Assembly (NCBI GenBank): GCA_018806915.1
Contig: JAGKQI010000079.1
Coordinates: 1-64,000 of the forward strand
Origin: Phytophthora colocasiae
Taxonomy: Eukaryota; Oomycota; Peronosporomycetes; Peronosporales; Peronosporaceae
Reading direction: 5' to 3'
DNA length: 64,000 nt
The notes beneath the pieces were generated by a model. That model was not told the DNA's origin and did not search any database. It saw only the letters and a list, made by a program, of their open reading frames with translations. Below are positions 1 through 64,000 of the stretch, one piece after another (the stretch's first letter is position 1; every line of letters starts with the position of its first letter). The translations under genes were made by a program, and so were the position numbers.

Positions 1-2166
1 ATTCTGATGCCAAAGCGGCGGAGGTGACTGCGGCGTGGGCGGCGCGACATCAGGTTCGTGTGAAGGCAGGAGCCTCAGCTTGTAATTGAACAGCTTCGAC
101 TTGCTCGACTTAAGCAAGAAACCCCAGCTCCTCCTCCGGAATTTACTCCCAAGACCTCTACAAGCCAGATCCTGCGGCATGATGTCAGTATTTCGCTGTG
201 CCGTAGTAGATGTTGATCCTGATAAAATGGCGCGATTTCAGCAGTTGTTTACTGGATCGGCGTGGCGAAATTCCGTTCCTTTACCGCAACAGAGTTGTCA
301 AAAACCCGAAGATGGAAGACGAGGACGACGAAGCTGATTGGGAAGAAGTGGAAGGTTCAGCCACGGAGCAACCTTCATCTGCCGGACAGGAGACCTTAGA
401 CCAATCTTCTAAAGCAGAAACAGTTGCAGAAATCTCAAGCTTGAGGAATATTGGCGCAACAGGGAGCGATGACGAGATGGAATGGGAAGACGTTTCGGCG
501 AGAAAATATTTACTGATGCTGTCCCCGCGTTGTTACTGAGATCTCGGAGCAAAATCAACTCCCTACGGACAAGAAGCTAGACTCCTAAGTACTGATCTTG
601 ATGTGTACAATGTCGATGACCAAAAACGAAGAAGATGGTACGGATGAGTTGTTTCTGACACTAAAGAACGAGATGGAGGATGGAAGGTCGGCGTGAAGAT
701 CTTTTGACCAGCTGAAGGATGAGGCTTTGCAGTCTGCGATGACGACGGCCTCGAATTTAACTCAGTGGGCAGCCGGTGCAGTGCGACGAGCGCTACAAGC
801 ACACCCCTTGCAGCATACAGGGAGTATTGGCGTTCGTGGAAGTTCGGTAGGTAAGAGAACAGGAGCCAAGTCTTCCTCTCTGTGAAGGGAACGGCTGCCG
901 CCCCACTTGAGCTGTCAGGATGAAGAAGATGGAATCTACGATCACAGCAGCAGATACCGATAGTAATTGAAGCAATGTTATTGACGAAGATGAAAACACG
1001 GAGGGTGCCAATGGTATGACATGGAGACGGACAAATAGGAGTGCTACAAGTTGCGTTGGCAGCTTCAATCATAGTGAACAAGAGGAAGAAAAGACTACAG
1101 TACCCGTGTCCGCCATCTCCGCAGTATTCAGAAGAATAATGCGCAAATCAGAACTACCGGCGACACGCACCCAGAAATGGACGAGTAAAGGCTGCAAAAG
1201 TAGCAACTTGAATTGAAGAAATTGCGTAGTCGGCAACTACGCGACACAGAGGGAATTACGGATGATATGGTGGCTGAAGTGATGGCGCTGTTGCGTTTAT
1301 TTGGCGTGCCGTTGCTCGTGAGTCCTATGGAAGCTGGAATACAATGTGCAGCACTAGAGCAACTTACCTTGTGGATTTGGCGTTATTGATGACGATAGCG
1401 AGATATTTTCCGGTTGGGTGGCAAGCACGTTTACAAGAATATTTTCCACCATCAGAAGTTTGTTTTATAGGCTTTTTCGGCGCGACACATTGCCAGGAGT
1501 TGGGATTTTCGCGTGAGCAGATTATCGCTTTGGCTTTGCTTCTTGGTAGCGATTACACCGGATGGAGTTCAGGTATTGGAACTAATGCATCGGAGATTGC
1601 AGTCGCTTACTCCGCCGAAGGGCTTCGAGAGTTTAAGAAGTGGGGTTCGAGAGTTTCGATGCTGCTGAAGAAGCCAAACGGGGTAGCAGCAGGTTCGTAA
1701 AGAAGAAAAAGAAGAACAGCGAACAAGGATGGGCGATGATGAATCGGAAGACAGTGACGCAAAGCGACAGTGCAACAACTCGTGAACGATTCCAGCGGTC
1801 GCACGCCACAGCACGGCGGAAATGGGAGCTGGGTGACGAGCTTCTGCAAGTAAGCAGGTGGTTCAGGCCTACATGATTCGCAAGTGGATCGCTCTGACGC
1901 TCGATTCTTCTTGGAGTGCTCCAGACTTGGCAGCTCGGTGGAATCACTGCGCCAATGCGTTTGGATGGGACTCTCAAAGAGTGATGGCGTGTTACAAGCC
2001 ACTTGAAGAAAAGACAAAGGCAGCGGTTGCAGGTGGTAGGCACATTCAAACTCGACTGGACCGATTCTTTACCAGCTACGACGATCAAGTTCACTACGCT
2101 CAGATAAAGCGCAAGCGCTTACGTTCGGCTGTCACTCAACGCACCGGGGCAAGAAGCAGCGCGTAA
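1..2166 (+). pseudogene. Decayed XPG/Rad2-type DNA repair endonuclease, 5' end off the window
   Basis: This is the remnant of an XPG/ERCC5 (Rad2) structure-specific nuclease, which cuts 3' of lesions in nucleotide excision repair. Blocks of the family appear in order but in different frames. There is an Arg/Leu-rich linker near 90-180, an acidic spacer at 310-500 and a stretch reading LLRLFGVP near 1290. The H2TH-like stretch LALLLGSDYT lies near 1530-1560, and a C-terminal block with FFTSYDDQVH lies at 1858-2140. At least four frameshifts and several stops separate these pieces, and the DDSD-type metal-binding segment near 1390 is itself out of frame. No intact ORF longer than about 120 codons remains. 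The N-terminal nuclease domain would lie before base 1. The family call is confident; the exact break positions are approximate. Confidence 0.8.
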
Positions 2167-2249
2167 ATGGATTCTGGAAACGGCAAGCTGTTATACCAGG
2201 GTAAAGTAAGGAGAGCTCCTATTTTGTTGTGAAGTTATCGAATGGTGTG

Positions 2250-3490
2250 CAGTGGAACCTCCTCCAATTGAAGAAGCTCCTCCATGAGGGTTTCCGTCTC
2301 CGTTTCTCAGTTGTGGAAGGTAACAGTTCCAGTTGCTAGAGATGCGGCGGCTGCAGCTGCCAAGCTTTCTTCTGAGCTCTCTGAGCATCAATACGCCCTT
2401 GTACAATTGCAGTGAAGTCTGCCATGTAAGCGGCGACAACGTCCAGGTCGATCATAGGTTTTTCGGCCGTGATGAATCACATCCGCTTCAGATATTCCAC
2501 TAGTAGTCTTACCGGTGAAGTGTTCCCAGGTGTAGATGAAGCAGAAGCTCCTCCAGATGAACCGTGACTGTCGGTACCAGATTGGTTGCTACTTTGAGCA
2601 TGGTAGCCGCCTTCGACATGCTTCAGGATCTGTCCGCATGGATGCCACTGGTACATCGCTGCAGCAAGTTCCCAACGGCCATAAAGATTCGTCCCAATGC
2701 CAGCGCTTTCTGTGTCGTAGCTCGCATTGTCGCATCCAAGGTCTCAAAGGTTGCAAACGAACGCCCAGTACCCTCCCGGTTCGTGAGTTAATGTTGAAGG
2801 GGCAGCGATGCGGTTGTTGAAAGCGAGAATCTCGTTCGCTCTCTCCTTCTGGAAGGTGTTGCAGCAAATTCCAAGCGTTTGGACTCACTCTTCCTCTTCG
2901 TGTGTAATCTGGTTTCGACTCAAGTCGCGGTTGGTCTCACGTAACGTGTGATAGCGATTCACGAGGTCACTAACTTCCGGATAATCCTCAGGGACAGCTT
3001 CTTGCACGAGCTCTGGGCTGTATCGCGTATACCAGTGCGGTGACGCAAACTTGTGCTCCCAGAGCGTCACTCTCTTTTGAAGAGCAGTTAACTGGGCCTG
3101 GTAACTCGCCACCTCCTGTTCCTTGCTCATGCGCTGTTTGACCCCGTCACTCGCTCGCCGCGCATGGACGGCTCGATTGCGCTTCGACCAACCGTCTTCT
3201 TGTAGGAATTTGATTGAATTTAATAAGCGATTCCTGCAGCTCCAGGTCTTTTTACGCAATCCCTCTCACGACGGTGGAAAGCGTTCTCACGGCGAGCGAA
3301 TTCATCTATTCGAGCGTCCAGAGTTTCCTGCACCTCGGAACATCTGCCGACGTTTCTCCGCAGTAGTCGGAGCAGCCGGTGAAACGTGGTCCAATGTCAC
3401 TGTTTGCGGCATCTTCGATCGGTTCATAACCACGGGAAGCTCCGGTACTAGTTAAGGCGCTGCCACATGAGTCTAATCGTCGACAAACAA
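2250..3490 (-). pseudogene. Decayed CCDC42/CFAP73-like (DUF4200) flagellar coiled-coil gene
   Basis: On the minus strand, Glu/Arg/Lys-rich coiled-coil pieces run in order from about 3330 down to 2600 across three frames. They include ETLDARIDEFARRENAFH, then KTW with a leucine/phenylalanine heptad block, then KEQEVASYQAQLTALQKRV near 3100. Further on, LVNRYHTLRETNRDL lies near 2940 and ALGRIFMAVGNLLQRC near 2680. This matches the order of the CCDC42/CFAP73 family (modified inner arm dynein-associated coiled coil of cilia). That family ends with a conserved IKMA..NLY-like segment, which the last block resembles. Frameshifts at about 3250 and 2885 and further stops break the gene. I recognise it by pattern only; another DUF4200 coiled-coil protein is possible. 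Confidence 0.6.
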
Positions 3491-4041
3491 AGGAGACACT
3501 CACTCTACTTCATTCTAAGCGTAAGTTGAAGTGTAACATGTATCATGAAAGTTAATAGAGTTCTAACCGGCATAATTCCCTTCCAAATGTTATAGTGTGC
3601 AAAGAAAGGTCGCAATGGGGATTTAAAACGTTGAAGTGCTGGATTCAGTATCGGATACCCTCTGTACACGGCAGTACAATGTCGTGCGTAGCCTTCCAGC
3701 TTTGAATATGGCGGGAAGAAGAGAGATTGCCCACGTCTCATGAAGCAGTAGAGGAAGATGGAGGCGAGTGAGACGAGTTCGGAGACGCAGTGGGAGAAGG
3801 GCTACCAACCGTAATGACATCGAAAGAGCTCCGCGTGGATTACGAGCTTTTACTAACAGAACAGGAACGAGACCAAGGGCACGTAAAACCTGGAGTCAGT
3901 ATAAGAAGAAGGAGATACAGGAGAGACCAGAAGAGAACGCAGCAGTACAGGAAGTACGAGCATTCAGATCAGCTACAGGAGGAGCCTTGTGATCCCAGTG
4001 ACTGATCCTGCCGTCTTTGGAAGCGGAGAATAAACCCTTAA
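3491..4041. other. Stretch between decayed genes, possible first exon of the WW/ankyrin gene
   Basis: No complete gene is visible here. An ATG at 3758 opens a 17-codon frame containing SETQWEKGY, after which the frame closes. Two overlapping frames (3768-3992 and 3790-4005) continue with charged, coding-like sequence. These could be a frameshifted or spliced 5' end of the WW/ankyrin gene that is firmly open from 4042. A GTAATG donor at about 3810 and a TACTAACAG acceptor near 3860 would give a roughly 50-bp intron, but the downstream frame then stops at 3992. I see nothing else here. Confidence 0.3.
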
Positions 4042-7000
4042 AGTGGGAAGAATCAATGGCTTTCAACCAAAGCGGAACATGTACCTGGCAAAGATGAAGG
4101 AGAAGAAACGGAAGATGAAATAGCACTACTGGAATATTTGTCTGGAGCGGAAAGTGACTACTACGACCGCTTGATCGCGCTAGTCGCGAAAGGAGAAGAC
4201 GCAGAGTCAATTATGTCGCAATCGCCGAGATCATTTGATGAAAGTTTAGGGGGCCCAGGAAGTCCTGGAGGATTGCTATCTGTGGACGCAGAACATGGCG
4301 GCTTTAAACAGTCGCCTATTCTCTACACGACTGTAACTCTGACACGCATGATGGCACATGCCCAAGAAGCGCTCTCCAGTAAGCAGAGCTTTCGACACAA
4401 GTGTGGAGTCTCCACCACGGAAATCCAAAGGATACCAGGAGTAAAACGGAGCACACGGAAGTCAAGCCACTGGGAGTTGTACCACGACAACCACCTAGAG
4501 CGAGGGCTGAGAGAGACAGCGAATGGGTCGCGTGTGAGACTGAAGATGGACTCACTTATTACTACAACCAGCGAACGCAGGAGTCTCAGTGGACGATGGA
4601 CAGTCAACAGCTCCCGGTGTAAGGACGTATACCGTTGAAGAACTATTCACTGCCGTCTCAGTTGAAGAACTATCAGAGAGTGAATCCAAGCAGCTCAGTA
4701 TTCTCCTGCATTCGGGTGTAGATCTTCAAGCGGTGGATCCGACTGGCCTCACTCCACTCCATATTGCCTGCAAAAAGGGTAATGAGCAGGCTGCGGCACT
4801 GTTAATTTACTACGGGGCCAAGTTGGACGCTCGAGCCCCTCACGATGACGCTACGCCACTAATCTTGACCTGTCGAGCAGAAAGTGAAAGTGTTGCCAAA
4901 CTGCTAATCGATTCAGAAGCGGATCTCTCGGCGTGTGATAGCAGTGGCAATACCGCTCTTCATGTAGCTGTCTATGCTGGGAATGAAGGCTTGGTGATGC
5001 TAATTTTACGTGGTTCTTCTGATCACGCGTTGCTTAGTCGGAAGAATAATGAAGGCGAGACTGCGATGCACATTGCAGCTAAGTTCGGTTACTTTGGAAT
5101 TGTTCGGGGCTTGCTGGCCTATGGGGCTAGCGCAAAGGATGAAGACTCCCAAGGTCGCACACCATTGATTTTGAGTATTCTGGAGAACCACGTTGAGTGT
5201 GTTCAACTCTTGCAAACAGTCGAGAGTAGCTCAAGCCCACCGAAGCCAGCAGCAGCTCCTCATTACAGCGCCACGTATTCAAACGACCGGAGACAGAGTG
5301 GGGCTGAGCGAGATGCCTTGACGGTTCTACATTCCTACCTCGTTCAGATTCTCCCTAACCATACGACTTCAGAAACGCAAACAGTTTATCAGCTCGTCGA
5401 AGAAGTACGAGGGCAAATTGGAGCTCTCAATGCCAGTCTGCAGGTAATGTTGGTGTGTCGTTTGTAAGATATGGATTTGCTAATGGTATATGGACGACAA
5501 GGCATCAAATGCGCGAGAAGCGCACTACCGAGTACAGTTAGAAGAAATGTCTTCAAACCTCACAGGAAGTGCTGAAGAATTGAAAAAGGTTTGGACTTCT
5601 ACAATATTTCTGAAGGAATCGACAGTTTTATTGTTCTGAATATGTCTAGGAGCAAAATCTGCATGCTGACACTCGGAACCAGTTAGCCGTTCGTGAACTT
5701 GAGCTGGATGCAAGTCGTGTATCCCATCGAGCGCTGTCATCACGCTGTGAACTATTGGAATCAATTGCTCGCAACGCACAAGAGAAATTGGGAAGAGAGC
5801 GATTAGAGCACACACGGTACGAAGAAAGCATGCAAGAAAAACTTCACCGCAGTCTGCAAGAAAATGCGAACGTTATCGAGTCGTGCAGGCAACTCCAATT
5901 GAGATGGACTGATAGGCAGCAGCACTCTGATCCACGACTAGGTCGTCGGGACAGCCAAGGCTTCTACGAGATCTCTGAGAGTCTAACTCACTTGTCCAGT
6001 GTACAAGAATCGATCGGAGGAAATTATCAACTTCTAGAAACTGAGATGTCTGCCAGCATTGCGTCTGGAAATCAATCTCGAGAACGAGCGCCAAGTGACT
6101 ATCAACAGCAGCAATATGAAAAATACGATGGATATCGTCGGTCTTTTGAGCAGTACCAGTATGGCAACACTCCAGAAGTTTTGGATGTACCTCCGCCACT
6201 ACTGGATGACTCTGACAAAATCCCGACGCAAGAAGGCAGTGAGACACCACCACTTTCTCCAGCGCGAGTTGGAGCTGTCTGGAACAGATTCTTCGAGAAT
6301 GTAGGACACGCAAGTGAAGCTCGAAGTCAAAGTGATCCGACGTCGTACGCTACATCATCTCTTGGACCAGGACAATCGGCACTTTCAAGTTCCCTCGCGT
6401 TTGATGCAGTCCGGAAGAACGACCTTCGAAAACTACAAGAAGTTTTGCTTCGCGGTGTGTCTGCAAACCAGCGGGATGTGGCTGAGAAGGGCACACCTCT
6501 GCATTTGGCGTAGGGATTTCGTCGTCTATTGTGCAAGCGGTTAAGAAGATCATTAATTTGCTGTGGTTGTACGCGCAGATGTGAGCTGGGCGATATCGAC
6601 TCTGTTATGCTTCTGAGTGAGTTCTCCGCGGACTTAGAAGCTCGAGATGAGGCGGAGAATACACCACTCCTCGCTGCGTGTTTCCAAGGCAATTTCGAGT
6701 GCGTTAAGTTCTTACTACAAAGTGCCGTCAGCCTCCGAACAGTGAACGAAAATGGCGACTCCGCTTTGCATCTTGCAGCGTGGGATGGAAGCATTTCGTG
6801 TGTCATGATTCTGCTCGAGTACGGAGTTGATCCGATGGTGACCAATCAGTTCGGGTTAACAGCACTTGGAAATATGAAGACTCGATCCCCAATGCGCCAC
6901 AAGTTTGACGATATGCCAGTAGATCATCCAATGCGCCGAACACTTGTCATTCTGGAGGAGGCGGAGAGACACCAATTGCAGGTAAAACAAACCTGGTTCG

Positions 7001-7631
7001 CGTAAATTATTCGCAACTAACTGTGTACTATTGTGCAGCAGCTTGTTGAGGACCAATCCTCAAGCACCGAAGATGCTAATGAATATCATGCAGAGAAACC
7101 TAAAGAGGAAGCTAGCAAAACATTGTCAAAGAGGCCTTCGTGGACGGTAGGTTTCTTGACCATTGAGATAGTTTTCCCCTAACTGACAGGTGAATTGGTA
7201 AACGACAGCAATGGCTTTTCGGGTTCCGAGGTGAAGGGCTACAACCTCGTAGATCTGATCAAGAGCAGCAGAAAAGGGAAAGTGGCGATGCCAACACGTC
7301 CACTACCTTAACTGAGGACAACGAAGATGGTAGTGATGAAGTGGACGATTTGACATCGTATGAAGAATCTCGTCTGGTATTGAGAGAAACACAGCACGAG
7401 CCTTTGACTCCACCACCTGAAATCGAGGAAGCTCTTCGACGAGCAAAGGCTGGTGAATACGATCCCAAGAGTCCTACAGCATCAGCACCCACGCACCCAA
7501 TTACACGACAGGATCTGTCCAAGCACCTACCCTTATCACCAGGCGTTCGAAACCCGTCAAAGACTCACTTACCAGCAGCTCCCAGCAAGATTCGAGCTCG
7601 ATACGTCGACACCTTCAACATGGGCTCATAA
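4042..7631 (+). CDS. WW-domain, ankyrin-repeat, coiled-coil protein, multi-exon
   Basis: This is probably a cytoplasmic scaffold; no enzymatic domain is visible. A WW domain (SEWVACETEDGLTYYYNQRT...W) lies at 4518-4590. Ankyrin repeats follow at about 4690-5220, with cores such as GLTPLHIACKKGNEQAA and GETAMHIAAKFGYFG. A coiled coil spans 5500-6050, and a second ankyrin set covers 6390-6850. The C-terminus is proline-rich and ends RARYVDTFN before the stop at 7629. The exons I could phase are to 5443, 5502-5588, 5650-6509, 6579-6981, 7039-7146 and 7209-7631. The ankyrin motif LHLA/CELGD is rebuilt across the intron at 6510-6578. The 5' part is less clean: the frame changes near 4380-4400 and again near 4619, where there is a GTAAGG donor. 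Either small introns or frameshifts explain this. The start codon is unresolved. Confidence 0.7.
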
Positions 7632-7636
7632 TCAAA

Positions 7637-8649
7637 ATGGTATGTTGCACATAATGTGTCCCACATGTTCAAGCAACGTTATTTTGATTTTCATGGTGTA
7701 CTTGTGTTTTCACACCATACAGCAACTTGAACACAGATTCGGCGGAAGAATTCCTGCGCTCTTGCGGCTGCTGGGCATTCGACCAAGCCGCGAGAGCCCC
7801 CCAGCCGCCCCAAGACCTATGCTATCGTCCCCGTCCAGCCCCATGCGCAGGAGTCGCTCACTTACACCTGATGCCGTGAACATCAGCTCCAAACTGAGGC
7901 GTAACTCGCTTGTAAGCGACCACGAGGACATGGTCCTCTTAAGAGAGAAGCTCACACGTATTGCGGTGGGACGTCATCATTCTATGACAGAAGCTGAAAC
8001 GATTGAAGAAGAAGAACAAGAAGACGAAGAGAGACGTCGTAGGAACAGCAGTGGAGCCTCGAAGGAGCACTTCAAGGTGCTGCAGTTACTCCCTCCTGAA
8101 CGCCCCAGCACGCCACCGTCATCTCCTCAACCACGCGATGTACTACGCAAGCAACTTAAGATCAAGCAACAGACGAGAAGACAGAGACCGGACAGTGAAC
8201 AGCAAGGAGATTTCATGATGAGTGTGGACGAAGTGGAGATTACTGCTATGGAAGATGTCGAGGAAGACAATGCTGTCCACTCTCCACCTCGTTTACGAGG
8301 ATGTAAAAGGAGTCCTCAAGCCAGACTATCCATACCTGGGCATTTACGTGCCCTATCACCTTTTAGTGTCCTCAATAAGTATCCGGAAGGATTGAGGAAA
8401 CGCAAATCTGTCCATGTGGATAATGAAGGAGATGACGAACCAAGAGCAAGCTTGAAGAAAACGTCCAGCCAAATTAACTTGTTGGCTACTTCGGCGGGCA
8501 AATTATCCCGCAGTAGTAGCGCCAATGGGGATTTGTTTCAGGCCTTCGCAGCTAGACAGCGACTCGAGCAGGATCAGGACATGGAGGACGCCTCGGCGCA
8601 GAAGTCATTGTTCGGGAATAAGCACGGGCAACTCTCTGCTTGTTCTTGA
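7637..8649 (+). CDS. Ser/Pro- and Arg-rich protein of unknown function, 5' end uncertain
   Basis: One open frame runs from the acceptor ACCATACAG at 7722 to the stop at 8647-8649, about 309 codons. The protein is rich in Ser-Pro, Arg-Ser and acidic patches, with phrases such as RRSRSLTPDA and a poly-Glu block at 8000-8030. This composition suggests a disordered, phosphorylated protein. I recognise no domain. It may be a downstream exon of the WW/ankyrin gene, but that gene's frame stops at 7631, before the only good donor (GTATGT at 7640). An alternative is an independent gene whose first exon is little more than the ATG at 7637-7639, placed exactly before that donor. Splicing it to 7723 keeps the frame. 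The frame is real-looking; the gene model is not settled. Confidence 0.45.
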
Positions 8650-9161
8650 TGGGGCAGAGAAACTCCGTACTGGAGTCAACAGATACTCGTTTATTGGATG
8701 GGTATCGTAGCAGTTATTGACTCGGAGGCTATTGTTTAGCACGGAGAGGTGACGCCGTAGAGGTCACGTGGCTGCATCAAGTGCGGCATTGGTGCAGCCG
8801 AGTTTGCATCTCTTGATGAAGACACGAAAGAGAAAGTCGTTTTAGTGTGAGTAGTGGCAAGTGTGCATACATTGCTCCTCCATTACCTCTGCGTTGAACC
8901 ATCAGCGTCACAACAGAGGGAAAGGATGTCAATATTGAGGCGTTTTGGATTTTACTCAAAGCGCCGATGATCATTGTGGGTTGTCTGCTTCCTTGCTACA
9001 GGCAAAACTGGATCATTGATGAACAGACAACAAGGGAGATTCAGATGAAGTCTTCTCGTCTACTGTAGTTGTATGGAGACGGTAGGCCATTCCCGTTTTC
9101 AATTATCAGCACCCTGGGCCTGTGCTAACCAACAACCGACTACATATCTTCACGCACCACT
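8650..9161. other. Intergenic spacer
   Basis: No gene, RNA or repeat is recognised in this 512-bp stretch between the plus-strand Ser/Pro-rich ORF and the 3' end of the minus-strand ENTH gene. Two convergent 3' untranslated regions probably share it. Confidence 0.5.
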
Positions 9162-11547
9162 TCAGCTGAAGTTGCCGAATTGGCTGAATGCCTGCTGCTG
9201 TCGCTGTTGCTGTTGCTGCTGTTGTTGCTGCTGCTGCTGCATCGCACCCATTCCACCGAACGCGCCTTGGTTCATCATGCCCATACCAGGCTGCTGCATT
9301 CCCATGCCTGGCTGTTGCATTCCCATGTTTCCCATCATCGGTCGAGGTTGCTGCATACCCATTCCACCCATGGCTCCCATTTGCATTTGGCCGTAAGGCT
9401 GCTGCTGCATACCGCCCTGATTCATACCCATACCACCACCGTAGTTCATGCCGCCCATTCCAGCACCCATCGCGTTCATACCGCCAACGCCTCCCATCGC
9501 TGGCTTACTCGGCATGCCGGCCAAAGTATCCAAACCACTGAAGCTGTTGCGGCCAGCGTTAGATTGGTGTTGCTGCTGCTGCTGCTGACCTGGACGACCT
9601 GAGTTGCTGCTGTTACTGCTAGTAGAACTTGCCAGGTTGTTGAGATCGACGAGCGAGGAACCTGCTCCCCAAGCGTCGTTGCTCTTCTTCTGCTCTGGCT
9701 GTGGGCCAGAGTTCGTGCGGGCTTGGTTTAAACCAGGGTTGGCAGCTGTCTGACCCTGCGCTCCACCCTGGAAGTTCATGCCACCCTGCATCGGCTGTTG
9801 CATGCCTCCTTGCATCCCACCGAACTGGCCAAACTGTTGTTGTTGGTTAAAAGCAGGAGCAGGAGGAGCTGCAGCGTTACCTTGCTGGCCAAACGCGTTA
9901 AATCCTTGCTGTTGAGCCGGCGGTGCAGGGAAAGCAGCGAACTGCTGGGCATTTCCTTGAGCTGGGGCTGAGGCATTTCCGAAGGCGTTAAATGATGTCT
10001 GTTGCTGCTGCTGTGATTGTGCTGCGCCGAACGCGTCGAAGGACTGCTGAGGCACAGGAGCATTACCGAATGCAGCGAACGACGCTGTCTGAGGTGCAGC
10101 AGCAGGAGCCGCGAATGGGTCGAATGTGTTTGCTGCAGGAGCGGCTAAGGAAATCATAGTAAGTTAAACCAACGTAAACTGTATCGACGAATAAACAAGC
10201 AAAAGCGCATACCTGCAGCGGGAGCACTGAAGAAATCGGTATCCAAGAGGGATGGCGCAGCAGAAGGTCCCTTAGCTGCGGGCTTGGGCTCAGGTTCCTA
10301 ATAAAAACAGAATCCAATCCGGCAAGTTAGCGCCTTCTACTACTCAGCAATTAATAATGCACATGGGGAATACCTCTTTTTTCTTCGCAGCAGCCTTACG
10401 CTTCGACGAGGCTGTTCGCCGCTTCGAGCGGACCTCCTCTTCGGACTCGGACTCGTCGCTTTCGTCATCTATTTGAATAAATGTAAGTAAATCTTCTCAA
10501 AAGTAAGTTGTTGTAAGGTACGTACCACGATCATCGTCAGCGTAACGGCTTGAATAGTTCTTCTCCTTCTCCTGGTAGCCCTTCGAGTCATTATCGCCGT
10601 AGCCTCTGCTACTACCACCATTGTAGCCGCCGCCACCCCCGCTGTAGCTGGTACTACCACCACCACTGTAGCTACTACCGCCACCGCCGCTATAACTGTT
10701 ACTGCCACCTCCACTGTAGCCGCCACCGCCGCCACCACTGTAGCCGCCACCGCCACCTCCGCTGTAGCCGCCTCCTCCACTGAAGCTGCTTCCACTGTAA
10801 CCTCCTCCTCCCATTCCGCCGCCTACGCCGCTGCCAATGCCCACGTACTTGTTACGCAGACGTCCAGCCTTCTCACGCTCCGTGCGGATCATGTCGTTGT
10901 CATTGAGCATATCCACGAGCTGCTTAGCCTTGTCACGAACTAGAAAACATGATTCAAACACGACAAGAATCAATAAAGGAGCTCTTCAACTGTAACAAAA
11001 AAACATTGCACCCACCTCCATTGCCACGATCGACAGATCCATCGTGGTAGGAGAAGCCCGAGAGGTGGCGAAGCTTGAACATGTGGTCGCGCGCGTTCTC
11101 GATCACGCGTTCCGTGCCGTTCTTAATCAGGTGCTCCAACAGACTAAGTGCCTTGTACACAGCACGCCATTGGCGACCCTCAGCGTCGAGCGCCTCCCAG
11201 ATTTTACGCATAATGACTCCATAAGCTTCACTACAGTTGTCGAGCAAATAATTCCCATCAGTACAACGTTATAACAGCATAATACCACATATCAGACATA
11301 CTAGTCGTAAGTAAGTTGCGAGATCTCGTTGAGTAGCGTACTGGACGCGCCCCAGTTCTTGTTAGACAGTGCTTCCTCCATCTTTTTCTCCACATCTGTA
11401 CCCATCTTGGCCTTCACAGCGCTCTTCCTGCATGTTAGACACCGCAATTAACGTTAATATATCCTATTTAACCAAAAAAATAGGGTGGTTTCTAACGTAC
11501 GCGTCGTCCATGACATTCTTGAGCTTATCCAGCGCAAAGCGATCCAT
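9162..11547 (-). CDS. ENTH-domain epsin-like endocytic adaptor, seven exons
   Basis: Epsins bind PI(4,5)P2 and clathrin/AP-2 at forming vesicles. Exons by splice sites and phase are 11501-11547, 11302-11427, 11016-11230, 10526-10939, 10374-10468, 10213-10297 and 9162-10144. They sum to 1965 nt, giving 654 residues with no leftover phase. The ENTH domain fills the first 140 residues (MDRFALDKLKNVMDDA, then KMEEALSNKNWGASS, then AYGVIMRKIWEALD, then WRAVYKALSLLEHLIKNGTE). A Gly/Ser/Tyr-rich repeat follows (10590-10850), then an acidic/basic linker. The C-terminal tail is Ala/Gln/Met-rich with an FDPF motif and ends in a polyglutamine run (about 9192-9241). The DPF-type motif and disordered tail fit adaptor binding. 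The missing ubiquitin-interacting motif is not unusual outside animals and fungi. The family call is very secure. Confidence 0.93.
9192..9241 (-). repeat. Polyglutamine-coding CAG/CTG-rich tract in the ENTH gene
   Basis: On the minus strand this reads as a run of CAG/CAA codons giving about 15 glutamines, broken once by an arginine, just before the C-terminus. Such a tract is prone to length variation between strains. Confidence 0.85.
10590..10850 (-). repeat. Gly/Ser/Tyr codon repeat inside the ENTH gene
   Basis: About twelve imperfect copies of a unit coding GGGGYSGG or GGGSSYSGG are arranged head to tail within exon 4, directly after the ENTH domain. The imperfection and continuous frame suggest expansion by slippage under selection to keep a flexible low-complexity linker. 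Confidence 0.85.
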
Positions 11548-11889
11548 GGCTGCAGCTGTCTACAGTCTCTCTCTCTGCTGTGTACAGGGAACTACTAGCT
11601 GCTATTGCTTAGGGGGCTTCTTCCGTGTCGGTCGAGGAGTGCCTAGCCTAGCGCCCCCACGTAAGTTGGTCGGATGATTTTGCTACAAGCGAAGGGACGC
11701 CCAATGACTTGGAGTTTGTATGCTTGTATCTTTGCGATTGGTCATTTGTGTGGTGCACACGATATGCAACCTTCGGATAACTTCGCATCTTCAACTTGAC
11801 AGTTAGCTTTGGCCACCGGCACTCGTCAGCATAGCCAACGTCGCACTTTATCTGACGTTAGCGAATTTACGTAAGCGAATATTGAAAAT
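11548..11889. other. Upstream region of the ENTH gene
   Basis: This roughly 340-bp stretch holds the 5' flank of the minus-strand ENTH gene. A CT-rich patch at 11563-11580 lies close to the start codon. I see no further gene or repeat. Confidence 0.4.
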
Positions 11890-12500
11890 TGTCGCGGTTT
11901 AGCCGGCTACCCACACCCAAAGACGCGCACATCCGCAAGCGAGGATGTTCTTGGATTTACCCCCAGGCCCGAAATCTTCGTAAATGACCAGGGTGAACGT
12001 GCCATTATTGTCTATTGCTGCTCGAGCTGTCGTGAACGAGTACATGGGGCTCATACAGGCAAGGTTCGCCTTGCTTTCGACTTTGTAGAAATACTTGGTA
12101 TGAGGTGTCAGACCGTCCGTTGCGTGTGCCCTGGTGCTTGGGCTGCCTCCTCGGCCAATGAGGTGGTGGTGGGACGTATGTGTTGTCGCTGTAATAATTG
12201 GTTTGGGAAACTGTTGTGTTGATCAAACTCAGCGGCTCATTAGAACTACCCTGCGCTGTCTTGCACTGGAGAGTACGTTGACCACGAAAGAGTCATGCCG
12301 GTACCGGCAACAGCCCCAGCAAAAACGAGATAAACTCGGCACCGTTCTTGATTTGACAGGGCTTCGAGCTATTTTCAGTCGGTGCACATAATGCTACCGG
12401 TAGTGCTCCAGATGCACGCGGTGTTGCCGCTAATGTCAAGGGCTGCATCAGTACTGCCCCATGCGAAGGCTGCCAACCCTACAGCGAATAACCTTGGCAT
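11890..12500 (-). pseudogene. Purple acid phosphatase remnant, minus-strand copy
   Basis: Read on the minus strand from 12500, an ATG starts a signal-peptide-like leader (MPRLFAVGLAAFAWGSTDA). Scrambled frames follow, among them SQTNYYSDNTYVPPPPHWP near 12180. A fibronectin-like segment then contains LTPHTKYFYKV and ends VIYEDFG near 11960. This is the N-terminal half of a metallophosphoesterase of the purple acid phosphatase type, a secreted enzyme that releases phosphate. Several stops and frame changes break it, the GDFG metal motif has become EDFG, and the catalytic remainder is absent. The plus-strand fragment at 12845-13060 is a diverged copy of the same segment in inverted orientation. 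Confidence 0.7.
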
Positions 12501-13060
12501 GGTGATGAACTTGTTTGTGTACTAAAGCAGTTTGTAAAGTGCAAGTTCATCGTTTTCTGAATTCGTTGCCCACTGTGCCTACTACTGGGATTACTAGTAA
12601 TCGTTGATGACGAGCGTACCGTAATGTTGGTGTTCTCGAGTCGATAACGCCTACATGTATCAATACGGTACGTTCACACCATGATGCAATTTAGGATTTG
12701 TACGATTACAAAAGGATTTCGACAAACAGTGTATGATACAGTCCGTGTTGCCTTGGTCGTTGTTTAATTGCGGAGTCAGCGACTGGGCCCCGCTGACTCA
12801 CACAGGGGGTTTAACTAGGTAGTTCAGGTTAGATTATGTGACCAACTTTCATAAATTGGCACGGTCTTGCACCACGCGACGGTCTCTAACTTGACGCCAC
12901 ATACCAAGTACTTCTACAAGGTGGGTAGCAAGACCAACTCGAAGTATACAAGTGACGTGTATTCGTTCATTACTGCCCGTGCTGCAACGGACAACGGCAC
13001 GTTCAACATGGTGATTTACGGGGACTTCGGTGCTGGAAACGAATCTAAGGACACGCTCGC

Positions 13061-15176
13061 CGAGCGTGTCCTTATAAGTAGGGATTAGGGATTGACGGGG
13101 CTGGAGGCGTCTCAATCCCTTATTGATGGACGTACCCTTAATTGACAATATTATTGTCAACTTCAACTTATAAGATACTATAAAGATCCGGTAAGAGTCG
13201 AGGAGTAAAGCAGTCCTCGAAACCTCTCCCGGTGGGCGTTATACCGTGCCGGGGACCACAGCCACTCTCATGCTGGCATTTCCGATTTTGCGAACCAAGT
13301 CCAACACTCTTCTACTCAACTTGTTCACCCTCGTCATCCATGGCTACCTTAGACCCTGGTCTCTCGAACAAGGAGATCTGTTCGTTGATGTATCGAGACC
13401 AAACAAGCGGAGGAAGAACCTGCAACGAATGCAACACCTTCATCTTTCAGGACCAAAGTCGCGGCTATCATAACCTCATCTCGCATCTGCGGCGCCACCC
13501 AGACTATGAGCGAGTGCTGGAGCGTTGCGTTCGACAACGAATCCCCGTCACTATGGACATGTTTGTCGATAAGGACTCCCGTACTACGCATGGTTGGATG
13601 AAACTTGTGGTGCTTAAGGATCTTCCATTTTCGTCAGTCGATGACGACGTGTTTCGAGAAGCGGTTAAGTACAACAAGATCAACTCGAAAACACTTCTCG
13701 CGCGAATGAAAAGCTGCGTGGAATTAATGGAACCTGCTATTATAGAAGAGCTCAAAAGTCAGCAATACGTGCTGATATTTGACGGTTTGACGGACTCTGC
13801 CCAGCATTCACTGGCCGTATTTGTGGCTACTAAGACGATGACTCGTTTCTTGGCTCTTTCTACTTTCGTGGACGAAACATCAATGTCAGCTGACGAGCAC
13901 ATTCAGTTCTTGGATATGATTCTGGACCACTACAAATTAGACCTGAGCAATCTAGTGGCGGTTGTGTGTGACAACATGAACACTAACTGTGCTATCTCGA
14001 AGCGGACGGGAGTTCCCATGATTGGTTGTGCCTCACACAGATTCAACCTTGCTGTGCAAGATCACATTAAAGCTTCCATGCCTTTAATAACAATCGCGAC
14101 GCTTCAGCGCAAACTCAAGACGGTCAAGCGCATAGCCATTTTGAGAAGGAACGGTTGCAAACTCAAGCCTGTTCCGCTCCATGAAATCCGATGGAGTGGG
14201 GTGTTCCGACTTCTGCGTCGGTACGAAGAACTCCAGCCGTATCTACATCTTTTTCGTCAACGACACGCAAGTCGAACGGGATCTTCCCAAGGACGTACCG
14301 GATTCAGACTATCGGCGCAAACCCATTGTCGACTTCTTGCCATCCGCAGAGGAACACGTTCGGATCATGCAGCTCTTGGGGACCTGAAGATACTAGATTC
14401 GACAACGCAGAAGCTACAAACCGACAAAATCTCTTTGAGCCTGGTACGTGATATTTTTGACGAGCTGTTGTTAGAGTTTCCAGAGATGAAGACACGCCTA
14501 TCAACCGAAGCCACCATTATTCAGTCCAAGGACTTTGAAAGAGCTGTCGTGAAGGTACAAAATAATCAGGATTCTGTCCTAACCACCAAAGAAGCCGCAA
14601 CGCTGGCTAGACTCATCCGCCCAGAAATTGTAGCAGCACGCGCTGCAAAATCTGCCAGTAAGAAGGCAAAACGGCGCCGTATCCAAGAAGAACCGGAAAC
14701 CAACTTGGAGACATCAGGCAAAAAACGACGGCGTACAGGAAAAGAAGTGATGGAGTCGATCAACATTCGAGCTGCAATGCGCGTAAAGGAGGCATCAATA
14801 TACTCGGATCTCACGTGGCTGCCAGCCACTTCGGTACAAGTAGAGCGTCTTTTCTCCAAGATTAAGTGCATGCTGGGGTATCTTCGGAAAAGCATCAGTC
14901 ATGAGACGCTCGAGACCTTACTTTACCTGAAGATGAACTGGGACTTAGTGACGGACGAAGTGATTTCGAACGCCGTGAAACGCGCAGTTGAGGACGACAA
15001 CGAAGAAGAAGCAGATCTCTAAAACCGTAGTTCTTAATCTGGAAGAAGTAGATAGAGACCCCCTTTTCAATAATTGCGTAAGTGCCAAATATTGAGATGG
15101 CCGCTCCCTCCCTTATTGTCCCCCTACAATAATACCCCTTTTTAAATAACAATACATTTTTGGAGACCCCAGCGTG
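13061..15176 (+). mobile_element. hAT DNA transposon, full length, inserted in a phosphatase gene
   Basis: The 2116-bp element is bounded by an 8-bp target-site duplication, ACGCTCGC, at 13053-13060 and 15177-15184, the size expected for hAT. The left end reads CGAGCGTGTCCTTATAAG. The right end, read inward, is CACGCTGGGGTCTCC. The ends share the TCTCC/TGTCC core but have diverged from those of the shorter relative at 33463. The element encodes a BED-finger transposase. The left end plus its flank forms an almost perfect palindrome (13048-13074) by chance of insertion site. Confidence 0.88.
13340..15022 (+). CDS. hAT transposase with BED zinc finger and hATC dimerisation domain
   Basis: The first good ATG is at 13340 (MATLDPGLSNKEICSL). 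A BED-type finger with C..C and H....H ligands lies at residues 25-55 (CNECNTF, then HLRRH). The RNase H-like core includes YVLIFDGLTDS and VVCDNMNTNC, giving two candidate catalytic aspartates. A Lys/Arg-rich patch near 14660-14740 could be a nuclear signal. The hATC dimerisation domain closes the protein (ATSVQVERLFSKIKCMLG, then LETLLYLKMNWDL). The frame is open to the stop at 15020. Between about 14255 and 14385, however, a different frame has the more sensible sequence (VNDTQVERDLPKDV). Two compensating indels have probably replaced some 43 residues. The protein is about 560 residues and may be inactive. Confidence 0.88.
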   Translation: MATLDPGLSNKEICSLMYRDQTSGGRTCNECNTFIFQDQSRGYHNLISHLRRHPDYERVLERCVRQRIPVTMDMFVDKDSRTTHGWMKLVVLKDLPFSSVDDDVFREAVKYNKINSKTLLARMKSCVELMEPAIIEELKSQQYVLIFDGLTDSAQHSLAVFVATKTMTRFLALSTFVDETSMSADEHIQFLDMILDHYKLDLSNLVAVVCDNMNTNCAISKRTGVPMIGCASHRFNLAVQDHIKASMPLITIATLQRKLKTVKRIAILRRNGCKLKPVPLHEIRWSGVFRLLRRYEELQPYLHLFRQRHASRTGSSQGRTGFRLSAQTHCRLLAIRRGTRSDHAALGDLKILDSTTQKLQTDKISLSLVRDIFDELLLEFPEMKTRLSTEATIIQSKDFERAVVKVQNNQDSVLTTKEAATLARLIRPEIVAARAAKSASKKAKRRRIQEEPETNLETSGKKRRRTGKEVMESINIRAAMRVKEASIYSDLTWLPATSVQVERLFSKIKCMLGYLRKSISHETLETLLYLKMNWDLVTDEVISNAVKRAVEDDNEEEADL

Positions 15177-16128
15177 ACGCTCGCACACGTCAACACACAG
15201 CGTGGATAACGTGGATCTCATCTATCACCTTGGTGACATTGGCTACGCGGACGACGCGTGGCTCATGCCCGACCAAGTTGACGGATTCTTTTATGAGAAG
15301 GTTTATAATGACTGGATGAACTCCATGGCCCCGGTCATGAGCTCAGTACCGTACATGGTTTTAGTTGGGAACCACGAGTACGAGTGCCATTCGCCTGCTT
15401 GTGCCGCGTCGGCCGAACGGATGAACGCGTTGCGTAACTTCACGGCCTACAACTCTCGGTTCAAGATGCCGTCGAAGGAGGTTGGCGGAACTTTGAATAT
15501 GTGGTATTCGTTCGAGCACGGGCCGATTCATTTCACGTCGGTATCGTCCGAAACAGACTATAAAGGCGAACCGAGCAATGAGTTTGCTGATCCACCTCGT
15601 AATGGAAATTTCGGAGATCAATTGGCGTGGGTCGAGGCGGATCTCAAGAAGGCAGACGCAAACCGTGCTAATGTACCATGGTTGATTGTCGGAATGCACC
15701 GTCCGCTCTATGATCTGTCGGGTTGTCCGAATGGGGTCCCAACAGACCACAACGCTAACATCCAAGCTGCGTTTGAGGATCTCCTCATCAAGTACAAGGT
15801 AGACGTCGTCCTGACTGGCCACCAGCATTACTACGAACGGCAAACGCCTATTCGCAACAGTACGGCAGTGCTGGATGGGGTTTCGAGCGATTTCAAGACG
15901 TACACCAACCCTCAAGCCCCAGTCTACATTCTAAGTGGGGCCTGTGGAACGGTTGAGGGTCTCGACCCTGTCCCGGATAGCAACAACGCAACTTGGAATG
16001 CCGTTTCGAATTACGTGGACTATGGCTTTTCGACGCTGGAAGCGAACCGATCGATGCTTTCGTGGAAGTTCCTGAATAGCTCAAACCAAGCTGTGCTTGA
16101 TGAGTTCATCATGTGGAAGACAGCTTAG

Positions 16129-16563
16129 CCAATGGAAGGCTAATAACACCCTGTGAACTGGGTTCGCTTGAAGAACTACACCCAGTTCATGAATCGAGGT
16201 AACCAATACACTGTAGACTGCAAATACAACGTTGGAATAAGCATGGTGTAACTGAGAATTTTCATTTCACAGCAGAACTGCAATATCATAACAACCGGTC
16301 ATTCACGTCACGTGTCGATGCTTGGTGATGAAGGATCTACCTATCGGTAGCAAAACATGGATTGTAAGAAATCGGCAGTCTTGACTTGAATTCGTTCAGC
16401 GCTGCTACACGTAGGTAGATAGTTTCTCCCATGACCCAGTCATAATATTCGGGGTACCAAACCGAGGCTCCCTTTAGCACGTTCATCCTTTCTCCTAACC
16501 AGCCTCTGCATCGGAACCAATGTCCTAAGGTTTTCTCTGAGCTTTTTCAGGGTAAAATCATGT
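16129..16563. other. Intergenic spacer
   Basis: No gene, RNA or repeat is recognised between the phosphatase remnant and the small membrane-protein gene. Confidence 0.4.
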
Positions 16564-16854
16564 TCAAGTATTGGCTCCAGTTGTGTGGCTCACCTCGCTG
16601 GTCTTAATAAATGCTGTATGAAGTGCTACCGGCACCGCTTCAACCACCGGCGGACTACGAGGGTCCGTTCGACGCCAAAAATTGTCTTGGTCTATGTGTT
16701 CGCCTCGTTCCAAGTCTCGTTCGTGTCGTCGCATCAGAGCGTCACTCATCGCTCGTCGATAGCCCTGCCAAGCGCAGTAACCATACCCGACCACCAGCAT
16801 CATTGCCAGGACGACAAGGCAATAGACGGCGATGTACACACCGCTCGAACCCAT
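16564..16854 (-). CDS. Small single-pass membrane protein, unknown function
   Basis: This is a 96-codon single-exon frame. The N-terminus has a clear membrane segment (IAVYCLVVLAMMLVVGYGY), followed by an Arg/Asp/Glu-rich cytoplasmic-looking part (RRAMSDALMRRHERDLERGE). A short N-terminal tail before a hydrophobic stretch and a charged tail after it suggest a tail-in membrane anchor or uncleaved signal anchor. I do not recognise the family. It is divergent from the SANT-like gene at 17002, with a 147-bp gap that could be a shared promoter. Codon periodicity looks real, but a chance ORF cannot be excluded. Confidence 0.5.
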   Translation of the reverse strand: MGSSGVYIAVYCLVVLAMMLVVGYGYCAWQGYRRAMSDALMRRHERDLERGEHIDQDNFWRRTDPRSPPVVEAVPVALHTAFIKTSEVSHTTGANT

Positions 16855-17001
16855 GCTTCAAGTGCTTTTAATATATGATGGACACAAAATGTAAATAAAA
16901 TATGAACGACACCGTGTAACTTTTTCAAAAAAAGAAGTTCTTTCACACAGTTGGTATTTTTCGCGAGAGAAGAAAAGCTAAAGGAGAAATTCTTCTGAAG
17001 A

Positions 17002-17745
17002 ATGCCACGCTACACGCGCTGGACGTCGGACGAAGTGATGTGGCTGGTCCAGGCATGGCAAGACACTAAAAAAGAGGTGAAGAACTCGGGAGTCAAGAAG
17101 AATTTGGAAGAATTCCACCAACTCGTTCACGAGAACTTCGAGAAACTTGCGGGTGGATCGAATCCTCGCTCGGTTTCAGCTGTCCGCAGACAAATGAACA
17201 TCCTAAAGGATTCGTACAATTTCATCGTCTCCTTCCAGGGCAGAGAGCAAGAAAATGGCTGGTTCGCTTTGTCTACGAATGACCAGAAAACGTTGATGCA
17301 GACTGACGGAGGTAACCAAGTACGACCTATCGATGAGCAGGTGTTTTCTGCCCTTGATAAGTTCCTCGCTGAGGAAGAGAGTGAAAGTGAGGACAGTGAC
17401 AATGAAAAGTTCGAAACTGCGGTGAAGAAGCGTGCAGCGTCGAAGAAAAAATCCGCTCGAAAGTCTACGAGCGTTTTGGAGGAAGAAAGTGGCGAACTAC
17501 TCACCCCAACGAAGAAAGAGAAAGCCAAGGATAAGCGTCGACGTGTTAGCAAGTCTTATGATGGTGTGGCGGATATTCTGGATCGCCAAAGTCAAGTGTT
17601 GGCAGGATTTCTCGGCAAACGAGCGGATGAACGCTCTCACGAGATCGAGCAGAGTCGTAAAGAGAGAGAAGCTGACCAGAAGTTTTGGGCGGAAGAAACA
17701 GCGAAAGACCGCGCTCTACTGCGTGATCTCTTCACTCAGGACTAA
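17002..17745 (+). CDS. SANT/Myb-like DNA-binding protein with C-terminal coiled coil
   Basis: This intact single-exon gene encodes 247 residues. Residues 1-75 form a SANT/MADF-like helical domain (YTRWTSDEVMWLVQAWQD at the start, RSVSAVRRQMNILKDSYNFI at the third helix) of the kind found in transposase-partner proteins and transcription regulators. A Ser/Glu acidic stretch and a Lys/Arg-rich patch (KKKSARKS, then KAKDKRRRVS) suggest nuclear localisation. A helical tail (RSHEIEQSRKEREADQKFWAEE) looks like a coiled coil for self-association. No transposon ends are evident next to it, so a domesticated host gene is plausible. The DNA target is unknown. Confidence 0.75.
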   Translation: MPRYTRWTSDEVMWLVQAWQDTKKEVKNSGVKKNLEEFHQLVHENFEKLAGGSNPRSVSAVRRQMNILKDSYNFIVSFQGREQENGWFALSTNDQKTLMQTDGGNQVRPIDEQVFSALDKFLAEEESESEDSDNEKFETAVKKRAASKKKSARKSTSVLEEESGELLTPTKKEKAKDKRRRVSKSYDGVADILDRQSQVLAGFLGKRADERSHEIEQSRKEREADQKFWAEETAKDRALLRDLFTQD

Positions 17746-17851
17746 GCGTGATCTTTCAGTTTTGATTATTGCTCGTATTTTGGCAGTAAGCCTTCGAAGG
17801 TTTACACTAGTGATAATTACAACGCGTTTTATTCCCCTTGGGTTAGTCAAT

Positions 17852-20800
17852 CTACGCTTCGTAGTAGCAGCGATCGCATACGCGGACTGGTACGTTAATG
17901 CCGAATTCGGGGATCGACTTGAACTTCTCCGAACAACCTTCGCACACGAGAGCACCGCAACGTCGGCAGTTGTGCTGGTCGCGGTTCTGCTGGGCTTCAC
18001 TCGAAGACGTTGAGTTCCACGTGAAGGGCGAATCGCAGCACATGCAGCGCGTCTTGGTACTAAACGGCACCCATTCTGGCAGTGTTGGGCTGGCACGGCG
18101 TGCATCTCGCACAATACGAAGTGCACTTAAATAGTTGCGACCCAAGTGGTCGCTGAGCATGTTCTGCTGCACTGGAATATGCGAGAGCTCTTCACACTTG
18201 CGGTCGACGTGGACGGCCTCGTAGATACCCTTGTAGAAGAAAATATGGGTCACTTTTCCTGGGATGTAGAGCTCCTTGGGATCTTCTACCAGAGTCGTCG
18301 CCAGATCTGCAACTACTTTCGCTTCACTACGGAGAACCTCGTCGGAAGGTTTAAGCGCCTTGTCCTCATTGTTTGCATCTCCAACTTTATCCAGCTGATC
18401 GATCAGGTTTGTACGCGTGAGAGTCCAAGACGAGACACCTTCACCCTTGTTGGTTTCCTTCGCTTTCTTCTCTGCCAACGTGAGTTTGTTCTGTGCTGAG
18501 CTTGTTTTCTTCTTGTCCGCCACTTTATCTCGATTCGCTATCTTTCCCTTCCGTTGATCCGCTGCTTCTGTAGCCCATTCACGTTTCCTTGGTGCCCACA
18601 GCGTCTTTGCTCGGTCCTTAAACGCTTCCAAATCCTCCGACGCCGTGTCACGCCAGCAGCCTTTGAAATTCTTCAGCTCGTCTACAAGTTTGAGGACATT
18701 CGCTGCTTTCGCTCGAGGTACAATGTCATCTCGAAGCACAATGGAATGAACGAAGTCGTTGCATGACTCGGCCACGCTCAAGTTCACACAAGCAGGAACG
18801 GCATACGCGAAGCATTCGAGGTCTTCGAACTCCTTCTGCAGCATGACCGAGAGTAAAGCGGCACAACCAGCACCTAAGGAGTGGCCAGCGAACACAATGT
18901 GATACCCTTCGTTGTGAAGTACACGAAGCGACTTGACAATGCGGTCTTTGATCCACATGACAGCTTTCAGCATGCCGTTGTGTGCAAATGCATCCACAAA
19001 TCCACCAGTTGCCTCGCTCTGCGGCGCTCCAGCCGAAGACAACCCGATTTCCTCTGGATAAGCTTGGATATCTGTCAGTGCATCTTGAACAGATTTGGAG
19101 CCTCGAATCAGGACCAAAGCCGTCTTGTTCTCTTTGTTGCCCAACAGTGCGAAAGAGGGATGCCGAACATCTTGGTCTTGGACATGAGCGAAGATAAGGG
19201 AAAATCCTTGCAACCTGCTGATACGTTGGATATCCAGGACGTCCAGTTCGTAGATACCGTGCAGTGCTAACGGAGCGTACTTCAGCATATTCGCTAAGAA
19301 ATCATCCGAGACTGGTTCACATCCATTATGACTTGTCTTTTCCCCTTCAGGCTCAGCACCACGATCGCCTCGATTCATTGCCATGAAGTAATACGTTCCA
19401 ATAGCAGCATCTTGAAATCCGAGGTCGTCTAAGTCACCGAGCAGGCCCTTTAGCGTTGAGAATGACTGCATGAATTCATTGCGGAGGATAAAGCCAAGCA
19501 AGCCAGCTCTACCATATTTTCTCAAGAAGTCAGCACTCACCACTGCCATCTTTGCTGCAGCACCAATTGGTGCGGACTTCGCTGCTACAAGTGTGCCTCC
19601 AGCCGCACGCATAATCTTATCGACTGTTGTGTCTGTGGCGGTGTTGTAGTAGACGATCAGCTTGTCTCCAAGGTAGTCCTTGACGCGTTCAATGCGCCAC
19701 TGCACAAGCTGCTGGTCAATCTTCTCCATCAAAATGTAGTGACAATTCTTGCATAGCTTCGAAGGTGTTGTGTGTCCATATGCACGGATGATCGCGGACT
19801 CTGGTAAATGATCCCGACAAAAGGATTCGGAGCAGTATCCGCACTGATAGCGGAACTTGGTCATACCGAACTCTATGTTGCATTCCTTGCAGTGCTTTGA
19901 CTCGGTAAGTTCTGGGGGTGACAGATACTTCGGGATATTATCTTCGCAACACGTCACTAGGGATCTCTCAACAGGACTCAAATCTGGGAAGCGCTTGGAC
20001 AACATGGACAGAACTTCCACATCATTCTCTTCATCGGAACTCCTCATGCTCTGCTTCCGTCCTTTAGGAATCTGTGGTTCTACTGATATTGCAGCCGCAG
20101 TAGCAGCTTGGGCCATCTCCAGGCCAAACAATGACGCCTCCTTGATGGACTGGACAGTGCCATAGACCGCTTGCTTTGAAGATGACCCCGCCAAGTTAAT
20201 AGCTGACGACGGCAATGACACCACTGCAGAGGAAATCCTACCAAAGAAGCCTGAAGATCTCGCTGGCTCTCCACGTTTAGACTTTTTTTCGTCTATAGTC
20301 TCAGACGGAAACAACACGTGTTCTTCCTTGTCAGTATCCTTGGCTGATGGAAAAAGCGATTTGGTCTCCTTCTCGTCACTCTTAGAGGTTGATTTTGCTT
20401 CAGATGGCGTAGATAAATCTCCCTCCTTGGTTTCTTTCTCTGTGTGTTCCTTCTTGCTGTACGGGAAGAGCGTCTGCAAATCGGAATTGGTTTCCCCCGT
20501 CTCAGATGCTTCTTCACCTCCGGAGGCTGCATTCTCAGCCTCCGAAGCTGCATTCTCAGCCTCCGAAGCTGCAATTTTGGCGTCGTTTTGTTCGTTGGAT
20601 TTGTCTCCCATCCATACACGAGTGCGGACGACACTGGAACGTGTCATGGGGCCTAAAGTGTCGTTAAATTTCTCCCCGTACAGCCAACCCTCTTCGTCGT
20701 AGTCTTCACCCTTGTAGATAGTCCACACAAACTCCTTCTGATCGTCTGTACTCGGACAAGCTTCTTGCTGAGCTGTACACCACGCGGGGGGATCCTCTGC

Positions 20801-21047
20801 GTTTAAACGCGCTGTCCAGCCCTGGATATTTGGATAAAATAGAAAACATGTTAGTGATATGAGAACGAGAATTTCTATGCTTGTAATGTGAAAGGAGGAG
20901 TGAGCAGCACTCCCACAGATAGATAAAACGTGTACGCACCAGTATGGGGTACCACCGCTGGTTTTCGATCACCTCCGGCATCAAGACACAGCGCGTTCTC
21001 TGGTCGGACAAATTCGGCTTCTTCACGTAAAAATGGAGATGCGACAA
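17852..21047 (-). CDS. Dysferlin-domain, class 3 lipase, FYVE zinc-finger protein
   Basis: Two exons are clear: 20940 up to about 21047, and 17852-20821. Across the intron the frame joins a dysferlin N-terminal motif (ENQRWYPIL then GWTARL) to the dysferlin C-terminal part (DEEGWLYGEKF, then RTRVWMG). A Cys-rich finger follows near 19760-19900 (CKECNIEF, CGYCSESFCRDH). The class 3 lipase domain has the nucleophile elbow FAGHSLGAG, an Asp in VLRDDIVP and a His in MLSDHLGRNY, a complete Ser-Asp-His set like diacylglycerol lipases. A FYVE-type finger ends the protein (CMCCDSPFTW, then HNCRRCGALVCEGC), predicting binding to phosphatidylinositol 3-phosphate on endosomes. The probable role is lipid hydrolysis at endosomal membranes. 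The true start is unresolved: the exon-1 frame is open only back to about 21090, where a TGA stands. Confidence 0.82.
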
Positions 21048-22152
21048 TACAGTCTGATTCAGAGTATCAGGTCTGAGTATTTGGACTCAGATTAAAGGGG
21101 TCAATGCCATTGCTGGCTGTGTGCCGTAGATGCAAACTATTTGTCACTTATACGCGACTAAACCCATGCATGCGTAAGGAATATCTTGTACTACTTCGAA
21201 GAAGCAGATGCATGAATGAGTGCTGCCCAGTGGATGAAGCCACGCGCTCACAATTCACGCAATACTTAAGTACGCAAATCACCGAGTCCGTGATCGTCCG
21301 TGCCCTCCAGCGACGGGGTATATACAGCAGCTAAGAAGCATGAAATGCAGCAAGTTGCACCCACCACTCGCGGCGAAATTGCTTCGTCTTCACACAGTGA
21401 CAAAAGTGCAAGCGCAAGAGGCAATGCGAATTGTTGAGGAAGCGTGAGAGCAGCCACCAGGCCGTGCATTAAGCCAACCATTTATGCATGAGGTGATCGC
21501 CCTGATAACTTTATCATGTGCGATGTTGCTATTGAGGTCTCAGTTACAGGTAAGAAAACCAGTTTGTAAGGCATTAATGAATCGACATGAATGAATCCTC
21601 CTTAGAAACCAATCGCAGCACTATACCAAATCTTGATTGTCAATGTCAATTTGACATACAGTAGTATGCCGCACGTTGTGTGTACAGTACTTACAGTGTA
21701 CTAGTAGGATACTACATGTAGACTACAGCGTGATACATGTACTATCCACCGTCGACGTTTTGCGCCTGATCACGTTTTGCTAATCTGCTGTGAATGTCGA
21801 GCTGATGAACAGGAATACGCGCGCCAACAAAAAGACCTTACCCGCAACCAATTGGTACGGCTTACCTCGTATTCGAGTAATAGGTTGGTCTCAGTGCCTG
21901 ATCTTAAGCGTGATGCCGCGCCTTAGCGCGGCACCACGAACATGTCATTCGTTCGAGGCACGCAGATGACAGCAAACGATACATTCGTGTGTAGAACGAG
22001 GTTGGTATCACGGCTCGCGTCATGATCCAGCCCCCCCATCATTATTATCCGCGCCCCTGTATTTGGTGGTGGTGGCCATCACGACCCCCCCCCCCCCCCC
22101 AGTGCCAAAGCAAACCATCTCATTCTTGGTTTTTCCTCCAACTTGCCATACC
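21048..22152. other. Intergenic region with a 16-C homopolymer and a GC hairpin
   Basis: No gene is recognised. A 20-bp inverted repeat reading GCCGCGC-CTTA-GCGCGGC lies at about 21912-21930. A run of sixteen C residues at 22085-22100 sits about 50 bp before the transporter start codon and may affect transcription or sequencing quality. The region serves as the 5' flank of both the lipase gene (leftward) and the transporter gene (rightward). Confidence 0.5.
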
Positions 22153-23832
22153 ATGGCCTTCCAAGCTCCAACTCCAACGGGAACTTCCGCCAACAAGATC
22201 AAGTCGCCCGACAGCTACTTCGATCTCAAAACTCCAGACGAAATTGATGGTGACATCGAGAGTGGAGCTCTGCGTTCTGGTGGTGCGCCTTCCATTTGGT
22301 CACTCCGTAACATCGGTGTCTTGGTGAGCTTCTGCTGCGTCACCATCGTCTACGGAATGAGTCTGAGTATCCTGTACGCCGTCATGAACAATTACTTGTA
22401 CATGTCCGGATTACTCGTCGCAACGGCGAAGGCTTTAATCAAGATCCCTCGTGTCCTTCGCGTATTCCTGTCGGCATTCTCGGACATCTACCCGATCTTT
22501 GGCTATCGTCGTCGCCCGTACATGATCATCGGCTGGAGCGTTGCATTCATCGCTTGCTTCATCATGGCAGTCATTCCACTTGGAGATCCCTACTACGAGG
22601 ACGCCTCGCTGGAAGATATCGACCTCGCCGACATGACTCCTGAACAACTGGCACTTGTGCATCCCGACGCCCCACACCGCGGCAACAAGTTCATCTTCCT
22701 CTTCATGGTCGCCAATTTGGGTGCTGTGATTGCCTACGGCCCGACGTATGGAATCTTCATCGAGCTGTCGCAACGTGAGCCTGAGCACACCCGTGGCCGC
22801 CTTCAAACGAACGTGTTCATGGTGCGCAACGCCCTCGCAATTGTGACGGCTTTCCTTACTGGCTTGTGTCTCAACAGTACCGAATACGGAGGCACCTTCT
22901 CCTGGACGATCGGGTTCAACGGCATCATGTGGATCTGCACTGCCGCGACTGCCATCACCATCCCGTTCTGCTGGTTCTGCGTCACTGAAGACAAGGTGGA
23001 GCAGACCAAGTCGATTTGCACCTTCTACAAGGAGATCTACGAGGTCATCCAGAAGGAACCGTTCTATCGTCTCTTCATCTTCCGCTTCTTCACTAAGATC
23101 TTCGCTTCGGTGTCCGTAACTGCGTCAAGTAACATTCAGTCCATCTACGCAGGAGTCACACCTCTTAACGATGGCATCGCTGCATGCATCAGCCAGTTCT
23201 TGGTTGTGGCTGGTCTCTTTTCGATCAAGAAATGGGGTCTTCAATGGAACTGGCAGTACTTGGCCATCTTCTCCCAACTCTTCGCAGTATTTGTCGACGT
23301 TTTCCCCACCTACTTCACCATCTGGAACGTTTTCCGTAGCCAATGGTTCTGGCTCGGTGTTCCGCTTCTTGATGACTTTGTGGGTGAGTTTGTCGACTAC
23401 GCCACTACAATCACTATGGTGGAGATTGCTGAGCCCGGGCGTGAAGCTACTTCCATGGGGTTCTTGGGCTCCATCACAGCTACAGCACAGCCGTTCGGCA
23501 CCGTGATCACCAAGTCAGTCGACAGCTACTTCGAGATTGGCCAGAAGGCCCTCAAGAGAGACGACCACGCCGTGCATATGGACCTCACGTATGCCTACAT
23601 CATCGCGTACGTGTTCAACATCGCGTAACATAACATGGCTTTCGCTTTCTTGCTACCGCGTCAAAAGCACGAGGCACAAGCGATGAAGCAGAACGGAAAC
23701 AAGAGTAAGTTCATCGGCACGGCCTGCGTTGCCATCTTTCTCTTCGCCGTGGCGTGGGCTATCATGACTCATCTCCTCTCGTTGTGGGATTCCACTTCGT
23801 GCCTGCGCATTGCTGGAGGCAGTGGCTGTTAA
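22153..23832 (+). CDS. BT1/folate-biopterin-type membrane transporter with an in-frame stop before the last helix
   Basis: Starting at the ATG 22153, the protein has about 11-12 hydrophobic segments. It has MFS-like loops (FSDIYPIFGYRRRPYMIIG after helices 2-3; GRLQTNVFMVRNALAI; LLDDFVGEFVDYATTI), typical of the BT1 transporter family expanded in oomycetes. Substrates of relatives include folates and pterins; here the substrate is unknown. A TAA at 23626-23628 stops the frame inside the final membrane segment (YAYIIAYVFNIA). The same frame then stays open to 23832 and supplies the rest of the domain (MAFAFLLPRQKHEAQ, then another membrane segment). Without readthrough the product is 491 residues and lacks the last one or two helices. 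The alternatives are a null allele, a sequencing error or readthrough. Confidence 0.82.
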
Positions 23833-24096
23833 ACATTGTTGGAAAAACTTGCGCTAACGAAATAATTTGCTGCAAAGCAAGAACTTTCGCACCATTGTGA
23901 TAAGTCCCTTCTTCATGTCAAGATTCAGTCAGCAAAAACATGATTACCCATCTTTATCAAGTTGCACTTACCTCGGCCTCAATCGGTTCATCTCGTCGCC
24001 TAGCTTGGTCTTGGAAGCGCGTTTGCCTCATTCTTTGAGGCGACAGTATACTATGATATACTTGTGAATAAGTCCTGTTCAAAGCTTCAGCTGGAA

Positions 24097-27033
24097 TTAT
24101 CCAATCGTTAAATATTTTGCTATGAGGTATCTGGCCAAGTCGTTCGCGCCACTACACAAGCGACATCCTTAGATTCATCACCCATTGAGACAACCATCTA
24201 ATACAGTAAACGTACCTTTGCTTGTAAATGAGTGACAAGTTGTACGCCGTTTCTCGACAGAGCAAGTACTCAGGGGGTACTTCGGGATTCTGCTCGAAGA
24301 ATCTTAACACTCGCTCGTACATTGGGATCGCCAGATGAAACAAACCCTGCAACAAAAATCACAAATACACTTAGTCATGAAGTACCACCGCTTTACCACT
24401 GGAGTCAAAAACCGTACCAGTTGCTGGTGGGCTCGACCAATGTTGTACCAGGCTTCAATATGACGGATTTCCGACGTGATATCGCTCGGAGCGGTAATAC
24501 GTGTGCGTTCATACTGCTGCAGGAACGCGAACGCTTTTGCCACCGTGTGCTGCCTGTCATTAATTGTTCGCTGCATGGAAGCCGAGAGGAATGCCAAGCC
24601 GATGCAGAAAAGCGTGAGCGGATCGTTCGGGTGTTTTTGATGAGCGAGCGTCAGCTCACCCACAGTCAGCGATGCGATGTCCCAGGCAGAAGACTGGTGA
24701 CCAGCAAGCAGAATAGCTGGATAGCTCTCAGGATCATCACGCAGCAGTTTAGCCAGAAACTTTTGGTGCCACGAAAAAACGCCAGTGATAGCTATCACGC
24801 GAGAGAACAAGTTCCAATAGCCCAGGTTGTGCGGGTCCTCCATGATATTTAAGCGCGCGCATTCGTATGCCATGCGGTTCTCCTTGAACTCTAGGGCAAT
24901 AACCAGTGCCAGGAAGCGTAACTCGAAGCGAAGCGTTGGCTTGGAAATTTTATCAGAAGTGTTCACATCCGTCAAAAGCTCGATAGCTGCCACATACTTG
25001 CCTAGCTCGGTCAGCGTCTGCGCGACATCAATTACCAAATTGTAGTATTGTTGCTCGCCAAGCGCTCGCGAGATTACAATCTGCTGAGCCACGCGCATTA
25101 CAATGCCCATGAACGACTCCCGTTGTTTTGCATCAGTAATATCCACCAGATACTGTGACTTCAACACCTGAAAGCCCATCGACTGTGCGTCGCTTTCTGA
25201 AATGACGTCTTGTGGCTCTGCCAGCGGGTTCTTCACGCGGCCAGATAACCGAAAAGACGTCTGGCTGAGAGAAGTGAGGATGATTGGGATTCCAACTTGA
25301 CAGAGCACTTCAGCCTCACCCGACAGCTTCTTCAGGTGACCGTATTCAATCAATAATTTTAAGCGAATACCATTCTCCATAGCATCCACAGACAAGGACG
25401 GGTCGTGAGCCATCTCCATCCTAGTTTGGACTTCGTCATCCTCTTCATCATCTGCTTCCTCTTCCAGCTCATCAGCATCACTGTCTCCCTTTTCATTGTT
25501 GTCGCCTTGTGCTGAGGCAGAATCTTGGTCCTTGTTTTTCCTCGAAGTGTTAATCCAATAAGGACGAATTGGCGGGCGCATCGTCTCCGGTAGATACTCG
25601 TTTAACAGCGTGATGCCTTCTGACGGACTGTTTTTCTTCCGTGTAGCTTGCATGGCCTGCAGCATCAACTCTGGATCCACAGTCAGGTCGGGTGACGAGC
25701 GCTGGTGTGCTAATGCTTTCTCGTAATATTCGACAGCAACGTCATAAAGTCCCAGGCGGTCATGACATGCGGCGAATTTAATCCAGATCTGCTCAAGGGG
25801 GAACTCCTTACGACCAAGCAGCTGCTGTAAAATGGCTGCAGCCTCTCGGTCCTGATCTCCTAACGCAATGTACGCATCAGCCACATCCAGGTACAAATCA
25901 CCAAAGACTTCCACGTCCTGAGCGAATAAATGTGTGAACATGGACTCCGCCGTAGCAAAATCTCGCTCGAAAAGATGGCAGATACCGTATTTCACCGCAA
26001 TATCGAGTGGCAAACCACCAGGATCGCCTTCCACCTGGTCAGGGTCTTGAGTGGAGGCATATCGAGCGTGCAGGTGGTGGATCACATCAATTGCTTCGCG
26101 ATACTTCTTCAGAGTAATATACAGATCAGCGAGCATATTCACAGCGTTAAGCTCGTACTTGGACACGTGCAGATTCCGCGACGGATCTAACGTAGCAGCC
26201 TTTTCAATGCACATTTTCAGGGCATCCACCGCCTCATCTTCCTGTTCATTGCAATGGTACGCCTCTGCAATCTGGATCCAGAGTGACAAGTCGTTCGGAA
26301 TCAACACCGTCAGCTTCTTGAATACCTCGGCAGCTCTTCGGTTATCCCCCTGTTCCCTACACAACTCTGCATAGCTGAAGAGTGCCTCCTTATCCTTCGG
26401 GTCTGCGCTACTAGCCTTTTTAAAGCAAAACAACGCTTGATCGAAATTCTTCTCATCTTTTGCAATACGTCCCACTCGTTTCCAGAGTTCCGCATCTTGT
26501 GGAGTCAACGTACAGGCGATCAGGAAGAACTGCAAAGCTTTAATCCTGTCCTGTCGGTCTTCATAGATCATACCCAGTGTATGATACGGATCTGGAATAG
26601 TCGGTGCTTTCTTAATAAAGTCCTTCAGCAGTGCAATAGCTTCATCGTATTGATGTGAAGCATACAACATGTTCGCTTCGCCCAGTACATTGGCCAATTC
26701 CGGTGGAACTTTCGTCGCTGTGACGCTGCGTTTGCCCGTCTGCCCGCCACGTCGACGTCGTCGTCCCTTCCTACCACTTCCTCGTCTTCTGCGCTTGCGA
26801 GACTTCCCCCATAGCTGACGTTCAATGTCTGAATCTTCTTCTTCTTCCTCCACTCCATTGTCATCTTCTTCACTGGACGGTGGTACGTACGCATCATCAC
26901 TCTCCTCCGCTGGCCCGTCAGAGTGTTGGTCATCGTCATCCAGCAAGTCCAACTGCGCGTCAATGCGCCCCACCTCGTCCTGCGAGAGGTCCTGAGCGCC
27001 CATTGCCGCCTCCAGTAGCGACCGGAACGACAT
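24097..27033 (-). CDS. TFIIIC TPR subunit (Tfc4/GTF3C3-like)
   Basis: The exons are 24418-27033, 24216-24346 and 24097-24151. Their lengths sum to 2802 nt, giving 933 residues in phase throughout. The N-terminus is acidic, then strongly basic (SRKRRRRGSGRKGRRRRR), and is followed by tetratricopeptide repeats such as ANMLYASHQYDEAIALLKDF and DPYHTLGMIYEDRQDRIKAL. A second TPR block lies after an acidic insert (near 25400-25500). The end LARYLIAKYLTIG is characteristic of the family. The protein is the scaffold of transcription factor IIIC that recruits TFIIIB to tRNA and 5S genes in the nucleus. The start lies 83 bp from the start of the divergent Spc24-like gene. Confidence 0.88.
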
Positions 27034-27116
27034 GATGCTAATGTGAACGATTGGTGTACAATTAGGACTATTTTTTGTATCAGATCCTAAATTATAGTCC
27101 GGATAGAATTTGAATT
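27034..27116. promoter_or_regulatory. Short bidirectional promoter region
   Basis: Only 83 bp separate the start codons of the TFIIIC gene (minus) and the Spc24-like gene (plus). Both transcripts must therefore initiate within or very near this AT-rich stretch. No specific element could be assigned. Confidence 0.55.
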
Positions 27117-28056
27117 ATGGAGGGAGGACAAGTTGCAGGCAATGAGCTGTCGTGGGCCGATGTGCAGGTGATCTGCGGCCAATTGGAAGGAATGTTCAAT
27201 GAAGACGCGTCCAGGGACGCAGCAAGACTGCGTGCGCTCTTACAGAAGCGCCAGGAGATCGCCAATACGCTCCAGAGCCGCCAGACCATGGCGCAAAGAC
27301 AACTTGCACGTACGTTCAGAGATATTTCTTAATCATTTTAGATGTTACAGATGAGGTTTTATTTATTTTGTATTGTTTCCAGATCTACGTGCAAACTTGA
27401 GCGAGTGGGAGACAAAGGAGAAGGAGGCCAAGCACCGCAATGAACAGCTACAGAAGAAACTGCAGGAGCTGGACGCAGCCAAGCGTGACATGGCTGTGCA
27501 GCTGGAACGCTCCCGTCTCAACGAACAATATCCTTACCAACCTATGAATTCTGTATTTTGTAGTGCTAGTGGTTGCATTTGAGCGGTGAAAGTTGTGTGT
27601 TTCCTTGACCTGTTTTGGATTTTTACGACTTCGAAGCAATCTCTGGACGTGCTGTTGGACAAGTACGAAGAGGCCAGACAGGACCTGCTACAGTATAACG
27701 CTGCCCACCAAGATGAGATCCCAGCGGCAAAGTACGTATGAATGCGCTAATGAAAAAAGTGTACGATGAGCTGCTAATGCGTTTTGTGATGCCCAGGAAC
27801 CAAATGAGTCTCTACGCTTCGGTTACAGGCATTCGATGGGACTTCAGTGGCGAGCAAATTGCTGGCGGTAATGTGTTGATTTATCTGAATGAAGCTTGTG
27901 TCAGATCTGACGGTTGTTGCTGCAGACATTCACGTGCCAGCAAAGCAGAAGATCGTCCGATTCGAGGTCGACCCTACCACCGACCATTTCAAAGCTGCAA
28001 ATGCGCTTTGGGACAAGATCGACGAAGCTTTCGACGACATCGACAACGATCTGTAG
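27117..28056 (+). CDS. Spc24-like kinetochore protein, five exons
   Basis: The exons are 27117-27309, 27383-27552, 27637-27731, 27797-27867 and 27905-28056. They total 681 nt, or 226 residues, in continuous phase. The N-terminal two thirds form a coiled coil (RLRALLQKRQEIANTLQSRQ, then EAKHRNEQLQKKLQELDAAK). The C-terminus carries an RWD-like fold with NQMSLYASVTGIRWDF and KIVRFEVDP, the pattern of Spc24, a subunit of the Ndc80 complex that links microtubules to the inner kinetochore. The third intron donor and the second acceptor (TTCGAAG) are the weakest junctions. The short length and the coil-plus-RWD layout fit Spc24 better than Spc25, but the paralogue choice is by pattern only. Confidence 0.75.
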
Positions 28057-28196
28057 ACGGAAATGTACATTGACCAATACTCAATACATTGCTGCGCATA
28101 CATTTTATTTGTAGGACGATTTTTATAGTTTCCGTCCTGCAAAGAATTTTCTCTTTAGCCAATCACGTTCGAGTTTAGAGAAGGGGACACGAGGAC

Positions 28197-29984
28197 ATGG
28201 CGATGACGACGGGGGAGGATCTATGGCAGCAGATGCTGCGCGACTGCTCTGTGCGGTCCAAGCTGCCGGTAGCCAACCTGTTGGTGGTGGGTGACGCGGA
28301 GAGCGGCAAGTCGGCGCTACTGACGCGTCTGGATGAAGCCAAGTTGGTCCCAGCAGAGTCGGCGGACGAATCTCACGCTGTAGATACCTTACTGTCCTTC
28401 AAGACGCTGGACGTACTGGACCCACGGGCCAAGGAGAGCGGTGGTGATGTCTCTGGTGGGGTAATAATAATAATTATGAGCTAAATAGTTGAGTTTTAAC
28501 CTTTTAGATGTTGACGATATTCTGTAGAGGACGTCATGGCGCACATTGGGACGTGGAGTCTTAATGACTTGAGCCTTAAGGACCTGATTAAGATCGCTGT
28601 CAAACCCCAGACGCTGCAGAAGGTGAGAATTGTTATAAAAGAGGATAAAATAATTGATTCTAATCGTTGAACACTTTTTTTCTAGACGGTGGTAGCCATT
28701 GTGCTGGATCTGTCGCGACCCTGGACGATCAAAAGCTCGCTGGAGCAGTGGCTATCAGCTCTGGAAGGCCAGTTGTTGGAGCAGATCAACCAGCTCACCC
28801 CTGAAGCTAGGATCGAGCTGTACTCGGCTATCAAGCAACATATTCTCTCTTATGAGGACCCGGTAAGGGAGATACAATTAAAACGGGTGATGACTGTGGT
28901 GCTCATGATGAAGTTTATATTGTTCAGAGTGTTGATCACTCAGCTCCGACGCCAATGGACACATCTATCAGTGAATTTGTGCGTTGAACTGTTTTTCTTA
29001 TTGTCAGATCGATACTTACGCATTTATTTGTTGTAGATGGAGGAAGGCGTGCTATCGAAGAACCTGGGTGTGCCTCTAGTGCTCGTTGTGGCTAAAGCTG
29101 ATGTAATGTGGCGTTATTGGTAAAAAAAAAAGTTGCGGTATTGATTACTTACAATTGCTGTATATCGTAGTTGCGCCCAGAAAACTCGGTCAAAATGGAC
29201 TACATCGAGTATACACTCCGCCAGTTCGCGATTCGATGTACGATTACTAAAATGTCATGCTACAAGGTGTTTTCATCTAATTAACGCGTCATTGTTTTAC
29301 AACGATAGACGGCGCTTCGGTGGTGTTTACATCTGCGAAGACTGGAACCAACGTGGACACTCTCCGCAAGTATATCCTTCACCGCGCATTCCCATCCCAG
29401 TTCAAGTTTGCAGAACCACCGCAGCTTGTCGATCACAACAGCATCTTCATCCCGTCAGGCTACGACTCGTTTGAGTTGGTGAACCAGAGTCTTGTGGGGT
29501 CTCAGGCTCGTTGGCCAACTGACAAACCATTCGAGAAAATCGTTCCTTCTCCGACAGAAGACACAGAGGAAGCTGCCACGGCGCTCGCAGCTGACATCCG
29601 TATAGACAGTCACGACCAGTGGCTGGAGAAGCTGGAGAAGGCTGCTGGTGCTGGTCTGGAAGAATTACAGAAGCAAAGCATCGAAGCCAGCAAGAAGGCG
29701 GAACAGGCAGCAGTCGCTCGTCGGGCCGCTGCTGATCGCCGCAAGCGTGAGGAGAAGGACGTGAGCTCGAAACATCTGCAGAACTTCTTTAACAACCTGC
29801 TAAGTCGGCCGGAGAAGACCCGATCGTCTAGATCGATGAGCGACAAAAAGGTAATTGCTCTGCATTGTCAGTGTACTGTGACTACATACTAATGGTTCTA
29901 ACTAATGCTGGTGCCTTTTGTGTTTCTAAGAAGGAAAAGAGTGAAAAGTCTCTGGGTGAGGAGGTCAAGCCTTCTGCCGTTTAA
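28197..29984 (+). CDS. Dynein light intermediate chain, eight exons
   Basis: The exons are 28197-28455, 28528-28622, 28686-28862, 28928-28978, 29037-29102, 29171-29237, 29309-29850 and 29931-29984. All join in phase. A Ras-like domain opens the protein, with a P-loop in VVGDAESGKSALLTRL. Its NKxD-like element is VVAKAD (near 29090) and the G5-like element is VFTSAKTG. The tail is a Lys/Glu/Ala-rich helix (KKAEQAAVARRAAADRRKRE), as in light intermediate chains that bind cargo adaptors. The protein stabilises the dynein heavy chain in cytoplasmic or intraflagellar motors. The first intron uses a weak GTGGGG donor, chosen because it alone keeps phase. Either the cytoplasmic or the IFT-dynein form is possible. 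Confidence 0.85.
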
Positions 29985-30146
29985 AACCGATCAGCAGCAA
30001 TTGCACGTTACTTGATGAGGTTTTGAATCTGCTGGAAGGAACTCAGCCTCACTTACAAAATCGATGGCATGTTTGTCAAAACCACGAGGCCTTATTGTTG
30101 AGAATAGTGCGTGAATAAACCACGGCATCTCTAAACTGTCAGTTTG

Positions 30147-32410
30147 TTATGTACTTCCGCTTCTACTGCGATCTACACTGTGGAGCGACTCGCGGTTGTG
30201 AGTACTATGTCGTGAGTCTGGTCGAACTGGTGACTGTGTGAAAAGCATCGAGTTGATGCTATGGATGGGCGTGGGGGAGTTTAGTGCCATGTGAATGGAC
30301 TGGCGTCGTTCCTGAACTCGAGACAAACGCCCTTGTGTGGCCTTGAGCATCTCGACTAAGCGCTGAATCTCCTCCAGATTGATGTTCATGGTGTCCAACT
30401 CGCTGTCAACAGCAATACCATCCTCTGTTTGGACGGAACCACCCCGAACGAGCTTGCCAGGCTTGTTACTGGAGCCCAAAGACGACAAGGACGGAGCTGG
30501 AGGTTTATCATCTGCAGCTCCATCCACAAAAGATTGATTCGTAGTCCCTCCAGGACCAGGAACTTCAACGATACTGCTGACGTCCACAGCATGCGCATTA
30601 TCCAGGACTTTTACATTGTAAAGCCTTGCTTTAAGCCGCGTATCAAGTCTGCGCTTCTCGGCTTCCGCGAAGAGCCGGTCGTGGATATGAGGGTAAGCGT
30701 CAAAGATTTCCTCAGCATCCGCTCTCTCCAAGGATTTCAACTCGCAGAAAGTGCCTGCTATCACTGTACACGAGCGTGTCATGTGTCGTAGAAGACCGAT
30801 TTCCCCGAAGAAACTGCCCTGCTTGAGCACCGCGAGTAAACCTTCGTTGTCCGGAGAGATCACTTTGACTTTTCCCCGACTAATGATGACCATGGAGTTA
30901 GCAGGGTCTCCTTTGTGAAAAACCACATCACCTCGCATGTAAAGCTGAGTCTTCAATCGCATAACGCACGCAGCAAGACAAGAATCGGAGCAGTCTTGAA
31001 ACAGGGGCACAGTAGCGATGAGGTTTCGATGAATGAATAGCGCAATTTCAGTGCGTAAAGCCGGTGACAGGTCTTCGTCCTCGTAAATGGCTTTCTCGTA
31101 GCGGTCGGACGTGTTTTTCATGCGCCAAAGTGTGTCGTAATAGTTTCTAGCGGCTTTGCGTAGCTCACGGGGCACGTGTAGCGCTTTGAGGTCGCTCATT
31201 ACCATTCGAACCTTTTCCTGGTACTGTAGAGCACGCGAACTCGAGCCAATTACACCAGCGGTGATACTTGCAAGTGTCAAGCATTGGAATAAAAAACCGA
31301 CAACGCCGAAGAGGGCTGCTAAGAACTGCCACTCGGGATCGACAGTAGCTGCTGAGATGTTGAGCATCAGAAGAACAGCTGAGTAGAAAGCTTCGTTGTA
31401 CGCAAGTTGTGGGTCCTCTACGTCTGTCAACCCCAACATTGGACCAGCCCAGAGACAAGCAACCCAATGGATGATGGAGATATAGCACGCAAATACTTGG
31501 GCAGCGTACGCAAACTTCATATACTTCCTACAAATAAAAGATTGAGAATGGTAACAAAAAATATACTGGAGTGATGGACTTACTGGACAAATTTGATGAT
31601 TCGAGCGACTCGAAAGAGTTTCTGAAAAATGAAGTTAGTCTAAGTGTGTTAGTGATTTTTGCTCCAACCGTACCGGGACTTTCATGTATTTAACCGATGC
31701 TTTGAAAGCTTTTCGTTCCACACTGGATATGCCGGTAGAGTTGAAGCTTACAATGTACTCAACTGGTATCGAGCCGATGAGATCCACAATAAGCCAACTC
31801 TGCCACAAGTGATTATTGTTGTGGGTTAATTAACGCCAAAGGAACTCGAAGTCAGCAGTGACTTACTTTAATGTAATGTTTGGCAACCAAGCGGCTGTCC
31901 ATGATGACTTCCGTGTCTTTTACGTATCCTGTCCTACAATACAAGAAGATGTTAGACTTTTCTTCACTCAGTCATAATTTCTGAATGAAGACTTAACCGA
32001 AAGTTCAAAACCACATCAAGGAGATAAATCGCGTCGGTGATCTTGTTGAAGGCGAACCAATACCAGAGATCACTGTCGCCAAACGCGATCGTATATGGTA
32101 CCCGCCAAATGAGCAAAACAGTCGTGATAGCAAGAAGAAGATCCCAGATATAACGAAATAGCGAGTCGGGTAACAACATGTACTTGTGCGTCAAGTTGGA
32201 ACGGGCAAGACGGACTAGGCGCTCGTGTTCCGCCACTCGGAGTGAAACTCGGTTTGATGCTGGCACCACCTCAGCACGAGTACCTCCCAACGCAGCGACC
32301 CACATTCGACCTGGTTTAATGTGACTGTCTCCATTGATACTAGGTCCAGTGGCTGCCACAGCGGCACGAGGTCTGGCAGCACTTTTGATTGCGTTCCACC
32401 CTTTACCCAT
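30147..32410 (-). CDS. Six-helix ion-channel protein with cyclic-nucleotide-binding domain, atypical pore
   Basis: The exons are 31998-32410, 31867-31933, 31674-31799, 31584-31621 and 30147-31527. They sum to 2025 nt and 674 residues in phase. Start MGKGWNAIKSAARPR. Membrane helices begin near residue 90 (LFRYIWDLLLAITTVLLIW) and include an S2-S3-like region with DVVLNFRTGYV. A short S4-like block KLFRVARIIKFV is followed by S5 (VFACYISIIHWVACLWAGP). The cyclic-nucleotide-binding fold is clear (MRGDVVFHKGDPANSMVIIS, then GSFFGEIGLL, then RSCTVIA). The layout is that of CNG/HCN/KCNH channels in the plasma membrane. The pore segment reads FYSAVLLMLNISAATVDP, without the GYG or GFG potassium filter, so ion selectivity cannot be predicted. 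Confidence 0.85.
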
Positions 32411-33462
32411 GGTGACGGACCTGCACACTCGTTTCCTCTTCAACGAATGCACAAGTGATCTCTAAAAAGAGTCTCCAGCTATTTCAGTAATACACGTACG
32501 ATAACGGATAACCACATACGTGAGCACCAGCAAATAATAATGTCACCAAATTTAAGAATCACGTGTATCAACCGATCGCTTACAAGCAGGCGTGCGCGTA
32601 CATTTGCTCGATTTCATGGCTGTACTTGTCCTCCACCACCGACCGCTTCACCTTCATGGTTGGAGTAAGTTCGTTGCCGTCAAGTGAGAAGTCGCGTGGG
32701 ATGATGAAGAACTTCTGCACTTGTTGAGCACGCGAGGCTGCTTGAGCATTAGCACGCGCCACCCCTTCTTCGATATGATTCTGGAATTTCTCGCACATCT
32801 GAGCTTCTGTGACTGTTGTTGCACTACTGCCGATCTCCTTCGCCACAGCTAAAGCCACTTTATCCAACTGATCAGTTGGTGATCCAGTAGCGTCGGGCTC
32901 AACTCGAAGGGAGCAAAGGAACGTGAGGAACTTGCGCTTTTCACCGATAACCACCACATTGGCGAGAACTGGTAGCTCAGCTTTGAGTGCGTTCTCGATC
33001 AAAACGGGAGGAATATTTTCACCACCAGACGTGATGATGATCTCCTTGATACGTCCAGTAATGGATAGGAATCCATCCTGGTCAATCTCACCAACGTCGC
33101 CCGAGTACAGCCAGCCCTCGTCATCCAGTGTGGCTTTAGTCGCGGCTTCGTTTTTTAAATATCTCATGAAAATGTGGCGGCCCGTGTACTGGATCTCGCC
33201 GGTTTCTGGGTCAATTCTCGTGCGAGTACCGTCCATTTCCGGTCCGACAGAACCGATTTTCCACTTGTCCGCAGTGTTGATCGAGTGGGGCCCTGTGCAC
33301 TCAGATTGACCAAACAACTCATACAGCGGGATGTTGAGCGTACTGAAATAGCGAATGACGTCCGGTGAAATCGGTGCCGCGCCAGTCAAGAACGTGGTGC
33401 ACTCGTCCAGTCCAAGAGCAGTGCGTACTTTTCCCAAAAGCAGGTAATCTGCAGCCCAGAAG

Positions 33463-34420
33463 CAGGGCTCTCCAAATAAGTAGGGATTAGGGATTGACGG
33501 GGCTGGAGGCGTCTCAATCCCTTATTGATGAACGTACCCTTAATTGACAATATTATTGTCAACTTCAACTTATAAGATACTATAAAGATCCGGTAAGAGT
33601 CGAGGAGTAAAGCAGTCCTCGAAACCTCTCCCGGTGGGCGTTATACCGTGCCGGGGACCACAGCCACTCTCATGCTGGCATTTCCGATTTTGCGAACCAA
33701 GTCCAACACTCTTCTACTCAACTTCTTCACCCTCGTCATCCATGGCTACCTTAGACCCTGGTCTCTCGAACAAGGAGATCTGTTCGTTGATGTATCGAGA
33801 CCAAACAAGCGGAGGAAGAACCTGCAATGGATGCAACACCTTCATCTTTCAGGACCGAAGTCGCGGCTATCATAACCTCATCTCGCATCTGCGGCGCCAC
33901 CCAGACTATGAGCGAGTGCTGGAGCGTTGCGTTCGACAACGAATCCCCGTCACTATGGACATGTTTGTCCGCACCGCTGGCTAGACTCAAGAAGTGATTG
34001 AGTCGATCAACATTCGAGCTGCACTGCGCGTAAAGGAGGCATCAATATACTCGGATATCACGTGGCTGCCAGCCACTTCGGTACAAGTAGAGCGTCTTTT
34101 CTCCAAGATTAAGTGCATGCTGGGGTATCTTCGGAAAAGCATCAGTCATGAGACGCTCGAGACCTTACTTTACCTGAAGATGAACTGGGACTTAGTGACG
34201 GACGAAGTGATTTCGAACGCCGTGAAACGCGCAGTTGAGGACGACAACGAAGAAGAAGCAGATCTCTAAAACCGTAGTTCTTAATCTGTAAGAAGTAGAT
34301 AGAGACCCCCTTTTCAATAATTGCGTAAGTGCCAAATATTGAGATGGCCGCTCCCTCCCTTATTGTCCCCCTACAATAATACCCCTTTTTCAATAACAAT
34401 ACATTTTTGGAGACCCCTGC
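33463..34420 (+). mobile_element. Non-autonomous hAT derivative inserted in the acyl-CoA synthetase gene
   Basis: This 958-bp element is bounded by the 8-bp duplication CCCAGAAG at 33455-33462 and 34421-34428. The left end reads CAGGGCTCTCCAAATAAG; the right end read inward is GCAGGGGTCTCCAAAAATG. It is nearly identical to the outer parts of the element at 13061 but carries two internal deletions. One joins the sequence after MDMFV to GCTGGCTAGACTC and the other lies just after it. An N-terminal BED fragment (33742-33984) and the hATC end (33994-34269) remain. It cannot encode a working transposase and would need one in trans. Confidence 0.9.
33742..34269 (+). pseudogene. Deleted hAT transposase fragments
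   Basis: Two open pieces remain from the transposase of the full-length relative. The first (ATG at 33742) keeps the BED finger ligands and ends by a stop 33982-33984 right after the first deletion. The second (33994-34269) keeps the hATC block (SVQVERLFSKIKCMLG, LETLLYLKMNWDL). The RNase H-like core with its catalytic acids is missing. The remaining sequence is about 98 percent identical by eye to the full-length copy. Confidence 0.85.
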
Positions 34421-35784
34421 CCCAGAAGCTGAGACTCACGCCTGCAGTCGCTCCGTATTGCGATTGTTTGGCGTTCTCGCCTCCCTGCACCATAGCCCAA
34501 GTCAATAATGACTTCTTGAGTCCTTCCGGTGCACCACCAAGCTTCTCCTTGAGCGATTCCATCATTTTCTCCCAAACACGAGGCACCCCAAAGAAGAAGT
34601 TCGGGCGAACTTCTTGTAAGGTACCTAGCAGACCGCCGCGAAGGGCATCAGGGCCAGCGAAATACACCTCCGAACCAATCGCCAACGGCAAATGGATATC
34701 CAAGATTTGAGCTGCAACGTGAGAGAGTGGCAAAAAGCTCACGGTACGCTTCGCGTCTCCTAAAGCTGGCAACGTGTTCATGGCTGCTGCTACTGTCCAT
34801 GTCAGGTTGTCGTGGGAAATCATCACAGCCTTTGGAGGGCCCGTCGTGCCAGAAGTGTAGATGAGCGTACAACAATGACCAGGCTGTTGCGCTGCCATCC
34901 TTGATTCCAGAACACTTTGTTCCACAGAATCGCCTAGATGAAGAAACTCACTGAATGAGTAGATAGGAACGCTATACGTGGCATCTCTCTGTACGTCATC
35001 TTCGTTCCACATGACCAGTGCTTGGAGCTTGGGGAGGTTCTTAAGAACTGACAGGTACTTCTCCAGTTGAGTCTTGTCGGACACCACCACTACCTTCGCG
35101 CCACAATGGGCCGAGATGTACTCGCAGGCTTCAGGAGTACTGGTAACGTAGACACCGGCGATGACTGCACCAGACATAATGGCGCCCATGTTGGTGAGGA
35201 GCCATTCGGGGCAGTTGGGGCCAAGTACGTTGACTGCTTCATGAGGCCCCACACCGACATGGATGAGAGCCCGAGCGAACTGCTGCGAGATGTCGTAGTA
35301 CTGCTTCCAGGTATGAGAGACCCACTCCCCGTTCTTCTTGATACTGAGCGCTTTTTCGTTGGGAAGACGGGCAACGATGTCCTTGAACACATCCAGGACG
35401 GTTGTCGGTTTACGAGCTGCGAGGCTTGACTTGTCGGTGCTCACGCGCACTGGTGCGAGTTGGTCAGTCTCCCAGACTCCCATATAATAGCTTGTCGATG
35501 GACGTGTGCTGGACGTTGATAATTGAGAAATGAGCTTCAACTCGAGGAGGATCGATGGACTTGTGCTGCCATCACTGATGGCGGACGACGCTCTCTGTGA
35601 GAAGGCAAAGCAGGAGCAGTAATCGTACCCAGAGTACAGCGCATGTACTATGTAAGCTATGATGAAAATGGGATCGGTTGGCTTCAATATGTACATATCT
35701 TGGTACACCAGTCTCGATTACGTTTGTTGCAGAAGACGGCAAACGCTAGCAATCTCCAGTATACTGCAACGTGTACGCCCAGAC

Positions 35785-35954
35785 TGTTGGAAAGTGTACC
35801 CACTTTTGCTACAGAAGTTGAAGTTGCCGTTGCAAGAGTGATGGTAGAAAGTCCGCGTCCCGCGGCACTTAGTTGTATGTCAGTCTCAGATTTACCTTCT
35901 ATCTAACAAGTTGACGTCTTTGCATTAAGACATCTCCCAGTGCTCACTCCGTTA
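35785..35954 (+). repeat. 5' LTR of the Copia element
   Basis: 170 bp, identical to the 3' copy at 41059-41228. Contains the short GC palindrome CGCGTCCCGCGG. Promoter elements were not assigned. Confidence 0.93.
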
Positions 35955-35972
35955 GGGTTATGAGCCCAAACC
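35955..35972 (+). other. Primer binding site, initiator-tRNA half-molecule type
   Basis: Directly after the LTR the sequence GGGTTATGAGCCCAAACC is complementary to the anticodon stem-loop region of initiator methionine tRNA (loop CTCATAA), not to a tRNA 3' end. This is the half-tRNA priming known from Drosophila copia. The tRNA identity is inferred from the CAT anticodon within the pairing. Confidence 0.6.
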
Positions 35973-36021
35973 ACGTTGCGTCCAAGAGAACACGATCGTA
36001 AGAGAATCAAGAGCAGTAGCG

Positions 36022-37011
36022 ATGTCATCTTCCTCCGACTCAGACGACGGCAAGTCCAAGCGCAAGTCCTTCAAGATTGGATCTTCTGGGACTCCTGTGC
36101 GCTGGAATGGAGAAGATTGGACGTTCTACAAGCACGCTATGATGAATGCGTTCGAGAAGAGCCTTCTAGACGAGATAGTGCTCGGCAAGGAGGTGAAGGA
36201 CGAGAACTGGGACGACGAGAAGAAGGGTGAATTCAAGAAAAAGCAAGCCAAGATCAAGATTTTGATCCAGGGATCACTGTCTATGAAGCTTGCCAAGCAA
36301 GTCATGATGAAGGAGACTGGTACGAAGATGTGGGCTGAGCTCGTCGACATCTACGAAGGCAAGACCAATCCCGCCATGACTGCGCAGAAGGTGTATCGCC
36401 TGCAGTGCGAGCTCCACAAGACTCATCTGCGCGGAAAGGACGACTTACGCAGTCACCTGTACAAGTTGTTCGACATAAAGAACAAGCTTGCGGACCTGGG
36501 AGCGCCCGTGAATGACTTGCAGATGGTGGACAAGATGCTGCGAAGCCTGCCAGCACAGACGTGTTACGATGAGCTTCGTAGAAAAGTACTATTTAGTTCA
36601 AACATGGCTAAATACACGCCGGAGCTGGTTCGAGAGCTAATCTTGACGGCTGAGGCAAGGAATAAAGACTGGGAAGGAAACGCCTTTGGAAACAAGTCTG
36701 GCAAGAAGAGTCAGAACTCAAAGAGCGCATCTCAGCAAGGACCAAAGAAGCAGAGCTCGAAGAGCGAATCAAAGTCGAAGACCAGTAAGACCGAGATTAA
36801 GTGCTTCAACTGTGGTGAAATGGGTCACTACAAAAGTGATTGTCCGAAACTGGAAGACGAAGAGAAACCAAAGGCTCAAGCGAAATACGCACGATCAGGC
36901 GACAAAGTCGCAGCAGCTGAGGATGAAACACATCAAGCGGAAAGTGAAGTCGCTGAAGATGTCGAGAAACGAGAGGTGGTCATTGGTGAAGTAGTGCGCA
37001 AGATGGCAAGG
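36022..37011 (+). CDS. Copia Gag with CCHC zinc knuckle
   Basis: The ATG at 36022 opens an acidic/serine start (MSSSSDSDDGKSKRKSF). The UBN2-like Gag fold follows, with WNGEDWTFYKHAMMNAF and VYRLQCELHKTHLRG. The zinc knuckle CFNCGEMGHYKSDCP lies near 36800. The open frame continues to 37179, but past about 37000 the protease is in another frame, so sensible Gag sequence ends there. Gag forms the virus-like particle shell. Confidence 0.9.
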
Positions 37012-40000
37012 ACTATGACCCGGGTCTGTGGTATTTTGATACGGGTACAAACGCACACATTACCGCCTGTAAGGAGTATTTCACTACACTCCACGGCATG
37101 GATGACAGTGAATGGAACCCAAGCATTTCTGGGTTCGCCGACGGTGTCGATGCCATGGCAGAGGGCTTTGGTACAGTGATTTTATCGACACTGATTGATG
37201 AACAAATGGTGTTTTTGTTGGTGGAGAATGTGCTCTACGTTCCTGGGGCTGGATGCAACTTGTTTTCACCTGGATTGGCGTTAGACCAAGGTTTTGAAAT
37301 GAGTTGGGATTCCAGTACACGGTTATTTGGCATGACGAAGGATACTGTGGAGGTGATTCGCACAGAGTACGACAACAGACTGTGGACTTTCACCACTCAC
37401 AACATCATGGCCAAACACATCGATAAGAAGAAGACTCACGTCAAAGGCAAGGTGTTTGCGAACTTTGCAGTTTCTGATGGAGTTGAAGACATTGATGTAT
37501 GGCACGAGAGGTTAGGACACACTTGTCCTGAGTACATACGTTTAATGGTGGACCGAGGCATGGCTCGCGGCATCATGTTGAAACGTCGTGGCAAGATCGC
37601 CTGCTCCGATTGCCATTTTGGCAAACAACGACGCAAGACATTCCGGAAGGCTCTCGATCGACCTATATAGAGAGTAAATGACATGGTCTTCGCAGACTTG
37701 TTGATTCCTGGCGTGAACAATGGTTCGAGGTACACCGCCGTCTTAGTAATTATGGACGGATACTCGCGTTATGTGAAGACTTACCTACTGAAGACTAAAG
37801 GTGAGCGTGAAGTCAATGAGCACATGATGGAGTATATCGCTTGGGCAGAGCGACAGCATGGAAGACGCGTGGACACGGTGGTAACGCGTCAGTGGAATAT
37901 CGACGATGAGCTGGAAGTTGAACCAGTCAGACAAGTGCTTACCGACAAAGGGCAGGAGTTCTGCAACGGCACGATTGAGCGATGGTACCGCAAGAAAGGC
38001 ATCGTGCATACCAAAGTCGGACCAAATGCGTCACAGTTGAACCTACACATCAAACTATCGTTGGAATGATCAAGACGATGATGCACCAGGCAGGTTTGCC
38101 GAAATCGTTTTGGATCCATGCACTGGAGAACGCAGTCTACGTTAAAAATCGAGTATTCTGTAAGGGGGCTGGACGGACGCCCTACGAACTGATGTTTGGA
38201 TCAAAGCCAGATATTCACCATATTCGAGCTTTCGGTTCACTTGCATATTGCCACACACCAAAATCAAAGCGAAAGAAACTCAGTATGAACTGTCGAGTTG
38301 GCTTTCTGCTAGGCTACCGAGAGGACGTGGTTGGCTGCAACGTGTATTTCCCGACGGAACACAAGACTGGATTCGTCTCTGATGTCAAGGTGAATGAGAG
38401 CATCAAATATAAGGACCGCTACGAGAGCGGGTTCAAGGTCAAGGTCGACAAGTGGCTACGGACATTCCAAGAGCTCTTTGAGGACGGTGAATTTGAGGAC
38501 CTGCCAGGTGATGAAGAAGATAATGACTCGCAGTTGGTTGAGTGTGATGGCGAATCTGAACACAGTATGAGTGACATTGTCATGGAGAGCGCGAACAGTG
38601 AAGGAGTAAACGACGAAGATCAACCACTTGAGAACGGCACTGTGTGGGACAAACTAGGTGAAGGAGATTGTGGCTCGTGTGGTGACAAAGTTCCAAGTAG
38701 CTCATACAGTTTGACGAGTGAAAACCAGGCTTTGTGGGAAGAGATGCTACAGAACACTGAGCTGCCCGATTATGAAGATGCGTCCGAGACGCAGGAGGGC
38801 GAAAGTGCTGGAAGTGTTCCTGTTGGGTGCGTTAATGACCAAACTCTGGATAGAGACGCTGGAAGTGTCGACGCAGAAAGTGTTGATGGTTTTGAAGACC
38901 AGAGCGTCGATGAAGACATTGAAAGAGACAATAGTGACCTTGATGAAGACACTGATGATGAAGAATTGGCTGGATCTGCCAGTCATGTGTCGAACCTCAC
39001 ACAAATAGCTGAAGAAGAAGCAAGTAGTGTTGAGGGGAATTATGATGATTTGTTTGATCCAAGTGATGAAGCTGAAGCCATTGACTGGGGTGATGACCAG
39101 GCGTTAGTTCCAAGTGATGAATATGAAGATGGTGCTGATAGTGGAGAACACGCATTAGTCCCGATTGGCTGCCAAGAGCTTGCACTACCAACAAACCACA
39201 TCATCGGTCACAGACGACCTCGAGAGGTTGAAGTTCGACGCACACCTGACAGGAAGCGTACTAAGGTCGACGTGAAGCGATTCAAATCAGAGAACACTTC
39301 ACGCAGACCAGGTCTCCGCGAAAAACATGAAAGACGACCACCAAAGCGCTTTGAGGACTATGAAGTGAGCTCGGGTTTCAAGGCACTGCATGCTAACCGC
39401 CGAGGATCTGGTGGTATTCGTGCTTGTGAGGTGAAAATCCCAAGGACATACAGAGAGGCAATGAGATCGAAGTATGCCAAGGAGTGGAAAGAGGCTATGG
39501 ATCAAGAGATTCAAGCTCTAAAGGACAAAGAAGTGCTGAGTATGATACCAAGATCAGATATGCCAGCGACTCAACAGACAATTAAGACGATGTGGGTCTT
39601 TGCTTTGAAAGTGGATCACCTTGGCTATGTGACTCGGTTTAAGACTCGCATTGTTGCTCGTGGAGATAAGCAGCGACGCGGTATTGATTACCAAGAAACG
39701 TTCTCACCGGTGGCGAGGATGGCCACGTTCAGACTATTTGTCGCGATGTGTGTGTGGCTTGGACTAGTGATCTACCAAGGAGACGTGAATACCGCTTACC
39801 TGAACGCTGCCTTATCGATAAAGCAGTATCTGGACGGGCTGGAAGGTTATCCCTGTGAGCTAGAGGGACACATTTACTCGGTGAACAAGGCTCTGTATGG
39901 TCTGAGGCAATCTGGTAGGGAGTGGAATTCCGAGTTTGACGGTTGGTTGAAAGACTATGGTTTCGAGCGCAACAGCACAGAGCCTTGCCTGTATGTCTAC

Positions 40001-41044
40001 AAACACGATGGCCAGTTTGCGCTAGTCCTGATCTACGTAGACGACATTCTTTGCGCTACAAAGGACGAAGCGTTTAAGGTCAAGTTGTTTACCAAGCTCG
40101 ACAACGACTACGGACTCAAGGACCAGGGATTGCTGAATAAGTACTTGGGCGTTGAAGTGGAGCAGAACACCACCTCGATGAAGATTCATCAAACACAGTA
40201 TTGCACGGAGGTTTTGGAAAGATTCAATTTTGGAGATGCTCACGCGAGCAGGATTCCGATGGAAACCAACACTCGGTTTACTTCGAAGGATACTGATGAT
40301 GAAAGTGATCGTCGTAAGCAGAAACCAGCGTTTGGCAGAGACTTTCCTTACCGAGAATGCATTGGTTCTCTGATGTACCTAGCTACATGCAGTAGACCAG
40401 ACATTGCGTACGTGGTCGGCCAGTTGAGTCGATACGTACAAGCACCGACACAGCAGCACATTGGTGCAGCTAAACGATTGTTGCGGTATCTTGTTGGAAC
40501 AAAGAGTCAAGGCATTGTGTACTCCACCAGCAAGGATGAGGAAGACAAGAAGGACTTGCACCTGGACGGATACTGCGACTCGGACTGGGGCAACGACCCC
40601 GACACAAGAAAGAGTATTTCGGGCTACGTCGTGAATCTGGTCGGCGGTGCCGTACCATGGGCATCAAGGCGCCAGACGATTGTTGCTCAGTCTACCGCTG
40701 AGGCCGAGTACGTTGCGGCGTGCGAAGCATGCATGGAGGGCCAAAGTCTACGAAACATCCTAATTGAAGTGTTCCCGGAACTAGCGGTGAGCTTTACGCT
40801 TGGGATTGACAACCAGGCGGCCTTCGTGATGGCGACTAATCCTACGTATAGTAGATGTACTCGACACATTGAGCTTCGATGGCACTACGTGCGTGACCAA
40901 GCGACGAAGAAGACTGTGGACCTGTGGAAAGTTCACACGGACGACAACCCGTCCGACATTTTTACGAAGCCCCTGGCAGGAGCGCGACACGAGAAACTTT
41001 GTGCTCTGCTAGGTCAATCCAAGGAGCCTTTGCCGAAGAAGTGA
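37012..41044 (+). pseudogene. Copia Pol: protease, integrase, reverse transcriptase, RNase H, with three breaks
   Basis: The protease active site FDTGTNAH lies near 37036, in the frame one base behind Gag. The integrase zinc domain follows (WHERLGH, then CSDCHFGKQ). A TAG at 37668-37670 interrupts the frame just before the catalytic core (MDGYSRYVKTY, TDKGQEF). Near 38000-38040 a further frameshift leads into the long frame 37982-41044. That frame carries the integrase C-terminus, an acidic insert (38480-39130), reverse transcriptase (FSPVARMATFRL, ALYGLRQSGREW, YVDDILCAT) and RNase H (DSDWGNDPDTRKS). From the last frameshift on, over 1000 residues are intact. The acidic insert between integrase and RT is typical of Copia but long here. 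Confidence 0.9.
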
Positions 41045-41058
41045 CTTCGGAGGGGGCG
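41043..41058 (+). other. Polypurine tract of the Copia element
   Basis: The purine-rich stretch CGGAGGGGG lies immediately before the 3' LTR, where plus-strand DNA synthesis would be primed. Confidence 0.6.
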
Positions 41059-41228
41059 TGTTGGAAAGTGTACCCACTTTTGCTACAGAAGTTGAAGTTG
41101 CCGTTGCAAGAGTGATGGTAGAAAGTCCGCGTCCCGCGGCACTTAGTTGTATGTCAGTCTCAGATTTACCTTCTATCTAACAAGTTGACGTCTTTGCATT
41201 AAGACATCTCCCAGTGCTCACTCCGTTA
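41059..41228 (+). repeat. 3' LTR of the Copia element
   Basis: 170 bp, identical to the 5' LTR, followed by the target-site copy CAGAC. Confidence 0.93.
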
Positions 41229-41299
41229 CAGACGATCTTGAATGCTTTGAAAGATTTGCTCCTTTGCCGTGTTTGCGGCTCATGCGACAAGCGCCGTAG

Positions 41300-41380
41300 C
41301 GTACCAGACTCTCTCTCTTACTACGGAATCCGTAGTACGGATGCAGACTCTCTCTACTACGGAATCCGTAGTACGGATGC
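41300..41380. repeat. Two tandem copies of a 36-bp unit with a 19-bp palindrome
   Basis: The unit ends ACGGATGCA and contains TACTACGGAATCCGTAGTA at 41319-41337 and again at 41355-41373. Each copy can form a near-perfect hairpin or cruciform. The spacers are CT-rich (GACTCTCTCT). Purpose unknown; possibly a small transposon scar or a binding site pair. Confidence 0.8.
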
Positions 41381-42205
41381 AATATACAGTGTAAGTTCTA
41401 GCAACTTTTGGAGACTGGCATATCAAGAACTCCTGACCATACATTGGGGTGTCCATTTTGTTGGAACTGGCAAGCAATGTGAACGATTACAGTGCGAGGA
41501 AATGTGATGCTGCATCTGTCATAATGATTCAGATTTGCAGGAGGCCACGTGTAGTTACCGTATATTAATAATAATAATAGTACCTTACAGAGTTCATGTA
41601 CCGGTATGCATCGTCAAACTGTAACTTTCCGGAGCACGAACGCTTCCTCGAAGCTCTGGAAATGTTCATCGTGACAACTCGCCGTCTCATCATCAAAGAG
41701 CGAATTTGAAGTACATGTATGTTTTTACACTGTGCAGTGCAGATAGAGAATAATGCTAATTCCAAGCTTTGATATCTTAATTTTTAGCTAGCACAACGAG
41801 ATTCTTCGTACATGGAAATCAAGTTTCGTCATTTTAACCGCTATATTTCCTTAGTTGAGTGCAGTTATACAGCACTACTTGGTTGTTGTGTTCTGTCTGT
41901 ATCACCACTTAGTGATGCAGCTTACGACAACGTACACATACTACATACTAGCCGGGCGCCGCCGCTACGCGGCGGTGTGTTTGGGTTGTAGGGCTCCGCA
42001 TCGCTCGGGTTTATTGGTCAATATTCATTTTTTGATTTATAAAAAGCATTTTTAAAAAAGATTTTCTGTTTTAATTTTCACGTTTAATATTTGTCAAACT
42101 TGAAATTTATGTTTGTAAAAAGTATTTCCCGAAGGGTTCGAACCAGGAATCCAACACGTTGCACAGAGAGTTTTTTTTATTAAATGCATATGTAATTAAA
42201 AGAAT
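41381..42205. other. Non-coding stretch with a Helitron-like hairpin and a tRNA-like B box
   Basis: At 41950-41980 the reverse strand reads a GC hairpin (CCGCCGCGTAGCGGCGG) followed by about ten bases and CTAG, the shape of a Helitron 3' end. At 42127-42145 the reverse strand contains GGTTCGAACCC, a perfect RNA polymerase III B box, without an A box at the right distance. This suggests a SINE or tRNA fragment cut by the Harbinger insertion at 42206. No coding sequence is seen. Confidence 0.4.
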
Positions 42206-42330
42206 AAGGGGCTTCAGAGTTGAAACAGTACGCGCTTTTCGACATAAAGAAATAAAAAGTCTGTCTCTCTCCGATTGGCTACTTTTTCATTTACCGTGAA
42301 GCCCCCCACCAACAACGCTAATAAATACCG

Positions 42331-43604
42331 ATGCCGAAGGTGTCGCGTCGACAGCGCGCCCTGCGCAGCTTACGACGCGGAATCCGAGCTGCTGTGCTCG
42401 CTGAATGTGCTGAGTGGTTTTTCGACGAGGAAGACTCAGCCCTGCTGCATGATGACGATGATTTTGTTATGCAGTTCATTGAGGCCTACTGGATGATCAA
42501 CAAAGCTCGCTACCTGAACACACGTGAACCAGTGCCTCGTGCCCCTGATTCGCTGGACTTTTGGCTCAATCAGCTCGATGATAAGCGGTTTAAAGAAGAC
42601 CTTCGAGTTACGAGATTGCAGTTCACGCAAATTGTGGAGTTGATTCAGAATAATCCAGTCTTCTACAACGAGTCTAACATGCTTCAGACACCAGCATGGT
42701 GCCAGTTGTTGGTTGCTCTGTATCGCTTTGGATGTGATGGCAATGGGGCTTCCATTGGAAAGCTGGCTCGACACTTTCACTGCGCAGAAGGCACAATCGA
42801 GGTCTTCACGGATCTGCTCGTGTTGATCTCGAATCACGTGCTGTAGTGTGGCCAGATGCAGATGAATGCGAGGAGATAAGTGCGAGGATAGAGGAGGTTT
42901 CTGGATTTCGGCAGTGCATCGGTTTTGTCGATGGCACGTTATTTCCGTTCGCCACCAAGCCTGAGCGTGATGGTGCCGACTACTACAGTCGAAAAGGGTG
43001 CTATGGGATGGCAGGGCTTGTCGTTTGCGATGATCACAAGCGGATTAGATATCTCTATACTGGATGGGCCGGTTGCTCACATGACGCCAGATTAATGGCA
43101 AACTCTGAGCTCCAGCTCTACAAGCACGAGATGTTTCACGGCGACCAGTATCTTTTAGCAGATTCAGGGTTTGCACCTGACACAGTAGTTGTCCCCGTAT
43201 TTAAGAAACCCAGGAACGGTCATCTTACCAACGATCAGGGCATCTTCAACAAGGAGCTTAGCAAAATACGTGTCTGGAACGAACACTGCATTGGTATTTT
43301 AAAAGGAAGATTTTTTAGTTTGAAAGGACTACGGCTGCGACTTCGAGATGAACATGACGGAGAACGGGTTGTGGCGTGGATTCGAGCGTGCGTCGTCCTG
43401 CACAATTTATTGCTGTACGTCCCCGGCGTGGGCGACTCGGAAGATGATGATCCCAACGCATGGATTGCTATTGCAAAAGAACTCCCCGATCTCATGGACG
43501 ACGGTAACTTTGATAACGCGTTGATTAGAGATGCTGATACTGAGGGTAAACTTAAACGTCTGCGCGTAATGCAGAGTTTGCTAGATCACGTTGCTAGCGA
43601 TTAA
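42331..43604 (+). pseudogene. Outer Harbinger transposase (DDE_Tnp_4), one frameshift
   Basis: From the ATG at 42331 (MPKVSRRQRALRSLRR), the first part shows the helix-turn-helix-like LVALYRFGCDGNGASIGKLA and EGTIEVFTD. The frame then needs a one-base shift near 42800, where the other frame continues RAVVWPDADE. The catalytic core follows: FVDGTLFPF (first Asp), YLLADSGF (second Asp) and LKGRFFSLKGLRLRL, ending with a helical region containing the third acid. The stop is at 43602-43604. The single frameshift makes this copy inactive unless it is a sequencing error. Confidence 0.88.
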
Positions 43605-44361
43605 ATAAAACTTCACTGCTCATCGAACTGAGCCACAACCATAGCCTTCACTTCATCCGTTGTGTAGATCCCGAGCTCCAGTAAGTCCTTTGTAAACTTC
43701 ACCCTAGCCTGCGCTAGCTCAATGCGCGTGCGCTTCTGTGCCAGCAACGTACGCTCACAAATTGAGTTGTACATCACATCATCTAAGCTTTTCCGCTTCT
43801 TTTGAGGCTTGGCTGCAAGTGTCAATGGCTTGCCGCGCTTAGCGGCTTTACCGCCGGGCTTTTTGCTGTCACTGCTATGAAAAGGACGCGACGTCGATAC
43901 AGTTGAGATAGCCTCCGTGGAACTTACAACAGGTCCACCTCTCCCGGACTCACTAGCCACAATCGTAACAGGAGCAGTGGTGGGTTCGACTGCAGGTGCA
44001 CCGCTCTCGCTGTGGTCAACCCCTCCTCTCTCGTCCGTATTCTCGTCGCCACTTCTTGGGTAATCTTGGTCGCCAAATTGGAAGTCATAGTCACCTTCCA
44101 GATCATCCGACTTGCCAGCATCCGAATCGGCTGCAGCAAAAGACCTCACAGGGGGCTTGAATGTCCCTGTAGGAGCAATTGGTTTCGCTGAAGCGCGGTC
44201 ATGAAAAACGGGCTCAAGGACATCCCAGTGCTTGCAGACTCCGACGAGCTTATCTTTACGGTAAAGAGGTGTTAGTAAAGATAAAATAAATGTTTTTAAC
44301 AGCACAAATTACCGTGAAAGCTTTTTTGCTTCGTCTTCGTCTGTGATTCCTTCCCCTGACT

Positions 44362-44417
44362 GGACGCCTACCATATATAGCATACTCACCCGACATATTT
44401 GCAGCAGATATGTCGGG
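44362..44417 (+). repeat. Left terminal inverted repeat of the inner Harbinger, with internal hairpin
   Basis: 56 bp, exactly complementary to 49075-49130. Positions 44389-44417 form their own inverted repeat: CCCGACATAT, a 9-base loop, ATATGTCGGG. Such a subterminal palindrome could be the binding site of the transposase or its SANT partner. Confidence 0.9.
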
Positions 44418-44613
44418 CTTAAAAAAGATATATGGCGGCTTACTTGTCAAGAGCGCCGCCGCAAATGTCATAGACCTTGGGCTTGTGTCCTGGAATTTTG
44501 CCCCCTAAGTTCATACAATCGTTTCAGTATCTAGAAATGTACCTGACACTTTGGCACGGACACTGAAGGGTCTCACATTCAAACTCGCACACTTCTAAAT
44601 TTGCGAGGTTTTG

Positions 44614-45902
44614 ATGAAGATCGAGCCCGAGGACACGGACGCTCTGCTGGTTCTGGGTGCAGCTTTCCTCCTACAGGATGAAGAGCTGCGTGAGGTGAGG
44701 CGGGAGGTCTTTGAGGTACTGATGGCAGAGGAGTGGAAGATCGCCATGAGGAGCCGACACTACCTGACAACCGATTGCCTTGACCCGCCGAGCCAGTCTG
44801 CCTGGATGGTCTTGTACCGATACGGCAACGACGTAAACTTTTTAAATACTACCAGTTTGACACGGTGAGCGTCTGCTGCTTGTGGTTAACTAACATGCAT
44901 TATCTAATGTCGCTGTGCATTACAGAGCGGCGTTCGAAGCACTACTATATCGCTTCAGAAGGTTCTATTCTATCCCGAACAACATGGTCCGAGGTCGGCC
45001 ACTCAAGCTTCGCTACCACCACCAGATCCTAGGTCTGGTTTTGAGTTTTTACGTGGGCTCCATGGAGCAAAGCACGCTGTGTCTGCTGTTCGGCGTCCCT
45101 CCAAGCACGCTTTCGCGAACGCTACGTCGGGCTGAGTTAGCCCTGTCCTCGGCTTTAACAGGCTACGCACCTGCCCGGATCTCCTGGCCGTCACCTGACC
45201 ACCAAGTCGAGCTGGCGAGGCTGGTAGAAGCAAGAGAGCCTCTTCTAAAGTACACATTTGGGTTTATCGACGGAAAGAACTTTCGGGTACGATCAATTTA
45301 TTAGCAATGCTGGGAAACATGTCAACAGTCTAACAGCGTTGTCTAACGTTCCGTAGGTGCAGCAGCCGTCTAACAGTGACCTCCAGAACGCAATGTATAA
45401 CGGCTGGCTTCATACTGTACTCGTCACCGGGACAATTTGCTTCGCGGCCGACGGCTGCATTATTTGGTGTAAGCACAATTGCCCCGGGTCGTGGAATGAC
45501 TCCGACACCTCATTCGGCTTCCGAAACAAACTGCTAGATCCAACGTGTTGTCCAGACTCTCGTATGAACGTCGTGTCGGACTCAGCGTTTCCATGTGGAG
45601 CATTGATGACAGGACGCATCCTGACGCCCCTTAAGGACGGAGACCTCGAGCGCCTGCGGCCTTCACTACGGAGCTCTGCCAGGACAATCCATAATGCTAT
45701 TACATCGATCCGGCAGGCGGCTGAGTGGGGGATGGGGAGCATTCAGAAGGTGTACAGTCGCCTGAACCTTCCTTTGCCGTATGACCCCGAGATTCGCGGA
45801 GTGAGGATCAACAATATGTTTCGCATGGCAAATTACCGGGTTCGAACTGTTGGAATTTCCCAAATCCGTACTACTTTCATGGAAGGCACAGAAGACTACT
45901 GA
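44614..45902 (+). CDS. Inner Harbinger transposase, three exons, intact
   Basis: The exons are 44614-44864, 44926-45286 and 45357-45902. They sum to 1158 nt, giving 385 residues with no lesion. Motifs are RFYSIPNNMVRGRPLKLR and LSFYVGSMEQSTLCLLFG (helix-turn-helix-like). The DDE_Tnp_4 core follows: TFGFIDGKNFRV with QQPSNSDLQNAMYNGWLH, then GTIICF-like WCKHNCPGSWNDSD, then VVSDSAFPCG. The intron at 45287-45356 falls inside the first catalytic block and is removed cleanly. This domain order is standard for PIF/Harbinger enzymes, which need a SANT-type partner protein. It is distinct from the transposase of the outer element, sharing only the motif framework. Confidence 0.9.
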
Positions 45903-46027
45903 GTGCACAATCTACTGACGTAAAAAGGTTTGTTCATTTTTGAGGTAAAGTGGAGAGAATGTTAAGAGATAACGACGTTACTGCAAATGAAGGACCTCAT
46001 TTTGGCTTCCAGCTCATCGGCTCCGTC

Positions 46028-47265
46028 TCAATCCTTCTTCGTCAACGCGCTGATCAACATAATCATCTCTTGAGTGCGAGCACGAGCTTCCTCTCGGTCA
46101 CGACGAACGCGATCCTCTGCTTCCTGTTTCTCGATGCGGCGACGCTCCTCGGCCTCGGCTTTCTCATCACGACGGCGTTGCTCCTCCTCATCGCGGCGAG
46201 ACTCTGTCTTGCGCTCGTTCTCTTCGCGCAAGAGCAGAATGGCTTCAAAGAAGCTACCGCGGTTGTTGCTAGCCGCGCTCTCAAGTCCTTCCAGTTTGGC
46301 CTTCAGTGCGTTGGTAGCTTTCGTCGCACGGATACGCTTGACTTTGGCGAAGCTGGCTTCTTGAGTCTCTTGATCGTCGTCACCCCGGGCCCTCTTGGAG
46401 CCGACCGAGTCACGGAAGGCAGTGAGATCAGCGCCTCCAAGTCGATTCGAGTGCGAGTTTAGCTCCGGATACTTCTCAGCTTCGATCTCGTCGTGGCTGC
46501 GGACTAAACGACCTTTACCGGAACGGTGTTGGGCTTGAGGAATATTGTTGCCGTTGTTTGATGCGGTACGTGGTGGTAGCAGACCTGTCGATCCAGGACG
46601 GCGTGTTGGTGGCGTTGGTCGTGGGGTGAGGGGGACATCTCCGAGTTCTTCAGTAACTAAAGGGGTCTCCAGCAGACTCTGAAATCCACCACGAACTGGG
46701 GCATGATTGGCTTCTTCGTACGGCATCACGGTAGCAGCATCTTCACTACGGAGGGAGACTGCGGTGGCTTCGCTACGGAGGGAGCTGGTGGATCCGCCAT
46801 CCGAGTGACCCCCGTTCAGTGCTGCATGGAGAATATCTGGGTCGTCGGCCTCGTAAAAACTGCGGTCTGGTTCCGCGTCAAAGCTGAAGTCCGGGTCCAT
46901 GGCGCGTTGGTTCACATCCGCTTCATCATCGAGTTCGATGACATTGGCCTTCTCGTCAATGGACCTCTTCGCTTCTTTAGCTTTGAGGATGTGAGGTGGC
47001 ATATCCGCGACACCGGTGGGCTTGCGAGTGCTGTACAGCACCTTGAACTTACGTCGTAGACTGTCCACGTCTCGTTCAGGCGCTCCACGGGGGCGATTGG
47101 CGTTGAAGGTCATGGTGAGCCGTTCCCATTCGTCCTTGCCCAGCGGGCGAACCTTCTGGATGATATCCAAAAGACGATCGATGTCGACGGCGGAGTAGTT
47201 AGTGGTGCCAGCGTTTCGACCATTGTAGTCGAAGTTGGAGAGCTTGCTGAAGGTGGAGCTGCTTG
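46028..47265 (-). CDS. SANT-type (DUF6818-like) protein of the inner Harbinger
   Basis: The coding-like part begins after an acceptor TTAACAG at 47266. The conserved core is NYSAVDIDRLLDIIQKVRPL, then GKDEWERLTMTFNANRPRG and ERDVDSLRRKFKVLY. This matches the DUF6818 SANT-related domain, widespread in oomycete Harbinger elements as DNA-binding partner. An acidic/serine linker follows, then a long charged helix (EEQRRRDEKAEAEERRRIEK) that should form a coiled coil. The frame is open to the stop at 46028. The first exon and start codon were not found; the frame stays open upstream to 47470 without a convincing ATG. It is divergent from the transposase, tail to tail, with 125 bp between stops. 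Confidence 0.72.
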
Positions 47266-47681
47266 CTGTTAAGCAAATTGAAAAGTGAAAGACAGTGATG
47301 CCAGCCAGCCCGCGTTGCCTTAGCCAATCTAACCAAGGAGAACAGCCCCCAAGATTCACCAGCGACTTTGAAATGATGCAGGAAAACTTCAACGTGGTTT
47401 GGCGCGAAACCTGCGCGCGCAAATACCATTCAGCACCCGGGCTGATACCTTGACGATCTCTAAGCACCACTAAAACTTCGCGCCAAAATCCCGAAGAGCA
47501 CGTGCCTCAACCTCCAGCAGGATCTTTGTAGCTACAATCTTCGTGCTCCTCCTCGATGTCGGGTGATGTGAAGGCCCTACTGTAGATAACTGGCAAAGAC
47601 TTCAATGAATGTGTACTACATGTCTTCATTTAGAACATTAAACCTTGTTCTTCTGTACATTCTGGACTGTGGGTAGCTCTC

Positions 47682-48790
47682 CTACGGGTCTTCCTCCTCT
47701 TGGCGGTCTTGGTGACGACAACCTTCAAGCCCGCAGCGACAGACAAACCATAGATCGTCGCCGTAGTCGACGGTAACCTCTTGACCGCGCTTGATAGGGC
47801 GTGTAGTTGCCACGACCACAGTAGTGCAACGGCCGTTACCGACTTCCATGAACTTGGCTACAGGCCGACAGGAGTGATTAACAAACCGCATCAAACCGCC
47901 CATTGTCTCTGCGTTAATGGCGGCACGAATGGGGTAGTCTGGTTTCTCGGGCCGTTGGTGAAGAACGAGTCGGTAGCCCAGGTTACGGGGACGTTGAGCG
48001 CGCGAGGCGCTGACATGCTCTATCTCACCCAGGTACTGCCCCAACACTTCACCCTTGCCAATGTCTTCCGCCGCAACCACGCCGAACGATCCGGTACGCT
48101 GATTCTTTGCCAGGTAGACACGCGTGGACTCTGCAACCCGTTTCCACACCGGCCTTCGTATGGGCAGCAGCTTGCGGTGCAGTAAACATGCATCAATGAG
48201 TTTCTGCACGAGTCCACGCGACACGGTGAGGAACAATCGCACCATCCAAAGTGAGGCACAGCAGGGAAGACAGTTGCCAACGGATTAAACAGCGTCCGAA
48301 GGTGAGCAACCCTCCACGGCCATCTTGCTGGCACGAAGACGTCGTCGCTTCTGGTTGTGTGCACCAACTCTTGTATTGTACCCGCCGGCGCCCGTGTCTT
48401 TCCATCCGGGCGAATTGGTTGCCTTAGCGGGCGACGAGGTCGGGGTCGCGCGTACGGCTCCGCTATTTGACGAGAGTTCCGACTGCGATGACGAGTTGGC
48501 AGGGTCTTCGACGTTCGGCGGACTGGAGATCGGGGCGGCGTTAGTAGAACTGGTGACGACGTTTTCGGACTGTGAGATGCTTGGGAAGGTCTTGCTGGTG
48601 GTGATGGGGTTTCAGATTGGGGCTTGCAGTTCCAAGGAGGGATCTGTGTCCCATTTTCACTGCAGGTACTGCATGAATCATGGCGTCCAGACGACGGGAT
48701 GTTGGGTGGCGAGTTTTCGTCGCTGGAAGTGTCGTAAATGCGGCGCGACTTCCAGTGGCTTGACGAGTGCACTAGACGCACCATTTGACT
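47682..48790 (-). pseudogene. SET-domain methyltransferase-like gene carried by the inner Harbinger, frameshifted
   Basis: The SET domain reads FGVVAAEDIGKGEVLGQYLG near 48070, then NLGYRLVLHQRPEKPDYPIRA, then MRFVNHSCRPVAKFMEV (the NHSC cofactor motif), then GQEVTVDYGDDLWFVCRCG with a post-SET cysteine set (CRCGLEGCRH). A Cys-rich pre-SET-like segment lies at 48150-48260 (WCDCSSPCRVDSCRN, CCPYEGRCGN) in the neighbouring frame. A Ser-rich, basic N-terminus is in a third frame (TSSPAKATNSPGWK, QKRRRLRASK). So two one-base shifts, near 48140 and near 48285, break this copy. All catalytic motifs are present. Family members methylate lysine on histones; whether this one acts on the element's own chromatin is only a hypothesis. 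Confidence 0.8.
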
Positions 48791-49074
48791 TGCAGCATAG
48801 TCAGTTAGTAGACAGTATTGAGGATTAAAACATGCTGCGCCACGAACCTATCGCCTTTGCGGCGTCTCTGCAAATTTCGAAGTGATCAACTTCTCTGGCT
48901 GTCGGAAGATATATGTCGTTGAAGAGTGACGGATGCATAAAAGGAGTGATGTTCATCATAAATTATACAGATATCAAGTACAACCGTTAAGATGGCTACA
49001 GTGCATAGATCTAGGGGTAGGGAATTCTATCGACACGATATCTATGCCTTTCGACGATGTATGTCGGCATAAGC

Positions 49075-49130
49075 CCCGACATATCTGCTGCAAATATGTC
49101 GGGTGAGTATGCTATATATGGTAGGCGTCC
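49075..49130 (-). repeat. Right terminal inverted repeat of the inner Harbinger
   Basis: Perfect 56-bp complement of 44362-44417, including the subterminal hairpin, followed by the duplicate ACT. Confidence 0.9.
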
Positions 49131-49702
49131 ACTGGCGCTGTAGGTCTGCTGCTTTGTTGTAGGAATCTTGAATGTCGTTCAGCTTTTGTAAGACCCCTAG
49201 AGTACACGGAGTAAGCATGCTAGAGCGTTCTTCCACTGCTGTAAGCAACTTCATAAACATGTACCTTTGTACGTTCTGCCTTTGATACCAGCCTTCTCGA
49301 TGAGCCCAGCAATTTCAGTGGCCAACGCCTTCTTTGTCTTGCCACCGACAGTGTCTCCTCGCCATCTCTGAAGGTTTCCCTCCGTTGTTATCCACCTAAG
49401 GATGATCTCGACACTTGAGAGGCCGCCGTTGACGCCGTCCTTCTCCCAGCTTACTGGACGTCTTCTACCTAACCCCTTGGGAGCCATCTGCGCGCAGGTG
49501 TTGGTGCCACGGCGAATCTTAGGCCAGTGCGAACTGGGTGCGCTTCCTGCAAAGGAAACGAAAGTAAGGTGCTCAGGTCGTTTTGACTCGCTTCGAGCGT
49601 TAAAAAACTTAACTTTTGGACATAAAAGCAAATCGATCTGATTGGCTAATTTTACTTTTACGTGAATATGTTTTCATGATCAGCGCAACTCTGAAGCCCC
49701 TT

Positions 49703-50775
49703 AATGTTTACGGCAAATTATTTTAACAGCGTAAAAGTTATTTTGAACCACACAATAAAGTAGTTTTCAGATTAGCTTAACACATAACTTTTTAAACACC
49801 TGCTTCCCTTTAGATCTTTTTCACTTCCTGTCTTGCACGCACATTGAAATCATTCACCCGCGAGTCGTCGGACAGACTGACTGACCAACTGACTGACTTA
49901 CTTACTTACTTCACACAAACACACACACACAGGTTCCTTCCTTCCCACTAAACCATTTGTAGAACGTGTGCAGCTCTAGAGAAGAACTGTAGACAAATAA
50001 ACATGCTCGTTTCCACCTCGGCTTCGCTCCGGCGGAAAGGAAAAAAGTAGGCCGGTGTATTTGAACTGGCACCAAAAGACTGATGCAGTGGCTCCTAAAC
50101 GACTGAGCCGTATGGACTTCATGGCATTGGTAAAGTATCCATGGTTAATTACAGTAACAAAATCGCAACGACGGCATTCTTGTTTTTCTTTTCTCTTCAA
50201 CATTTTTAACAGGGTGGTAGTAAATGCATGTAGCGTGTATTATTTTTAGGGCCACTTAGTTGAAGTGAAAAATCTTTCTATACACGATATTGTCCGTGTA
50301 AACCCCATCGTCTCCGCCTGTTCTGGATACTCAATGACTGCCTTGAATCTGGACCGAGAGGTAACTCGTGACAGGGCGGCATTCAGTTGGCCGTGTGAGA
50401 AGCATGGTGAAGCGCCAATGACGTCGCTCTGCTCTCGGGGCAGGGGCCATTGACGCGTGGTACAGTGGAAGAAAGCAAACAGCAAGAGAGTAAACAAATA
50501 AAGAACGTCAAAGCAAAATAATTCGGTTATACCAGAAAGTAAAAGTAAAAACAAATAAAAAGTATAAAAGTAAATAAATATTTAAAAGCAAAATTATTCA
50601 TAATGTTGCTTTTTATTTCAATTACTTTTTGCTGAAAAGTGCTTTGTAGCCGCCTTCGCTGCGCTCGGCAGCAACTAATTGGTTAAAATATTTAAAATAT
50701 ATAATTGGCTAAAATCGATATGGTGATCCGTGTGACGGACGGACAGACGGACACCATGCTCTCCTCATTTTTTAG
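49703..50775. other. AT-rich non-coding region with a minus-strand tRNA-like (SINE-type) segment
   Basis: Between about 50050 and 50112 the reverse strand shows a polymerase III promoter-like pair. An A-box-like GGCTCAGTCGTTTAGGAGC is followed 35 bases later by a B-box-like AGTTCAAATAC. The D-arm could fold as GCTC/GAGC and the T-arm as GGTG/CACC. This looks like a decayed tRNA or a tRNA-derived SINE head. The rest holds short simple repeats (ACTGACTGACT, TTACTTACTT near 49880-49915; CACACACACA near 49925) and no gene. Confidence 0.4.
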
Positions 50776-51745
50776 GACTAGCCGAGTGCCGCCCGCTTTT
50801 GCGGGCGGTTTGTATGTGTTTGGTTGAAACCCGTGGGGCTCACTGTTCCAGTTCGCCCCACTACTCACCATCGGCGCCACACCTTCGGCGCACGCCGGTT
50901 GGCCAAGGTACCTTGCTTCGCTCGGTAGGATGCATTTTAGCCAATCACCGGTCTGTAAAAGCTGCTTATCAAAGCATTTTAATCGTACTTAGCTTCATTT
51001 TGACAAATGAAAATTTTGTGGCCGGGTGTGCGGACCAATCAGAGGCCATTGAGAGGGTTATCATTAGTGGGCTATATTTGTAATTTTGGCATTCCTGAGA
51101 GCAGTCTAGAACATAGGGATAGGCTAAACCATGGGAAAATACAGTATAGAATACGTACATGTACAAAATGGAGAGACAGGAAGCTACGCAGGTTTATGCG
51201 CTAAGACGTTGAACACACACACAACGGACACACAGACACGGCACTAGCCTAGATGTTAGAGACTAGCCGAGTGCCGCCCGCTTTTGCGGGCGGTGTGTAT
51301 GTGTTTGGTTGAAACCCGTGGGGCTCACTGTTCCAGTTCGCCCCACTACTCACCATCGGCGCCACACCTTCGGCGCGCGCCGGTTGGCCGAGGTGCTACC
51401 TTCGCTTCGCTCGGTAGGATGCATTTTAGCCAATCACCGGTCTGTAAAAGCTGCTTATCAAAGCATTTTAATCGTACTTAGCTTCATTTTGTCCAATGAA
51501 AATTTTGTGGCTGGGTGTGCGGACCAATCAGAGGCCATTAAGAGGGTTATCATTAGTGGGCTATATTTGTAATTTTGGCATTCCTGAGAGCAGTCTGGAA
51601 CATAGGGATAGGCTACACCATGGGAAAATACAGTATAGAATACGTACATGTACAAAATGGAGAGACAGGTAGCTACACAGGTTTATGCGCTAAGACGTTG
51701 AACACACACACAACGGACACACAGACACACAGACACGGGACTAGC
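50776..51745 (-). repeat. Two tandem copies of a 485-bp element with Helitron-like 3' ends
   Basis: A unit starting GACTAGCCGAGTGCCGCCCG at 50776 is repeated from 51261, with about 97 percent identity by eye. Read on the reverse strand, each unit ends in the hairpin CCGCCCGC-AAAA-GCGGGCGG, then about ten bases, then CTAG followed by T. That is the diagnostic shape of a Helitron 3' terminus. The other end does not show a secure TC start. The units code for nothing recognisable. They end in CA-rich microsatellite sequence (ACACACACAACGGACACAC). A related hairpin stands at 41950. Confidence 0.65.
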
Positions 51746-52432
51746 CTACTGTGTTGAGATGTAGTGTTATAGCCAGACAAGCCGCGTGGACGAGCGGTTG
51801 TAGGCTACAACCGCTTGAAGCGGTGCTGCAACAAAGCCACCCAACCGGCGTCCGACGGGTCCGGGTTATCGAGTCACCCGTCAGGTAAATAACCGGTCGG
51901 GGCGTGGAAGGGAGAGCTGTGTCGTTGGACATGGTCGAGGTGCTCATCGTGTCAAGAAGTGATGGGTATTGTCTTGCGCCTGCGACTTAGACTTCCAAAT
52001 GAAGAGTGAGTAAATTGAGGCTGCCAGTAGATGAGGAAGAACGCTTCGATTGTGCTACTGGCGCAATCCTGCAGCGCTGTGACCAGTGCCCTATCATCCG
52101 TCCACGTCCTTGGTAGCCGCCTTGTCAGTGACAAGTTATCACCCTATCAACTTGCCAGTCAATGCCCAGTGTCATAGCTTCGTTCAACTTTGTCGAGGCG
52201 AGGCGACTTCGTTAGGAAGGGGGGGGGGGAAGAAGACTTCAAGGTATATCAAGGAGCAAACACAATGTTCAAACTTCAAGATTACGACCCAGCCTAGGAA
52301 CGTCACACTAGCACCAAGCACAGAGGGTCAAGTTTCACCATGTTCAGCGTCTGGGCTCCGTAGCCGTCAAATCACCCTCTGAATACCGACCATGAGTCCA
52401 TAACAATGGTCGGTATGAGCTTTAGGAACCAG
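51746..52432. other. Non-coding spacer before the Gypsy element
   Basis: No gene is recognised. An eleven-G run lies at 52219-52229. A short inverted repeat (ACCGACCATGAG, then CAATGGTCGGT) occupies 52385-52415 right before the Gypsy target site. Confidence 0.4.
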
Positions 52433-52678
52433 TGTCGCGATACCCAGGGTTTCCGACAAGGAAAGTTTATTAATGAGCAAAAGCAAAAGGAAACTTGGGC
52501 ACGGAAGGCTGTCCTTCACCGTGCCAAACATGCAATCGTGCGTTCCTCGAGTCCACCCAGACCTCGTGACACAATCGCGCCGCCATCGGAAGGCGCCGAG
52601 GCGTGCGCCCAACTCCGCCATTGGTGCCCGGCGTGAGCACAGCTTGAACAACTTGAATCGAGGTCGTAATCGGCGACA
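52433..52678 (-). repeat. 3' LTR of the Gypsy element
   Basis: 246 bp, two substitutions against the 5' copy (T versus G in GCGT/GCCTCGAG context, A versus G near the TGTCGCC end). Confidence 0.93.
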
Positions 52679-52718
52679 CTGCCCTCCAAAGCTTGATCAC
52701 GACGGGCGTTGCTCCTTG

Positions 52719-55557
52719 TTAGACAACTTGACTACGTAGTTCCTCATCCTCGCTGGTCATCACGTAGTCGTGAACCTTTTCAGGTACATCTTGGAGGAGC
52801 GTAGTCAGCGCCCATGAATTCTCAATGGCCTGCAAACCCAACCACGACACGAGAAGCTCCCAGCGCTTGGCAGTCGAATTGAATCGATGGTCAACGAATC
52901 CTTCGACTCCGATCAGCATGCCTTGATTCGCCACTAGCTCCAACAGTTCCTCGGTCACATTGAGCTCACTGTCTGCGTAGAACTTTAGGCGCGAGGCGTG
53001 GACCTGGTACTTGCGCCCGGTGATGAGGTGTTCAATCTCGAAGGAGTGGGGTAGAGCTGCAATAATTCGAAATGGGCCGATCCAGTGTCCAAGCAGCTTG
53101 TGATTTGGCAGCCTTTGATCAATCCTAGACCACAGGACGAAATCGCCGATGTCGAAGTTGGCGAGACTGCCCTTGTGTGACGCCATGTCTCGGAGCCGCT
53201 GCCTTTTTCTTTCGTCCGTCACCTCTCGATGCAGATCATGCAGCGATGAACGACGTTGTCCAGATCCAAGACGCGTTCGCTTCTATTACCGTTGGCTGGC
53301 ACGACGATAGTATCCAACGCCGACATTGCGGGCAGGGCAATGAAAACTTCGATTGGGGCGTGGCCAGCAAGTGAGTGAACCGGAGTATGGTTCAAATTGG
53401 CCTGGATAGCTGGCACCAGGTACGGCCATTCACTAGTATCAAGAGAGTATTCCAGTAGTAGCGCTCGAGTGACTTGAAGTACATCCTTATTGAGTCTCTC
53501 CACTGTTCCGTTCACCCATGGAGAGTAGACGGGAGTAAAGTCGAGCTCCATTTTCAATCTCGACGCCAAGTGTTTCACCATCTCATTCTTGAAGTGCGAG
53601 CCTTGGTCAGAGCGCAGCATTTTTGGAGTTCCGTAGCGCGCACACCACATGCTTAGGGACTCAGCAGCAATATACGCGGTCGGAGAGGTGCAAGGAAATA
53701 GCTCGCAAAAATGCGATAGGCCGTCCTTCACGACGAGAAGATACTTTGTGTCGCCGAATCCGTCGCCAAGAGTCAAGAAGTCCCAGTGGACACTCTCATT
53801 GCGCTGCGTTGGTGTCAATAATGGTCCATACGGTCGCGAGATCAAGCGTGGTCCTTTGAAGTGCTTGCACAGCAAGCATTGTCGGACGAATGGTGCAACC
53901 TGAACTTCCAGCTTTGCAATGAAAAACCGCTCCTTGATCACCAGGGCCATCGGTTCTTGCCCACGATGACCGTGAGCACCACAGTGGGCGACTATGAAAA
54001 TTCGAGCGAGAAGTTCCTTTGCTGCGGTGGGAATCCAGAGACGGCCGTCGATGGTAACCATACCCTCCTCCTCCACGAAATTCGACAGCGTGGAGCGTTC
54101 GCGAGGGGCGTCTTCCTGGGCACGGCGGACTTCGTCACGAGTAGGAAAGACAAAGTTGTCATCAGCTAGGGGGCGGATTTGCGATAGGTCCTCCACAGGG
54201 GTAGCAAGCTGGCTGCGAGTGCGTACAGCGGCAACACGAACCACGTCCCGTGCGTGCCAGCATGAGAAGATGTCTGCCCAGACATTCTTCTCCCCAGGAA
54301 TGTGTTCAATCACATAGTGGAGACCACAGAGACGCATCGACCAGCGCTGCAAGCGGTCTCGGACGTGTTTCTTGACCTCAACTTTAGGCGCAAAAATGTA
54401 CGCCAGATTTGCGTGGTCACAGTACAACCTGAATTCAAGTGGACGAAGAAGGAGGTATTCAAGATCGTGGCAAGCTTTAACGATCGGGAACGCCTCCTTT
54501 TCCACCACCGACCAGTTCTCCTCTGAGTGCTTGAAAACTCCATCCTTACACACGATCATTTCATGTTGCTGTTGGTCAACAGGCAGCAGTGGGTCCCAGT
54601 TCCGGACTTGGGTAACAATGATGTTGTACCCGAGAGCAGATGCATCAGTGAATAGGAGCATCTCTGCAGCTGGATCAGAGAATGCCATGAGAGCCGAATC
54701 CCGAACCAAGTTCACAACTGAGTCGAAAGCAGCTTCTTCATCTTCCGTCCATGAGGTGGCTACATTGAGCGCATTGCGATTACGCCGACCGATTCTCTTG
54801 CGTTCGGCATTCAACTTGTCCTGTAGCGGAGCAATGAGACGAGCATAGTCGGGTAACGAATCGTGTAGCCAATTCGTAGCACATACGAAGTATTGTAGCT
54901 CAGCGATCGTGGACGGCAGGGGGAACTCGGCAAGAGCGCTGACGCGCTCGGGGTCATGGCGAATGCCATCGCTGGATATTAGGCGTCCACACCACTTGAT
55001 CTCCAGTTCAAATAGCGATGACTTAGCGGTATTAAGCTTGAAGTTGGCTGCTTGGACGATCCCAAAGAAAACTCGGAGCCTCTCTAAGAACTCGGGAATA
55101 GTTGGCGCAAATAAAATCACGTCGTCGACCCACACGAGCGCTGATTTCGGGATCAGAGGTGCCAGCTTGGCTTGGTTTGGCTCTGAAAGTGCAGTGCCGA
55201 GTCCATGGCCCCTTGAGGTACACGCGTCGGCGTATACACCCCATCTGGCGTGACGAATGAGAACACCTCTCGACTGTCTTCATGTAGAGGCAGCTGCCAG
55301 AATCCTTGTGTGAAGTCGACGCGACCGAACACTTTCATTCCTTCCAAGGCATTTAGAGTCGTGGCAGTTGATGGCATTGTGCCTGCGATAGGAACGGTGA
55401 CTTTGTTGACGGGCCGGTAATCGATGGTCAACCGAAACTTGTCTTGCGTGCCTGGCTTTCGTACTGGGACAACTGCGCATGCCCACCGCGAAGCGTTGTT
55501 CTGCTCCACTAGCCCACTGTCGACGAGAGATTTCACGTAATCTCGTATGAACTGAGC
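52719..55557 (-). pseudogene. Gypsy Pol: reverse transcriptase, RNase H, integrase, chromodomain, frameshifted
   Basis: Directly after a TAG (55558-55560) the frame continues into reverse transcriptase (KSLVDSGLVEQNNASRWAC, FRLTIDYRPVNKVT, VDFTQGFWQLPLH). A one-base shift near 55155-55170 leads to the next frame with the catalytic VWVDDVILFAP. RNase H (LLFTDASALGYNI), the zinc-binding head (AHCGAHGH, CLLCKHF) and the integrase core (SVHWDFLTLGDG, LRSDQGSHF) follow. A second shift at about 53222 leads to the C-terminal part, where DFVLWSRIDQRLPNHKLLGHW and a chromodomain-like end (FVDHRFNSTAKRWELLVSW) stand. Chromodomains steer integration to marked chromatin. The copy cannot make a full polyprotein. 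Confidence 0.9.
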
Positions 55558-57219
55558 CTACACGGGTGCGTATTTGCGCGGAGAGCTTCGGTGCGGTACT
55601 GCACCTGGCTGTATAGTGACTTGTAGCAGGTCGACATTGGCGGGAGGGTCTACACCGACAGCTTCACGCCACACATCTGGGAATGCTTCCAGCAGCTCAC
55701 GGACGGCGTCAACATGCTCTGTAGGTAATCCATTCGCAACGGCACGGTCCAGAAATTGGGTGAGTGTGCTGATGTCGTCCGGTGTATCCGTCGACTGCTC
55801 TGTGTTGGGAATCTCGTCGCCGACTGGGAATTCATCACTTTCCACATCAAGTAGTGAAGGTCCAGCCAGTTGCGCAAGCTGCTGCTCGACGTCAATTCCA
55901 AGACCCTTTAGAACATCACGTCCCACCAAAAACTCATCACTTTCGCCCTCAATAACGAGGCAGGATACTGAACGCAACATCACCGGTCCAGCGACCGTAG
56001 AAAGGTCCACATCCAGCAGGACTTCCTTGGTACACCCCAGCTGCCGGCCATCAGTCATTTCCAGCATCACCGGCGTAGGCAGTGATGTTGTAGTAAGCAA
56101 CGGTTGCACGGCACGTAGCGAGTCCAAAATAGTTTGCGGAACGACGCTCTTATCAGCACCAGTGTCCGGCAGGTAACGGACTTCCAACAGTCCATTTATA
56201 CGAACCGAGCCCGCGGGAGTGACAGACCGGGCCATTTTCGATCGTGCAGTCGATCGTTTTTCCTTGGCCTCTCGAAATTGCTTTAGAGCTTCTTCTCGCT
56301 GTGCGTCCGTCGCAACGGGGCAGTCATTCATCCAGTGGGCTCCTTTGCAAACCAGGCAACCGTCATGGGGAGGAGCACGCGTTGGGCGAGGTGTTGACGA
56401 CGTTGTGCCACCTGAAGCAGCAGCAGCGGGTGTCGATGTACGTGGGGGCGGAGGCTTCGAGCTCGCAGCTCGCTGGGGCTTCTTCTCGACCTTGCTTCCC
56501 TTCGAATCAGCCTTAGAGGCATTCTCTTGAGACATCCGGTGGAACCGCTGCTGGACCTTCGCATGTTCCAGTATCAGGTCGAAGAGCGCAATATCATCAG
56601 ATTTGCAGTCACGTCTCTCTAAGTCCACTAAGCGGCTGATTTGCGCTTTTAGCACCGGAGGTTGAAGGTTGTCGATCAGCAGCCGACACCGAGCCTTCAT
56701 CCTGCTCTTGTAGTCTCCGTCGTCCTGCTGACCTGCTCCAATAAGTCCTTGCACCCCGTTGTCTTCCACAATACTGTTAAAGTCCTCGTAGTAGCGAAAG
56801 ACCCTCGCATCACAGTCATCATTAGCGAGATTCATTTTTAGACGTTGACGGAACACAGTCGTGACATCAGGGACGAACCCATTCTTGAGAGATTGACAGC
56901 GTGCTTTCACAGCGGCCATGATGTCAGCGTCCGTCACAGAATCCACTCCCTTCTTTAGCACATAAGTAGCCAGATTCTTCAGCGTGCCCCGCTTGACAGC
57001 GCCTTTCACTGTTGACACCACGTTCTCAAAGGTTTCACCAGTAGTAGCACAGCGTGCGCGCATCTTCTCCTCGTATCGCTCCCATTCGCGGAGCCATTCG
57101 ACGAGGGCAGCATGCTCCCAGCTGCAGAGCTCGGGAGCCTTAATGACTTCAAAGATGGGGTGTGGAATTGACATTTCCACATCTCCATCCAAGTCCACAG
57201 TGTAGCGCGTCCCCGACAT
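55558..57219 (-). CDS. Gypsy Gag and protease
   Basis: The start ATG is at 57219 (MSGTRYTVDLDGDVEMS). The Gag part contains WLREWERYEEKMRARCATTG and a capsid-like helical region. A zinc knuckle follows (CLVCKGAHWMNDCP), then a linker, then an aspartic protease with YLPDTGADKSVVP as catalytic loop and FLVGRDVLKGLGIDVE near its end. The frame ends with TAG exactly where, in this family, the protease passes into reverse transcriptase without a break. The stop is most simply a CAG-to-TAG change, but programmed readthrough cannot be excluded by sequence. Confidence 0.88.
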   Translation of the reverse strand: MSGTRYTVDLDGDVEMSIPHPIFEVIKAPELCSWEHAALVEWLREWERYEEKMRARCATTGETFENVVSTVKGAVKRGTLKNLATYVLKKGVDSVTDADIMAAVKARCQSLKNGFVPDVTTVFRQRLKMNLANDDCDARVFRYYEDFNSIVEDNGVQGLIGAGQQDDGDYKSRMKARCRLLIDNLQPPVLKAQISRLVDLERRDCKSDDIALFDLILEHAKVQQRFHRMSQENASKADSKGSKVEKKPQRAASSKPPPPRTSTPAAAASGGTTSSTPRPTRAPPHDGCLVCKGAHWMNDCPVATDAQREEALKQFREAKEKRSTARSKMARSVTPAGSVRINGLLEVRYLPDTGADKSVVPQTILDSLRAVQPLLTTTSLPTPVMLEMTDGRQLGCTKEVLLDVDLSTVAGPVMLRSVSCLVIEGESDEFLVGRDVLKGLGIDVEQQLAQLAGPSLLDVESDEFPVGDEIPNTEQSTDTPDDISTLTQFLDRAVANGLPTEHVDAVRELLEAFPDVWREAVGVDPPANVDLLQVTIQPGAVPHRSSPRKYAPV

Positions 57220-57413
57220 CTTGGGGTTGCAGTGTACTTCAACTGCGAACTTAACGGTATCCGCACTTAAATGATTGGCACACCGCTCGTACTTAAACGA
57301 CGCGATTCAGTACTTGAACTCGGAATCTCCAGTCGTCCCACGCACTGAAGAACGACTCGTCGCCCGAGACTATTAATAACAAACTCACACTTCGATGAGC
57401 GCAAAGCTAGCTT

Positions 57414-57659
57414 TGTCGCGATACCCAGGGTTTCCGACAAGGAAAGTTTATTAATGAGCAAAAGCAAAAGGAAACTTGGGCACGGAAGGCTGTCCTTCAC
57501 CGTGCCAAACATGCAATCGTGCGTGCCTCGAGTCCACCCAGACCTCGTGACACAATCGCGCCGCCATCGGAAGGCGCCGAGGCGTGCGCCCAACTCCGCC
57601 ATTGGTGCCCGGCGTGAGCACAGCTTGAACAACTTGAATCGAGGTCGTGATCGGCGACA
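57414..57659 (-). repeat. 5' LTR of the Gypsy element
   Basis: 246 bp. Followed on the minus strand by AAAGCTAGCTTTGCGCTC, where the primer binding site should be; I could not match it to a tRNA. Confidence 0.93.
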
Positions 57660-58001
57660 ACCAGTCGACTGTCTGTACCTTGAGTACCAGCCGCCACGTG
57701 GTCCTTCCACCTACTGAGGCAACTCACTGAGGCTGGTAATCCATCGAGAACCTCAGTGGATTACTAGCCTGCATCACCGTTAACACTGAAGTCTACTAAT
57801 CCAGTCCTGAGTCGGGTACGCTACCGACTTGGTTTCATTGAGGTCTGCCGAAAAGGAAAGACGCAGCATCATTAGCGCCATTGCCGAGTCATTTTGCACA
57901 ACAATTGTCTCGAGCCCCAAGCTGCCATCTGCATTAGCGGCATACTTGCACAGCGTTCCTGAAGGAATGTCGTCATCTGGCCCTCGATCGAAAAATGAAT
58001 G
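57660..58001. other. Flank of the Gypsy element, weak minus-strand ORF
   Basis: An inverted repeat (CTGAGGCTGGTAATCCA... GGATTACTAGCCTGCA) spans 57727-57775. On the minus strand about 57 codons stay open between 57990 and 57800 with no recognised motif. This may be the tail of the adjacent glucanase remnant or unrelated sequence. Confidence 0.35.
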
Positions 58002-58590
58002 TCAAACTCGCTTGTAAATTACACCTGATACTGTCGAAGTTGATCCAGCAGTTGGGAATCCAGTCTCAGCAGCCCCATTTTGCTCGGAGGGAACTTTTTC
58101 GCCATCGCATTCCAATTTCCGTCCAAAATTGCAGTTGGGACGCTGGGGTTGTACGCTCGGACGAAGAACGGATAGATCGTCAACTGGCGTACGCAGAACC
58201 GGTAATACGCTGTAAATTTGACGGTAGCCGCTAACTTGGAACCCAAACGAGACTTGATTGTGGCTACGACGTTGAGAATATCCGCAGCTTTCACCCCGTT
58301 CATCAAATTTTCATTGCCGACAAGGATGGCAGCCACGGTACCTAGATAATCCTTAACAGCAGTGACGGCATTGTCGATTTCAGCCGATTGCCACGTTTCT
58401 CTCGTCATGAACACGCCGAGATACAACTTAACGTTGTTCTTAGCAGCGTACTTGGCCACAGACGCACCGTAGAACTAAGTACGTGCATGCGTGTAGTACT
58501 TGTAGATCATTGCGAGATCAGTGTCGATTGATGCTGCCAGTTTGGTCGAATCCAGCGTTTCGCTGCCTAATGACTACAACTCCCTGATGC
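58002..58590 (-). pseudogene. GH17 endo-1,3-beta-glucanase remnant
   Basis: The minus-strand sequence reads ASIDTDLAMIYKYY near 58530, then VKLYLGVFMTRETW, then AILVGNENLMNG, the family block with the catalytic acid in GNE. The second catalytic block ETGFPTAGSTSTVSG lies near 58060 but in the neighbouring frame. This enzyme class cuts beta-1,3-glucan in cell walls; oomycetes have many, some secreted. A TAG at 58475-58477 interrupts the frame upstream of the first catalytic block. A frameshift near 58090 precedes the second, and the signal-peptide region is missing. Both catalytic blocks survive, so decay is moderate. Confidence 0.8.
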
Positions 58591-58633
58591 TCAATATGTC
58601 GAGTGTGAGCTCACAATTCAATTTTCCTCCACA

Positions 58634-58747
58634 ATGGGGCTGCTGAAAGCAGTTTTCATCTTCTTGGCTGCGACTTTAGTTGGAATCTGCACGCAGAAGA
58701 CCATGGCCACATACATTAACATGGCGACGACGTACAGTCCGGGCTAA
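58634..58747 (+). CDS. Short ORF with signal-peptide-like start, possible gene fragment
   Basis: 37 codons starting MGLLKAVFIFLAATLVGICT, a textbook secretion signal, then TQKTMATYINMATTYSPG and a stop at 58745. It stands back to back with the glucanase remnant. It could be the first exon or the surviving N-terminus of a secreted protein, or a very small secreted peptide. No family is recognised. Confidence 0.35.
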   Translation: MGLLKAVFIFLAATLVGICTQKTMATYINMATTYSPG

Positions 58748-58942
58748 CCTTGAGTCGAAAGGTAGAAGTCAGCACAGAATGTTGTAAGATTTCTAAAAAC
58801 AAACCGGTTTCGTTGAGCACTTGCAAAACTCTAAACTCAACTGTTATTGCTAACAGGAAGATACAAGTGCACGCTTACCATTATGCAGCGATTGAACCAC
58901 GCAATATGGTTGTCATCCGGGCCTCTTCGTTGCTCGTGAGCC

Positions 58943-59810
58943 CTACACTGACGTACCGGAGTCGGCGATCTTGCCCTTGAATAGCTCGATCAATTTGTCT
59001 CCAACCTGCTGAACCTCCTCCGCATTGCGACCCTCCGCTGTTAGTCGTGTGTTGAAGCTCGTGTCGCGTGTTCCAGTCTTTTCCTCTGTCAAGTTCACAT
59101 AGCTGCCTAGAGCGACATTCGGATGCTCTTTTTGCAACTTCTTGAGCGGTGCTGCGATGATTCCTTCGTATTCCAACGTGCTCACCTACGTCATAAATCT
59201 AAGTTAGATACAACCTCATTCCATAGGGGAGCAGTCGGAGGGAGTCCTAACGCACAATGATGCGGTGGATGGGCACGCCGACGAAGTGTTCTTCGTTGAA
59301 TGTCAGCATATTCTTGACCATGGACGGGATTCCCGGTAGGATGTACACGTTCTTCATAACAGCAATGGGTGTCCAACCTGACGATGGCAACACCTTACAA
59401 CCCACTGGGAAAATAGCCATGCGTTTGACACTGTCGTCAAACGGAATATTAGGGAACTTCTCCTCGCCATACTTCTTCAAAGCAGCAAACGTTGGCTCAT
59501 GCAGCTCGACGCCCACCCCAAACGCTTTTGCCTGATAATTTTACCAATGAAGTCATTAGATCAGTAACCCCGTATTAAAATATATCAGCGGAGTATCTAT
59601 CCTCACGATGCTTTCGTAGGTGATGTCATCGTGGGTGGGGCCGATGCCTCCTGTCGTGAACACGTAGCCACTGGGCCCCACGAACTCGGACAGCTCCTTG
59701 ACCGTCTTGATGATGGCATCTTCCTCGTCGGGGATAACCGTCACTCGCTTGAGATCGACACCCCGACGGAACATGAGTTTGGCAATGAAATTGGAGTTGG
59801 TGTCGAGGGT
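58943..59810 (-). CDS. MoCF/CinA-type molybdopterin-binding-domain protein, first exon missing
   Basis: The exons are 59607-59810, 59256-59531 and 58943-59185, all phase 0. They read TLDTNSNFIAKLMFRRGVDL, then FTTGGIGPTHDDITYESI, then AKAFGVGVELHEPT and VYILPGIPSMVKNML. The TTGGIGPTHDD block is the signature of the domain shared by molybdenum cofactor proteins, CinA and the N-terminal half of some FAD synthases. The usual start of the fold (a strand followed by GDEIL) should lie in an upstream exon, joined at the acceptor CCACGCAG (59811). No such exon exists between here and the divergent gene start at 59978. The gene is therefore either truncated at its 5' end or has a distant first exon. 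Substrate and pathway remain open. Confidence 0.7.
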
Positions 59811-59977
59811 CTGCGTGGACAAATAGCAGTATAAAACGTGTCGACCACCGAAATGTTGGATCATATCTGCAATTTTAAACTCTTTAATTACAAATCTGCG
59901 TACTTTTCCCCCTCGTTCCGCCCACAATCGCATCTTGCCTCTTCGCTGCCTCGAGCCCAGGCGGAACGTCACCAGCA

Positions 59978-60697
59978 ATGAGCGATAGCGGCCACAGCCG
60001 CAACAGCAGCACTGCGAGTAGCGGTCTAGCACCGCCACCAGCTCCAGGCAGCGCTCCCATGCTACCTAACCCCAGTGGAGGTGAGTTCTTCTTGTATTTG
60101 TATAAAGGTGCAGGTGTATCCATGCCACTAACCTGCATTTGTGACATATAAACGTATCCACTGCTTATTAGCCCGCTTCTCACCGCTTGACCATGTCTCC
60201 CCTGAAGTGACGCAGAGTAATCCACTGCATCAGTTGCTACAGCAACAGCAGCAATTCCCCCCTGCGCTTCCTCCTATGTCCAGTCCAAACCAGTTCCTCC
60301 AGCAGTTCCTGGCCTCCTCCTCCGGCTCCATGCCGATGCAGAACAACCATTTGCGCGCCATGCCACCTATGAGCGCACCCAGCTCGCTGTTACCTCAGTT
60401 CCAGCAAAATCTGCCAGCTCATGGTGCTTTCCCACCACCAAGATCGGCCCCTCTACCCCCTGCTTTCTCCCAGTTCCAGCCCGTACCCAGTCTCTCTTCC
60501 ACTGGTGGAGGGGTGTATGCTTCTGCCCCACGCAGTGCTACTACTGCTTCTATGGACGGCAGTTATAGTAACGGAGTTGGTGGATCCGCTTCCAGCTCTC
60601 TGACAGGTTCCCCTAGACGTGCAGGAAGTGCAACAGGTTTTGGAGCTGCTGATGCTCCTACGACACCTCCAGGAGTGAGACTTAGTGGCGAGACAGT
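59978..60697 (+). pseudogene. Start of a Gln/Pro/Ser-rich protein gene, cut off at a breakpoint
   Basis: Exon 1 (59978-60080) begins MSDSGHSRNSSTASSGLAPP. Exon 2 starts at 60172 (ARFSPLDHVSPEVTQSNPLH) and contains a glutamine run (LLQQQQQFPPALPPM) and Met/Pro/Ala-rich, disordered sequence like that of transcription regulators. Sensible sequence goes on to GVRLSGETVEY near 60697. From there the plus strand is the exact antisense of alanyl-tRNA synthetase, although the frame happens to stay open to 60989. The real 3' part of this gene is not in the window. No family is recognised in the part present. Confidence 0.6.
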
Positions 60698-63479
60698 GGA
60701 GTATCATCAACGTGCCCGTCGGAATGATGGTGCTCATGGCCTCCAACATCTCACGGCCCAACTTGGAGTCAGTACCCACGTCAAACTTCACGACGACAAT
60801 CTCCTCGCCAGCTTCCTTAGCCTTCGTGGCCTCGGCAGTGGCATCACGGACACCGTTGGCAGCACGGGCAGCAGCGGCCTCCTTCTTGATCTTCTTCACA
60901 CGGTTCACAAGACCGTCCACCTGCTTACGGAGCTTGTCCTTCAGCGGCAGCGAGATCAGAGCCTGGTCCAATACAGGCTTGAAAGCTGACACGTTCTCCA
61001 CGAACTCGTTACCGTCCTGCTTGTCGATGGCGTCCAGTTCAGCCTGCAGCTTGGCACCACGCTGCTCAGCCTCCTCAGCCAACTCGCATGTGTAAGCCGA
61101 CACACGACGAATGCCCTTAGCAATGGCACCCTCCTCGTACAGAACGAACTTCTTGGCCTCCTTCGTGTTCTTCAGGTGGGTTCCACCACAGAACTCGACC
61201 GAGAAGTTACTCCAGGTGCTGTTCTCAGGGTCCTCGAGCATCGGGGCGATAGGCTGGCCGATGGAGACAACACGGACAAAGTCCGGGTACGTCTCACCGA
61301 AGACAGCACGCAGGCCCTGAATGCGTTTGGCCTCAGCCTGAGCAGAGTTCTGCGTGAACACATCCAGCTGCTGCTTGATGATGTCGTCGCACATGGCCTC
61401 CACGTCCGCAAGCTGGTTGGCCTTCAACGCCTTGTTGTTCGTGAAGTCGAATCGCAGGCGGGATTCATCCACGAGCGATCCACGCTGGTCCACCGTCGTT
61501 CCCAGCACCTTGCGCAGCGCGAAGTTAAGAACGTGCGTCATGGTGTGGTTGGGGGCAATCTTGGCACGGCGAGCATAGTCCACCTGGCACTCCACGGCGT
61601 CGCCAACCTTAATCGAACCCGAAGCAATGGGGCCCATGTGCATCACGTAACCAGCATACGACTCCACAGAGTCCACATCCAGCTTGAAGTTAGCACCGCT
61701 CACCACACCCGTGTCGTAAATCTGGCCACCAGCCTGGGCGTAGAACGAAGTCTTGTCAAGAATGACACCAACACGCTCGAAGTCGCCGGCCTTCACCTCG
61801 TCCACGAAGTCGGAGCTGGAGTCCGTGGTAGTGAAGATGGCCACAACCTTAGCCGAGGTCTTGATGTTCCACTCGTACTTGGCCATGTCATCCGTAGCGC
61901 TAACGTTCTTACCAGCAAGCGTGCTAGTCTCACGGGCCTCCAGGACGAGCGGACGAGCACCGTTGCTGCCACCCTTCTTGCGGTCCATCTTTGAACGCTC
62001 GCTCTGTAGACGCATGCACTCTTCGTAGCCCTTAACGTCCACAGTCATGCCCTCCTCCTCGGCCATAATCTCCGTCAGATCGATCGGGAAACCCATCGAG
62101 TCGTACAGGAAGAAAGCGTCTTCGCCGGGGACAACAAGCGCCTTGTTCGATCCAGCGTTGGCCTCACGGATGCCCTGGGCAATCTTCTTGAAACGCTCAA
62201 TGCCCTTGTTCAGCGTACGGCCGAAAGACTTCTCCTCGTCGAGGATAATCTCTTCCACTTCCTTCTGCTTCTGGATGAGCTCGGGGAAGGCTTCGCTCAG
62301 CATGTTTACCACAACGGGCACCAGCTCCGTGATGAAGCCGCTTGGCGCGTTGAGGAACTGCTGGCCATAACGCACAGCACGACGCAGGATACGACGCAGC
62401 ACGTAACCACGGCCATCGTTGCTGGGCACTGCACCGTCCGTGATAGCGAACGTCAGCGTACGCACGTGGTCAGCCACGACACGGTAAGCCATATCCTTTT
62501 TGTCCGGGTCCTCCTTTCCAAGCTTGCCCGTGTATGGGGCAGCCTTGGTAATCTTTTGAATAGCAGCGAAGAGCGGCGTGAACACATCCGTGTCGTAGTT
62601 GGAGTCCTTGCCCTGCAGGATAGAAGCCAGGCGTTCAAAGCCCATACCCGTATCCACGTGCTTGTGAGGCAACGACACCAGTTTACCGTCCTGTTCACGG
62701 TTGAACTGGATAAACACGTTGTTCCAGATCTCAATGACATCCGGCAAGTCAGCATTCACCAGCTTGGAAGCATCACGGTTGCCAATACGGTCGTAGTGGA
62801 TTTCCGTGCACGGTCCGCACGGACCCACATCTCCCATTTCCCAGAAATTGTCCTTGCAACCGAAAGGCAGCACCCTTTCAGCAGGCAGGTAGTTCAGCCA
62901 GATCTGGCGGGTCTCCTCATCCGAAGGGAGGCCTTGCTTGTCATCTCCACCAAAGTACGTAGCATAGAGACGGTCCTTGTCAATACCGAAAACCTCAGTC
63001 AGCAGCGTAAAACTCATGTGCACAGCCTCCTTCTTGAAGTAGTTGCCGAAGCTCCAGTTTCCCAGCATCTCGAAAAACGTGTGGTGGTACACGTCCTTGC
63101 CCACGTCGTCCAGATCGTTATGCTTGCCGCCAGCACGGATACATTTCTGCGAGTTGCAAGCGCGAACCAGCTTGGACATTGGGTGCGAAGGGTCCACCTG
63201 GCCCAGGAAGATGGGCTTGTACTGGTTCATACCGGCATTGATGAACAGCAGCGTCGGGTCGTCCAGAGGCACCACAGGGCACGACTTCCAGAATGTGTGA
63301 GGCAGGTCCTTCTGGTTTTCGAAATACTCCACAAACGTCTTGCGAATGCGCTTGGCGGGCCAGTTCTCCACGGAGAACGGGGCCAGGTCCTTCACCTGGG
63401 CCTCTAGCGCCTCCACGCGCACGTCGGAGGCCGCCACGGCCTTCTCCAGCGACGAAACCTTGCTCTCCAGTCCGCTCAT
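60697..63479 (-). CDS. Alanyl-tRNA synthetase, C-terminal end replaced
   Basis: The enzyme charges tRNA-Ala. From the ATG at 63479 a short coiled leader (MSGLESKVSSLEKAVAASD) precedes the class II core (RIRKTFVEYFENQ, HHTFFEMLGNWSFG, GMGFERLASILQGKDSNYDT). The editing domain has its zinc ligands in NHTMTHVLN and FCGGTHLKNT. The C-terminal domain follows to about residue 928 (DVGTDSKLGREM, then IIPTGTLMIL). At 60697 homology ends abruptly; the frame runs on through antisense of the neighbouring gene to 60453, adding some 80 foreign residues. The conserved last part of the C-Ala domain is missing. Catalytic and editing parts are complete, so the product may still be active. Intronless. Confidence 0.92.
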
Positions 63480-63663
63480 AGCGTTGATCCTTCTTGGGCT
63501 AATGCGGAAGTGGACATCAGCCAGCGATCCAAAAGGGAGTGCTGTAAGCTGATTGGTTAAATTAAAAATGATTATTAATTTTTTGTGATTGGATGAAAAC
63601 GATGGTGCAATTATTGTAATACACCTTACCCGCAAAGACCATCACTCTTCGATTCCGCACTCG
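63480..63663. promoter_or_regulatory. Divergent promoter region between AlaRS and the right-edge gene
   Basis: 184 bp separate the two start codons. An AT-rich stretch (63555-63590, with ATTATTAATTTTTTGTGATTGG) could hold initiation sequences; an inverted CCAAT (ATTGG) occurs at 63588-63592 and another near 63552. No element can be fixed without transcripts. Confidence 0.4.
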
Positions 63664-64000
63664 ATGGACGGACTTGTACAGGAGCTTGTGGCGCTTCCGG
63701 GGCTGGAGAAGCTGGTAAAGAGGTGGCTTGGTTGGTATACAGAGGGTTAATTTGTACTGATAAGGGTTAAATAATGTGGCGGTGGCGTAGTCGGCCTCGC
63801 AGCTGCGTGATCTGCCCTGGAGAGCTCGAGAACTGGTGTTTATTGCACTCTTTAAACAGGTAGCGATTATGGGCTGAAGGCTTTCTGCTAGATACCTACA
63901 GTCGCTAATTGTGTGTTCTGCAGCAATTGTCGTCCAGTTCAGTGGCTGAAGAATTAAAAGACAAGAGCAGGGATCGGAAGATGGAGCGCAAGGCGGACAA
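63664..64000 (+). CDS. Unknown protein, N-terminal part, runs off the window
   Basis: Three exons keep phase: 63664-63714 (MDGLVQELVALPGLEKL), 63791-63859 (SASQLRDLPWRARELVFIAL) and 63924 to the window end (LSSSSVAEELKDKSRDRKME). The splice sites are GTAAAG...GCGTAG and GTAGCG...CTGCAG. The sequence is helical and increasingly charged, as in the first residues of a coiled-coil or nuclear protein. Too little is present to name a family. Confidence 0.55.

Follow-up and report, generated by a model that had tools for sequence, protein, structure and literature searches.

PIF/Harbinger transposons are two-gene elements that encode a transposase and a Myb/SANT protein, and the target-site duplication of PIF is usually TWA. 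Harbinger-superfamily DNA transposons that encode a SET-domain lysine methyltransferase were named HarbingerS by Kojima and Jurka in 2014 (Repbase Reports 14:2243–2250, cited in PMC12730594), and the available text of PMC12730594 reports HarbingerS from Phytophthora. The same portion of text mentions SET-bearing MuDR families in Phytophthora, and it presents the VANDAL anti-silencing families and the fungal TET/JBP transposons as carriers of modifiers thought to counter silencing, although these involve other protein families and other marks. The proto-Helentron of Phytophthora infestans is likewise an oomycete transposon with a SET gene, but it is a rolling-circle element (PMC4067079, in the part available). 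The accessible parts of the literature, including PMC12730594, PMC4067079 and PMC12781887, contained no published test of the role of SET in such elements, in a search that may miss papers using the name HarbingerS.

In the window, a stretch of 64,000 nucleotides of Phytophthora colocasiae DNA, positions 44362–49130 form one PIF/Harbinger-type element of 4.77 kb. It is bounded by 56-bp terminal inverted repeats at 44362–44417 (forward strand) and 49075–49130 (reverse strand), which are 100% complementary, and is flanked by the unstranded target-site duplication ACT at 44359–44361 and 49131–49133. The repeat search gave 57 nt instead of 56 because the T and A of the flanking duplication pair as well. 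In other parts of the genome, two sites were unfilled, C42:88624–89022 and C34:1050829–1051227; they were 99% identical and had one ACT each. The perfect 56-bp repeats and the 3-bp duplication of the preliminary description were thus confirmed, and its proposal of one unit between the repeats was supported by the ends, the duplication, the unfilled sites and the gene content. Matching 3-bp duplications were found in all nine elements whose two ends could be placed within a single stretch (ACT, AGT, AGT, AGT, AGT, AAT, ACT, AAT, and ATA). The element shares with PIF/Harbinger two-gene elements a DDE_Tnp_4 transposase, a probable SANT-like partner, a 3-bp duplication and terminal inverted repeats, whereas its group adds a SET gene and has duplications of the form ANT (8/9) rather than TWA. 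With HarbingerS, whose transposase is placed beside Harbinger2/Pangu, it shares membership of the Harbinger superfamily and the SET-domain lysine methyltransferase, a likeness judged from the description of that group, and the element family may be one of the HarbingerS of Kojima and Jurka. The question, left undecided in the preliminary description, of whether this combination had been described is settled against novelty, since the name dates from 2014 according to the available text of PMC12730594; the new content here is therefore the co-inheritance of the genes, the selection on them, and a SET lineage common to MULEs.

The transposase gene lies on the forward strand and consists of three exons, 44614–44864, 44926–45286, and 45357–45902 including the stop codon, with GT-AG introns and the frame kept across them. 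The spliced product of 385 amino acids matched positions 1–144 of the 158 of the Pfam DDE_Tnp_4 profile (PF13359) with an E-value of 1.6e-14 and 54.2 bits (cut-off, 24.8). The three-exon transposase of the first description was confirmed. The DUF6818 open frame, measured from stop to stop, occupies 46028–47506 on the reverse strand, and its DUF6818 domain, at 46913–47146 on the same strand (coordinates converted from protein), gave an E-value of 4.5e-33 and 114 bits; the Myb/SANT models gave no match to this protein. DUF6818 is probably SANT-like, as the first description has it, and the protein would then be a SANT-like DNA-binding partner. The opening methionine was present in C31, C35, C44, and C21; in the window copy, a pair of small indels that offset each other has removed it. 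Of the partner gene as originally proposed, therefore, the domain stood but the start region was altered.

The SET gene of the window copy was split between two frames on the reverse strand: 48020–48847, which encodes the N-terminal part together with a cysteine cluster, and 47682–48284, the 3' part with the SET domain (47760–48086; Pfam SET, 1.4e-16) and the post-SET region, out of frame with the former. The 200-amino-acid SET-containing frame previously taken for the gene is only its 3' part, and the full gene, a single frame in C31, has a longer N-terminal part with the cysteine cluster ahead of SET. The description of a SET gene with NHSC and post-SET cysteines was accordingly upheld for the domain but not for the continuity of the gene in this copy, and the cofactor GxG-like region was imperfect. 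Among four near-identical copies, SET was continuous only in C31; it was broken at the same place in C33 (the window copy) and C35, and elsewhere in C54. Only 4 of the 17 SET rows of the tree (C31, C44, C33b, and C21) were continuous from the N-terminal methionine. With SET split and the DUF6818 methionine lost, only the transposase gene of the window copy is plainly open. The SET frame break and the altered DUF6818 start ruled out an intact three-gene window copy.

The genome contained 28 transposase places (36 search rows merged; the 110 SET rows include several per place), and 15 of them had a SET match within 5 kb, against approximately 1.2% expected per place. Among these, the place at C58:3312482, a fragment of 34% identity whose SET is a distant one and lies 4.8 kb off, may be unrelated. 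The order transposase–DUF6818–SET, with the last two genes on the opposite strand, was found in 13 composites, several of them decayed (C33, C54, C35, C31, C44, C94, C33b, C21, C52, C31b, C57, C58, and C55). A SET gene with no role in the element, acquired as a one-off host capture or by chance nested insertion, would be consistent with its breakage in three of the four near-identical copies and with C28 (435582–438335) and C15 (211990–214445), shorter repeat-bounded relatives with transposase and DUF6818 and no SET between their ends. However, even the C57 family, with no more than 59% identity in exon 3 of the transposase, keeps SET at the same position and in the same orientation; {C57/C58}, {C21/C52/C31b}, and {C44/C94/C33b} were recovered in all three gene trees (transposase, DUF6818, and SET); and with C28 and C15 as the root, the remaining 18 transposase rows formed one group against them. 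We regard such an acquisition as very improbable: chance nesting was ruled out by the 15 of 28 places against the expected rate, and one-off capture by the matching tree groups and purifying selection. The agreement of the SET and transposase trees, raised as a question at the outset, thus extends to the main groups of all three gene trees, and the proposal that other copies might consistently lack SET was answered in favor of the first reading: the third gene is a recurrent one.

SET matches within 5 kb were absent from 13 of the 28 places, C28 and C15 among them. At C100:91663 and C100:237451, 45 and 47 amino acids of the SET N-terminus remain. At C36:1311584, no SET was found in 1305000–1314500, but SET N-terminal pieces lie approximately 20 kb away at 1292050–1292663, beside more transposase pieces; if this is one interrupted element, its outer ends have the mismatched duplication AAT/ATT, and it was left out of the duplication count. 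At C18:392216, no SET was found in 388600–390800, and SET and DUF6818 fragments lie 9–10 kb away. The other seven, C21:1391864, C100:3146303, C58:1231816, C10:284314, C10:162591, C22, and C34, were assigned by coordinates only. The genome also holds at least one deletion derivative.

Between the two families of C31 and C44, dN/dS was 0.05 (0.04–0.08) for the transposase, 0.10 (0.06–0.15) for DUF6818, and 0.16 (0.11–0.22) for SET, with dS close to saturation in several of the comparisons; the SET protein is under purifying selection between families. In closer pairs, constraint on SET was weaker: dN/dS was 0.46 for C21–C52, against 0.07 for the transposase, and 0.44 (0.21–1.04) for C57–C20. By our approximate estimate, the identity of the element and SET as a selected working gene can jointly be held with great confidence, and the conserved order, trees, dN/dS, and recurrence at 15 of 28 places bear out a third gene that is selected and co-inherited.

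Among solved structures, the best relatives of the SET protein were NSD2 (7.4e-10) and NSD1 (1.1e-9), and its cysteine cluster aligned with both; Pfam scored SET alone, and none of 11 rows fitted a purpose-made pattern for the AWS cysteine cluster that precedes SET in the NSD/ASH1/SETD2 class (AWS-SET-postSET). KMT2C (H3K4; 4.2e-9) and EHMT2 (H3K9; 4.7e-9) scored closely. In the eight Harbinger SET rows, NHSC was kept in six (NESC in C31b, NHHC in C57), YGD with the catalytic-type tyrosine in all, and the post-SET motif in seven. The cofactor motif, read by eye from the alignment, was imperfect: C31, C44, C33b, C94, C57, and C20 had GSFG, GSLG, or GEFG, the window and C44 groups showing GSFG or GSLG, and the C21/C52/C31b group had lost the glycines (SALAV). 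The likeness to NSD suggests an H3K36-type target for the predicted methyltransferase, with KMT2C and EHMT2 close in score. If SET instead placed an H3K9-type silencing mark on the element's own copies, limiting copy number and host damage, EHMT1/2 and DIM-5 among the solved relatives and the P. infestans proto-Helentron SET described as Clr4-like (available part of PMC4067079) would fit; the NSD2/NSD1 matches, however, also take in the cysteine cluster, whereas that of EHMT2 begins past the start of the cluster (residue 202 against 182), and self-silencing would be harder for selection on the element to maintain. We consider this unlikely.

Overall, we are confident that the best explanation is an element of the HarbingerS kind in which three ancestral genes moved as a unit. 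In its ancestral form it encodes three proteins, namely a transposase of the DDE type, the DUF6818 partner, and a lysine methyltransferase whose SET domain lies between the cysteine cluster and a post-SET motif, and the whole moves between 56-bp ends with 3-bp duplications. The SET protein would bind S-adenosylmethionine and methylate histones, the transposase/partner complex would bring it to the element ends, where it may keep the chromatin of the element permissive, and it may act in trans, so that copies with broken SET, such as the window copy, could still move. Anti-silencing by marking chromatin at its own copies appears the most likely single role, although by an approximate estimate we propose it only tentatively. 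Somewhat unlikely, if a little less so than self-silencing, is that the substrate of SET is the transposase, its partner, or some other protein that is not a histone, or that SET guides where the element inserts, leaving silencing unaffected; the ANT duplications agree with this, though the transposase alone could account for them, but the NSD/ASH1/SETD2 class usually methylates histone lysine. Whether a DNA transposon shields itself by means of a histone-modifying enzyme that it encodes could be studied conveniently in this one genome, whose many copies include near-identical ones in which SET is either open or broken, SET-less relatives, one or more deletion derivatives, and MULE-adjacent SETs of the same lineage.

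Related SET genes were also found beside MULE transposases (PF10551), unlike the DDE_Tnp_4 transposase of the window element. The DUF6818 model gave no match in L051 and L052, the two stretches of 4 kb in which Pfam identified a MULE domain. The MULE-adjacent and Harbinger SETs formed one clade of 17 (support 100/99) apart from 10 other sampled SETs, so that the SET clade is common to both kinds of element. It is possible, although we lean slightly against it, that one transposon-adapted SET lineage passed, as an interchangeable anti-silencing module, between Harbinger and MULE elements within one host, two unrelated superfamilies of DNA transposons. SET may also have been swapped among Harbinger families, because the synonymous divergence (pS) between C31 and C44 was lower in SET (0.54) than in DUF6818 (0.68) and the transposase (0.72).

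The element at window positions 44362–49130 ended on both sides in perfectly matching inverted repeats of 56 bp and was flanked on each side by ACT. When the element and one ACT were taken out, the resulting 400-nt junction had two full-length matches at 99% elsewhere in the genome (92.5 Mb, 105 contigs), each with a single ACT. These unfilled sites fixed the boundaries and showed a transposition-type insertion, confirming the preliminary description of one unit with a 3-bp duplication. Matching 3-bp duplications were found in all nine elements whose two ends were located in one stretch. Three more full-length copies were present on contigs C54, C35, and C31 (copies are named here by contig); together with the window copy, C33, they were 99.1–99.5% identical pairwise, with approximately 10 nt of flank included. 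The element sat in or beside repeated sequence (window 43613–44308 and 49251–49673). Approximately 84 nt of its right flank recurred with 89–90% identity at at least 15 other places, and the whole insertion site with 99% identity at at least two.

The window transposase had three exons with GT-AG introns, encoded 385 aa after splicing, and matched DDE_Tnp_4. Its exons were open, as in C31, so the earlier reading of an intact three-exon gene held; exon 2 was interrupted in C35 and C54. The DUF6818 partner and the SET gene proposed for the element were both present, on the strand opposite the transposase, but neither was whole in the window copy: the opening Met of DUF6818, present in C31, C35, C44, and C21, was lost, and the SET gene was broken between its cysteine cluster and the SET domain. 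C35 had the same SET break and C54 was broken elsewhere; among the four near-identical copies, SET was continuous in C31 only, where a 388-codon frame with its Met at codon 22 encodes a protein of 367 aa. The N-terminal part of this protein was proline-rich and was followed by a cysteine cluster, AWS-like in our reading, the SET domain, and a post-SET motif. Among 76 sequences of solved relatives at E up to 0.001, the best were NSD2 (7.4e-10) and NSD1 (1.1e-9), the two whose alignments were inspected, followed by KMT2C (4.2e-9), EHMT2 (4.7e-9), ASH1L (6.5e-8), and SETD2 (1.6e-6).

The transposase and its partner would bind the 56-bp ends and mobilise the element, and SET protein from unbroken copies would probably act in trans on the chromatin of all copies. 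Since the best SET match was to NSD-type H3K36 enzymes, an active-chromatin mark opposing silencing is favored, and we tentatively regard the protein as a possible anti-silencing factor, at somewhat less than even confidence. A non-histone or targeting role appears rather unlikely, and self-restraint of the element slightly more so. The breakage of SET in three of the four near-identical copies, in two of them identically, fits supply in trans, and equally fits recent decay or only occasional need.

Protein searches of the genome at E up to 0.001 gave 110 SET rows and 36 exon-3 transposase rows, the latter merged by us into 28 places. A SET row lay within 5 kb of the transposase at 15 of these places, against approximately 1.2% expected per place, although one pair, C58:3312482, may be unrelated. 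Thirteen composites kept the same order, in which the transposase is followed by oppositely oriented DUF6818 and SET genes; decay had affected several, most plainly C58, C55, and C31b, and C6b was rearranged. This indicated that SET is a recurrent gene of the element. C28 (2.75 kb) and C15 (2.46 kb), bounded by shorter repeats, contained transposase and DUF6818, and no SET was found between their ends. In the transposase tree rooted on these two, the remaining 18 rows formed one group, within which no SET was in place at C18 and C36b and only a SET remnant was found at C100a. The simplest history is a single gain of SET with later losses and decay. A relative of the C57 element (L073, C20:74400–79200; 91.7% over 2,090 nt) had DUF6818 and SET, and no transposase match was found in that stretch.

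The groups C57/C58, C21/C52/C31b, and C44/C94/C33b were common to the transposase, DUF6818, and SET trees, the latter two rooted on C57/C20/C58 by our choice; the decayed rows C55, C6b, and C36 changed position with weak support. The transposase and SET trees each set the window group apart, and the DUF6818 tree did not resolve it. Between C31 and C44, dN/dS was 0.05 for the transposase, 0.10 for DUF6818, and 0.16 for SET (cysteine cluster, 0.04; SET plus post-SET, 0.12; N-terminal part, 0.23), with the reservation for all dN/dS values that the aligned rows run across breaks in frame and that dS is saturated in several comparisons. Constraint was weaker in the closer pairs C31–C55 (transposase, 0.72; DUF6818, 0.74; SET, 0.59), C21–C52 (0.07, 0.65, and 0.46), and C57–C20 (DUF6818, 0.11; SET, 0.44 [0.21–1.04]). 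Decayed copies would be expected to show this, but in C21–C52 the transposase remained constrained and SET and DUF6818 did not, which argues for short-term relaxation of selection on the accessory genes. Synonymous divergence between C31 and C44 was lower in SET than in the transposase and DUF6818, which hints that families have exchanged sequence at the SET end.

The combination of SET and Harbinger, whose novelty the preliminary description had left open, is already described: the excerpted text of PMC12730594 cites HarbingerS (Kojima and Jurka 2014). We file the element as a member of this published kind, as judged by its combination of genes. The same excerpt mentions SET-bearing MuDR families of Phytophthora, and an excerpt of PMC4067079 describes a proto-Helentron of P. 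infestans that, like the present element, has a SET gene. We selected 27 SETs from the search rows for a tree, for which the program warned that long branches meet; in it, the nine Harbinger SETs formed one group with support of 88/94, which is not decisive. With eight others they formed a clade of 17 (100/99), apart from the remaining 10. The eight included C22, C52:1056k, and C104; surroundings were inspected at the other five. Two of these adjoined a MULE transposase domain by Pfam (L051, C10:1021200–1025200; L052, C83:1628300–1632300). A third (L075, C92:284900–289300) adjoined an ORF resembling MULE ORFs by eye, in which no Pfam match was found. No transposase was seen in approximately 4 kb around C57:700k and C84:1403k.

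An internally deleted 1.79-kb derivative with 53-bp ends (L054, C93:386351–388137) still carried exon 1 of the transposase together with the two edges of the SET gene. The same SET C-terminal end of approximately 50 aa appeared in the protein search at six other places, two on C71 and one each on C15, C48, C83, and C57.
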